From: Cokeromyces recurvatus
Lineage: Eukaryota; Mucoromycota; Mucoromycetes; Mucorales; Mucoraceae
Assembly: GCF_025118155.1 (NCBI RefSeq)
Contig: NW_026251390.1
Location: 992,001 to 1,056,000, forward strand
Direction: 5' to 3'
Length of the DNA stretch: 64,000 nt
Shown piece by piece: positions 1 through 64,000 of the stretch. The position numbers and the translations under genes were made by a program. The notes below the pieces were generated by a model. That model was not told where the DNA came from, did not search any database, and worked only from the letters and a program-made list of their open reading frames with translations. The stretch's first letter is position 1. Each line of letters begins with the position of its first letter.

Positions 1-486
1 ATATTTATTAGCTCCTCGTCCATTCTGTGTCTTTAAATTAGTACCTCTAGATTATTTTGCAAGACATGATACGGCAAATCTTTTTTTTTTTTTTTGTTGG
101 AGCTGTTTTCTTACCGTTTATAGAAGAAGAGAATGAGTCATTGCTAAAAGTAGTAATAGGTTCACCCTTTTTTTTTGTAAGGCTTTGTACAATTCTGAGA
201 TGGGCTTAATTTTCTTTAGGACAAAGACCTTATTAACTATACTACTTCTAACTGTTTGGAAGCAATATATTTATTGTTTTTTTTTTTACATCCAAGTCTA
301 AAAGTGTTAGGGCTTTGTCAACTTTGTATCTAATCAACATGTCTATTATATAATAATGGATGATGTAGAAGATTAGGTTTTAACTCCTTTGATCCAATAA
401 GAGTAAGCTTGAAATAGAGACTTGAAGTATACATGATTGTCTTTAAAATAAATAAATACATTTGCCCTGATATAAAAAACTATATT
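1..486. other. Non-coding AT-rich stretch
   Basis: No exon-like reading frame is visible on either strand. The DNA is AT-rich with runs of 8-14 T. It may be the 3' flank of the small minus-strand gene that follows. Confidence 0.5.
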
Positions 487-789
487 TTACTCATATTTGT
501 ATACATAATCTATCCTTATTATACTATGAGTAATGATATTCCTTGACAAGCCTCTTCTGTTTAATTTCTGTTGTTGCTCTATTATCTGCACCACTTGATG
601 TATAATAACTTCTTCAGGTGTTAAAATAATAATTACTTGATTGATACTATTGTCTTTCTTTTATACCTCTAAAAAGGATTTTTAAAAGTTTGTTTTTACC
701 ATTCTTGTTTTTTTTTTTTCATAGACAGAATAAGTCAATTCAATGTAATAATAAAATCCACTAAAAAAGCATTTATCACTGTCATCCAT
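487..789 (-). CDS. Possible small two-exon gene, 86 aa, unknown function
   Basis: I do not recognise the product. The model is exon 1 at 700..789 (ATG with A at -3) and exon 2 at 487..657, separated by a 42-nt GT-AG intron; both sides of the intron are phase 0. The joined protein starts MDDSDKCFFSGFYYY. Exon 2 reads open through a helical, Ile/Val/Gln-rich stretch (VIIHQVVQIIEQQQKLNRRG) before a TAA stop. Codon use looks protein-like rather than homopolymeric, which is why I list it. The intron is short for this window, and the phase depends on a 12-A run having been counted correctly. It could instead be the last part of a longer gene, or chance. Confidence 0.3.
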
Positions 790-1134
790 TTTCTCTTATT
801 AATATAAAAACTACCGCAGTATAGATGAATGGCTGCCGCGTAGCTTTAATTATTATCTTTTCTTTTTTTTTTCTTTTTTTTTTTTTTCAACCAAATGCGC
901 CGACTCAACTTTATGTAAGCAGTAATAAAGCCCACTCTCTTATTATAATAATAAGAATGATTACATATTTCTTTATTATTGGTAATATTACAAAGTAAAC
1001 AAAATATGGGTTATATACTACGTGATACTTTTTGTTTGTTTGTTTACATTGAACATAAATGTACATACATAGTAAAGGAAGAAAAAAAAAGAGAGAGAGA
1101 GAGGGGTATTTTTTTGTTGGATAATTTAAATAAA
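790..1134. other. Intergenic, poly-T/poly-A runs and a GA microsatellite
   Basis: T-rich tracts lie near 860-888. A purine run (GA repeats) lies near 1080-1105, just beyond the 3' end of the cyclin gene. No coding signal was seen. Confidence 0.5.
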
Positions 1135-1977
1135 TTAATAAAAGTCAACTTTATCATCTTCAGGTGTAGGGATGCCATGAGTGATGTTAATATGGGAGGA
1201 GGGCTGTTTTTGCTTCTTAATAATCACTGGTTCTTGTCTTTCATCAGAGTCATGATTAAATGATCGTTTCTTATTATTGGTAGTAGTAGTAGCAGATGGC
1301 ATTGCCTCTCTTAATTGAGATTCAAATTTTTGATAAAGTTCAGTAGAGACATATAAACGATAATCTAACATCTCTAATATAGATCTTTCTGCAGCATTGA
1401 TTTCTTTGACAGGTAATTTACTAATTTTGGCCCAACTCGCATTTGTAAAAGTATTGTCGTACAAATATTTATGAGCACAAATCAGAGCAGCAAGAAACAT
1501 ACGTCGTCCACATTTCACAATAGGATCCAATTGACTACGTTTAGCAATATAAGGACGAATTCGAAAGAGATAAAAGATGGCTAATTGAAGGGTAGAACGG
1601 GTGGCACGAGATCTTTTTAATAAATGGCGAACAAAGACATGTGTATTCACAACTGGCTGTCCTTCTTTTGTACTGGATAATTCCATTGGCCAAGACATAC
1701 GAATTGTAAGTGTCGTAATATCTAATAGAGGAAATGCATTATATAATGTTAACCCATCGTAACTTTGCTATCATTTGTTTGTTTTTTCTTGTTTACCAAC
1801 TAATGTATCTACATAAAGCTTTTGATATTGATTCATATCATTTTGTTGAATAATAGTATTTACAAGAGATAAGGGCTGATTTATCGACATGCCTACTAAA
1901 TAACGATAATAATTTTCTAAACAATTTCCATTATTGTTAATTGAAGGAAGAATAAAATTATTGAAATTAGTAGACAT
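1135..1977 (-). CDS. PHO80/Pcl-type cyclin (PHO85-family cyclin)
   Basis: Regulatory subunit for a PHO85-like cyclin-dependent kinase. Two exons, 1797..1977 and 1135..1721, flank a 75-nt GT-AG intron (phase 1) and join in frame to 255 aa. The cyclin box spans about residues 75-170: a VFVRHLLKRS segment, then RRMFLAALICAHKYLYD, then a helix with LPVKEINAAERSILEMLDYR, matching the Pcl1/Pcl2/Pcl5 group rather than B-type cyclins. The N-terminal 50 residues are Asn/Gln-rich. The C-terminal 50 are basic and low-complexity and look disordered. A TGACTCA motif lies about 150 bp upstream of the ATG; in yeast the Pcl5 gene is a Gcn4 target, so the same logic may apply here. Subfamily assignment (Pcl5-like versus Pcl1/2-like) is inference; the cyclin family call is secure. 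Confidence 0.9.
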
Positions 1978-4570
1978 GAAGATAAAAGCAAAAGGGGAAA
2001 AAAACTAAAAAAAAAAAAAAGGCCAAGTACGAGGAAAAAATTTAATTCGTTTTATATGCAAAAAGGAAAATTTAGGAAAGATATAACGGATTTTGAAACT
2101 TCGACTGATCCTCTGTCAGCCCATGACTCACGGTATATTATAACTTTGCAATTTCCCCTAATTGGGAAATTTGTCACTTTGACTGAGTCGAGAGAAATTC
2201 TTTTTTTTTTTTTTTTTTACATAGATATTTATGAGAGAGATTATCTAAACTCCTTCTACCCTATATTTTCCATCTCTTAATATACAAACATGTTATGACT
2301 TCTTTTTTTTAATAGTAATTATTAATTCAAATATATCTATTACTAAAATGATGAGATGGGTAATAGCTTGAATAAATAAGGAAAACATCTTCTAGATTAT
2401 TGGCATAGGGTCGTGTGAATTAAATATGAAATATGATTGGATCATGAATGATTGATAAAAAAAAAGCAATATTTTATTGTCCTGTTGTTATTTCATAATT
2501 TTAAACCAATAAGAAAAAAGATAATTTCGGTTGTCGTAATCATTCTCCTTACTTTTTTGATAATTATTTCTACTTCATTATTATGTTCCTAAGCAATAAA
2601 ATGCTAGGTATAATAATGTATAACATAGTAATAGCCCCCCCCCCGCTTTCTCCCTTCTCCTCCCCCCGGTTTACTTTCTTTTTTTTTTTTGAATCGAAAA
2701 GAAAAATAGTAACAGTTCACATCATCTATCTTTTGTAAATACAGATGTAATAATAATAAGATATTTTTTTTACGACTTAAATAGCTCTTCTCAGATGATA
2801 AATTGGTTTTATGCAATTTTAGACAAGCATTTTGTTCCAATAAGCATAATGTAACACATATCATTTATGATAATATAAGAAGCCAATCATTGGTTTATCT
2901 TGTGATTATAGATTTTCATGAATAGATGATTGTCATTATTCCTTTGAAAGAAAGAATATCATCTTTTTCTTTTGTTTTCTTTTTTCCTTCCTCTCTCCCA
3001 CACACACCCGACGATAATCTGATCAAACAGTTGGCTGTTTATCATATCGTTGGTTTAATCTATCCTTTTTTTTTTTTTTTTCTTTTTAATTGCGGACTTT
3101 TATAATTTATTTATATATAAAAATATATTTATTTTTATGATGTATTGACAGCAGCAGCAGCAACAAAAGATTATTTTATTGGCTCTTATTAAATACATAC
3201 ATATTATGTTCATCTTGGAAATTTTTTTTTTTTTTTGGTCTATAGAACTAGAGAGAACAATCGGAAAAAAATAATGATAAAACTTTAAAGCATAGTAATG
3301 AAAATAAGAAATTCTTATAAAAATCTTAATCAGACATGAACAACTACAAACGGTTTAGGAAATCTATGCACACACACACACATACATACATACATACACG
3401 CAATGTATGTACAACTATTACAACAACAAAATAGTAGATTTAATCTTAGAAAGGAAGTATTGTCATCCGCTTCCGTAATATATAGTTTAACCACTCGTTT
3501 TATTTTCTTCTAATCTTTATTTTATTTTATTTTTTTTTTTCAGTCAGCCAATTATTATGTCCTATTTTTTTTTTACTGCAAAGTAGACATTAACAAATAG
3601 ATTTTTTCAAATAAAACAACGTTTATGTATTTGCCAAATTTGGGTTTTTTATTCTTTAATTGGTATCTATCAGTTTTACGATTCTTTGTTCAATCATAAT
3701 GTATAGACAAAATATTGAATTTTGTGTTGTCAGCAATAGTACACAATATAGCTTATCAATAAAATAATTTCAATAATGCATCCTAATAAAGATTACTTTA
3801 TCCAAAGGATTCTAGACACACCAAGACAAGTTGATCATGTAAAACTATTACACTGTAATGCTCAAAAAATTAAAAAAAAAAAGTATCCATGTACTTGCAG
3901 TCCTTTGTATCTTTTCTTTCTTGTTGCAACTAATTAACATGTTCTGACGGACCTGTATTGGCTCTCTTGTATAGGACATTGACTATCTTGTTCTTATTTA
4001 ATTCCACATAAAGAAAGAATAATCTATCTATTTATATTCATATCTTAAGCTGTTATTCATTAAATCTCGAGAACAAGTTATAAAAAAATACTGTTTATTC
4101 ATTTTAATAATTATTCTTATTACCGAGAGATCACTTTTACTCGATAAACGAATATTAGAGTCATCCATACTAGAGTGGAGATGTATATATTAAACTTGTA
4201 TATAGTGTCATAATTTGCCTTTATTCTAGTCCAACATACATAGATCATAAATAGGACCCTATCATATCATCCATTTGAAAGTGAGCAACATTATTCATGC
4301 TGGGAGTCGTCTATGAATGAGGGTCGCGGTATCTCGGACACCTCTTCTTTTATTTTAATTGGCTAAATTTTTCTTATTGGAGTCATATCTTACCTTGAAC
4401 TGTATAATTTTGCATTCATACTACTTATGTAATATGTGTTTATATTGACATATTTACTTTCTTTCTCTCTTTATTTCTTCAAGTAAAAGAAAGCAATAAC
4501 AAAATAGTATAATCTATGTATATATATGAATGTATATACATATATATATATATAACGATAAATATTCATA
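1978..4570. other. Long intergenic region between cyclin and Zn2Cys6 genes
   Basis: About 2.6 kb between the divergent starts of the cyclin and the transcription factor. It holds homopolymer T runs, a C-rich run near 2634-2644, a (CA) stretch near 3370, ATAC repeats near 3383-3398 and TA-rich repeats near 4515-4552. Apart from the TGACTCA motif I see no gene. Short open frames here are low-complexity. Confidence 0.5.
2124..2130. promoter_or_regulatory. TGACTCA Gcn4/AP-1-type site upstream of the cyclin
   Basis: A perfect TGACTCA palindromic bZIP core sits 147 bp upstream of the cyclin ATG. About 50 bp further upstream is a near-symmetrical TGACTGAGTC (2180-2189). The motif is the canonical binding site of Gcn4-class bZIP factors; its use here is inferred from position only. 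Confidence 0.4.
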
Positions 4571-6676
4571 ATGTCAACTATAAAAAAGTCACCTTGTGAT
4601 GGTAAAACTGAAAAAATAATAATAATAATAATAATGAATTAACTCATCATCATCATCATTCTTCTAATAATATTGGGTTTCTTAAGGTTGTCGACAAAGA
4701 AAAAGAAAATGTTCATATGAACAGCCCTGTGCGAGGTAGATGTTTTTATTAAAAAGAAACATCATTCAAAACTAACATTTATTTATCTTTCTTTCTTAAA
4801 AACACACACATGTTAACTAGATGCAAAAATTTTGGAATTGACTGTAAATATACAATTATTCCTTCACCAAGAGATCTAGAATATTTACAAGAACTTGAAT
4901 ACATTAAACAAATTAATGAAATTCAACAACAAATAAGTAGCATGGAAAAAGAAATTGCTGTATTAAAACTTGTAAATGAAAATAGGCCGAAAGAAAATAA
5001 GAAGAGTAGTAGTTGTAGAAAGAACGAATGGATGATGAACAACTATCCTTCACCTGTATCAATTGAAAATTCAATAGATCCCACCATCTGTAACACAGTA
5101 TCAATTGCTGAAGATATAAAGGAGTCACCCACGCTATTACATCCTATACCTGCATCCAGATACTGTCAAGAGGATAATAGCATGGATAAAGAAAAAATAG
5201 ATTTTCCATCTCATCAAAACTTAAAGAGACATCATAGACTCATCAAGTCGAATGATATTGAGGCTGAATTATCAAAGGAACCCAGAAAGCCTTGGATTTT
5301 GACTGTCAGGAATGGTAATATGTCATTGGATACTCATATTAATTCTTATTCTCAACTGATATCTTGCTTAAATAGTATGGTTCCAGCTACCATACATCAA
5401 CAAAAGACCTCTAGTCTACCATTCCCATTTAATAAACCAGTCTATTTTGAGTCACAAAATGCATCATCGTATCATACCGTGATTACCATCTTGGTTTGGC
5501 GAAAGTATAGTAAATCTCGTTTAAAGAGTATGACTCAATATACGACTACCTTGTTGAAATGTGAGTCTTCTCATCAGGAATTAACAAAAGTAATTTCTTC
5601 TCAAGATCTCACAACCATCACGATGCGACTCATATTTACTTACTTTCAATGTCTTCATCTTGTACATTTTCATATCTATATTCCAGAATTTATTCGACTC
5701 TTTATGAAGGATAACGATTTGCTCCAATCGTCTGCTGTCATGGCTTTATGTAGTCATATCTGCCAATTCACTTCATGCAAGCACATTGATTCCATCTTGC
5801 CTAAAAGTGCTCTTCCAGAGTATGCTGCTTATTATTTTGAACAAGCGCGAGAACTGATTGAAGACCGTTTTGATCAAGTCAATCTAGAAACACTTTTCAC
5901 CTATACTTTTATGTCAATCTATAAGATCAAGCTATTAGATGAGGCTGATGCAGATAGATATTTGAGTTTGGCAGAGCGTATCTATCATCTTTTACTTCCT
6001 CATTATAATGATTCCAAGAATTTAAACGCGTCATCCTCTCTTGCAGAAGAATGTGTGTTATTCAGTCGTATCTATCGTTGTATCGTTCACACAAGATCAG
6101 TTTTAGACTTGCGCTTTGTTACCAAACATATGTTTAGGCAACGTTCCGTTAAGCCACATCGCATATTGAATTTGTTGGAAGAGTATGATATGATTGATGT
6201 CAACATTTCATCTGGTGATACGGAACGAGAAAGACAGTTTATTAGAATGGGAAAGTACATTCGACAACTCAAGAGGCTTATCAAGAAGGGAGGACAATTA
6301 GTGGAGGCTGACGATCTCCCTTCCTATATAAACCTCTTTGGTCATCATGTGGAGATGGCGATGCGACATTGGTATCGATCTATACTTCCTAAAGAATTTC
6401 AACTGTCATTACCTCTCTTTGAAGATCCAGGGGATGATCTTCATTTCTTTACGATATTAGAAAAAGAGTGTGATAATTTACCGATCGCTCTCTTAACGAC
6501 AACTGTACTTTATAACGAATACTTAGTCATGACCAAGTCCTATGTTCCCAAGGACCCTATAGAAACCAAAACCAGCACTGAGGAGCTTATCCGTCAATTT
6601 AAGCAAGCTCAAATAAATTTTAAACATATATGGAAAGATGACAATCCAGATGATAAACATCATCGTCATCATCATC

Positions 6677-6707
<31 letters not shown>

Positions 6708-6710
6708 TCG

Positions 6711-6753
<43 letters not shown>

Positions 6754-7206
6754 ATTGATTTTTGGCTTAGAATGATTTTCAAGATGAAACACCTTAAAGG
6801 ACACTTTCAAGAACACTTTACAGAGGAAGAACTCAGGTTATCTGATGATGAATTTTGTATTCGATTTATACAATCCTTAAATCCTTCCAAGATTAACTTT
6901 GATATGCCATTTGTGCACCTATCGATCCAGGTTGCCCTAAACATGGTTCGACTCGTTCAATTCATGTTATCTCGTGATTATGCTTGTTTAGTGGATATAC
7001 AATGGATCTTGAATGCCTGGGAGATATTATTGAGAGCGGCACGATTTCGATATCAACAGCCAAATGATCCATCTTCCACCTTGGATCGTATTCATGCTAA
7101 TCTGATATTATGTCTCGATATCGTTCATCATCAATTTTCTATTACACGTCAACAGAAAGATTTTGCGGATAATATGAAAAAGAAATACGAAGCATTGTTT
7201 TCATAG
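4571..7206 (+). CDS. Zn(II)2Cys6 fungal transcription factor with poly-Q/poly-His tract
   Basis: Fungal binuclear zinc-cluster transcriptional regulator, 821 aa. Three exons: 4571..4601, 4687..4735, 4821..7206, with phases that join exactly. The first two short exons are needed to complete the cluster: they supply PCDGCRQRKRKC and PCAR, and exon 3 supplies CKNFGIDCKY, giving the C-x2-C-x6-C-x5-C-x2-C-x6-C pattern. A short coiled coil (residues about 50-75) follows, as usual for a dimerisation element. The middle region (about 240-560) is helical and resembles the fungal-specific regulatory domain. Near residue 640 a (CAA)n/(CAT)n microsatellite encodes about ten Gln and fourteen His in frame. 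Targets cannot be deduced. The first in-frame ATG inside the large exon (4810) lies in intron 2 and would lose the zinc cluster. Confidence 0.88.
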
Positions 7207-7412
7207 CTTTTGTGTGTGTGTGTGTTTTCTTGCTTGTAAATAGGATCGTTATTATTATTATTATTTTATTTATTAAAATTACTTATTGGCAGTAGTTGGT
7301 AGTGGAATATAATTAATATTATTATTTAGAGAAAAAAGAAAAGAAAAAGAAACATAATATAAATATTTGTATAAAAATAGATGAACAAATAAGTTGGGTA
7401 TTTTTTTTTTTT

Positions 7413-9026
7413 TTATCGTTTAATAAATTTAATGGTATCCCCCTTCGTTTCAGTTCGACCTACCCAAGACCAAATATTAGTAGACACTTGAATTTTCTCT
7501 GATACATCACCACCTCGAAGTTCAAAGGATTTCACCAATTGAATGACAGTCGTAGCCAACCATTGCTCACTAGCGCTTTTACCTAAACAGGCACGACGTC
7601 CAGCACCAAAGGCGAGATGATCCCTTGCTGGCTTGATGGGGGATGACGACGACGACGACGAGTTGGAAAGGAGGGTTGTTGTGTGAGTTTCGGGTTTTAA
7701 GAAGCGATCGGGATAAAAAGTATCCGGGTTAGGATAATAATAATGTGGATCGTGATGAATGGCATCTAGATTGACGACCAAATCAGTATCTTGATCAACC
7801 CGATACATGGTACCATCGACTGCCTCAAAGTCATAATCAGTGCGAGGACCATACGCCAAGAGACGGTTAGGTGGATCTAGACGTAAGGTCTCAGAGACAA
7901 AGGCAGAGGCTAAACGAAGTCTCTCCTCCGATGAGTCGCTATGCAGTAGACGATTCTGAAAATCAGGTTCAGTAGCTAAACGTTGAATGAGGGTAAAGAG
8001 GGATGAAGCCAGATAGGTATGAGCATGTAAGACGATATGCATGACATTCACAAGGATCTCATCCTTTGTCAACTGAACGGGGTTAGGATCATTCTTGGAG
8101 GGATCAATGTTTAATAAACTGGTGGCAATGGAGGTCAACTTGAGCTTACGTCTCTCTTCATCGCTTGACCGTATCTTATAGATAGGCTCAAACCATGGAT
8201 AAAGGATTTCCAGGATCCCATTTCGAAGATTAATATTGATACTATCTAATGTAAAGAGACTCTTGACATCTAACCAAGCATTGATAAAACGATAGAACTG
8301 ACCGAGACGATTGTATTTACGTGTCTGACGAGCTTCAAGGGCATGACATTTTTGAATCAAGGACAGCATGGCAGCAGGATCATAGTGCTGTTGTTGTTGA
8401 TGGCGACCCAAAACAAGAGATAGGGCAGTATCCATGGCAATCACATCCACTAATTGTCTCAATTCAGCTGTATCAAGTGAGTTGGATTCCTTATTCGTCA
8501 TACTTTCCTCAATCCCTATCGATACTCTCTTCGCCTGTTCCTTGAAGAATGGAGTGAATTGCGCAACATATTTCTGACCAATCACAAGATAAATAGCACG
8601 TCGAATACGAGACCAATAAAGTGAAAATGGAGCGGTATACACCGTCTTGCATTGATCACTCAAGATCCTCTCCATGGTGTCTGATGAATTACGAGATGAA
8701 TTTAACTGTTCCTTCTCAATCAGGGCCTGATAAACTAATTGAGGAGTATTAAGGACGATAATACGTTTTAAACCTAATTGAACTGAGTAGATAGGAGCCT
8801 TCAAGTCATGAAACCAGCGAGTTAAAGCTTGATATGATTCCCTTTGAAATGCATCTAGCCCCTTTGTCAAAAAGGGTAAATTGGAAGGACTTGGTGCCCA
8901 AGGACTTTTGGTAGAACCATCCTCTCGCTTATTACTCCAAACAATACTTTGGCCCACCTTTGAGAGAAGGACGGTAAAGACGATCGATAACAAGTAGGAA
9001 CCTATTTTTGTTATTATCCCCATCAT
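7413..9026 (-). CDS. Cytochrome P450 monooxygenase
   Basis: Membrane-anchored haem-thiolate oxygenase, 537 aa, intronless. An N-terminal hydrophobic anchor (residues 5-24) is followed by a Pro-containing hinge. The K-helix ExxR is seen in SETLRLDPP, the PERF-like motif as PDRF, and the haem loop as FGAGRRACLGKS with the ligand Cys. Length is normal for a microsomal P450. The I-helix is unusual: where (A/G)Gx(D/E)TT is expected the sequence reads LHAHTYLASS, with no acidic residue. This is seen in some P450s that do not use standard O2 activation, but it could also be lineage drift in Mucoromycota P450s. Substrate unknown. The next gene upstream, the Zn2Cys6 factor, is convergent and ends 206 bp away. 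Confidence 0.93.
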   Translation of the reverse strand: MMGIITKIGSYLLSIVFTVLLSKVGQSIVWSNKREDGSTKSPWAPSPSNLPFLTKGLDAFQRESYQALTRWFHDLKAPIYSVQLGLKRIIVLNTPQLVYQALIEKEQLNSSRNSSDTMERILSDQCKTVYTAPFSLYWSRIRRAIYLVIGQKYVAQFTPFFKEQAKRVSIGIEESMTNKESNSLDTAELRQLVDVIAMDTALSLVLGRHQQQQHYDPAAMLSLIQKCHALEARQTRKYNRLGQFYRFINAWLDVKSLFTLDSININLRNGILEILYPWFEPIYKIRSSDEERRKLKLTSIATSLLNIDPSKNDPNPVQLTKDEILVNVMHIVLHAHTYLASSLFTLIQRLATEPDFQNRLLHSDSSEERLRLASAFVSETLRLDPPNRLLAYGPRTDYDFEAVDGTMYRVDQDTDLVVNLDAIHHDPHYYYPNPDTFYPDRFLKPETHTTTLLSNSSSSSSSPIKPARDHLAFGAGRRACLGKSASEQWLATTVIQLVKSFELRGGDVSEKIQVSTNIWSWVGRTETKGDTIKFIKR

Positions 9027-10339
9027 AATTAAGAAGAAAACAAAAAGGAGGGAAAGAAAGGAAGGAAGGAAGAAAGAAAGAAAAAAAAAAGATAAATTAA
9101 ATTAGTAGATTAAGTTTTTTTTTTTTTTTTATCTAAAATTGGAGCAAATGTATAAATTTGGAAGTCTAATCTCAAAATTATTATTTTTCCTTGTGAAACA
9201 ATATTTACTACCAATAAGAAAAAGAAAAGTGCTTTTTAAAGAAGGATTACATAATAACGCTGCATATTACAGATAATAAACATGTCTATTCTATTGAGGA
9301 ATTAAAGAAAAGCCTACTGTTTATTCATCTATTTACTTGGAATTACCTTCTTCTTCCTTTCAAAAAAAAAAGAATAAAATGTATTATAAGAAGTTACTAT
9401 TCTTCTATAATATCATACATTTATGATATTTTTCTTTTTTTCAAGATAAATAAATAAATAGACAAACATACGAACAGACTTTCTTTTCCTTTATTAAATA
9501 ATCCACAATCATCTTGAAGAAATATTTTGGACAGTTGAAAGGGTTATTTAAAATGTGTGTACAAAAGTGACTACTATTATTTACTCTAGTATGATCATGT
9601 CGTTTCTATTTATTACTAAATCAAGGTTAATACAGGAATTTTTTCTATGTGAATAAAAACATACTATTATCGCTCCTCACTCTCACTCTCTCTCTCTCTC
9701 TCTCTCTCTCCCGTTTTTTCCAAATTAGTAAAAATCCAACAAAATCATTATAAACAGCAGCATATTTATTCTGTTTATAGAAAAATGCAATGTTAAATGT
9801 ATGTATCATTAGGAGTAAATTCTATTAAATTCTATTCACTTCTTTACATTATTAGAGTTTTATTAAGCTGTTTTTTCTTTTCTTTTCTTTCCACCCTTTC
9901 TTTTTATTATTATTATTACTAATAAACAAATAAATATAATACATGTAGATTAATATCCATTTTATCACTCTCTTATCGACAAACCATAAAAAAGAAAAAG
10001 AGAACGCGGCCTATTATTATGATAAATAAAATAAAAAAAAAAAAAGTATGTGAGCACCAAGAAAATCATTTTTATCAAACTAGTCTAAATAGGTAATAGA
10101 ATGAAAAAGATCGAAATTTACTATGAGGTTTTACGATTTACAGATTTAAGTTCTTTTTTATTTATTTATTTATTTAAAAGCCCCATTTATCTATATTTAT
10201 AATAATGAGTAAATAAATAAAAAAAAAATAAAAAAATAAAAATGGAGAAATATATTTAAACTTCTATTTTTCCCTATCTTTTTATTTTTTTTTTCATTTT
10301 GTTTATTTTTCTTTACATACATATTTATATCTATATACA
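9027..10339. other. Intergenic, with a CT microsatellite
   Basis: 1.3 kb upstream of the P450. It holds GA/GAAA repeats (9050-9090), a (CT)n microsatellite at about 9680-9711 and many A/T runs. No gene was recognised. Confidence 0.5.
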
Positions 10340-10583
10340 ATGGACTCTTCTTCTTCTTCTTTCCTTTTAAAAGGTGTGGTAAACAAGTCTTGTAATAAAC
10401 ATTCAATAAAATGCTTTGAATTTCATCAAAATATTATCACTGTAACAAATTTTTGTCAATATTGTGGAGTTGATGTCTCAGTTTTTGAGTAAGTTTTATT
10501 CTTGGTCGACAAGAAGTTTAATTTAAACTAATTAAACGTGTGATAGTCATGAATTTTGGTGTAGATTCTCGACTCAAAGATAG
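10340..10583 (+). CDS. Possible small Cys-rich protein, 61 aa, unknown function
   Basis: I do not recognise the product. Exon 1 (10340..10488) starts with ATG and a Ser run and reads open into a strong GTAAGT donor. After a 58-nt intron ending in GATAG, exon 2 (10547..10583) continues in phase for 12 codons to TAG. The protein contains CNKHSIKCFEFH, then FCQYCG, then HEFWC: paired Cys and His residues suggest a small zinc-binding fold, perhaps a truncated C1- or zinc-ribbon-like finger. The clean donor and the Cys/His content argue for a real gene. The short length and lack of a recognisable family argue for caution. It could be the 5' part of a longer gene, but poly-A/T sequence follows and I found no further exon. 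Confidence 0.3.
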
Positions 10584-10586
10584 ACA

Positions 10587-10621
<35 letters not shown>

Positions 10622-10877
10622 GGCTGGCTCCACTCCTTTTTTTTTTTATTATTGTTATAAAAAATATCAACGAGAACGATTTTCTCCCCTCAAAAAAAAA
10701 AAAAAAAAAAAAAGGATCATACCTTTCTAATAGTAATAGTATAAATATACCCCCTTTCTCTTCCTCTCCCTCCTACCCTTCCCTCCCCCCTCTCAACTTA
10801 TCGCTCTCTTTACTCTGTTTTATTTTATTTTTTTATTTATTTTTTTTTTTTTATTTTATTTTTTTTTTTTATTTTAT

Positions 10878-11394
10878 TTATTTTTTTGGGTCATATTTTG
10901 ATTTCCAAATCCATGAATTCCCCATGATTCCTTGTCCTTGTTTATCTGCCATTCGATAATATTTTGCAGCTAAATACACGTTTTTTTTTACACCATGACC
11001 ATGATAATAACAATGTCCCAAGTCATTTTGTGCGTCTGGGTCATTTAAATCAGCTGCTATTTTGAAATAATAAACTGCTGTTTCTTTATTCTTTTTACAC
11101 TATATAAATAAATGAATGAATGAATGAATAAAAAAAAATAGAATAATGATAATAATCATCCTCCATTCACTTACACCCCAACCATGAAAAAATGAGACAC
11201 CGAGTTCATAAATGGCCATAATGAGTTCACCTTTAGCTGCTGAAGTATTTACTGTATGACTTAAATCTTCAACTGCATGTTCTGCTGCCTTTTGAAGGTA
11301 TTGAAATGCAAGATGTTCATTTTTTTTACATCCCTATATTTTTATAATAATAATAATAATAGGGTCAATTCTATATGTTCGATTCTCTCTTTTT

Positions 11395-11432
<38 letters not shown>

Positions 11433-12253
11433 ATCCATGACGAAGAGAGACACCATATAGAAACATAGCTATAGGTAAATCCATTAGGGCGCCTCTTCTG
11501 AACATATCAGTTGCCTTTTCAAGTTGTCCTGCCTCATGATATTTAATGCCTTGTTGAATCAATTGTTCTGCTTCCTCTTCCGGTTGTATGGAAAGTGTCC
11601 TTTTTGAAACCTTATGTTGAGGTAAAGAAGAGGGTGATGGTGTGTTTGGAGAAGGTGTAGAAGGTGATAGACCGGTGGAAGAAAGAGGGGAATATGAAAA
11701 TCCAGGTGTATTTAAATTTGTAGGTGAAAGATAATGGTATCGAGATGATGTACGAGTAGGTGTGTGATTAGAATGAATAGAAGGAGTAGATGGAATGACA
11801 AGAGGTGTAAGAGGAGGCTTTGGTAATTTATTATTTGATTTTGAAGCTATAATAGGCGGCACTTGTTGCACAGTGATGGTGGGTGATGATTGAGGTATAT
11901 CTAAATATTCATGTTGTATATGTGCTACAGTTACTGATTTTGGTGCTTGAACTGTCTGAATTTTAGGTAAAGGTTCATAAAAATAAGGATCAATTATTAA
12001 ATTTGACATTTTTGATTCTATTATAAAGAAAAGAAAAGAAAAATAAATTTAATAAATTAATAGATGTGTATAAATAGAATATGTCAATTTTCTTATCAAG
12101 TATTCGATTGCCCTTTGTTTAATTTTTTTTTTTATACCTGTGAATGTTTCGTTTTTAGTATTAAAATCATTATAAAATGAATTACTTGTCGGATCTATAA
12201 GTGATTCTCGTTCAAAATGATATGTTGGTAGTAAAGAAGATGTTCTTGTCGTT

Positions 12254-12287
<34 letters not shown>

Positions 12288-12545
12288 TTATTATTAAAAA
12301 AAGAAAAAAAAAAAATTAAGCTTATTTTTCCAAAAAAAAAAATATTGTGTTACATTTACCATCTGTCTATCCCAAGAAGCATTCATATTTATCTGTATAT
12401 GATAATACTCATTAAGTTTCTTGAATTATTTTTTTTAAAGAAAAAAAAAAAAACTTCAACTTACATTTTGCTCATGGAGTGGTGGAGTTGGAGGAGGGAC
12501 TCTATTATAAATGGTTAAAGTGAGATCATTCATAATGAACGTCAT
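10878..12545 (-). CDS. Sel1-repeat protein, SKT5/chitin synthase activator-like
   Basis: Six exons (12465..12545, 12360..12392, 12138..12255, 11431..12017, 11175..11333, 10878..11099) join in phase to 399 aa. The first 230 residues are Pro/Ser/Thr-rich and disordered (PPPTPP and SPSTPSPNTPSPSS motifs). The C-terminal 160 residues hold four or more Sel1 repeats, recognisable as AxxMFRRGALMDLPIAMFLYG, AFQYLQKAAEHAV, AVYYFKIAADLNDPDAQNDLG and AAKYYRMADKQG. The repeats are separated by HGWG/HGHGV + CKKN loops, and the protein ends in a GNSWIWKSKY motif. Sel1 proteins of the yeast Skt5 group activate chitin synthase III. That role is inferred from family and architecture. No CAAX box is visible at the C terminus (ends DPKK), unlike yeast Skt5. 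Exon 2 may start 27 nt earlier; both choices stay in frame. Confidence 0.82.
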
Positions 12546-13321
12546 TGCTTTTTCTTTTTTAAAAAAAAAATGTACCTTGAGTTTAGAATTTTATTGTTGT
12601 ATTCATATAAATTATTTTTAAGCATAGAATTTTATCGTGCGTTTACTTAGAGGTATAAGGAAGGACAAGTAAAAAAATAAAAATAAAAAATAAAAAGAGA
12701 GAATAAAGAAATGAAATGATTCATTTTTGAACGAACAGTCTATATATATAAAAGAGAAGGAGCTATAACTTTTTAGGGCTTTTGTTAACGTGTATTTTGA
12801 TACTATTTAAGGAAATTCAAGGTGTTACGCATCTTATGAAAAAATTTATTGTCGCAATTTATTATCACTACAAAACTGTATAAATCTTTCCATTAGGTTA
12901 GAAAGAGAAAGAGAGAGAAAGAGGTGAAGACAGGTAAAGGAGTTTTCAATTATCAGCTATTCTATTAGAAAAAAAATATTTTTTTTTATACATGTATATT
13001 TATATATCAATTTCAATAGCTGTATAAATCAGTTATAAAGAAAGGTTTTACATTCATTTCATTTTTGGTAGCCACTCATCAAACACAACCAAAATCGAAT
13101 TTGAACGACAAGATATTCATCAAGTAGAATTTGCTATTAAAGTAAGGATAAAGTCTATTCGTATTTCTTACTAAAGAATATCATCCAAGTACTTTTTTCT
13201 TTTTTTTTTAAAAAAAAGCTTTCATTTTAATAAAATATTCACCTTGTTATACAGTGAAAACAGTGTCGAAGGCCTATTTATTTTATTCTACTTTATATTT
13301 ATAATTTGACAAAGGAATACA
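12546..13321. other. Intergenic upstream of the Sel1 gene
   Basis: A/T-rich with A-tracts, AAATAA repeats and GA repeats near 12900. No coding signal was seen up to the transposase relic. Confidence 0.5.
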
Positions 13322-14050
13322 ATGTGTGCTATTTTGCTTTACGAGGATGAGCAAGGGAAAAGAGATGGCCAAAGCAGAAATAACACTATGGATGTGGAAG
13401 AGGTTGATAATCCACCATACCATTTGCAAACCTTTACTAACGTTATGTTATGTCACTGCGAGTTTCAGGAATCAGGGCAAGAATCACTTATTAAAGACCT
13501 AGACATTAAAATAGAAGACATGGCCAAGCTTGTAGCAAATAGGTTATAATAACTACAATAGTGAGTAGAGGCTTTCTTTTTTTTTTTTCTTTTCTTTTTT
13601 TTTTATTATTATGTGTGTGTGTGTGTATTATAACCAAAGTGAAGCTATACAACTCTGCAACATCTGAAAGATGACTAGCAGATAGAATTACTGAATTGAA
13701 CAGCACAAAAGTGGGCAAAGAAAATAAATATTTGAACATCTGTGAAAAAAAAAAAAAAAACGTGAACAAAATAAACAGAAAGACAAGTCAGCCTCAAGAA
13801 AGACGCAAGGCCCATTTAATCAACTTTTATGATGAGCATTCTCAAGCACGGTGTGAGCGATGCAATTGCATCTCTTACTGAGAAATTCACTTTAAAGACT
13901 TTGGTATTCAAGTCTTCTTGAAAAAATGAAAAAAAGAAAAAAAAAGAAAAAAAGAAAAAAAGAATAAAAAAACACACAAATGTGTGCAATAATCTCTCTT
14001 TCAAAACAGCTACCTTTGCAGGTTTCCATTTGTTGTATATGGTATGGCTG
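13322..14050 (+). pseudogene. Decayed Tc1/mariner-type transposase, N-terminal part
   Basis: Relic of the same transposase family as the copy at 59.4-60.7 kb. Collinear matches are: YEDEQGK...NPPYHLQTFTN against YEDGQGN...NPFHLKTLTR; LYNSATSER...LADRI against LFNAARFGRLAGGV; KAHLINFYDEHSQAR against KIHLLNFYDSNPQAR; and, after a one-base shift, SDAIASLTEKFTLK against VDAVCSLTEKFKSFTLK. A CNNLSFKTATF stretch matches CNLSFKKKIT. Between them are stop codons, A-rich insertions (13570-13620, 13744-13760, 13920-13975) and frame changes. The catalytic DDE domain is not recognisable downstream. Only the N-terminal extension and helix-turn-helix part survive, so this copy is dead and older than the other. 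Confidence 0.75.
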
Positions 14051-16733
14051 TTGTTAAACTTAAAAACCAGTTCTGAAACCGTTATTCAGATACCATGTTG
14101 CTACTTGCACGTATCTTTATCCACGAGAAGCCATTATTGCTATTTGGCTTCGCTCTCTCTCTTTTTGAACATATGTAGATGGCTCTGATATAGTCTTGGT
14201 TCCTACTTCCATATTTGGAGAAGAAGAAGGCATTCTATTTTTATTTTGTTATAAATACAATCTTTGTTTAAGCAAAAGAAGCTAATTTAATATCACCTTG
14301 TACATATTTTTAGTGATATGGTAGTTACGTTATAAACTTATGTTGGGGATATATATCTATATATATATATACATATATTTATAAAATAAGGTTTTTATAG
14401 ATTTGACTGCCCTATTATTATAACAAAACTAGTGTGATATAATTATAGTTATTAAAAGCACTAACAATAAAAACTGGGAGATCTTAAAAATTTCAGCAAT
14501 GCCCTTTTGTAGTATTGCACTATCGAAAAAGGGGTTAAAGTTTATTTACAAAAGAGTATTTATATTGTTTACAACATCTGAGTTATATAGAACATCTATA
14601 CATGTATAATATGTATGCTATTCTAGGGTAGTGTATTATTTCCAATAATGACATAATCAATTATAATGATGAACTTCCCCCCTCCCCTAACATTCTAAAA
14701 TTATAAATATAAAAATTACTCGTTTTATTATGTATCCATCTTATGCAATAATTGTCTGTTTTTATGGCCGTATACGGATAAAGCCTATAAGAAGGAGATT
14801 GCATTTATATTGTAAGGAGCGATAGTTGTTCAGATTTGATTATGACTGTAAGTTAAGAAATCATAAAAAAAAGGCGGTTTATGGTTTTTTGAGTATATAA
14901 TTTTGATTATATACATACATATATGCATATATTCTTTTCTTTTTTTCTTTGGAGGTGGATTGGTTTTTTGTTATTAATAGGGTAAAGAGACATACTAGAA
15001 AAGGATAAGGAACCAACCCAGAGTACTAATAATAGTTCGTAGAGGAGGAGGAGAAGAAGAAGAAAGGAATAAGAGACTGCGTAGAAGAGATGACTGTAGA
15101 AGAAACAAAAGAAACGATGGTCAAAAAAAAAAAAAAAAAAAAAAAGAAATGTAAAGTGATGGCACCAAATAGATAAAAGCATAAGTTCGAGACAAAACAG
15201 TGGAGAAATTGATAAGGAAGAAGGAAGATAAAATTCAAGAGCAGCACTACATAGATAATTGTGGACAGAAAAAGGCTTTGTAAAATATAACCACTGTAGA
15301 TGTAACCAGACAGAAACTTTGATGGAATAGTTGAAAAAAAAAAGTGAATGAAGGTTTCCTTAGTCCAGGAGTGACAAATTCAACAGAGAGCTGAAGGAAA
15401 GTAGGAAGGTAGAAGAGTAAAGAGAGTGTGACGAGAAGAAATTTTATAATGAAGGGTATGTAAACCAGATATTGTTGATAGAGTAGGGAAGAAGAGCTAG
15501 CCAAAGACATGAGGGCAGGAATGGAGCAGGATTGCATATGATTATATTCAAGATGAAATTAAGGAAATAACTCTTAACACACGACATAATTATTGTAAAT
15601 ATTTCCAGAATCAGTTGTTTCTCCTCCTCCTCGTCCTCCTCCATTAACCTTTTTTCTGTTGTTGTCTTTTTTTTTTTAAAAAAAAAAATGTCAATTACAA
15701 AAGAAATGGCCACTTGCTTTATCTATGACTTAGAAGTTACTACTTAAAAATGCGGAAAAAGCCTTGAAAGAATTTGAGTCAGTTGGATCAGTTAATAAAT
15801 GGAGATCCTTCATTAGCTATTGTTATAGGGAAAAGGAATTTGCGATTAGAACAGTGGAAATACAATGGATTTAATTATAGTAGTGAAATAAAAGAAGTTG
15901 AAGGTAAATTACTATGATGTTTATGTATGTATATATAGATATATGGTGATTTATATTAGCACTAGGTCCCTTCATCAAGAGAGGTAGTATTAGATTTGTT
16001 GATAGTGACTTCCTCGGCCCATTCCTAGTATTACTAATCAAATATTTCTTTCTGAAGAAATTTTGTAATATAGTCAAAGTATACTTTTATAACATGACTG
16101 TCCCTACAGATGAATTACAGAATTGGATGGGTAAGGATAGCTTCTACGGGAAGGGAGGAGCAACCGAGAAGAAACAGATCAATAAAGAAAGAATAAGAAG
16201 GAAGGACGGTTAATAGTATATGAGAGGAACTTTAGGGTAAAACATATTGAGCCTAAAGGGAGTTCCTTATTCGGTTTATTAACTTAAAATGAATTAGTAT
16301 GCAAATAAACTATTGAACTTTTAATATATAAAAGTAGGATTAATACTTGTTCAATATTAGTATTGTATAGTGCGTAACAAAAGCAAACTTGTGAGTAACT
16401 AAAAAGCGAAATAAAGAAAAACAAAAATAAGAAGGACTACACAATTTTTTTTTTTTTAACGCAAAGATTCATCTTAGGCAATTTAGTATGTTTCCTTTTT
16501 TTATTACTTATTAAGACAATAGGTCCATTACAATTGATTTCATTGAAAGTTAAAATACCAAAAAAAAAATCATACTAACAATATACTCAAACTCGGTTAA
16601 ACATATAGACGCAGTAGATAAACAATGGAATACAGCCTATCAAAAAACAAAAAATAAAAATAAAAACAAAACAATAAAAACAAAAAATAAAAACAAAAAA
16701 TAAAAATAAAAATAAAATAAAAATAAAAATAAA

Positions 16734-16765
<32 letters not shown>

Positions 16766-17086
16766 ATAAAAAAATAGAAAAAAAAACTTTTGGCACTGTG
16801 GCTTCATTATAAAGACGACTTATTCCTCTAAATCAAATAATTTTCTTTTATTTATTTTGAATCGACATCATTACTATTACATAATCGATAGTACAATAGC
16901 CATTATAAAGAGCTTTCAATAAAGAAGTTTGGAAAAAAAAAAGAAAAAATTTTATTTACAATAAGAAAAGGCGAAAATGGAAAGAGAGAGAGAGAGAGAG
17001 AGAGGAAAAAGAACAGTTAAAGGTAAGGGTATTTTAATAAACAGCTCCTTTTTGTTTTGTTTGTTTGTATGTATGTTTGGTATATA
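14051..17086. other. Gene-poor region with a degenerate unidentified fragment
   Basis: 3 kb without a confident gene. Around 15740-16215 (+) there are exon-like pieces I cannot identify: one reads GDPSLAIVIGKRNLRLEQW and ends at a GGTAAAT donor. After a plausible acceptor near 15960 another reads LGPFIKRGSIRFVDSDFLG, and a third reads DELQNWMGKDSFYGKGGATE. Stops and frame changes separate them, so this looks like a broken gene or transposon relic. 15010-15540 is strongly purine-rich on the + strand, giving long Phe/Leu/Ser-rich open frames on the minus strand that I regard as artefacts of composition. Confidence 0.4.
16645..16775. repeat. AAAAAT-type microsatellite
   Basis: Tandem array of AAAAAT/AAAAAC-like 6-mers with minor variants. 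It produces a Phe/Ile/Tyr-rich false reading frame on the minus strand. Confidence 0.85.
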
Positions 17087-18708
17087 TTATTCAACAAAAC
17101 CATGAGTTAAATGAACAATATCAAATGCATTTTCTATCATGTCTGGATTGAGAGTATGAGAACTGTTAGTAGGTGAATCAGATATAACCAAATTATTCAT
17201 TGACGTGATATAAATGGAAGGTGGCGTTATGGGTACACTTGTGTCGATATCAGTTATAGTTGTAACAGGTGTGATAAGATCCATTTTGTTGTTACTTGTA
17301 AAAAGTCTTTCAAATACGAGGGGCTTTCTAGCCCAGCCTGAATAATAATTAAGATAAGAATGAAAAGTAGAAATTTCTTCGATTATACAATCAATGGTCT
17401 CATCACATTCAGTCGATGATAAGCTATAAGCTTCCATAAAGAATGATTTATAAGATTTGATAGCATCTGTAATACTGCTATTAATAGATGTTGCCAGGGG
17501 ACTTTTTAGACCAAATCCAATAGATATCATTTGTTGATAGACATCAGTAAATTCACCTTCATTTAAAAGTAAATCAGAGATATGTTGTGTCCAAGTAGTG
17601 TCTACTGAATAAAGTTGATTCATACGATCAGAAAATTGAGAAAAGATATCGTCTGTTATTGGTCCGGGATTCTTAATGATGGGGTCAATATCTCTTAATT
17701 CAATATAACCACCTGGCTTAAGGACTCGATTAATTTCACTTAAAACGATCTATAGAGAAATAGATACAGAGTTAATATTTCATAATATACATGTATGTTA
17801 TGTATAATTACTTTAAGATCAGATTTAGAAAAACAGTTATAGACAAGCCGCATATGAACATAGTCAAAATAAGCATCTGGAAAGGGTAAGCCTTCAGGAT
17901 CAAGAATATCACATTGTTGGAAATGAGTATTGGGAGGTTTAATTGAATTTGGGTATATAGGAGCAATGTCAATGCCATAGAATTGGGTATGAGGGAATGT
18001 GGTGGCCATTTCTAAGACCCAGACTCCCGATCCACAAGCCACATCCAGTACACGAGTAGATGCATTTGTCCAACAATTCTTGATAGATAAAGAAGATAAA
18101 GAGGATACAGAATTAGAATTGTCAGATATTGTCATACTAGACAAGCCTAATAAAAGATCATTTACAGGTGCCGAGAAATTACCACCAAAGCAATGTTTAA
18201 TTACATAATGCTAAAATAGAATAAAAAAATAAATAAAAATAAATAAATAAATAAATAAAATAAATAAATAAATAAATAAAATAAATAAATAAAATAAAAA
18301 AAATAATTCCTTGTCAATTCAAGTATTATTATTTACAGTATTTGTTAAACGATCTTGTTCTTTTTCATCAATAGGTAAGCAATATTTGCTACAGGATTTA
18401 ACGTCATCATCACATTCCATAACGGAGAACATCTCAGCAGGAGTTGTTGACATGGATCTTAATGATGAAATAGTTTGTGTCGAAATATCCAGAGTAGATG
18501 ATTTACTCAAAAATTTTTGTACACAGTCTTTTACATCACCAATAATTGAAGTGGGTCTAGAAAGTGAAATAGATGAACTTCGACTCAATCCAGGCGATGT
18601 TGTTCTCGAAGATACATCCACTTTTTTAACAGATGATTTTCGTTTAAACTGTATTATAGATTTATCACGTTGATAATGGTGTAATACTCGAGAATGACTG
18701 TTTCCCAT
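17087..18708 (-). CDS. SAM-dependent methyltransferase (class I), N-terminal myristoylation-like motif
   Basis: Three exons, 18337..18708, 17812..18210 and 17087..17749, all joined in phase 0 to 477 aa. The Rossmann methyltransferase domain starts near residue 125 (HYVIKHCFGGNFSAPV). Motif I is VLDVACGSGVWVLEMA, the acidic loop after strand 2 is FYGIDIAP, then QQCDILD and YFDYVHMRLV, and VLKPGGYIELRD marks strand 5. This layout matches the large fungal family related to UMTA/LaeA-like methyltransferases; substrate unknown. The first 120 residues are Ser-rich and basic. The protein begins MGNSHSR, fitting an N-myristoylation consensus (Gly2, Ser6), so membrane attachment is possible. Intron 1 contains an (AAAT)n microsatellite at 18224-18302. 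Confidence 0.88.
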
Positions 18709-20145
18709 AATTTTATTATTATTTTTATTCTATTTTATTTAGACCATATATAACAGAGTTAAAGAAAATGGACAAAAAAAAAGAAGAAAACAATAAGGAA
18801 AAAGAGAAAGAGAAAGAACGAAGTTTCCAGCAAAACCCTGAATTCATATGCTTTTTTTTTTTTTTTTTCTCTTTTCTTTCCCCGTTCTTCCTTTATTGTC
18901 CTTAAGAAACTGAAATGTAAGGTTTCAAAGCTGAGAAATAAATAAAACAGGAGAAGCGGCTTTTGGATTGAATATCATTATCTTGATTAAGCGATCCTTT
19001 TTCATAATAATCTCCTATTGAAAAAAATAATATTTATACACTTTTGGGAATTTCTTTAATCATAAGATGTTATTATAAAAACAAATTGAACCTATCTATC
19101 ATATCAATGTAGATTTTTTTTTTGGTAAATTAATAATATGAATTAGAATTGAAAAAATACTTAAGGTTATATCTTTAACAGGTGAAACATAGATTATACA
19201 CATAATGCAAGCATCTTAAAAACTTGCTTGGTTAAAAAAGTATATTATTATATTTTTACTAAAGTCACAAGTTTTTTTTTAACCTTAAAAACAAATAGTG
19301 ATTATTATGACAATAATAAAATGATGTCATCCAAGTTATTATTACTATTGCTATGACTATTACTATTTAGGTCATTCGATAAAACTTAAAGTACAAAGCT
19401 TCAATGATAACTTATGTTTCCCCTTCTAGTTCAAATCTAGAATAAGTCAAGTCCTTATTATAAAGTTGCTTAGTTACTAAAATATACCTATAATCACTAT
19501 GACTACTCATATTGGTGAATGAGTCAACTCTATATCATCAAGTAAAATAGATAACATAAAATTCTATTTTATATTCATTCCTTCCTTTAATAGTTTATAT
19601 ACAATAAGATGATACCATTTTTTTTTCATAATAATTTTTAACTTAATTTACAATAGAATGGATTCACCTTTAATATATAGTATTTTCTTAATTAATATAA
19701 AGTGTTTCATTATTTGTATTTAATTTATTATTCTATGGGGATAGAAAAAAAAACTAGAGATGAATTGAATATTGAATAGTAGACTTTTTATATATTGCTC
19801 CTTGGAGAAGAAGGATCTCGAAGAAGAAACCGAAACTAGCGTGTATAACTCCATATATACCATAATATGGGGCTGACTTATTAATTGTGATTACTAATAA
19901 TAGCAGTAAAAAGATGAAAATCATTAATAAGCCTTATTATACCGATAATTATCAAAGATCTTCTCCTAACCGTAAATCACTACTAGTATGATACGTGAAT
20001 ATATTTGTTATTAAAAGTAAGACTTATCAGCAATCAATCTTTTTTTTTTAATTCCCTCTACTCTTCTTCTACATTAAAATGTATAATTTATGCAAATTTG
20101 GCAGAAAATAAGCTCAAAGCAGAGTAGTACAAACTGAGCAATACT

Positions 20146-20177
<32 letters not shown>

Positions 20178-21081
20178 TCTGAGTTTAATTTATGTAATAG
20201 CGCTGTAGTAGAATTAAAGTTCTTGACAATTTTTATGTACAATTTGTTGATTCCTAAAAAAAGTAAAATTGTGTTCTTTGTAACCTTGATTCCGTGAATC
20301 CATTTTTTTTTTTTTGTAGTATTGGCTTCCCAACTTTTTTTTATTTGACAAATTAGGGTACTATATAATTATGAATGAGTTTGAAGAGATAAAGAAAATT
20401 TCCTCTTGGATGCTGTAAAAAAAAAAAAGATTCTAGTTTGTTTTAGATTTGGTCATGTTAATCAATTAGAAAAAGGGGACGTTATTTGATAATTCTTGCT
20501 TTAAACTAATTGAATCCTCTTGACTCTACTGTCTTTTTTTCTTCTTACCAAGTAGTGAAATCGAAAGGAACTTTTATTCTCCTATAGTGACACATTGTTA
20601 ACTCAGTTTAATATTCTGATCCACTGAATATAGTACATATAAGATGAAAGATGCGTATATTTTTCGTTTATATAAAAATATGTATATATATTTAACGATA
20701 TGTAATACATATACATCAGCTATTACTTTAGAAATAGTTTTGTATAATAGATCATAAACTCTATTTATGCTGTATATTTGTTAGTATTCATTTCTTTATA
20801 CAACCAATAATTATTATTAATTAGAATTCATTAGTTATTGCATCATACTATTTACTGGAACAATATCTAATCTTATACTGATTCAGCCAAAAAAAAAAAA
20901 AAACGTACTATTAATCCAAAACAGGAATTTTTTTTTTTTTAATAAAACACAAGTTTGGTAGCAAATCCATTACTGTTAATAACGCATGCATCTAGACAAA
21001 ATGTAATATAAGAAGTGGTTTAATTTCCATCTATATACATTGATATCGAGAGTTAAAAAAAAAAATTAGAATAATTGTTTC

Positions 21082-21130
<49 letters not shown>

Positions 21131-21173
21131 CGTCAAAAATTTGGTAAAACATACCCAATTGATCTTCATAACT

Positions 21174-21234
<61 letters not shown>

Positions 21235-22427
21235 AAGCATGTTTAAATAAAACATTGGTGTTATTATGAACTGCGATAAAACGAATATATATAATAGTGG
21301 TTATGTAGAACAGAAGCTATTAATGATATTTAAAAAAATAACTGTTATTATGTAATACCCCTATTCTCAACCTAAAAATTATATTTATTAAAATAGTTAA
21401 ATAGTATGGATCAGAAGATTCTTCGACCGTTAAAAATATATTATTATTATTTTATTATTTTTATTTCTTGAAGAATATACAAAGAAAGAAAAAAAAAAGT
21501 TCACAAAGACTAGCAAAGTGGAACAATAATAATGAAAAGAGTGTTATGCTGAATTTTGTTGAAATTAATAGACTTTGCAATTATTTTAACGGGATCTTAA
21601 CATGGAAAACGTTCCGGAACTATTACCTAAATGTTATTTTATTCTGAAACGACTTCCTTTCCTACCACTGCTGCTACTAACTATACCTCTTTGAATCAGC
21701 AGAGAATAAATGATCTAGGTTTTATAAATGAAAAATTATTTGATGGGTTCAGTTTGTTTCAAATATAATAATCAGTAAGCAATAAATCGAACCAGAAACA
21801 AACATACTAAGCACATAATACAAGACTTGTCGTAGTTAATACTATCAAAAGTTTATCTGCTCTATTCATCATTAAAAAAGAAAAAGCATATCTCTCTTCC
21901 TCTCCTTTTTTTTTAAAGAAAAAAAAATACTTTCAAATATGAATAAGCAACTATCTGTGTTATATTTTCAATTCTGTTTATCATATATAACATGTATGCC
22001 TTTATCAAAGAATTACATTTTGTTTAACTAGCAAAGAAGAAGAAAAAGGGGAGGAAGGGACTGCAATTTTTAACAACAAAGGTAACGATGGAAATTAAAG
22101 TTAATTTAACATATAAGTATAATAAGTTGCAACATTTATTTCAAATACTTGTCAATATCACCAAAAACATGACAAAGCTTTATATATTACTGTCTTTTTA
22201 TTTAAGGATACAACAGCGTTTTTCATTTACTTTTGCGCACTTTTAATTTTTTTTTTCCCTGCACATCATCATTAAATTTTGCGTACCTGCAACTCTTTTT
22301 TTTTTTATATATATTCAAGTATATCACATACTAAATTGCCCAGACTAGCTCAAAAAGTATATATAGAGAAAAAAAATTTTATTGCTAAAGCAACGACTGT
22401 ACTAATTATAATATCAGATAATGACCT
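18709..22427. other. Gene desert, 3.7 kb
   Basis: No coding region longer than about 30 codons with protein-like composition on either strand. It contains several A/T homopolymers, including the two long T tracts listed separately. I see no RNA gene and no transposon ends. Confidence 0.5.
21084..21230. repeat. Two very long poly-T tracts (about 47 and 55 nt)
   Basis: T runs at about 21084-21130 and 21176-21230 are separated by 45 bp of mixed sequence. Each resembles the 3' poly-A of an integrated cDNA on the minus strand, but no retrogene body is visible beside them. Exact lengths are uncertain, as for any homopolymer. Confidence 0.8.
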
Positions 22428-22823
22428 TTAATGATCATGACTATCGACTATATCAAGAAGAGATTCTATATCTGTGCCAATATCAATTAAAATAGTGTTA
22501 ATCTAATACAAAATGAAACAAAAATATATAAAAGTAACCGGAATCTTGTACATAGGAACGGTCAGTTTTTTTTTTTTTTTTTTTTTTCTGTAATAAAGAT
22601 TTTAACTTGTGTCTATGCCTCATGATTCATATTGTTATTTTAACCAATATAATAAGACTTGAAAATATATAAAATACTCTTAAAAAGATGGAAAAGTAGT
22701 AGATTAATTAATTTCTAGCTAAAGTCTACCATTGTTTGATCAAGCATTTTTATTTATTTAGGTTAAAAACACTGTATCTTAGCTTTAACCTTTTTTATTT
22801 TTGACATGATATACATCCAATGG

Positions 22824-24355
22824 TTACAAGATTTCTGCTGCTGCTGCTACTGCTACTGCTTCTTCAGAAATAGTGGCATTTGATCTTCTTTTCTTTGCAT
22901 TCTCTTTAAGCATTTCCCATCTTTCTTTATATTTATTCATTAATAATTTTTGTTTCCCGTTCTGTATCTTTAATTGTTTATTTTCTTCTTCTAATTCCTT
23001 TAACTTCATGGCTACTTGTTGTATTAGTATCTAATAACTGTTCAAATCATGTACGTACTTAGATCAGTTCCACCATTCATCAACACAGGTAAATGATAAC
23101 GGAATGAATTATGAATCGTATCGACGCCTAATAAGGTAGTAGCAGAAGATCTCATTGAAGACTCATGATGAGATTGCATGATTCTTTTTGCTTGTTTATG
23201 AACATCATTTCTGAATTGTAGTACACTGCTTTTTAACATGTTATTTTCTTCAGCAGACTATATACATATAAAAAATATAAGTAATAAATACTTGCAATAA
23301 GACGTGTATTACCAATTCTAACGCTCTCAGTTTTTTTCTTAATTGAGCGACCTGTATTCTTAGTTTTTCATTTTCTAATTCATAAGGATCCCTTTCTGGA
23401 CTATAATTTGTTTAATAAAGAAGACTCAAATATGTAGATACAAATATATACATACATATACACATTTATATATATACATGTATACATTTTACCTGCAATC
23501 ACTTTTAAACGTTAATAATTCTTTTGGATTTGGTACTATAAAATAAGAATCGGCCATATTTAATATTGTTTTGGTATTATCTTCTTGTAAAGTAGGTATT
23601 GGATTATCATTTTCATTAAGTGGCGCTGATGTAAATGCCACTGCAGGGTTAAATAATTGTTGAACAAGACTTTCCACTGCCTCCAAGAATTTATTGAATG
23701 GATCATCATCTTGATCTTCCTATACATGAACAGATGTATTTATATAAAGCAATTATACACAAAATGTTTCTTTTTTTTTTCTTTTTCTTTTACATTAGAT
23801 AATAATGCATAAGATTCACCTATTTCACTTATTTTATGACTTTCATCTCCAGCAAGTCTAGAAACAATGCTTTTCTTTTGTTGTAATGGTTGTAAACTAT
23901 CTTTTGTTTCATTTGTAAGGTTTATTTGTTGATTATTATTAGACTTTAATACACGTTGTGCTTTACGTCTTAATTCATTTGATTTTCTTTTATGATTTGA
24001 AGATAATAGCAATAATGTTCTAATAGCCTACATTAACATTTAATTAGCTATGTAACTTACTTTAATTCATAATAGATATACCTCTGCATCAACTGTGTCA
24101 TTCATTGCATTTTCGAAATGTTCTAAAATAATACACACATATATATTTATATGCATACTGAGGTATATTGAACTTTGCCTACCTGCTGCTTTTGAATGTG
24201 AATCAGCTGCTTTCTCCCACTCTTCTTGTTCTTCATACTCTTCAGCGGCATTTGCAAAACGATGTCCCTATATATAAAGATATTTATTCATCAACTTCTT
24301 AGTAGTTTTAAAAGCATTTAGTAATTACAGCATTAACAGGTGCTTCTGAAGTCAT
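22824..24355 (-). CDS. MIT-domain coiled-coil protein, Atg38/NRBF2-like
   Basis: Probable Atg38/NRBF2 homologue, a subunit of the autophagy class III PI3-kinase (Vps34) complex. Exons from 24355 downwards: 24329..24355, 24267..24183, 24122..24082, 24027..23794, 23719..23493, 23400..23313, 23257..23059 and a last exon reaching 22824. Phases were checked, except that the acceptor of the last exon is uncertain. Residues about 10-75 form an MIT-like helical hairpin (FANAAEEYEEQEEWEKAADS, then KAAEHFENAMNDT and SSNHKRKSNELRRKAQRV). Downstream are LEAVESLVQQLFNP, a leucine-zipper segment (YELENEKLRIQVAQLRKKLR) and a C-terminal coiled coil (MKLKELEEENKQLK). The order MIT, linker, coiled coil fits NRBF2/Atg38. 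An alternative 3' end uses a donor within the terminal Ala codons and a 25-codon exon at 22428..22502 (starts INTILIDIG, ends SHDH). Confidence 0.72.
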
Positions 24356-25752
24356 TTATAATAAATTGTCTTTAGATGATAAATATACATTTATGAAAAA
24401 AAAAAAAAGCAAATTGCATAATTCTTTAGCTTAAAGTAATATTATTAATTTAAACCAATAAGAAGTCATTTATTAGGAATACCATAATAGTAATGAGAGA
24501 AATTGTCATATGCATAAAGTCAAGCACTATTGGCATTTTGACTTTATCGTATACGCAGAATATAAGTTATCAAGTACTAGAGTCCGCTTTTAAAATAATA
24601 ATAATAGTAATAAAAAAGGTGTTATGTAAAATATAGATTCTTTGCTCAAATTGGTACTTATCCTTTCGTAACTCACTTCATTGTGTTAAGTCGTTCAAAC
24701 AAAGTTAGTTACTTTGGGAATAGACAAAACTTGATTGTGACAACTACTACTCTGCTTCTCTTGACATTGTAGTTTCTTTGTAGAACTCAAAATCTCTATT
24801 TAAATATTTACTTGAAACGTTCAATGAGTGGATCCTCAAAGAGAAGTATTAGCGGTGATGAGTAGTTGATTCTCAATAATATTAAAATAGCTGTTTGTGA
24901 TATAACTCAGAAACGAGTCTCTTTCAGGTCCTTTCTTAAAATCAAAATAGATAGCTATCAAGGTAAAGTAGTCAAAGTAATGTTTATCATACAACATACA
25001 AACCATTCATGAATGACTGTCTATATTATACCTAAAGGAATCATCATAGTAATGCATCTATTTTCCCTTGAGAGCATACAATAGCCCATGTTATTCGTGA
25101 TATACTGTTTGAACTTGATTACAAAAATACCTCCTGACACAGCATCAAATCTCTTTGTGTTGACGACTGATGACATAGTATCATCATTTACTAATATTAT
25201 TTTACTTATCTTCCTTCCTTTCCCTGTCATCATATTGAGCCGATCTGGAGAATACATTTCCATACTACATACTCTAATTTTTTCTTTTTCTTTTCTGTCT
25301 ACCAAATTATTCTACTTGAAAAGTACTGTATATATCATGATAATCTCCTAGCTTATGTAGTTCATTTTTTCAAGTTTTATTACTTTTTTTTTTTTGTACT
25401 GATTTTTCTTTCCTGTCATAAAAATCATTCATTTAATCAAAGTATAAACTACAGATATCTTTGGTATTTAACTACCATTTTACTAAGAAAAAGGAAGAGA
25501 GAGAGAGAGAAAGAAAGTAGGCATGTTCGTTTTACTTTACTAAGTTTTCATCACTATAACAAAAAAAAAAAAAAAAGACGATTAGACAGGATCACTACAT
25601 ACACCTCATAATAATAGCAATTAATATGAAGATGGTGTGTGTTTAGCTGATTTTAACTTTTTTTTTTTTAAAAAAAAAAAAGAATGGAAAGCATGGGATC
25701 CTCACATTATTCTTAAATATTCTTTACTTTAATACACCCTTATATTCATGGC
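24356..25752. other. Intergenic, promoters of two divergent genes
   Basis: 1.4 kb between the Atg38-like gene (-) and the PPR gene (+). It contains GA repeats near 25495-25520 and A/T runs near 25560 and 25665. Overlapping open frames on both strands at 25021-25350 lack any recognisable family and start or stop codon context, and I do not call them. Confidence 0.45.
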
Positions 25753-26763
25753 ATGCGGCATGTTCGCCTTCTTCATTTATTAACACCACACTTAACCCTT
25801 AAACGAAAGACCTTCACTCCATGTTTAGGTTGTGGTCGACCTATGTTTCTTTTCCAGTCCTATACCCAAGTAACTCCAACATCCACTACAACTTTACAGA
25901 AATATGCCCATTTACCCGCCAAAGCACGACCTGCCGAACCCTCTATTGCCATCACTAAGCTAGCAGCACGAGGAAGATTGGCGGATGCATTATCTGTCTA
26001 TCTTAAACTTTTAAAGGATGGCGGATTCCCTAGTCGAGAATCACTTTATCAGCTAACACTGGCCATGTATCAAAATTCAAATCTAACAGGCATGTACATC
26101 ATTCATCAAACTCTAACATCTTATTACAAACAAAATCCCATCATGTTATCTAAACGAAATGCACGATCCATGACTTACATGTACACAATGCTCATCAATC
26201 TTATTTCTAAACATTCTCGATCCGTCAACATGGACATCATACAACAGTTATGTAAAGAAATGCCTCAATTCACAAACAATGTTACTCTTCCACTGTATAA
26301 TACGTTAATCAAAATATTACTAAAAAAAAACTATGAGCAAGAGGCGTGGAAACTAGTTGAAGAATTACGTCGACAAAATATAGGGCCTAACATTGTTACA
26401 TATAATATTTTTATGAAACATGCCTATAAAAGAAAGAATTGGGAACGGTTCATACAACTATTGGATGAAATTAACCAAGATGAGAAGTTAGAGATCGATT
26501 GTATTACGACACATATTGTCGTGGATACGTTATGTAGCATGCATGCATTTGATAAAGCTTTTGATATAGTGGAAAAGTTATTTTGTCCTACTGTAAAAGA
26601 TAAATTCAATAGTTTAGAATTTAGATTAGATTTAATAAATCAAATAGAAAAAAAAAGAAGCTTAGCTCTACAAAACGCCGAAACATCAAAGAAAAAGAAA
26701 AGGAAAAAAGAAGAAGACGACGAAGAAAAAAAAAATCACCTTCTTAAAAATAAAATAAAATAA
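25753..26763 (+). CDS. Pentatricopeptide repeat (PPR) protein, probably mitochondrial
   Basis: Single-exon gene, 336 aa. The first 35 residues are Arg/His/Leu-rich without acids (MRHVRLLHLLTPHLTLKRK), as in a mitochondrial presequence. Helical-hairpin PPR units are visible: a degenerate one at about 70-105 (LAARGRLADALSVYLKLLKD), then at about 185-218 (PLYNTLIKILLKKNYEQEAW), 219-253 (IVTYNIFMKHAYKRKNWERF) and 254-288 (ITTHIVVDTLCSMHAFDKAF). PPR proteins bind organellar RNA in a sequence-specific way, so a role in mitochondrial RNA processing or translation is likely. The target is unknown. The protein ends in a Lys/Glu-rich tail encoded by A-rich DNA. It is shorter than most fungal PPR proteins. 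Confidence 0.85.
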   Translation: MRHVRLLHLLTPHLTLKRKTFTPCLGCGRPMFLFQSYTQVTPTSTTTLQKYAHLPAKARPAEPSIAITKLAARGRLADALSVYLKLLKDGGFPSRESLYQLTLAMYQNSNLTGMYIIHQTLTSYYKQNPIMLSKRNARSMTYMYTMLINLISKHSRSVNMDIIQQLCKEMPQFTNNVTLPLYNTLIKILLKKNYEQEAWKLVEELRRQNIGPNIVTYNIFMKHAYKRKNWERFIQLLDEINQDEKLEIDCITTHIVVDTLCSMHAFDKAFDIVEKLFCPTVKDKFNSLEFRLDLINQIEKKRSLALQNAETSKKKKRKKEEDDEEKKNHLLKNKIK

Positions 26764-27032
26764 ATAAACTTATTGTTTAAAAAGTAGAGCTTATTAAGTT
26801 AAAATATGTATCACATGATCAGAGGTTACTTATAATGATGAATAATAGAGAGAGAGTAAACTCTTACTACTATAAGAGACTTATTAAGCATTTATTATCC
26901 TTTATTAAGTTGTTATATGACCTGCTAAAATAAATCTTTGATTGCATCTAGTATGCTTTATTTAGAAGAAGAACAAAACAAGCCTTGATTACTAAGAAAG
27001 GAAGCATTCTTTTTCTTTTCTTTTTTTTTTTA

Positions 27033-27146
27033 GACCTCCGATTACAGTCGAAGAAACTAGGTTGGATCAATAAAAAAAATAAATTGGAACACCAATATGA
27101 AAATGGGACATTGGTATGAAAATAGTACACAGAAGGGAATATGGGA
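27033..27146 (+). repeat. Left terminal inverted repeat of the Fanzor element
   Basis: Begins GACCTCCGATTACAGTCGAA next to TA and runs inward to AAGGGAATATGGGA. It matches the reverse complement of 29191..29341 almost base for base over the outer 45 and inner 55 positions, but lacks a segment of about 40 bp present in the right copy. Confidence 0.85.
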
Positions 27147-27367
27147 CACGAATGAGAATATGGGACTATACTGAACAAATTTAAAGATTTTTTGCCTTGA
27201 TTTAAGGGTTGTAACCCTAAAAAAAAGCCAGCCTCTATAGTGCTCGTATCATTCTAGTACTTCATGATCTAATTGTCAAAGACAAAATTCATTTGTGTAT
27301 AATATAAGCTAGAATGCGAAAGTTGGCTGTATCAAGAACTTAGATATATAATCATGTATATGATCAA

Positions 27368-29126
27368 GTGCTTACACATTCCCAGTCATCCTCTATACCT
27401 AATGATATTCTTGCCCTTTTTGATCTGGATGTGGCCAATAATCTTCCAAGTTTCTTAAATCCTTTGATTTTAGAAGTGAAGAATCGCATGTCCAAGCTTC
27501 CAGTGTCTAAAGAAAGCTTAAACAATGAACCCTTCAAAAATCTATCCGCATTAAGGGCATATCCTTAAAAAATACGATGATATATACAAGGCCCAAACTC
27601 CTCAAAATGACAAAAGCGTTTTGATTAAGTCCCTACTTCCAAGACGTTTTAGTCTATTCCTAAATCCTGGATTGCACTAGCGATTCATAAAGATGGATGC
27701 TCAGAACCTAACCGGAATTTTCCCAGATGCTAAACAACAAAAGCAAGCTAATGAATCATCTCCTTTCGATCATAAACAAAGATGCTTCTATCAAATGTTT
27801 GACTTTAAGAAGCTGGGCATTCAAAGGTATACATTACTATTACATATATCTATAAATCAAGTTACTGACGAAAAAAAAAATATAGTTGTGAAAAGCTTCA
27901 AGCACTGCCTGAACAAAAAGGAAAGATGTTTCTCAATGGATTGTATACGAATGGCTACACGTGCAGAGTTCTATTTGCTAGAAAAGTGCTTCCGTCATCA
28001 CCAGAAGACAATATCTGTCTAGAGTTGAACGATTTTACAAGCGAAGAGGTGGACAGGTATTTCCGTCCATGTACTGTAGACCCAGGAAGACGGGGTCCTT
28101 TTGTCTCTTATCACGGTGGCACTGACATACATCGCTTGTCCTCAATCGAATATTACAATATGGGTGGAAGTGTAAGACGAATGAAAGAGCAACAGAAGCA
28201 TAAACAGAGACTAGGTATTGAAAAGATTGAAACAGACATTCCTTCGCCTAAAACTGTGTCGGTGGAACAATTTGTTTTGTATATAACTTACATGCTGTAG
28301 CACATGAATACTTTGCTTAATTTCTACAGCTTTGAAACTTCTAAGATTAAATGGTTGAACTACCTTAGTTCCCAAAAAGCCATCCAAGAAAGTGTCAACA
28401 TCTTATTAAATGGTGGAAAGAAGTATAATAAAAGCAGGAGAAAGAAGACAAAGGAAAACAGAAAAAAGAAGGAGGAAAATTCGCAAGCCTCGTACTGCTC
28501 AAGAAGAAAGAGTACTCACCACCATCCCAAAATCAGAAAGGTATACAATTTTTTTTTATTATTATTATTTCAGTAAACTCTAACTATTATATCTGTAACT
28601 TACAGCAGAAACAACAAAGTGTGTTTTGAAAAGGGAAACAGCAGCAAGATGCCTCTGGTGGTCTTTGGTGACGGACTAAAAAAAAACAAAGATCATAACA
28701 AGTTCAAAGGTCTCCGTCATGGCGTATCTAACAAAATATATCAACAATTAAAAACAAGACAAAGGCTTGGAGAACTCTTGCTATTAGACATCAACAAATT
28801 TAATACATCAAAGGTTATTAAGAAAAAAACAACACATAGTTTACGTATTGCACTTTCAGCTAAAACCAATCCTTTGTAGATCTGCAATTCTTGCTTTAAA
28901 AATGATATAGAAAATCTGAAGTGTAGGGAAGATGACCATGATCCATCAAGTATTGAAGTGTAAAACTTGCAATATCTTTTGGAATCGAGATGTAATGGCC
29001 AGCAAAAATATGTTTTACATAGCTCAGTCTATATGGAATGACAATGATCGCCCCACCGTCTTCAAACGACAAACCGCCACCACCATTATGGTTGTCTCGG
29101 CTCACTCCGGTGAGCCGACGACTTAA
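27368..29126 (+). pseudogene. Fanzor-type RNA-guided nuclease (TnpB homologue), broken
   Basis: Eukaryotic TnpB homologue (Fanzor). Recognisable blocks in order: MDAQNLTGIFPD at 27693, a 59-nt phase-2 intron (27827..27885), YFRPCTVDPGRRGPFVSYHG (RuvC-I, catalytic Asp in DPG), SSIEYYNMGGSVRRMKEQQ, a basic KSRRKKTKENRKKK stretch, PLVVFGDGL, GELLLLDINKFNTSKV, the zinc-ribbon pair CNSC and CKTC, and FWNRDVMASKNM (RuvC-III Asp). The order and motifs fit Fanzor1-type proteins of fungi. The copy is damaged: in-frame TAG at 27678-27680 and 28298-28300, a frame change near 27560, probably another near 28606, and one between the two Cys pairs (28880-28932). The N-terminal piece is 27368..27568. The frame ends at TAA 29124-29126. 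Confidence 0.8.
29094..29122 (+). ncRNA. GC-rich stem-loop at the 3' end of the Fanzor frame, candidate guide-RNA scaffold
   Basis: TCGGCTCAC (29097-29105) pairs perfectly with GTGAGCCGA (29110-29118) around a TCCG tetraloop. GTC/GAC extends the stem across one bulged C. It overlaps the last codons before the stop. In TnpB and Fanzor loci the omega/guide RNA comes from the 3' end of the gene and the adjoining element end, so the position fits. No transcription evidence exists here. Confidence 0.3.
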
Positions 29127-29190
29127 TGGTGTTACAGATAAGAAGTTGTAACAATTTTGATTTGACCAAACAAACTAAAGTATTTTAATT

Positions 29191-29340
29191 TCCCATATTC
29201 CCTTCTGTGTACTATTTTCGTACCAATGTCCCATTTTCATATTGGTATCCCAATTTTGCAACCCTGTCCTAATTTATTTTGGAAATGGCCAAAATTTTTT
29301 TTATTGACCCAGCTTAGTTTCTTCGACTATAATCTGAGGC

Positions 29341-29341
<1 letters not shown>
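29191..29341 (-). repeat. Right terminal inverted repeat of the Fanzor element
   Basis: Read from the outside on the minus strand it begins GGCCTCAGATTATAGTCGAA next to TA and ends AAGGGAATATGGGA, matching the left repeat. It contains about 40 bp (TTGGCCATTTCCAAAATAAA and the bases after it) that the left copy lacks. Confidence 0.85.
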
Positions 29342-29374
<33 letters not shown>

Positions 29375-29506
29375 CAAGTGGCTTTTTGTAAATTACCCAA
29401 TCATAGCTATTTGTGACTCTTCAAAAAAATTTTTGTATTTTTTGAAATAAAAAGTCGAGCAGAATATATTTCTTTTGTTTCCTTCTCTAATCATCATCTA
29501 TTAAAA

Positions 29507-30312
29507 ATGGAACATCAAGTATGTATCAAATAATCATTCATTAGCTATGTTTACTTAATTACTTACATATATTGTCTTCTTTATTAGACCGAAAGGGCCT
29601 TCCAAAAGCAAGCTGGTATTTTCCAAAACTCCAAGGATCTTAAGAAGCGTAACCAACGTTGGTACAAGGATGTTGGTTATGGTTTCCAAACCCCCAAGGA
29701 AGCCATCAACGGTACCTACATCGATAAGAAGTGTCCTTTTGTTGGTGAAGTCAACATTCAAGGTCGTATCCTTTCTGGTGTCGTTGTCTCTACCAAGATG
29801 AAGCGTACCCTTATCGTTCGTCGTGATTATCTTCACTATGTTCCCAAGTACAACCGTTACGAAAAGCGTCACAGAAACATCCCTGCTCATGTTTCTCCTG
29901 CTTTCGATAACTCTGCCATTGAAGTGTAAGTATTTTTAAAGAAAATATTCATCAACTATTGTTCGCTCAAATTTGGAAAACAAATGACTTTTTTGCCATC
30001 TTTTTCCTTTTTTTCGAAAGAAGATGACTTGTATTTATTATTATTTTTGTGCTATCATCATATTTCTCTCCTTTCTGTGAGAAGGGAAAAGGGTGCAAAA
30101 AGAGGAGTTTTTATTTTTGACGGACGAGGTAGTTGGTGAGGTAGCGGCTCAACCAAGCCTTTGACTCCATATATTAACTTTTCTTTCTTTATTTTTGTAG
30201 TGGTGATGTTGTTACCATTGGTCAATGTCGTCCTCTCTCTAAGACCGTTCGTTTCAACGTTATCAAGGTCACCAAGGCTAAGTCTGCCTCCAAGTCTTTC
30301 TCCAAGTTCTAA
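29507..30312 (+). CDS. RPS11: 40S ribosomal protein S11 (uS17)
   Basis: Small-subunit ribosomal protein uS17, 153 aa. Exons are 29507..29518 (only MEHQ), 29588..29925 and 30201..30312, all in phase. The protein has the expected TERAFQKQ start, [17 protein letters not shown], the uS17 core [20 protein letters not shown] and [15 protein letters not shown], and ends [19 protein letters not shown]...SFSKF. A first intron straight after the fourth codon is common in fungal ribosomal protein genes. The second intron (275 nt) is long for this window. Codon use is far less AT-biased than in neighbours, as expected for a highly expressed gene. A Fanzor transposon relic ends 165 bp upstream, so it borders or replaces part of the promoter. 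Confidence 0.97.
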
Positions 30313-30641
30313 GTTTATTAAAACTTAAATAAAACGAAAGCAATATTTTTTTTATATAATTATTTGTGTGCGTGTTCAATAAGAAGCACAAGATGAATTA
30401 CTTTATTTAAATTTAAACACTTAAAAATTTTCCCTTAATTTTATCTGACTTCATATTTTCTTGATTTCTTTCCCTTTTTTCCCTTTTTCCCCTCTTGACT
30501 AAAGTAAGTTTGTTACTTATGATTTGAACTAGAAGTCTTTTAATATTTCTCATTCAGAAAATTAAAAAAAAAAGGAATTAAACATACAAAGTATTACTTT
30601 TTTTTTCCTTTTTGATAAACTATTTCTTATTATCAGTATTA

Positions 30642-33600
30642 ATGATAATCAGCAGCAGCAGCAATAACTCTTTATTAAAATTTAAAGCCAGTGATCATAA
30701 TAGTAGTAAAGACGACAATCCCCGCCTTAATAATATATTCTCCTCTTCTCCTTTCTTACTATTATCAAGTGACATGATCGTATCACAACAAAATACCGTG
30801 CTGGCATGGTTACAGAAAGAGTTAACAATCTATATTGATCTCAACTTTATACCTTCCATCCCTCATTCATCTTCTTCTACAGACGATTGGCTTGGAGAAC
30901 CTCTTGTCTGTCTTGCTCATCGCTTTTTCCCCGCCGCCCTGAAAAAATTTGATCAAGCATTATCATCATCATCATCAACAACTGCTTTAGAATTATTCAA
31001 AAGTCGATGGCACATTAAATTTGAACGCACCAGTCAAGTTATGCATTACTTTAATCTCATCAAAACACATGTTGAACAACATAGGTCGCTTGCAACCAGT
31101 ATGGAACTTGATGTCCTACAACAGCACATCTTGGCCCCACTTAACAAGTTGTATCACCAACTAGTTATCACCCTTCCACCTCCACATCAACAAGAATCCT
31201 TATCTACTGCTAATTCTCCTCCTCCTCCTCCTCCTCCTCAACAACAACAATACAGTAACCATAAAAAGAAGATCGAAGCGGCATTAAAAAAAATAGAGCA
31301 ACAGCATGAATGGCTTCTATTTCAACAAACAATGGCCCGTTGTCAGTTACAGGATGACGACGACAACACTATACAACTTGCTATTCAAATTTCAACCATT
31401 GATGCTACTTATAAGGCTCTTTGTAAACAATTATATCAGCAGACAGCAGGAGAAGAAGAAGAAGAATTATCATCGAATACAACAACGACTCATCATTCAC
31501 AAGAGGCCATTAGGGTTGAGTTCACAACTATGGCTGCCTCTATCCATAATGAACTCGAATTCATACAGGCCAAGATGCTCAAGACGACGACAAGCGAGGT
31601 TAGCATTAGAGACCTTGAAGAGCGTTGTGATAAAATAAAACAGGTTATACAGAATGTGTTGCCAGAGCACGAGGCTCCATCTCTATCTATAGGTGATCAG
31701 GACAACAGAGGATTGTTAGAAAAATACCAACGCATTGCGGGTTGGGTAAAGGATGTGCGTATTTGGTTTTTAGAAGCTGAACGGATTCGTGTATGGATTG
31801 AAGAACGCATACATAAACTTGAGGGGATAGCGTCCTTATCGTATCTAGAGGAAGTTGAGTGTGAATGGACATTAGAGCAGGTTCATGAATGGAATGAGGC
31901 ACAGCGTGAATTAGAGGAGCAAGTAGAATTATTCAATACTCAGGATATAGCCCGGCTACGTACTCATGTCAAGCAACTCACATCAGGACAAACAGACTTG
32001 AGTCCTGCTGATACAACCACGATTGAAATCACATTTACAACCCTCATGACACTTGACAGACTCATGCATCTCTTGCAACGTCGCCATCATGAGCTTCAGA
32101 TGACTACATTGCGTTTACGTTGGGAGGAGGCCTATTCAAAGACAATCGTTTGGACTCGCACGATGACGGATAAAATTAAATCATTCACTGAAAGGGCACG
32201 TTGGAAACCGACGATAGATAATATCGTCACCCGTCTCGTTCAATTTGAACATCAGCTATCGTCCTTTGACCAAGATCAAGTTACAAAGACAATCAACTTG
32301 TATCAAGAGATGGATGATACAAGTCATATTGAGCTTCCTAATCATTTGGAATCAAGACAGGTCGCACTTGAAGAAGCCCTTCAATACCTCACACAACGTC
32401 TTACATTTGCTCGTCAAGTCGTTGAACAAACTTTGATGGCGGAAAATTTTTTTGAAAGGTCAGAGGAGCTGAGACAAGAAGGTGAAGCTTTATGTCATGA
32501 GATGATGATGATGACGACAACGGCACCATCATCATCAATAAAAATAGATGAATGCAATATGAAGGTGACTGCATTTCAAGAGAGTATCATAAGACTTGTG
32601 ACAATGAATATACCTTATCCGGAAGAAATCATAACTGGCCTCTTCTCTATGACACAACAAGCTGAAAATGAAGAGGCAAATGAGAGGATCCAAAGATTGA
32701 TCGAAGATCGTAAATCAGCTCTCACGCTCTTGAATGAATCACTCAAGCAAAGCCTGGTTCACTTACGACGTACCCTTCAGTTACAAAAGCGCTCCAAACA
32801 ACTACAGGATGAAATAGTCAGATTAGGAAGTTGGGTAGATGAACGTCTAAAGTCAATCGATCATGTTAAATTGGATGTATTCAGTGATAATAAATGTGCT
32901 CTAGATGAAACAGACCTTGCTCGTTTAAAAAGGGAGAGGGACGGCCAAGTTGTGAAATTGAAGGGAATAAAAGAAAACGAGTATCAGCGGCTACAGGAAC
33001 ATGTTCAAGAGCTAAAACAAGTTCATCTTTTAGAGTTATTGGAAACATTAGATGATCAATTGAATACTTTAGAATACGCACTATCAAAGCACAGTGATCG
33101 AATTGATATTTTGGAGCAACGTATCTATTGGGAATCACAGCATGCAAAGGCTTCGTTATGGATATCAACCACAACTTTTGAAGTTTGGGATTTCATTTCT
33201 CGAAGAGCACAATGGAGATCAGTAGATGATCTTGCTTTAACTAGATGCGAGTTTGAGGACTTGCAAGATAACATCCAAAGGTTTCATGTTGATGAACTTC
33301 AGTCTGCTAATATATTATTTAATAAATTAGTCTGTAGCTTTGGTAAGTTTCAACAAATTGAACTGAATAAAAAAAAAATAAAACTAAAATAACAATAACA
33401 AGAAACTCATATCTACTCTGTCTATACTATAATTAGAATCATTTTCGTTATTAGACAAAAGAACTCAACAACAACCAAATACACCAGAGCGTGTTCAAAG
33501 ACGACAGGATGCATTAACTCAGTCATTTCAAAACTTGTGCGATTTGGTTGAATTTGCAAATGCTGTTTTACAACAACGTCGGGCTCTCATTCATTTCTCT

Positions 33601-36600
33601 TCAAGGGTAAACCAACTCCAAGATAAAGGTCAAGCCATTTTAAAGAGTATTCAACAGGCCATCACTACTATTATGACATTTGATCATAATAATAATAATA
33701 ATGAGTCCCTTGAAGACGATGTTAAAGAATTTGGCAAAGATATTATACAGCTTTGGTTACAATCTGGCTCTCAGTTACCTTATCCAACTTGCCCTGAGGA
33801 TGCTAGATCTACACGGCCTTCCACTGAAGATGACAATATATCTTTTCAAGTTGCTAACACTGTTAACAAAATTTACACCGAACTACAAGAGCTCTATTCT
33901 AAACAATTGACAGTGCAACTTCAAAAATTACAAAGTCATCTTGAATATCGCTCACAGGTTGAAGAATGGTGTCAACAAACTAAACAAACGATAGATAATA
34001 TCAAAAAACAGACTCGGAGCTTATCAGAATATAGCTTTGATTCAAGTACAGCCATTATTCTTCATTCTGGTAAAGTAGTTGATATTGACTCATGCCGTCA
34101 TTTAAATCAAAGTGTGATGGAGGACAATGTAAATCAGCTTGTAGAACAATGGAAGGCACTACGAGATGTGAAAAGCACTCACGTTGATCTTCATGCTCTT
34201 ACAGAAGGAGTATATAGTGATTTAAAAACTGCTACTGAGGCCTTGTTAGAGGCCCAAAACCAGTTCAATCATTGTTTTACCAAATGTGAGATCCGATTAC
34301 GATGGCAAAAGCTTTGGAAACAACAATGGCTGGCTCTCCAAGAGCTTTCGGAGAGTATAAACGAATGGGATAAGAAAAGGTCCCTCTCTATCGATTTAGT
34401 AGCACTAGAAGATGAAATGCAAGGGTATCAGAATACGATCATGGAATATATTGACCAACAAGCATCACTTGAATCACTCTATGATGCTCTTCTAAAAGAC
34501 AAAGACGATGTCAGCACGAAACAGCAACAAGATCTATACAATCTTACAAGCAGATTACAAGAGTCTATTCATGATTGTTTGGTAGAAATCCGAAAACTAC
34601 AGCAATACTATAAATGGGAGCAATGCGTTAATAATGAACTCAAGGTGTGTGAGGAATTAGTGTCTGCTATTGAAAAACAAATTGAAACAGACTTTCGTTG
34701 GTCATCAACAAATCATCATACTATCAATGAGGAACAGTTGGCCAGTTTGAATGTTAATATTGACAAAGAAATTGATACATTAAACATCTTGTCAAATGAT
34801 GTATCGGCTCAATCTCAAGACGAACGTCTAAAGACAGCCCAAACACAGTTAAAAAATCACAAACTATATTTGAATCAGGTTGTCAAACAACATACTATTG
34901 TATGTCATGTATTAAATCGTATCCATGATATAGAGTCTATAGCAGAAAGAGTGAAAACTCAACTTTTAGTACAAGATCATTCACCTAACATGAGCAAAAT
35001 ACTCAAAGACTACAAAGAACATGTAGAGCAAATCGATGACTATACAAAGCAAGTTATGATTTATCCCATTTATTATCGTAATGAAAAGGATGCTGCACAT
35101 AATGCTATCATACAGGATATGTTAATCGAACGTCAGTCACATTTGACTGAGTTAGGTAATACATTGGAAACGATTGTACAATCAAGGGAGCATATGTCGC
35201 GTTGCAAAGCAGCTGAAGCATCTTATTTTACAGAAGCTGAGGTTGTCTCTAACTGGATTAGTGAAAGACGCAAACAGCTTGAACGACGACAATATGAAAC
35301 GATTGAAGATTTACGAATAGCGATTGTACATCATACCAAGCCAATTCAATCAACATGTATTCAAAGTTTAAAAAATGTGGCTCATAAGTATGTATCCATT
35401 ATCCAGGATGAAGGTAATAACGATTTACAAAAATTTAAAACAAGCATAATAAAGTCAATCATGAGTCGGCAAGCTACTATTGAATTAGATTATGAACAGC
35501 TTGTCGAAGATATAGCTGAATATAACCAGAGGCTTTCAAAGGAGCTTCATCATAAGGAGCTTTTGCAACTGCAATCTCAATTTGAATCACAATGTGAAGC
35601 ATTACGAAAAACGATTGAGACTATATGTCTAGATGATATTAGTGAGCAAGTAGCTATCGAATGGCAAGCAAATTATCTGAAAGACCTTGAAATAGTACTG
35701 GAACAAATCAAGACACGCATGTCATCTACTACTACTACTACTACTACTATTGTGAAACAGTTTGATGTTCTTCAACATCAAGTAAAAGAACGTATAAAGG
35801 TCGCTCATCATCATCGTTTAAAGAAAGAATATTTCACAGTTATTGATAGCTTAAATAACTTTCTGAAGAATGTCAAGGACCAACTTTGCGATTTACAGCA
35901 AAACTGTCCTTTAATAATTCAAGATAGTTCTAAAGATAATAAGAAACGTCTTGAGGCTATCACAATTCAAATCTCTAATATTGATAAAGACTTTAATCAC
36001 TATTATGAGCATTATACGAAACTTAATTTATTGAATCAACTTTTGCAAGATAGTAAGGTGAATAAATCCCAAACGAAGTTGGAGCAACGATGGCAGTATA
36101 GTAAGATACAGATAGGAGATTCCAAATATCATCTAGCAAATTTCAAACAATGGGTTGAACTACATACAAATCTAGATAATATCAGAGACAACTCACTTAA
36201 AGATATTCAGGACCAACTACAGGTATTTGATCCAACAGATACGGCTACATATCTAGATGTATCGTTATTAGACACATTACGCCATTCGCTTGACTCTTAT
36301 CAACAGACAGCTTCTCATCTACCTGTCGATAAAAATTCCACTATCTTTAAACAAAGACATGATGAGCTGATGAATAAAGTTGAAGATGCTCAGACAAAAG
36401 TGGATCAACATCAAGCGATGATTCGGCAGTATAGTGATTTTGTTAGCTGTCAAGAATCCGTTCGTATTTGGTGTCGGCATGCTCTTGATGAAGTTCAAGC
36501 CATCCTTCTTAATGATAACCACCAACTGGTAGGGTACGATGATTTAGAAACCCAATACACACACATCATCAAGGCCTTCTCGATTCGAGAAAATACATAC

Positions 36601-38607
36601 CAAACATGTGTTTATCAACTCAAGACTGTTATCCAGCCCCATATTGATTCTTTTACAGGAAAATACGAAACAAAGGATATTCAACAGCAACTTACAGAAA
36701 GTGTTGAAAAATGGCAAGATACTATAGCCAAAGCTCATGCTGCACATGAAATAATGAAATCAGTTATAGGGCATAGCAAAAGTGCTTATGATATTCGGTC
36801 ATGGCTTGACAGTTGTCAATTAACGATCACCAACCTGAATACTAAACAGACTGTCCTGGGAGTTGATAGATTAACACAAAAAATGACAAATTTTGAAAAA
36901 GTGATTATATCTTTTAGAGATATATCAGAAAAATTATTGGAGAAAGAGGAAGGATGGATAAATGATATTGTCAGGGCTACTGCAGATAAGGTCGAAAATC
37001 AATGGATATCTACCCGTGATGCTCTGAAACAGTTGAAAGAATCTACAGATGAGTTGATTATGATTCAAACGATAGGACAAATCAAGGACCTCGTGGATGA
37101 CACGAAAAGGTCTGTTGAAAGTATAGTAGAATTGCCTAATATAGAACAACTTGATAAAGAAAAACTTTTATCATTGCCACGTAAGATAGGAATTCAAAAT
37201 GTTCAGAAACAATTGAACGAGAAAGAACAAGAAATGATACCACAAATCGAAAATGAAATAGAAAAGTTGAATAAAACGATATTATCTGGCAATGCAACTT
37301 GTAAGCAATCCTTTGAGGAATTAAAACAAGAGATGACCAGTCTGAAAGACAAATTTGTAGAAAAATATAAAATGATCGAAAGTTTCATGTTGTTTGGTTC
37401 TTATTTAACTCAAGTAGATGAGATTTGTATTTTGCAAAGTTCTTTAGAAGAAGCAATTAATCGAGCATCACCTCAGCATTCTAATTTTTTAGTCAATTCT
37501 CGTGTTGATCTACAGGCTAAACTGATCGAACTAGAGGCTCGCTTTAAATATTATGATCAAAGAATCAATCAACATTTACAAGAATCTCAAAGTTTAGCCC
37601 AGAAAATTCAGAACACGATTGTGAATGCTTATCTAGCAGAAATGAAATCGAAACAAGCATACACACAACAACAGTACAAGACACGCAAGATTGAGTTGAG
37701 TAGAATTAATACGTTAGACAATTTTAAGAATTCAAATCAACAACGTCTTCGAAAATCATCCTTACCAACACGAAAGGCATCCTCTTTACTAATGAAGTCA
37801 CTTGAGATATCTACGAGTAGCCATGTTGTGGGTCATCCCGTGATACTTAATCCACGATTTACGTCACGATCTGGTAGTAGTAGTGGCAGTAGCAGCAATC
37901 ATGATAGTAGTAGGTACTTGTCTCTACCTCCTCGTCAATCATCTAAATCAGCCACTAATCTCAAGACAACATCAACTGCGTCAAACATGTATGTTGCTGA
38001 TCCCGATAATATTTTAGACATAGAAATCGGACGTATTGTTAATGAAACACCTTATCATATAAAAGTGAAAATGGTTCCTGGCGAAGTAGGTCGATATTGG
38101 TTTGGTAATGTAAATCCTAAACTTTGCTATTGTCGCGTTCTAAAGAGTAAGATGGTTATGGTACGTGTGGGTGGAGGATGGACAGAATTATCACAATTTC
38201 TTAGAGATCATGCACTTTTTGAAGGTGAATTTATACCCAAAAGGGAGAGAGAGCAGCAGTCTAAATCTCCTACATTTCAAGAAGGGTTTATAGAGACTCA
38301 AAGAGTAGTTACAGGGAAATATAATATAGATAATAACAAACGAATGATGCTTCCTACGAGTAATTCTTCTTCTTCTACAACTACTCAACAGATAGGCTAT
38401 AAAGAAGGAGACAAATTTATTGCAGTAGATTCAATGGGAAATCAACTTGAGGTACAGATGAAAAAGGTTCCTAGCAATTATATAGCCCAGAGTAACAGTA
38501 GTACAATTTCCAATCATACCAATAATTATACCAAAAAACGTCTTGCAAGGAAGAAAGAGAAAAATAAGATAAATGAACCCAATTCCTTAAATGTGAATAA
38601 AAAATAA
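30642..38607 (+). CDS. Giant spectrin-repeat protein with C-terminal GAS2 domain (spectraplakin-like)
   Basis: Two exons, 30642..33342 and 33437..38607 (94-nt phase-1 intron), give 2,623 aa. Residues about 50-150 show a divergent calponin-homology-like pattern (VLAWLQKELTIY...NF, then DDWLGEPLVCLAHRFFPAA). About 2,200 residues of helical heptad-rich sequence with regularly spaced Trp follow (such as RIAGWVKDVRIWFLEAERI, WESQHAKASLWI, VVSNWISERRKQLERRQYE, SVRIWCRHALDEVQ), typical of spectrin repeats. Near residue 2424 the GAS2/GAR domain begins (DIEIGRIVNETPYHIKVKMV, then GRYWFGN, LCYCRVLKSKMVMVRVGGGW). GAS2 domains bind microtubules, and with spectrin repeats and a CH domain this is the plan of animal spectraplakins, which link microtubules to actin. 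The CH call is tentative. A Ser/Lys-rich tail follows. Confidence 0.85.
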
Positions 38608-38810
38608 AATAAAATAATGAATGAAAATGCAAAAGCAGTAGTATAATATGAATAACTAAAGAATGAAGAAGAGACGATGAAGAATGATATATAAAAAAAA
38701 AGCTTTAGATTTGGTATACGCAAAAGAAAACTACTAAAAACAATTCTTATTGCATGCATCACTATAAAATGCTGACAGTTCTTAATAACCAAAGTATTCT
38801 ATAAAATACC

Positions 38811-38849
<39 letters not shown>

Positions 38850-38903
38850 TATATATATATACATCGTATCATATTATATCAACATAACATAATATATCCT
38901 TTA
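38608..38903. other. Convergent intergenic gap with a CA microsatellite
   Basis: Shared 3' flank of the spectraplakin-like gene and glyoxalase II. It contains (CA)n at about 38815-38842 followed by TA repeats. Confidence 0.6.
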
Positions 38904-39908
38904 TTAAAAATCATCTTTCATTCTTCGAAGTTGACCCAAGATGTCAACCTGTTTTGCCTTTTCAGGATGATGTACAATATGTTTAAACACTTCAGGTAAA
39001 TCACATCGAATAAATGGATTTGTCAATTTTTCGTTACCAATTGTTGAAGGCGTTGTACATTTAACTTGCTGAGCCCATTTCTTTTTTTCTTGAATATCCT
39101 TATTATGAGGCTCAACAGACTCTGCAAACTTGAGATTACTCAAAGTGTATTCATGTCCAAAATAGACTTTAGTGTTATCGGGTAAGGCAGCCAATTTAGA
39201 AAGAGCTTCCCACATCTCTTTAGCTGATCCTTCAAAGAAGCGACCACATCCCGAACTAAAGAGACAATCACCTGTAAACACAGCACGATCATCGTCGTTG
39301 TTTTCAACATAATAGCAGATATGGTCCATTGTGTGACAGGGAGTGGTTATGGCACGAATGGACAATGAACCTAATTGAATGGTTTCATTATCTTTGACAA
39401 TGTGATTTACGCCATTGACTTTTTCAGAACCACCATAACACTTGATTTTTTCGGGTTCAAGCTTTTTTAAAAATGAAGTATTACCGCCAGCATGATCGTG
39501 ATGATGATGCGTTGTAAGGATCCTATATAAAATAGTTGTTAATTTTTTTTTTTTTTTAAAAAAAAAAAGAAAAAAAAAACGAGAGACGCATTTATGCAGA
39601 CTTTTACATTGATAATGTATAATCAGGGTATTCACTCAAAGCCTTTAGTATATTATCAGGTTCAACTGGATCTACAGCAGCAGCTATAATAAATAATATT
39701 GAGTAAATAGTATATTATGGACATGTATGCTTTACCTTTTTTTGAACTTTCGTCTAACAAAATGTATGCATAACTATAATAATACATTAGTAAACGCACA
39801 CACATGTGTTAAACATGGTCATGACTTTTACTTGTCTTGAAAACAGTTGACAGGTTTAATAATCATTCTTCTTGTAATGTAAGATTTCAGTTGCTGAGAA
39901 AGAAGCAT
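38904..39908 (-). CDS. GLO2: Hydroxyacylglutathione hydrolase (glyoxalase II)
   Basis: Hydrolyses S-D-lactoylglutathione to D-lactate and glutathione, the second step of methylglyoxal detoxification. Four exons (39832..39908, 39736..39773, 39608..39683, 38904..39522) join in phase to 269 aa. The metallo-beta-lactamase metal motif THHHHDHAGG is complete. Further ligands are in TPCHTMDHI and FTGDCLFSSGCGRFFEG, and the C-terminal substrate-binding part has YFGHEYTLSNLKFA and ends with a basic LGQLRRMKDDF. The protein starts either at MLLSQQLKSY or 14 residues on at MIIKPVNCFQDNYAYIL, where most family members start. The extra N-terminal segment (SQQLKSYITRR) is basic and could be a mitochondrial signal. 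Confidence 0.95.
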
Positions 39909-39969
39909 TTAACAAGTAAAAAAAAAAAAAAAAAAAAATGACAAATTTATACGAATGCTGTAGTAATTA

Positions 39970-41701
39970 TTATGTAATGAATTTATTTACAAGTATTTCA
40001 CTATTTTTAGTCATCATAATGACTTCTTGGTCCGCAATCACATTAATATCAAGACCATCAGTGTTAAATGAGTTAATTATTTGGCAGGTTTCTATGTCCA
40101 TGACTTTAAGGCATCCTTTCTCGTTTAGAGTAAATAATAAAGTACCTAAAATATTAAAAGCCATAATTTTCTCGTCTAACTGATGAACACACAATAGGTG
40201 TAAGTTAGGATCTAACGTATAAGGCAATAACATCTCATATTTCTTGGGTTCTTGATATAATTGAATAGCCAATTGCTTTAGTGCTTGTGTCCCTTGATGC
40301 CACCAAGGATATATATAAGGCATGTCTAACTCATCTTCTTTAGATAATATTAGCAGCTGATTATTATCGACTTCTTGCTTAAAAGGATTCCACTTTACAG
40401 AAAGTAACTTGGATATATCCCATATCTTGATACAACATTTACTAAATTCATCATCATCTACAATAACCAATCGTAGTCCATAAGGAATGAGTCGTTCCAA
40501 ACTTTCATAACAAGAAAATGGGGGGCTAATGGCCCAAGCTATCTCCAACCCCCAAGAAAATGAATGACTGGTGGTACCAGGAATAATGCCCACTCTAATA
40601 CCAAATCTCCAATCATAAATTGATATTGCATCTGTTTCTCCAATAAAAACCAAGTGATTCAATTGGAAAGGATATCGTAAATGCATCAAACATCTTGTAG
40701 CAGATCCTAATCGAACAATAGAAATTAACGACATTGAAGATGAATATTCATCAGGTTTAACAAATTCATTTATTTCTTCATTCCATTCCAAATGATGTCG
40801 AGATGGATCTAGTTCATCATCTGAGGCAGATAGATCAAATTGAATAATTTGTCCATAACTTGCATATCGTGGTAAAGTGGGCCCAAAGGCTATCATATAG
40901 CATGTTGTATACTTTACTGTATGCTTAGGTGCTACTATATTCAACCATGATAGCGACATGGTTTCAGCGTTAAAAAAGAAAACTTGTCTTCCTAGAAATA
41001 TCTTCTCTATATTGACATGGCCTAGACAAACAATACGATTGTTGTCTAATAAACGATAAATAAATATCACTTTCCATATAAATACTTGATCATCATCTAT
41101 TAACGGCATATTTTCGCCTAGAACAATAGAAAATAAATGTGTCCTTTCGCCTTGTTGTTGTTTTACCGTTTGAAGTCCTGCAATTTGGCATGTCCAGGAA
41201 GGTGGTATAGAAAATGAAAGCTTAAATTCAGCTATTGTCGTATATGAGGGATATTTAAGAAATGCGACCGTATATTGCCCAATATGGTCTAAATTATCTT
41301 TTATCATTGCCACCAAGCCTTCATTTGTTTCAGGATCAACATTAAAAACAAACGTCTCTCCAATTTTATCAGAAAAAGGACATGTTAAGTTGAATCGACG
41401 GGTAACATGATTATGCTGTTTTGTTAGCGATACCATGAATGCTTTCCAGTCAATCAAAGAATTTTTCATAAGAATATTTCGGGACCATGAAGGATATTTG
41501 ACTTTAAATAAGTAATACCATAAAAATGGGTTATTTGAGATTCTAAACAATAAATGAGAAATATATTACACTATCATTTTACACCTTTAGTTGCTACCTG
41601 TGAAACTTTTTGCATACTCTTTGAAGTGATACCAAGTTATTGACATCTTTAATGGCATATTTAAATATTAAAATTAGTAATTCATCTGGTAAATGTTCCA
41701 T
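39970..41701 (-). CDS. F-box protein with a beta-propeller-like C-terminal part
   Basis: Two exons, 41598..41701 and 39970..41542 (55-nt intron), give 558 aa. The F-box is at the extreme N terminus (MEHLPDELLILIFKYAIKDV, LVSLQRVCKKFHRISNNPFL) and is completed only by joining the exons. The remaining 450 residues are beta-rich with recurring Trp/Asp-containing strands (HLVFIGETDAISIYDWRFGI, LRLVIVDDDEFSKCCIKIWD, NILGTLLFTLNEKGCLKVMD), suggesting a degenerate WD-like propeller. Such proteins are substrate receptors of SCF ubiquitin ligases. The substrate is unknown. It could also be an SCF-independent F-box protein. Confidence 0.8.
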
Positions 41702-41750
41702 AAGGCACCATTAATAAGATTTTTTTTTAACAGATTAAAAGAGTTCTTTT

Positions 41751-41803
<53 letters not shown>

Positions 41804-42229
41804 AAAAGTTTTAGCTTTAAATGAATTAAAATATAGCCAAATAAAATAAAGAAATTAATGGAAATGACGAAAAAAGTAATCATCTTTTTTATTCCAATTA
41901 TTTTTTTATCGTATCTTTTCTCTTCTAAATAGTTTCTAGAAGAGGTAATCATGTTTAAAGCGAAAAAAAAAAGTAAAAAAAAACTAAATTTTCAATAAGT
42001 TTAATTGCTTGTTCATGATTAAAGAATTGTCTTTCGGATAATGAGAAAGATTACTGCCTTTAAGGAATACACAGCAGTGATGAAAAATAAAATAAAATAA
42101 AACACAAAGAATAATTGGCATCTATGTAAAATACTTGACGAATCAAATTATTATTAATCTATTATACTTTTATTATTTCTTCATAAACTCTTCATTTACA
42201 TAGACCGACCAACAAAATATTTACATAGC
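41702..42229. other. Intergenic with a 45-50 nt T tract
   Basis: Promoter side of the F-box gene and 3' side of RPB12. A poly-T run spans about 41753-41801. An apparent poly-Lys frame on the minus strand across it is not a gene. Confidence 0.6.
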
Positions 42230-42525
42230 TTAACGAGCTTCAAATTGCACCACTAAAAATACATGATTTAAATTAATAACTTTGAAAGCATCATGTAATA
42301 ATGTTCCTTACTTCTTTTGGTTCTCTTTTTATACATGATTCTATGACCACAATCTTGACAACGAATAGGCTCTCTAGGTTTTAATTGATTTTCTGCGCCA
42401 CAATCTACAATATAATCGATAAATAACTATTATAGCTATAAAAAAAAAAAAAAGAACTAATTACCAGCACATAAATAAGTCATGGCGACTGGTTGACGAA
42501 TAGAAGTGCCTTGATAACCTTCCAT
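42230..42525 (-). CDS. RPB12: RNA polymerases I, II and III subunit RPABC4 (RPB12)
   Basis: Shared zinc-ribbon subunit of the three nuclear RNA polymerases, 58 aa. Exons are 42465..42525, 42312..42404 and 42230..42252, all joining in phase. Four zinc ligands are in YLCADCG and [18 protein letters not shown], and the protein ends RMVQFEAR, closely matching the family ending (RTKRLVVFDAR in animals). Length matches the 58-residue metazoan subunit. Each exon is too short for a simple open-frame search. It is divergent from the eIF2B-beta gene with 176 bp between the two start codons. Confidence 0.95.
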
Positions 42526-42603
42526 TACAAAAAGTTTAGGAAATAGCTGTAAAGAGGAATAATAATAATTTGCAGCTTTACTTTATACATAATGTAAACA
42601 GTC

Positions 42604-42639
<36 letters not shown>

Positions 42640-42701
42640 AAAAGATATATCCTCATAGGCAGAAAAATAGTTTTAATTTTTTCCTTTCAGTGTATACATA
42701 A
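42526..42701. promoter_or_regulatory. Divergent promoter between RPB12 and eIF2B-beta
   Basis: Both start codons face outward from this 176-bp gap. It contains a T run of about 32 nt (42605-42636), a poly(dA:dT) element of the sort that excludes nucleosomes in fungal promoters. The bidirectional use is inferred from arrangement alone. Confidence 0.5.
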
Positions 42702-43494
42702 ATGAGTATTCCTAGAGCCCTTGATATACAAATAGAAAATTTTATCCAAAAGCTTAAAAGAAGGTAGTAAAAAAAAAAAAGGGGGTTTTTTTTTAGTTTT
42801 TTTTTTTTTGTTCAACTAATCCGTTCTTTGCTAGGCAAATTGTTGGCTCATTCTTTGTCGCAAGAGAAACAGCCTTCATTCTTCGTCAAGTTGTTTCTAT
42901 TTCACGTTGGCGCGATGCTCATGTTCTTATTGATATTGTAACACAAGTTGGCACTCGTTTGTCTGCTGCTCAACCTAACGGTAAAAATCTTGATTAAATT
43001 AATTATTTCTGTCTGTTCTAACTTTTAAAATGGATTAGAACTTGCTATTGGAAACATTGTGAAGCGTGTATTAAAAGTCATTCGAGAAGTTTCAAGAGGC
43101 GAATTAGACTCAAATGACAATCGAGAAGAGAAAACAACTTTATCAACTGACATGGACGACGAAGACGATACAGCCTCAGACGAAGAAATAAGCCCCTCAA
43201 CCGCTCCTCGACCTGAACTTTCAACACAAACATCCATGTTTCGATTACTAGCTGACATGTCTACTTTAACTACTAAAGAACAAAAGAGACTTGAGAATGA
43301 AAAGAGAATTAGAGATACATATCATTTAAAACCTTTGATCATTCAAGAAATTACTGATGAAATTATTGCAGATTTAGATACAAAGGATACAGCTTCAATT
43401 TATAAGGGGATCGCTGATCAAGCATTAGATTTCATTCATGCAAAGTAATGTACACAGTTTACTAGACATCTTTTTTATACTAATGTTATAACTT

Positions 43495-43525
<31 letters not shown>

Positions 43526-44319
43526 GATAGTGAAGTGATCATGACCATTGGTATTTCGAGAACAGTGCAAGAATTCTTAGTAAGAGCTGCACAAAAGCGT
43601 AAATTTCAAGTAATTGTGGCTGAAACCGCACCAACGTAAGATAAGATTATATGAAAAGGAAAAAGAGTATAGATACAAATAAGTTAATTCTAATTATCTA
43701 CAGATATCAAGGTCATGAAATGGCTCTTTCATTATCAAAAGCAGGTATTGACACTACAGTGATTGCTGACTCTGCAATTTTTGCAGCTATGCCTCGTGTC
43801 AATAAAGTTGTGTTAGGTGCTCATGCAGGTATATAAATATTTATTTTTTTTTTTAAAAAAAAAGGCATGCCTATCATATAGACTTATTTTATTTTACATA
43901 GTATTGGCTAATGGAGCTCTTGTATCAGTTTCAGGTTCACATCTATTAGCAGCAGCAGCAAAGCATCATTCAACACCTGTCTTAGTCTGCACTGCGTTAT
44001 ATAAATTATCACCTCTGTTTGCATATGTTGCAGACGCATTTAATGTTACGGTATCTCCTCAAAATGTGATGAGTTTCCAGGAAGGATCAATCATTGATGA
44101 TATTACGATTAGCAATCCATATTATGACTATGTAGGACCTGATTATGTCAGTTTATTTATTCATAATCTGTAAGTTTAAATCTCAACTTTTTTTTTTTTA
44201 TAATGAAATGAGAGAGACACTAACACATTTTATTATCTAATAGTGGTTCTGCACCTCCTACTTATGTATACAGACTTATTAATGATAACTATGATCCTGA
44301 AGATTCTACTCTTTTATAA
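42702..44319 (+). CDS. GCD7: Translation initiation factor eIF2B subunit beta
   Basis: Regulatory subunit of the eIF2B guanine-nucleotide exchange complex, which recharges eIF2 with GTP and senses eIF2-alpha phosphorylation. Seven exons (42702..42763, 42835..42980, 43039..43444, 43531..43635, 43704..43828, 43902..44169, 44244..44319) join in phase to 395 aa. The N-terminal helical part ([20 protein letters not shown]) is followed by an acidic insertion ([13 protein letters not shown]). The C-terminal Rossmann-like domain has [60 protein letters not shown] and [14 protein letters not shown], ending at [17 protein letters not shown]. This sequence of motifs is diagnostic for the beta subunit. 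Its stop codon is only 9 bp from that of the convergent peroxiredoxin gene. Confidence 0.96.
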
Positions 44320-44328
44320 AATAAACAT

Positions 44329-45504
44329 TTATTCATTTGTACTTTCAAAAAATTCTTGAGAACCCTTTGGATCAGGCTTAATTGCCTTTTCACCTTTAGT
44401 CCAATTAGCAGGACAAACTTCACCATGTTCATCAGTGAATTGAATAGCTTCAATCACTCTAAGAGTTTCGTCAACAGAACGACCAATAGGTAAATCATGA
44501 ATAGTAGCAATTCTGAGAATACCCTTTGGATCAATAACAAACAAACCACGAAGGGCAACACCTTCCTTTGGAATCAAAACTTTTTTTTTTTGGAGAGAGA
44601 GAGAAAGTATTAGATAATTATGTATGAAAAGAATGCATAATAAACATTCATTTAGTTACCATTATAACTTGAAGCAATTCTCTTATGAATATCAGAAACT
44701 ACATTATAGTTTTTTAAGTATACATACGCTATTTACCATGTTAAATATATACTTACCAAGTGGAATATTGATACTTCCAAGACCTCCTTGCTTTCTAGGA
44801 ACATTTGTCCAAGCTATAACGAAAAATGGATCAGTATATATGGAACACTTCTTTTTTTTTTCCCTAAGATTCTATCTTACCCAAGTGAGAATGAACATTA
44901 CTATAAAAAAGATATAATAATAATTAGTTAGCATGTAACACGCATACACACCCCCTGTCAAATAAAAATAGGTAATACTTTACTCCACACTAATTCCGAC
45001 TACTTCAGCACCTAAATTTTTAAATTCCTCGATACGGTCACTGAAGGCAATAAGTTCAGTAGGGCAAACAAAAGTAAAATCAGCAGGGTAAAAGACCATC
45101 ACCACGAATTTGCCCTTGAAGTCGCTTAAGTTTAATTTTGTAATTTCACCGTTAACAAGTGCAGGAGCAGACCAAAGAGGGGCAGGTCCTATAATATATA
45201 ATATACTTTAGCTTAACGATATACATACATACATACATATATATATATATATATTTAGCTAATCATTACTTTGAACAGTAGCTTTGTAAAGCTGTGCTCT
45301 ATTATTGCTATTCATTCTATTATTATTATTGTTGTTGTTGGTTTTGGTGGTGATGCTGTTGCTGTTGCTGTCAACAGTATAAAAGGCTTTACGAGCCAAG
45401 ATATTGACACTAGGAAGAGCCTTAGTACATGCAATAGCTGCTGAACGAGTCAATAAACCAGCAGGTGCAATTGAAGTAGCTGTAATACGGCGAGCAGCAA
45501 ACAT
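44329..45504 (-). CDS. Typical 2-Cys peroxiredoxin with mitochondrial-type presequence
   Basis: Thiol peroxidase reducing H2O2 and organic peroxides. Six exons (45270..45504, 44984..45188, 44881..44900, 44757..44813, 44660..44698, 44329..44579) join in phase to 268 aa. The exon of 20 nt (DNVHSHL) is needed for the conserved [18 protein letters not shown] stretch. The peroxidatic Cys is in [13 protein letters not shown] and the resolving Cys in GEVCPANW. The C terminus ends EFFESTNE. The first 45 residues are Arg/Ala/Ser-rich with no acids ([16 protein letters not shown]), as in a mitochondrial presequence. An Asn run encoded by a microsatellite follows before the peroxiredoxin core ([15 protein letters not shown]). 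Family and 2-Cys type are certain; location is inferred. Confidence 0.95.
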
Positions 45505-45736
45505 CTCAAGTTTTTATAATAATAACAAGAATAAAAAAAAAAAAAAAAGGGAAAGAAAAAAAGACTAAAAAAACAGGATATATTTGTATTAAATCGGACA
45601 AGAAGGATTGTTTTTTTTGGCTGAGTTTTTTTTTTTTTACAGACAATAAAACAATAGACCTTCCTTTTTTTTTAACAATAAATAGTTCATGCGTGTATTA
45701 TTATTATTATTATTATTATTATAGAACAGGTCTATT

Positions 45737-46524
45737 TTATGTCATGTATGCTGTACTTTCTATTGAAGATATCCTTTCTGGCTCGTAATAATCTTGTACT
45801 ACAACATCCATACTTTGTCTTTGCTGTATTGCTTTATTTAAAAGCTGTTGATATATAGTATCATTGTAAGGGAAAACAGTACCATCACCTACTAACCCAC
45901 CTCTTACAGGAACTAGTTTAAGATATGGATTAGATTTAATCATCACCTATTTATATTAATACTTTACTAAACCATGTCCAGGGGTTGGTGCCCATGACAG
46001 ATTTCCAATTGTCACTCCTTGAACGCGTCCACAAATTAATTTGAGGCGGCATTTGAACAACCTCAAAGTTTTGTCCCGAGGTATCAAAATCAATTCTAAT
46101 TTCTATTGGCCTATCTGCTAAATGCTCGATTGTGGTTTCATTTTTGATTATGTAATAGACATGTACACCTGCAAATCCACAAACTGTTAATCCAAATATA
46201 AATGCTCTAATAAATAAAGTGAATATTACAAATACATTAGAATAGATAAACTACTTACATGATAATCAGTGCTAACCATTGCGCATCTATATTTGTATCC
46301 TAGTGTAGATGTGTGTAAGTGATTAAATGCATGACATCTATCTATATAACATTCTCTTTTTTACCATATCTCGTATTCCCTTTATGACTAATGGTAATGA
46401 GCTTACAAATACCCAAAGCCCGTATAATCCAGTATATAGCACGAATAGGAAAAAGAATTTGTAATTTTTAAATCCAACACAACCACTTACCCAGGGACAA
46501 TGACTATACGTTATAAAGATATAG

Positions 46525-46565
<41 letters not shown>

Positions 46566-47262
46566 AGTTCAAGTCCACTTTCTCCTCCTCTTTTTTCTTA
46601 AATAATAATAATAATAATGTCATTATTACTGATCCATCTTAAGTACACAAGCGTTACATTCTTTACAATGATGTGTTCTATCAGGTTTATAAGATTGACA
46701 TAAATGACAATAGCGAGGTTGTCCATCATGTCGACTGATCGAAAGAACAACGTCATTTGAAGACCAATCAAATAATTTAGGTGAATAATAATAAGGTGGT
46801 AGTAATGAGGTATGATTCTATAAAATGTTACTAAAATGATTATTATTAAATATGTAGTTACATACATTTAAAGATGGTGGTTTGCCTGGAGAAGTAAGCA
46901 AGATACGGATATAACTCAAAAGGGCCAATATCCAAAGGAAGCTAGCAATCATCATGAATATTACTAACCCAAAAAAAAAAGCAAACACTATTTAGTGCCT
47001 TTTTTATAATTATTATTACAGTAATAAAGCTTTATATGTATACCTGCTTCTGCTTTATTGTCAGATTGTTTACTTAATAATAGATAAACTAGTAAATAGT
47101 AAGACATTCATATACACATAAAATATTTATTTATTTATTTTTGCTTATTTTACCACAAATTCGAAAAATGTAAATGTACCAAGTATATCCTATTAATCCG
47201 AAAACAACAAATGGTAAAACATAACTGACAATCTTAGTTGCTAATGGTGAAGGCTTCGACAT
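45737..47262 (-). CDS. DHHC-type protein S-palmitoyltransferase
   Basis: Membrane enzyme that attaches palmitate to protein cysteines. Eight exons (47154..47262, 47044..47088, 46866..46963, 46630..46817, 46365..46503, 46259..46299, 45968..46206, 45737..45912) join in phase to 344 aa. Two N-terminal hydrophobic segments precede the Cys-rich domain: YCHLCQSYKPDRTHHCKECN, ACVLKMDHHCPW, then VSGCVGFKNYKFF. The catalytic DHHC is split by the fourth intron. Two more membrane segments follow, then a TTxE-like motif (NETTIEHL) and DNWKSVMGTNPWTWF. The last intron must use an acceptor at 45913 so that PWTWF joins PVRGGLVGDGTVFPY. Architecture is closest to the yeast Pfa3/animal ZDHHC2-15 group; substrates unknown. 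Confidence 0.92.
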
Positions 47263-47518
47263 TAAAAAAAAAAAAAAAAAAAAGGAATAATGTAATCACA
47301 TTTATTTATTTTATTTTTTTATTTTAATCATAATTCTAATGAGTGAACGGAATTTTAATATTATGCAAACAAACAGTTACAGCTCAAGATCATGATTTTT
47401 CTATTCGAATGCCTCCTATTTTCTCCTATTATTAAACTTTCGGGGTTAAAGCAACACGATAGTTAATTCACTTTCTTTCTTTATAGTTTTCACCTCTTAA
47501 ATCTTAATGCTCTATAAT

Positions 47519-47641
47519 ATGCCTTTAATTGATTGTAACATCTTATCAGAAGGATTTCGTTGTACAGGAGAAGATACACACATTACCATCTATAAACAGA
47601 TAAAACTACGGGAGAATAGTTCAACAGTGGAGCCGTTTTGA
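47519..47641 (+). CDS. Possible 40-aa microprotein
   Basis: An ATG-initiated frame of 40 codons in the gap between the DHHC and sulfhydrylase genes, starting MPLIDCNILSEGFRCTGEDT and ending TVEPF. Composition is balanced (Cys, Gly, Glu, Asp, Thr) and unlike the Lys/Phe/Ile junk frames common here. No family is recognised. It could be the first exon of a longer gene, but I found no downstream exon before the sulfhydrylase gene. Confidence 0.2.
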   Translation: MPLIDCNILSEGFRCTGEDTHITIYKQIKLRENSSTVEPF

Positions 47642-47985
47642 TATCATATTTTAATAGTTAATTCAAGTATTACTTTGTATATTTTCGAAAATATGTTTAT
47701 ACAGCAGCAAAAAGATTTCTTTTCTTTTTTTTTTTCAAAAAGAGATTCAAATAATAAATATGAGTGTCATTTTACTGCTAAGAAGAAGAAATGATAGCAA
47801 TTACTAATCTTGATGTTATTTCTAGAAAAAGAAAAGAAAGGAAAATATGTGTAAATTATGCAATAAACAATAGGGGGGTTCCTTTATTATTTAATAAGCG
47901 AAAGGAAAACTGTTTTTTTTTTCGAAAGAAATAAGGTAATTTTACATGTTCGATAATTTGGTTAATTTCCTTCTTAAGAGCAGTA

Positions 47986-49815
<1,830 letters not shown>

Positions 49816-50074
49816 TTAAAAAAGAAAAAAGAAGAAGAAAAAGAAAGTTTTTTTTTCTCTTTTTCCCCCCTTTTCACACGTATGTTTTTATATGTGTATA
49901 ATTATACCTATATGTATTATAACAGATTGTTTGTTTGTTTATACTATCATTAAACAATGATTGGTCTATATGTATTACAATATACTTATTTATTTATATG
50001 ATATATATATGATATATTTTTTTTTGAAAAAAAAAAAAAAAAAAGAAACAAAGCAAAATACAACATTATATTAC

Positions 50075-52416
50075 TTATAAAAGCTTATCAATAGCAGCAG
50101 CTAATTCATATCCATCCTTTACATAATCAATAGGTGTACTTTCAATAACATTATATTTAACTCGTGTGATATCCTATAAAATAGAAGAAGTTATTTTTTT
50201 TTTGCCTTTTTTTGTAGAAATTATATAAATATAGACAAATGTATTTTTTAAACTTACATTATAGGTTTCTTGTTTAGCTCTAACCTTAAAGTTAAATGTC
50301 TGGAAAAGTGCACGATTAAATACTTGTTGAGCAGCTGTCATATTATTTTCTTTCAAAGCCATAAGTTCATTTGCATTCTTCTTCAATAAGGTATTACCAA
50401 ATTCATCAAAACCATTCACAAAAAGTTGCGAAGTAGCGTCTTCAACACTAACTGTTAAAATGTATCGATATTCAGGCGTAGGATGTACCTTTTGACATTT
50501 CTCACAGCGCCAACCGTTCTCTTCCATTAACAATTTCTTTTTACAGTCAGGACAGGCTGGATAGGCTGGGTTTTCGGTCTTAATGAAAGCTACAGTGCCT
50601 CGGAAACTGAAATAGTCAGGTTTGTCACTTGATCCCAAGTTATCATTTTTGGCCTGCTGCAATGTAATTTTGGTATTACTATAGGATTGTGTGATATCAC
50701 CACCACTGTTAGTAATTGGCATGCCACTGTTAGAATAATTTGTAAAGTGTGCATGTTGTCCTCGATCATTATACCAACGGCGAAGATTTTGAACTTCAGG
50801 AATATCAAGATTAACTTTAAGAGAGCTACTACCACCCAAAGAAAGTGATCGACCACCAAAATCATTCACACGAACTCCTTTACAAGCAATGATGGGATTA
50901 CCCGTCGATACAAATTCTTTAGCTTGAACATCCCATAAAGTGAGTCGAACACTTCGAAGTGAATCATCAGCAATTACAAGTTCTCTTTTCTTTGTCTATT
51001 AATAAAAAGGAAACATATTAGAGATAGAATGAACAATAAAAAAAAGAAGGGGAGAAAGTGAATAGACTTACAGGTTTTCCAGTCATTTTAGAAACAATCT
51101 CAGAGACTCCTTGATCTTCAATAACGACACCAACAACATCTAACATATTATAAACGTTAGTTACTTTTCCTTTTTTTTTTTCTACTTTTACAATGAATAC
51201 AAGACACTTTACCGATATTAGCCCCCTTTTCATATTTTTCAAGGTTTCCAATCTTAACGAATTCAAAGTTCATTTGAGGAATATTAGCGCCATCGGGACA
51301 CTATAGATAATAAAATATTAATATCTATACTATATCAATATTACTTATGCAAACTTACAGCTTCAATTTCGGTACTATGCTCAAATCCCAATTCATACTC
51401 ATTATTTAAAGTAGAAAATTGTTTTCTAGCCATTGTAACACGAGCCTTTGAAATATAATACACTTTTCCTTCTTCAAGCATATTATATAAACGATCCACC
51501 TGATCATTAAAAGCAGTGGCTTTAATTTCTCCTGTTTGATCAAGAAGATTAACACTAAATAATTGACCATCACCTCGAGCATTATGCCATTTCTTGATAG
51601 GTGATTTTTGAGTAACTCTTGCTTTAATGTGCCATCTAGCAAATAAAATAAAATCAGTCACAGTTAAAAATGAACATGATATTTTGCATTACCTGGTTTG
51701 GTAGGGATTTAAGTTTTTGATGGGTGTCAAGTTAGCCTCTAACTGCATATTAGTACCACTATTAAATGATTGGTTTGCTAAAGATGGAGAACTTTCTTGT
51801 CGAATAGTAGGACTGGGATGATTACTACTGCTAGCAACATTGTTGCTGCTATTTGTAGAAGGCAAATGGCCTTCCAAAGTAGTAGGTGTACCAATCTTGC
51901 TTTCAACATCAGTTTGGACAATATCGAAATTCAAAATGATCAAGATTCTATTAAAGTGACAGTTAGAAAAACATACGAAAAAAAAACAATAGTATATAAT
52001 TTACTTTCGATTTTGAAGCGGATTACAAACAAAATCGTTAAGAGTGATAATACTGTTACGCTTGAGTTTGCCTTCTTCTACTAATGGAGAATGTTGCGCA
52101 GCGAGCATAGCTAATCATAAAAAAAAAATAAAAATAAAAATAAAAATAAAAAAATTATATATTATTCTTAGAAAGATAGTATTATTAATTTACCTTGCAT
52201 GAAGTGAACACCATCAGAAACAATAACCCTGATTTAAAACATGAGTAAATGGTAACAACAATCGATCATCATTTAAATCTTTTACCTATGACGAGCACCA
52301 CCTTGAACATTGACTGCCTTAATATTAATTATCTGAACAGTAGGATTGTTATGAAGAGGATTGGCTTTATCCTCATCGTAAAGAACTTTAACAGAACCAG
52401 TTGAGAGCTGTGCCAT
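50075..52416 (-). CDS. RFA1: Replication protein A large subunit (RPA1/RFA1)
   Basis: Largest subunit of the heterotrimeric single-strand DNA-binding complex used in replication, repair and recombination. Multi-exon gene from ATG at 52416 to TAA at 50075. The N-terminal OB fold reads QLSTGSVKVLYD, VQIINIKAVN and VIVSDGVHFMQAMLAAQ. A Ser/Asn-rich linker leads to DBD-A (WHIKARVTQKSPIKKWHNAR, GQLFSVNLLDQTGEIKATAF), DBD-B (DVVGVVIEDQG, RELVIADDSLRSVRLTLWD) and DBD-C with its zinc finger (CPDCKKKL, WRCEKC), ending RALFQTFNFKVRAKQETYN and a short last exon. All four domains are present and in the usual order. A phase-breaking last exon of about 34 codons (DITRVKYNVIESTPIDYV) was added by hand. Confidence 0.95.
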
Positions 52417-52915
52417 TATTTTAATTAAGCAAAGAAATAAAAATTAATACAACAGAGCTACGCGAATTTTTTTTATTCACTTGCTTTTTTTTTTTTTTTT
52501 TTTTTATTTATTTATTTATTTAGTTTATTTAAAGTCGCGACGGCGATTTACAACGCGTTTAGAAACTTCCAAAAAAGGAATAAAATGCGAGTTAAGCATT
52601 AGATAAATCCCTGTGCCTTTATTATTGAAATGTATACCCCTTTGATATTGCTATTGACATGCATCTTAAAAGCTAGTTTAATATACAAAAAAGAATGACT
52701 ATTGTAATAAAACTCATACATTATACTTTGTATAATTTTACTAAAAGATCTGAGAGTGTACTATTATAAGAATATTGAACTTGCTTTATGTCGGGTTGTT
52801 CACTAACAAATAATACTATTTTACAAGTTCTTATCTTATACGTGGTAAATGTTAATTTCTACCGAGTCAAAACTCATGAGAACATAATAAACATTCTTTT
52901 TTAGAGCAATTCAAT
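52417..52915. other. Intergenic, RPA1 promoter
   Basis: Contains a T-rich run with (TTTA)n at 52484-52526. A GC-richer island, AAGTCGCGACGGCGATTTACAACGCG cut here to its core TCGCGACGGCG near 52535-52545, resembles an MluI-box-like ACGCG element at 52552-52557, a type of site found upstream of S-phase genes in yeasts. The regulatory reading is speculative. Confidence 0.35.
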
Positions 52916-53469
52916 CTATATAAAATCACAGCATTTTGTTTGTAAAATGTGTCTGTAATAATAATAATATACTTTTACTACAGTTTTTATTTGATAAAAG
53001 GGTATAGGATTATTTTTATTATTGATATTTTGTTTCTTTTTTTTCCTCTGCTTTTCCATAAATTTTTCCAGCTTTTCGGTGTAAGTAATGTCCACTAATT
53101 TCTTTGCAAAATCGTCAAAAATAGGATCATTATCTCTTGCTGAATCCAATTCAGACTCTGGTTTAGAGGATGAATCTAAATGTTTTATAAGTTCTTTTAA
53201 ATGAGGATAATTTTAAGGAAATGATAAATTTCTTCCGAGTACGCTAATTTGGAGAGATCTTCGGATGTTAAACGACTAGGATCTTCTTCATCGGGAGCAC
53301 TTATTGGTTTGATTTCCTTCCTTGTGAATTGTTGACTATCATTTGATTCAACTATACTACAGGGGATCTCTTTATGTTTTTTATAGCAGGTTAAGGAACA
53401 ATAAGCAATGTGGCAGGTAGGACATTTATATTTAGATTCTTGATTTTCACAGACTTTACAAACGACCAT
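52916..53469 (-). CDS. HIT-type zinc-finger protein (ZNHIT3-like), with apparent frameshift
   Basis: The N-terminal zf-HIT domain is complete: CKVCENQESKYKCPTCHIAY and CSLTCYKKHKEIPC supply eight ligands. It is followed by SEDLSKLAYSEEIYHFLK. The conserved continuation PHLKELIKHLD is present immediately downstream but in another frame: the first frame ends at TAA near 53197, and the second runs from about 53212 through ARDNDPIFDDFAKKLVDITY and EKLEKFMEKQRKKKK. No GT-AG pair could bridge the junction (CTTAAAATTATCCTCAT). So either one base is missing or two are extra, by error or mutation. ZNHIT3 is linked to box C/D snoRNP assembly. The Tyr-rich tail to 52916 may be read-through beyond the true end. 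Confidence 0.7.
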
Positions 53470-53653
53470 TTTATATGAGTAATGAAAAAAAAAAATGAAT
53501 GATAAAAAATAATGGTATTTATTTGAAAATAAGCCACAATTTATTGTTGTAAATTATGCAAATTATTGTAATGTCAAATTATAGCAATAAAAGGTTCAAT
53601 ATAATACATCATCTTTGTTTTTATTGACAAAGTTTTAAAATGACTATATACAT

Positions 53654-54916
53654 TTAATCACTTTCATCTAGTAATTGTTCTTCTTCTTCTTCTTCTTCAT
53701 CTTGATCATTGAATACAGCATCTTGAAATTCGTGTATATTTTCACCAGCTAATTCTCTATCTGCTTCTTCCTCATCTGCATCTGTATCATATTCTAAAGG
53801 ATCGTGTTCCTCATCACTACTAGGTTCAAAATCTTCATCATATTCATCAGAATCCTCATTATTCTGTTGTGGTGGTTGATCAATAACTCGTTCCTTGCCT
53901 TTTCCTTTCAAATCTTCCTTTTGTAACATTTCCACATCTTCATCTTGTCTTTGTTGTTTTTTATTCACAGGTGCCTTTCTTTCTTCTAACATGCTATGGT
54001 CATTGATGTTCAGCTTCTTTGTATAAGCTTCGATACCTTCATATTCGGACTGTTCAATCATTGAGAATTGAATTGTATCTTCATCTCCTTCTTTAGTAGT
54101 CCTAAAACCTGAAGAACCCAACAAGACTGCTTCAGGTCTTAGTTTTAGCATAAAATCAAAGGTACGATTTGTAACAGAAGTAATAACTGTTGACATAAGA
54201 CTTGATGCAGGCACAAAAATAGTTGGTTTCTTGAACCCAAACAAGATACCAGTGGGTAAAAAGAATAAGAATCCATCTTTAGCTTTATGGTAGGCTACAA
54301 CATAGTCTTTATTCTCTGTTGGCTTATTATCCCCTGTAGACGTAAAATAATCCTTAGAGGGTTGTGCGATGGGTACAGATGTGAATTCAGTTAAAAGTTC
54401 ACAAATCGATACATGTTTTTGATCGCTTGAAAATATTTCTGTCACAGATGATTTTTTAATGGTAATATCTGTTTTCTCTTGTGTTGTAAAGACTAGACAA
54501 TCCCTTTCTGTCAAAAAGAGTGTATAAGTATAGGTTTTAATGGCTTTATCAGGTGTGAGGACACATGCACCGCCCAAGTGCGAAAATTGGTCAACAGTGT
54601 ACTGAAATTCAACTTTATTTGTCTTGTTATTATATAATAGAACATGACGCGTTTCGTTAGGTTTTGTGATGATAAGATCATATTTCTTTCTTGCAGGTAA
54701 TTGGAAAGAGATGTCATCGAGACGTAAAAGCTCATTATTCATGATGGATTGATCTAATTTACGGCGTTTAGCGTCTCTATCATTATCATTATTGTTTTCA
54801 TAATACTGAACAAGACGTTGAATGGTTTGTGAACTGGCAGGATATTCGTTGATTAATTTTTCGATAGATTGCTTTAATTGAAGATCGTTAACATTTAACC
54901 ATTCTAAGGATGACAT
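53654..54916 (-). CDS. RTT106: Histone chaperone RTT106
   Basis: Histone H3-H4 chaperone with tandem PH-like domains, acting in replication-coupled nucleosome assembly and silencing. Single exon, 420 aa. The second PH domain carries the diagnostic Rttp106 motifs FLFFLPTGILFGFKKPTIFV, SVTNRTFDFMLKL and FSMIEQSEYEGIEAYTKKLN. The first PH domain lies at about 90-190. A nuclear-localisation-like AKRRKLD occurs near residue 49. The C-terminal 70 residues are strongly acidic (Glu/Asp runs), as in other Rtt106 and Pob3-class chaperones. No truncation or frame problems. Confidence 0.94.
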   Translation of the reverse strand: MSSLEWLNVNDLQLKQSIEKLINEYPASSQTIQRLVQYYENNNDNDRDAKRRKLDQSIMNNELLRLDDISFQLPARKKYDLIITKPNETRHVLLYNNKTNKVEFQYTVDQFSHLGGACVLTPDKAIKTYTYTLFLTERDCLVFTTQEKTDITIKKSSVTEIFSSDQKHVSICELLTEFTSVPIAQPSKDYFTSTGDNKPTENKDYVVAYHKAKDGFLFFLPTGILFGFKKPTIFVPASSLMSTVITSVTNRTFDFMLKLRPEAVLLGSSGFRTTKEGDEDTIQFSMIEQSEYEGIEAYTKKLNINDHSMLEERKAPVNKKQQRQDEDVEMLQKEDLKGKGKERVIDQPPQQNNEDSDEYDEDFEPSSDEEHDPLEYDTDADEEEADRELAGENIHEFQDAVFNDQDEEEEEEEQLLDESD

Positions 54917-55415
54917 TTTTTATTATATAAAGAAAAAAAATAAAGGATAAATGAATAATTAATTTTATTAGAGTTTTTTTTTTTTAATATTGTGTAAAAT
55001 AATAAATGACGCGTTAATAATATTGTTTCCATGGTTATAGCAAACAATGCGTTTATATCACCTGATTTGGACACATCACTTCAGCTTATGTTTGTAAAAG
55101 CTTGCTTTGCGTCATTCAGACTTTTAAAGCTCGTTCTGATTTTTTTTTATAAGGTGAATAATAATTCACCCATGAATTTCAATAGCCATACTGCAGGGAA
55201 AAAAAAAGGAACAGAGAACTTGAATATATTTCTGAATATTGCTGGCTATAAAAATAAAGAATGTTAAAAATATGAGAAGAGGCGATCAATAATCACAAAA
55301 TAGAAGCTTCTCATCAAGCGCTTAAATTTGTTTAATTTATGAACTTTATAGAAAAGTAAATATTCTTGCGATTTCCTTAAGCCTTACACTTATGTAGACA
55401 ACAGAAGCTCACACT

Positions 55416-55450
55416 GCGTACGACGTATAGTACTTTTATACGTCGTACGC
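55416..55450. repeat. Perfect 13-bp palindrome with TACG core
   Basis: GCGTACGACGTAT (55416-55428) and ATACGTCGTACGC (55438-55450) are exact reverse complements around a 9-nt loop. Out of keeping with the AT-rich surroundings. Confidence 0.9.
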
Positions 55451-56809
55451 CACAATTTAAGCTGCAATTTTTCTTTAATTGTTTATTTCCAAATAAAAAA
55501 TATATTATGTTTAATATACTATCATGGAATGAATATATCCAAAAAAAAAGACATTTCTACTGCTAATATTCATTATTTTTTTAATGTTTAAATTTACAGC
55601 TATTTTGGCTGTGTTTTTTTTACAGGGAGAGAAAAAAAAGGGGGGGTAATCACACTATTTGCATTGTGAAATTACAAAAATGGATCTATAGAAAATCATA
55701 TGATCATAGAGAAAGCTAAGAAGATTACTGTCTTTCTACATTCATTGTTATTTCTTTTTTATTCTTTTACTTTAGATTAATACTTATTTACTTACAATTT
55801 TTTTATTTTCTATAGATATTTATTATATTCAAGGTAGTATAAAGATTTAGAATATCCTTATTAACGAATTTATACTGACCAGTTTTATTTCTTTCTTAGC
55901 AAAAGAGTCTTGTTTATGTTGGTAGTAGCTTTTTCTACTTTTTATACAGAGCATTTTTCAGTGATATATTAAAGGTAAGATAACAACTATTGTTCATATT
56001 AACACATATACTGACTTGTCTATTATCATTAATCAAACACGTTTTAAACAGGTAAATAAATGTATATATAAAGGTAAAATAAAACATAACATTTATCTGT
56101 TAATTCCAAAAGTATACTTTCTTTGTCTAATATAAGATATACCAACCTTACCTTTTATTCTCTTCTTTTAGGACTTTTTACTTTTTTTTCAAATAGCTTA
56201 TGTCCTTTTTGAAAAACCTTTTTTTTTTTGTTTTGTTTTCGGTAAGCATTTTATTCTTTTGAATACCAATACTCTTTTTTATTTTTTTATTTACTAACTA
56301 ATCAATTTTGTTTATTATAGATTGTTTTTTACTCCTGTTTAACTGCTTAATAATTTAGCTTCCTGGGCTCCCCTGTCATTATTATCTCTATCTTTTTCTC
56401 TTATCTATTTGTATCTATTTGCTGCGTATCTGCACTGTTTCTTTTTAAAGATGCAAAGGTAAGTACAATCGTATTTTCTATTATCAATTGCAAGAAATAC
56501 CCTTTTTTTATTATTATTATTTCAAAAGCAATTTATTTTTTGTAATAATTCATTTGCTGTATATTTCCATTATTATTATTATTACTATTCTAAATGTAAA
56601 TAAAGCCACATTTTATGTAAACAAACTACATGTTTATTTTTAAATAACGTCCAATAAACAAGGCAATAATAAAAGTCTAATATGAATTAAATGTATTTTA
56701 TAAGCCAATAAGTAATAAAGATCAAACGTAAATAAACGTTATTTATTCTGCAAAATACCAATGATGGTTCATGTTTTTTCAAAGAAATAGCCAATCAAAT
56801 GTAAAAAGT

Positions 56810-56926
56810 TATACGTTGTACGTATAGTACGCCGTATATATGTGGTACGTTCGTACTGCATATACCAGCGTACTATATAGCGTACGCGCGTACGCCGTAT
56901 AGTACTCCATACGTACGACGGACAAA
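56810..56926. repeat. Cluster of GTAC/TACG palindromic words
   Basis: About 115 bp packed with GTACG, CGTAC, CGTATAG and GCGTACGC words in both orientations, including GCGTACGCGCGTACGC near 56880-56895. It resembles the palindrome at 55416 and ends 90 bp before the nuclease gene start. Confidence 0.85.
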
Positions 56927-57017
56927 TTTTTTGCAGTGGCTCTCTTTCAAAGATTCACATCATGTGATTTTTTATTTTTTAAAAAATTCTTTTCTTTTTC
57001 CTTTCACACTTACAGCA

Positions 57018-58052
57018 ATGACAGCCTTTACGCGTGACAATGCATTATGCAATGCCCTTGACACCGAAGATTTGTATACGTTGTCCTTACCAGTTATACC
57101 AGGAAGCGATTCTTGCAATAAAGCATTGCTCTGTATAGATTATATAAAGGATATTATAATTAGTTCCGTTGTTGGCGGTGGTATTTGCGGCTCTGCATAT
57201 TATAACGGACCAACTGAACAAAACGACAACAAAAGGACTGACATAACATATTATCCCCAAGATAAAACCAAGAATCTTGCGTCTGTCATAGTAGAGATTC
57301 AGAAGAAGGTGACACATGAGTTTATTGTACGATTAATGCAATATTCGTTGAATGTATTTGGTCAAACAAAGATTCTCCCAATTGTTATAGTCATCAATAT
57401 TGATGGGTTCTCAAGCAACCATTTTCGCGAGGAAAACTTTACCAAACGCGATAATGAGCCGTACTATATACTTTCCAGTTTGCTTTGGGCAAAACAAGTT
57501 CATATTTACAATGCTGATTCGATCGCATCGCTAATACAAGTACCAATGCCAAAAATGATTGCGTTAATTCACTTTCTAACACAGCAAGAAAAACATATTG
57601 TTGCCCTGGATGAATACATAGATTTAACGCTTCAAAAAATTTACAGAATAGCTTTTCAAATCTTTACCTGTGAATCAAACAGCAAAGTAATTCGGGATAT
57701 TGAGATTGAATCCTTTTGTGATGCTGTTGCATCTCAATTTAAAAAAGTTATTCATAATAACACTTTGAACGATGAAATCTCACGGAAACGTATTGAAAAA
57801 TACGCAGAGGATGGTGTCAGCTTTGCGGAAAACTTTAAACGACGTTATATAGGGGAAGGAGAGACCGTCTGTATAACACCTATTCAAACCACTGAATCTA
57901 AGGACCTTATATTTGTAAAGGAGTTCATGAAACAAAACCAAGGCAAAATGAAATGGTCACCTTGTTATGACAAGGGAACCGAGAAAGGTTTGTTTGGTAG
58001 ATTTGCATCCTATTCGACACTAAAAATGGCCTTTCATCGCCACACGCTTTGA
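57018..58052 (+). CDS. PD-(D/E)XK nuclease-like protein
   Basis: 344 aa from the ATG at 57018, which follows a good splice acceptor (ACTTACAG), so a 5' UTR intron is likely. The centre carries a PD-(D/E)XK-like core: TDITYYP (Asp), about 15 residues on VIVEIQKKV (Glu-x-Gln in place of Glu-x-Lys), then THEFIVRLMQYSLNVFG and a strand ILPIVIVINIDGF. The ExQ form with a following helix R...Y is typical of the PDDEXK_2/Rpn group of transposon-linked nucleases. The N terminus (ALCNALDTEDLYTLSLPVIP) and helical C terminus (KRRYIGEGETVCI, ending in HRHTL) have no family I recognise. No frame damage. It sits next to TACG palindromes and a transposase relic, so a mobile origin is likely. Nuclease activity is not proven by sequence. 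Confidence 0.55.
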   Translation: MTAFTRDNALCNALDTEDLYTLSLPVIPGSDSCNKALLCIDYIKDIIISSVVGGGICGSAYYNGPTEQNDNKRTDITYYPQDKTKNLASVIVEIQKKVTHEFIVRLMQYSLNVFGQTKILPIVIVINIDGFSSNHFREENFTKRDNEPYYILSSLLWAKQVHIYNADSIASLIQVPMPKMIALIHFLTQQEKHIVALDEYIDLTLQKIYRIAFQIFTCESNSKVIRDIEIESFCDAVASQFKKVIHNNTLNDEISRKRIEKYAEDGVSFAENFKRRYIGEGETVCITPIQTTESKDLIFVKEFMKQNQGKMKWSPCYDKGTEKGLFGRFASYSTLKMAFHRHTL

Positions 58053-59397
58053 GTTAACATTGTGAAACCAATACCCTCCTTTACTATTGTCAACCAAAGT
58101 TTATCTATTAACAATATTACGTGACTTTTATCGTTTTTAAATAACTCAAATTAAATAAACTTTGGTCTTTTTACTTCATAGTTTAACCGATCCATAACTG
58201 AATATCACTATATAATATTAGTTTGTTCCCTCAATTACATAAGACAAACCTATATTTAGACGTGCATAAAACAAATATCGGTATACTTTAATTGACAGCT
58301 CTCTATATACTTTTATATAACCTTCATACTCAAGATCGTAACTTGGATGCTATATTTTATAATCATATAATTTATATTATCAAAACAACGTTATGCTCAC
58401 TCCTTGTACGTTAATCAGCTTAAAACCAATGCTTATCAACTTACAAAACAACTACCTTTATATTAATAAGTAACGATCACATTAAGTACAGATCAAAACA
58501 TTATTTCAATTTATCCTTTTCCTGAATCTGAGCCCGAATTTACGTATCAACAAAAATAAATAACTTTAGTGAAAAATGATTGGCCAGTTACTTTCGTTAC
58601 TTTCGTTGAAGCATTTATGGAAAACTATTGATTGAGTGTCGGGCAATATTACGAAGAGCTTTTCTGCTTTTGCTTTCGCTAACTTCAGTAACTCTAGTTT
58701 TTTAACCCTTCAGTTAACAGTACCTTTGACAGTCGATCAAAAGTTTTCAAGTTCTTCTATGTTCCTTTGTAGGAAAACGAATTCGAAAAGCTCGGTAAGT
58801 ACTGTGATAAAGTCAACGAAATGCCAAGATTGTAAGAATCGATTTCCTCTTCCTCGTTTCCTTGCTCATCTATAAAATCCTATTTTATCCGTCTTTGCCA
58901 AAAAAAAAAAAAAAAAAAAAAAAAAGAAAAAAAAAGAAAGAAAGAAACTGCTATTCATTTGGTTGCTGTGAAAATAAAAGTTAAAGAAAACACAACAATT
59001 GAGTAATACTAAAGCGAACATTGGTGAAAGCAAAAACAAAAACTGAGTCTTTACTAAAACGAATTTTGGATAGTAGAAAAGCGAAAATTGGGCTTTATAG
59101 TAACGAAGACTGGTCAAAGACCAAGGTTGGTAATCTTATTGTAAAAAGTAAGCAATTTATTTTCAAAAAGCAGGGCAAATTAGCTTCGAGTACTTGATCA
59201 AATTAGTTTCATTTTCCTGGGCAATTTATCCTCACACAAGTATCCAAAATAATTCAAAAAAGTAACCAGAGTTTTCAAGTATTCGGTAAATTGAGAGTAG
59301 AAGCACTGTACGTGATTGTAAGAGTCCCATTTTTCTCAAAAGGCGGATTTTTCAAATTGTAGAGCGGTATATTCTTTTTTTTTTTTACTTTTGTTAA
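58053..59397. other. Repeat-rich non-coding stretch
   Basis: No confident gene. An 80-codon frame at 58636-58875 ending in KCQDCKNRFPLPRFLAHL has a CxxC but no recognisable family. At 58990-59115 a degenerate tandem repeat based on ACTAAARCGAANATTGG occurs four times. TTTTCTCAAAAGGCGG at 59331-59346 is an inverted match to repeats after the transposase relic. Confidence 0.45.
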
Positions 59398-60743
59398 ATG
59401 AGTACATACTTTTTTTATGAAGATGGTCAGGGAAATATTTGTGATGAAAATGGGCGCGATGCGATGAAATACGAAGAAGAGATTAACCCCTTCCATCTAA
59501 AAACGTTAACTCGTCTTTGACTTTACTGCGAGAAGCAAAATACAGAGCAGAAGGACACTGAGATGGAAGCCTTAGATGCTGAGATGGAGGAGATTGCCAC
59601 TAACGTAAAGATCAATAGGGGTAGGAGCTATAACAACTACACCAATGATCAGAAACTGCTTTTTGTCTATTACAATAGGATTAGGTAGTTCAATGCTGCC
59701 AGATTTGGTAGATTAGCAGGCGGTGTTGTTGAAAGAACTGCACAGAAATGGGCTAGGAGACTGAAAGAGGATAAAGATTGGAATATCTTCGAAAAAAACA
59801 AACCAATAAAATCAATAAATTAGCAGGCCAGCTTGATGAGAAGCATAAGATTCACCTTTTAAATTTTTATGACAGTAATCCTCAAGCCAGGGTTGTGGAT
59901 GCAGTTTGTTCACTTACTGAAAAATTCAAATCATTCACACTGAAAGAATCAAGTGTGAGAAGTTTCCTCAAAACAGAATGCAACCTTTCATTCAAAAAAA
60001 AAATCACTCGTCATCCAGCTCCCAGAAACGATTCAACCAAAATTGCAAACCGCATAGCGTGGGGTTGAGAAGTGGAGCAAAACAGATATGGATTACCTTG
60101 AAAACTGTGTTTTTGTCGATGAATCAGCCTTCGATATTAACATGAGACCTCCAGGAGGATGGTCTATTAAGGGCACACCAGCTATTGTAATCACTCCTAC
60201 CATCAGAGCAGTATCACACACAGTTTTGGGTGCAATCTTGGCGAAGTATTTCGTGTCAATGGAACTTCGAAATCCTCAGGAACACATATTCAAAAGGCTA
60301 AAAATCGATTCTGGTAATCGCAAAAGAAAAGCACTATCAAAACCAAAGAAGTCTGCCTCCAAGGGAACTGTCACTGGCCATTATATGAATTTTATTCAGA
60401 AAACAATGCATGAAATGGATTGCATTCCGGAAATGAAAGGATATTATGTAGTTATTGATAATGCACCAATCCATACATCTAATGAGATTGATACTATGGT
60501 GACAGAGAGAGGATATAAGTGCATTTATCTCCCTCCTTATTCCCCTGAGCTTAATCCTATTCTATTGAGCAATTTTGGTCCATAGTTAAAAATAAGGTCA
60601 AACGTAGTCAATTTCAAACCAAAGAGGACTTATCAACAAGAATAACTGAGGCTTGCAATAATGTTCCTCCAGAACATCTTCGAGCATTTGTACAACATTC
60701 GGTAAACATATTTAAAGATTGCTTAAAAGGCAATCCTATCTAA
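59398..60743 (+). pseudogene. Tc1/mariner-type transposase, DD34E, broken
   Basis: Relic of a Tc1-like transposase, better preserved than the copy at 13 kb. It starts MSTYFFYEDGQGN and continues through the helix-turn-helix part (FGRLAGGVVERTAQKWARRL, then HLLNFYDSNPQAR). The catalytic core follows: first Asp in CVFVDESAFDINM, second Asp in YVVIDNAPIHTS, then CIYLPPYSPELNPI and the third acid in EQFWSIVKNKVKR, 34 residues after the second (DD34E). Lesions: stops near 59517 and 59683, a frame change near 59795, one extra base near 60065 and a 5-bp tandem duplication (CTATT) at about 60565 directly before the catalytic Glu. The frame ends at TAA 60741-60743. Confidence 0.88.
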
Positions 60744-60790
60744 TAAAATGTCACAAAAAACTGTAAAAAATATCTACTGAGGATCGAAAA

Positions 60791-60865
60791 CTGCCTTTTG
60801 AGAAAATTGTAACCGCCCTTTGAGAAAACAGTAGCTGCCCTTTTATTTAAAAAATCGCCCTTTAG
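60791..60865. repeat. Subterminal tandem repeats next to the transposase relic
   Basis: About three 22-bp units beginning CTGCCTTTTGAGAAAA, CCGCCCTTTGAGAAAA and CTGCCCTTTTATTTAA. The reverse complement TTTTCTCAAAAGGCGG occurs at 59331-59346, so these are probably transposase-binding subterminal repeats of the element. I could not fix the outer ends. Confidence 0.6.
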
Positions 60866-61216
60866 TGTTACGCTAACCGTATTTTAAATATATGACTCAA
60901 ATGGCCGTCTGACCCAATTTAAAAGGTAAACATACTGAAAACATTGCTGAGTAGTGCTTCAGCAATTATCGCAACAAATCAACATGATTCGACATGACAT
61001 GAAATATGTGCTTCAATTACTACTAGTATCGTTTGTATATTCTTTGTTTAAGTTATATGCCGCCGCCCCTCCCCCCCTTTTTTTTTCCCCATCATTTCCT
61101 CTCTTTACGTCTTCTCTTCTACTTGAAAGCATTTTTTTTTGTCAACACTCTCTACATGCTAAACCATTTCCACAAGAAAAAAAAACGATTTTTAACGTAA
61201 AAAAAAAATTAGTAAT
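60866..61216. other. Intergenic
   Basis: A C-rich run (CCCCTCCCCCCC near 61068) and A/T runs. No gene was seen. Confidence 0.5.
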
Positions 61217-62289
61217 TTAAATTAAAGTTATATAGATGTAATGAATAATCAAAGAAAGAAGATAAAAAATGGGGATGTAAAAGATTAAATAAATCAAATA
61301 AGCATAACATTCTCTAAATGTATGTTTTAACTTGATAGGTACCGCCACAGTCTTGATTAGTTTATCTTCCTCTTCAGGTAATTTACCATAATTATTAAAG
61401 TAGATGAGTCTTTTATCTTTCTCTGCCCATAACTGTAATAGCCATTGTGAAAATTCTTCAGTCTCTTTGGGTAGCAAATCAAGGCGATAACGACGTACAA
61501 AGATATGGATTTTATGAGGCCCATTTCCTTCACAGAAAATACGTTTTACTGTCATCACATCTTCAGGATTCTTGCCAGTTTCAATACCAGGATATGCAAT
61601 TGTAAGATCATATAACCATTTTACGCTATTACCTAATGTTTCCTTACAAAGTAATAATCCAGTTGTTCTAGGTAAAAGAGAATATTTGAAATCTTCCTAT
61701 TGCATATATTAATTTAAAGTGCTTATTTAAATTGCTATACGTGTTTACCATGTTAAGTCTAGCTGCATAATTTTTTGACTTTTCACGTGTATTGTCAGAA
61801 ATAACTAAAAATATGTGCATTAAAAAATAATACTGTATATGCATAAATATTTATACGTATTTAAATTAATATCTACCTGTGCCTTCTGGAAATAATACAA
61901 GCCACATAGGTCTATCTCTCTCCTTAGTCTTTAAAAGATTATTAACAATATTATCTTTATCATGTTCAAGTCTACGCCTTAAAAAGATAAATTCAAAGAA
62001 TTTCATTCCCTAAAGAAATCCTAATCTTAGAAAAAGAAAAAAAAAGGGGGGGGAGAGGTAAAGAAGGGAAATAATTTACCCTACACATAAAAAAGAAGAA
62101 AAGAGCTTAAATATACTGCTCTACTATAACAATAATATAAACTTACATGCCATAAATAGGGATCTGACTTAAACTATGTTTAAGCATAATCTTTAAAGCA
62201 CCATGTGCTTTTGATAAATAAGCTAAAAACCAGATATAAATCCAGTCCGCATAAATCTATTGTACAATTAAATATACAATAATAGTACT

Positions 62290-62331
<42 letters not shown>

Positions 62332-62702
62332 TTTACCTGATGATTTGCAATCATTATTAATTTATCGGGAAAAGATACTCCGTTCACTTGCCCATTCTTA
62401 TCAAAAGTTAACAATCTTTCTATTTTCTCTTCATAGTCATCGTTGTCATCAATTACACTATCATCCATAACAACGCTGTTATCAAATGAGATAATTAGCT
62501 CTCCAGGAGCAAATAGCTTCATGACTTGAAAAAGATTTTGAGACCAAAATCTCATGATGCTGGCATGGTAGGCATAATAAAGATTTTTAGAAAACGGTTT
62601 AATGAATAAAGAAAGCCATTGTGTGGCTACAACGCATGATGTATGACCCCATAAGAAAATGCTACAAAGTAGACCATTTATAACAATTCTAACTGATTCC
62701 AT
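61217..62702 (-). CDS. LPLAT-family acyltransferase (AGPAT/LCLAT1/CST26-like)
   Basis: Membrane acyltransferase for lysophospholipids or lysophosphatidic acid. Multi-exon gene from ATG 62702 to a stop at 61217. The HxxxxD-type catalytic motif appears as NHQIYADW, with His and Asp spaced correctly once the first intron is removed. Block II is FIFLRRRLEHDKDN, block III is WLVLFPEGT, and block IV is in RTTGLLLC. An N-terminal hydrophobic segment (VINGLLCSIFLWGHTSCVVA) and two C-terminal membrane segments (YLIYLIFYIPIFYLLSLIIH) frame the domain, as in the AGPAT5/LCLAT1/yeast Cst26 group. A long acidic insertion (VVMDDSVIDDNDDYEEK) lies before the NHQ motif. Intron 1 begins next to a poly-A run of about 40 nt. 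Exact substrate unknown. Confidence 0.88.
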
Positions 62703-63107
62703 GTTACTTGTAATGGAAACAATAACGGAAAAAAAAAAAAAAGGCAAAAATATTTATGAGCTTAAAAGTGACAATAAGATGTTCGACTAAAACTGTCACA
62801 AATTCTACAAAAAAGGAATGTTTATTACAATTTTTTATGATTCCATGTTCAAAGTTTTAAGTTGAAATTTCATGTATAAGTAAACAAAATTTCGTATCAA
62901 TAAAGACCTGTATTATTAGTTGTTGTTTTTTAAAAAAAAATACAATTATCGTATTTAATTTTAGTAATAGACACAAAGAATCTCTTATTTTTTAAAAAAA
63001 AAAAAAAAAGGTCTGCTATCTTTTCTTTATATATTGTGACTGCAAAAATAAAAAATAAAATAAAATAAAAACACAGTATTCCTTTTTTTTTAAGCCATAG
63101 ATCAATA
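62703..63107. other. Divergent intergenic region
   Basis: 405 bp between the acyltransferase (-) and TMA16 (+) start codons. A/T runs only. Confidence 0.5.
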
Positions 63108-63839
63108 ATGGTAATTAACAATCATTTGATCAGCACAAAATCGAAATATTTATCTCTCGTTCTTTTTTGTTTTAGGGAAACAGAAAAATCACATTAAAGA
63201 CAATCAAAAATCGAGATTCAATTCATCCTTATTCTCGAAAAGCACATCAATTATCTCGAGTTTATCAGCGTAGAGAAAAATTAGCACAACAAGAAAAGAA
63301 AAAACAAAATAATCCGATAGGTAAGATATAGATACATGTAAATATATATATATATCGTTTTAATTATCAATAATGACTAGGTGAAAGATGGCTTTGGTTT
63401 AGAGAAGCATTTGGAGAAGAGAAATCAGCAGCAACAAAGGCTGAGATGCATCAATTAATAGAACTTTATCTTCAACGTCATGATGAAGAAATTGAACACT
63501 TAGAACAAGAACGACATAGAGGACATAAAAAACCAAAGAGCTCACGACAAGAATTATTAGAGTCAATAAGAGATAGTGAGAAAAATGAATATATATCCGG
63601 CATGGGTAAGTAGAAGTAGTGTTAAAAAGATAGTATAAAAGACTAATTGACTTATTTTATTAGAATTACCTGATATGACAAATGGTAAACTGTTAAAGTT
63701 ATTACGGGAATGGAATGGAGATAAAAACGGTATGAGTCGTATTGCTACTATTCGGATTTATAAACCAGAAGAAACGAAAGAGCAGCAAGAGACATCAACA
63801 TCTAATAAGAATAGCAAAAAGGATATGATGGAATTATAA
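63108..63839 (+). CDS. TMA16: Translation machinery-associated protein 16
   Basis: TMA16-family protein, found with nascent 60S ribosomal particles. Four exons: 63108..63110 (the ATG alone), 63176..63320, 63381..63605 and 63664..63839, all in phase, giving 182 aa. The family signature IHPYSRKAHQLSRVYQRREK is followed by GERWLWFREAFG, LIELYLQRHDEEIEHLEQER, a basic linker and ELPDMTNGKLLKLLREWNGD. An intron directly after the initiator ATG is unusual, but no other in-frame ATG precedes the conserved region and the GTAATT...TTTTAG pair is good. If that exon were wrong, the true start would lie further upstream. Confidence 0.88.
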
Positions 63840-64000
63840 TAAAGTTGTCTTATTTTATTAAAGTTGAGAAATTGAGTCAAGTTAAAGTTTCTCTCTCTGT
63901 TATAGATATACCTTATAATTTAATTTGGAACAAAGTATAGATTCAACCTAAGCTAATGGTAATAAGTAAAATGTACATTTTTTTGAGAACGATACACTGC

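Follow-up and report, generated by a model that had tools for sequence, protein, structure and literature searches.

A degenerate Fanzor1 element in Cokeromyces recurvatus whose sister copies carry traces expected of RNA-guided enzymes

Introduction

In eukaryotes, Fanzors are the counterparts of those proteins from which Cas12 descends. Fanzor1 proteins are known from TA-flanked elements that carry a Fanzor only, and from Mucor, Rhizopus and Phycomyces (PMC3627910, accessible part). For Spizellomyces punctatus, Fanzor-less ghost elements and a flank-matching motif are known (PMC10432273, accessible part). An earlier note on a 64,000-nucleotide stretch of the Cokeromyces recurvatus genome (contig NW_026251390.1, positions 992,001 to 1,056,000; in the following, the window) had described a broken Fanzor-like gene inside a compact inverted-repeat element. 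What is this element, and do its relatives bear marks of an RNA-guided nuclease? We consider it probable that the window holds a Fanzor1 transposon copy that is dead and has suffered an internal deletion, and that working relatives carry out RNA-guided cutting at empty sites adjacent to TTA or ATTA. The comparison genome was the same 28.05-Mb assembly.

Results

Boundaries and type of the element

The element boundaries were set by alignment against other copies, which end in TA followed by CAGTCGAAG. This placed the degenerate, Fanzor1-carrying element at 27045..29329 on the + strand (2,285 bp), flanked by TA target-site duplications at 27043..27044 and 29330..29331. GAT precedes the left TA and the left junction reads ATTA/CAGTC. 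The right terminus is CTA in the window copy and CTG in the other near copies that have a right end. The left terminal inverted repeat covers 27045..27146 (+ strand), the right one 29191..29329 (- strand), made longer by an insertion. The inverted repeat of the earlier note is real and consists of two arm pairs, 27007-27080/29294-29367 at 88% and 27081-27146/29191-29256 at 95%. The interval given there, 27033..29341, does contain the element; its outer 10-12 bp or so are host flank, which happens to be palindromic. Ten of the last 12 flank bases match from side to side (mismatched pairs: mean 3.9, maximum 9). A repeated palindromic target as the source of these flanks was discarded, as an idealised 24-mer was without a genome match within 3 mismatches. 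No transposase frame was seen inside the element, in agreement with the earlier note. On testing, both a TA target-site duplication and inverted termini were found, and the element is of the non-autonomous Tc1/mariner type.

A gene for the ribosomal protein uS17 (Pfam S17 N-terminal and S17) lies at 29505-30313. It appears to start about 175 bp past the right end, which places the element upstream of it. On the other side a frame with PPR repeats is located at 25717-26760.

Remnants of the Fanzor gene

Judged by its reading frames, the gene is a degenerate Fanzor1 gene, and the copy is dead and internally deleted. The motifs previously named were all located on the + strand: TVDPGRRGPFVSYHG of RuvC-I at 28073-28117, FGDGL in the frame starting at 28577, the zinc ribbon pairs CNSC at 28883-28894 and CKTC at 28959-28970, and FWNRDVMASKNM of RuvC-III at 28977-29012. 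The frames are indeed interrupted; the earlier note had missed that roughly 1.2 kb of 5' coding sequence is gone. With copy L012 as reference this is a 1,219-bp internal deletion with its junction at 27302..27303 and TATAA on either side. It takes out the part coding for about residues 1-290 of homologue P0001. L012 itself gave no match when it was scanned for a start-codon string. The lost N-terminal part contains a zinc-knuckle-like C-X2-C...GH...C cluster (KCSSCQEEGHNSARS..C), which is seen in full copies such as L012 and L015 and in homologues P0001, P0007 and P0013.

The remaining Fanzor remnants are all on the + strand. The first, 27344..27680, comprises the overlapping frames 27344-27565 and 27555-27680 with a frameshift between them. 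A stop separates it from the next, 27681..27827 (RFIKMDAQNL...GIQR), recognized by alignment with homologues. RuvC-I with its DPG (Asp codon 28079-28081) is in 27881..28300, which terminates with a stop at 28298-28300. A basic region, 28301..28540, is followed by a putative intron, 28541-28605, with the splice-like ends GT...TTACAG (TTACAG at 28600-28605). The FGDGL remnant, 28606..28813, precedes a second putative intron, 28814-28879. In this remnant a Lys codon (28796-28798) occupies the position of E541 in SpuFz1, the Fanzor of S. punctatus, where the homologues have Glu. Because Lys replaces the catalytic Glu, the window copy should be inactive and a family member by descent. The last remnant, 28880..29126, contains the CNSC/CKTC zinc ribbon, WNRD of RuvC-III (Asp 28989-28991) and the C-terminus; it has one internal frame break and a stop at 29124-29126.

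Family assignment

Of 7999 candidates scored against the conceptual read-through protein, 53 were relatives at E<=0.001, and several of these possess a Cas12f1-like TNB domain. Named relatives are from Mucor, Rhizopus, Cokeromyces, Backusella, Gilbertella, Mycotypha, Benjaminiella and Rhizomucor, all of which we take to be Mucorales. The earlier note had named two outcomes that would speak against the Fanzor assignment, a better match to a non-TnpB family and an absence of Fanzor relatives in related Mucoromycota. Neither occurred, and this supports membership.

A profile check pointed the same way. With a profile of 11 relatives SpuFz1 was found among the PDB sequences at E=1e-17; the next match had E=0.16. 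By sequence, therefore, the solved structure closest to the homologue profile is a Fanzor. The RuvC piece of the window alone yielded SpuFz1 as its single PDB match (E=0.33). The last exon alone scored 17.9 bits against TNB (Pfam), below the cut-off of 26.3. This cut-off was exceeded by three of five homologues tested; P0001 was without any Pfam match. Other Pfam matches of the five up to E=0.1 were Maf1 in P0005 and ThiC and UPF0738 in P0027, all below cut-off and far weaker than TNB on the same proteins.

The Fanzor/TnpB motif of Bao and Jurka, D-X(125,275)-[TS][TS]XX-C4-X(5,50)-RD (PMC3627910, accessible part), is present in the read-through protein with a spacer of 199 and 5 residues from the zinc pair to RD. 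The DPG in RuvC-I, a Fanzor1 signature (PMC10711439, accessible part), is found in TVDPGR at 28073-28090. In SpuFz1, metal is coordinated by E541, D383, N385 and D606 (PMC10432273, accessible part). Once an offset of 394 is applied to the printed chain numbering, D383, E541 and D606 align with the DPG, INEFKTSK and WNRD motifs found in the homologues. The catalytic D-E-D set with the alternative Glu is present in the family, i.e. in the homologues, but not in the window copy. At the position of N385 the window copy has Gly, and homologues P0027 and P0028 have Asn.

Copies and related elements in the genome

A DNA search, the counts of which are lower bounds, identified 12 other near copies, 88-94% identical across more than 1 kb, together with fragments and with remoter relatives at 65-77% identity. 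Intact paralogues with the same repeats had been suggested as a check. None of the 13 near copies, the window copy included, has an intact reading; each needs more than one frame to follow P0001, with the reservation that introns and lesions are counted together in these frame changes and that introns account for a part. L009 and L010 are without the same protein part as the window copy, L009 through a different deletion.

The left-end pattern matched 82 places at up to 3 mismatches, a reversed control none. Many of these matches lie beside Fanzors of a second, distant clade. Its TNB domain is strong, and parts of its protein are 24% and 36% identical to the first clade in the regions aligned. 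Short Fanzor-less elements, L058 (116 bp) and L059 (329 bp), share the ends, and further Fanzors reside between a different kind of repeat that starts with TACAGTTTTTACACTTC. In the second-clade element L046 (C64:715314-718759) the two flanks mirror each other without a mismatch for 100 nt or more; either the element inserted into the middle of a long palindrome, or the flank was duplicated in inverted orientation.

The genome contains 70 TNB domain matches, 60 of them above the curated cut-off, and at least 184 DDE_3 transposase matches in addition to one DDE_1. Several DDE_3 matches have identical scores and open frames of 450-461 amino acids, which suggests recently active Tc1 elements. The window itself has a Tc1-type DDE_3 fragment at 60385-60561 (+ strand, 47 bits). 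Among the DDE_3 matches listed, a part of the at least 184, no autonomous partner located between paired ends was seen by eye. A candidate partner was considered on C31, where transposase-like frames lie 1.5-3.4 kb inward of one end; the similarity to the Fanzor element stops before these frames, and no opposite end was found there.

Left flanks differ from right flanks

Ends were taken from 79 of the 82 pattern matches, which were fetched, plus one at 4 mismatches. Left and right were assigned by the Fanzor strand or by similarity to ends already known as left or right, with a margin of at least 50 bits. Among the assigned ends, T precedes TA in 27/28 on the left and in 15/28 on the right (Fisher p=4e-4); for AT the figures are 21/28 and 7/28 (Fisher p=4e-4). 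The two flanks of L046 are identical over 100 nt; when its right end is removed, the p values are 1.4e-4 (T) and 1.3e-4 (AT). In the 19 elements with both ends, T was present only at the left in nine and only at the right in none. As a background, 33% of the TA dinucleotides in the window are preceded by T, and right ends are mildly enriched over this value (15/28, p=0.026). A part of the bias may therefore come from the transposase. The 24 ends which could not be assigned were left out of the test; by eye, T was present in 16 and AT in 10 of these, among which L024/L025 and L065/L068 have the same flanks and hence are not independent.

Each clade taken alone had the T bias, the first with 8/9 left versus 4/12 right ends (p=0.024), the second with 13/13 versus 10/15 (p=0.044). 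AT was not significant in the second clade alone (9/13 left versus 5/15 right, p=0.13). In S. punctatus the dinucleotide in front of the left repeat is a conserved CA, and CATA was measured as the motif (PMC10432273, accessible part). By the same logic, the left-flank bias suggests TTA or ATTA as the target-adjacent motif to be expected here.

A stem-loop and a conserved 11-mer at the 3' end

The window 3' region 29088-29331 folds with z=-4.2. From this fold, and by analogy to SpuFz1 (PMC10432273, accessible part), 29084..29331 (+ strand) would be expected to encode the scaffold of an omega-RNA, the guide of which would be read from host DNA beyond 29331. Distant paralogues align to 28622-29146 of the window, that is to the last coding stretch and about 20 nt past the stop. 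A partly covarying stem-loop at 29094..29122 (+ strand), which overlaps the end of the reading frame, is a candidate for the first stem-loop of such an RNA.

Covariation was tested with 16 sequences, 500 shuffles and the 12-pair stem-loop taken from the window. Paired cells amounted to 88% of 192, compared with 79% in shuffles; doubly changed cells numbered 21 versus 9.1, and the covariation score was 0.349 versus 0.202. None of the 500 shuffles reached any of these values. Not clearly above shuffles were the pairs changed on both sides (5 versus a mean of 4.1, reached by 184/500) and the further pair types (13 versus 11.6, reached by 86/500). Versions of the stem-loop that were slid along the alignment had at most 45% paired and 10 doubly changed cells, a comparison which favours the tested structure because it was derived from the window, one of the sequences. 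RNAalifold placed nine pairs at the site. When 35 upstream stretches were folded, 10 had z<=-2 versus simple shuffles, and in several (e.g. L010, L039, L040, L041, L085) the stem is not part of the minimum-energy fold. The second clade has a different stem in the same place (TGTCTTG/CAAGACA and variants), intact in the folds of six of eight copies. Rfam had no match in 26900-29500 at E<=1.

Directly 3' of the stem-loop is the 11-mer TTACAGGTAAG, which in the window is mutated to TTACAGATAAG (29132..29142, + strand). The genome contains 79 exact copies, and 21 of a reversed control. Behind 21 of the 70 TNB matches it occurs 114-194 nt downstream on the same strand, where about 0.1 were expected; the opposite strand had none in the first 1 kb downstream, and the same strand had none upstream. 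The exact 11-mer is absent behind the other 49. The looser pattern TTWCAGGTAA matched 435 places, its reversed control 222; these matches do not enter the counts given here. In the Fanzor literature covered by a limited search we found no mention of this signature, which is no proof that it is undescribed.

Read as sequence, the TTACAG half equals the left junction (TTA plus CAG), and TACAG is complementary to the right terminus CTGTA. Such a pairing resembles what the scaffold of a guide RNA might do. Whether the GTAAG half could likewise pair with the right repeat was examined by hand, and the idea was dropped: such pairing extends in the window family and fails with the other kind of repeat (TACAGTTTTTACAC...).

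Discussion

The most probable reading of these data is a dead copy with working relatives that use guide RNAs. The vehicle would be an element of Tc1/mariner type which, because it has no transposase of its own, presumably is moved in trans. In working relatives the Fanzor would bind an RNA derived from the right repeat together with the 3' end of the Fanzor gene itself. This RNA would begin at the 3' stem-loop, cross the right repeat and obtain its last part from host DNA past the right end. The nuclease would then cut flank-matching DNA beside TTA or ATTA, i.e. an unoccupied insertion site or an element-free allele, and repair would copy the element back. Observed are the anatomy of the element, its Fanzor homology and decay, the preference on the left flank and a conserved 3' motif behind a stem-loop; that the RNA is made, that DNA is cut and that the element profits is inferred. 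Activity of this family in the C. recurvatus genome is unproven because no intact copy was found among the 13 near copies.

Alternatively, the element might be a plain non-autonomous Tc1/mariner passenger with the Fanzor as a roleless cargo, the left bias then reflecting an asymmetric target preference of the transposase. The Fanzor-less elements with the same ends (L058, L059), the abundance of DDE_3 matches and the T excess which right ends carry to some extent would all agree with this. Yet a transposase that treats both ends alike should leave mirror-image flanks, and the flanks differ. Further, the 3' motif was kept behind Fanzor clades which are only 24-36% identical in the parts compared. 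We consider a mere passenger improbable. That the protein is TnpB or belongs to another RuvC family instead of Fanzor1 is extremely improbable. The zinc region of the homologues does give weak matches to NCBIfam TnpB models (22.5 bits at best, cut-off 100), against which stand SpuFz1 as the best solved relative (E=1e-17, next match 0.16) and the presence of DPG and the Fanzor/TnpB motif in the sequence.

The 3' motif poses a separate question. TTACAGGTAAG might be just a splice-site pair of the Fanzor pre-mRNA, belonging to an intron in the 3' UTR, and have no part in a guide RNA. CAG/GTAAG looks like a strong 5' splice site, TTACAG is also the end of a putative intron inside the gene, and in the second clade a GTAAG overlaps an apparent stop codon upstream of the motif, so that an intron between them is conceivable. 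Against this, the two halves of the 11-mer are conserved jointly, and in the window family the motif starts only 5 nt after the stop codon. On balance, a pure splicing role is on the unlikely side.

Returning to guide RNAs, a more specific version is offered tentatively, and we rate it as rather unlikely. The guide RNA of the Fanzors of this genome may have a common core, consisting of the stem-loop, a TTACAG that copies the left junction and pairs with the right terminus CTGTA, and, fused to it, a GTAAG of perfect 5' splice-site form for host splicing or U1 snRNP. Their action would either join this core to the right end and remove the approximately 100-200 nt between, or suppress premature 3'-end processing, and transcription would then read into the host and yield the guide. 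If true, transposon guide RNAs would here be made by a route specific to eukaryotes.

How does the element compare with known systems, as far as the accessible parts of the sources describe them? Like SPu-1/SpuFz1 of Spizellomyces punctatus (PMC3627910, PMC10432273), it is a compact TA-flanked inverted-repeat element with Fanzor1 only. As with the ghost elements there, short Fanzor-less relatives exist (PMC10432273). A dinucleotide before the left repeat is conserved in both, CA in S. punctatus and mostly AT before TA here, and the 3' RNA region that runs into the right repeat of SpuFz1 has a putative counterpart here (PMC10432273). Differences are the repeat length (about 100-140 bp here, 30-33 in SPu-1), the frames split by putative introns and the N-terminal C-X2-C...H...C cluster of the homologues. 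S. punctatus also keeps intact copies, whereas none of the 13 near copies is intact here. Fanzor1 in Mariner elements of the PUl-4 type (PMC3627910) likewise comes as Fanzor only, with Mariner-type repeats and TA duplications; the host differs, and here no autonomous transposon with the same ends is among the DDE_3 matches listed. PpFz1 from Parasitella parasitica (PMC11423790) is a Fanzor1 of Mucorales with an AT-containing target-adjacent motif, 5'-ATN. It gave no match up to E=1 in the profile search of PDB sequences, and thus is more distant or not detectably present. MCi and ROr from the related hosts Mucor circinelloides and Rhizopus oryzae include multi-copy Fanzor1 elements in M. circinelloides, and differ by 9-bp duplications (MuDr type) or, in what the source describes, by having no clear repeats (PMC3627910).

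To the known Fanzors of Mucorales and of TA-flanked elements, the present analysis adds detail: a large array, an inferred motif and a 3' signature. The C. recurvatus genome harbours many Fanzor loci, at least two distant clades with one set of ends, and Fanzor-less companions. This combination leads to testable predictions, namely a TTA or ATTA motif, a 3' RNA core and copying into empty sites. The copy in the window is dead; its sister copies show the traces expected of RNA-guided enzymes.
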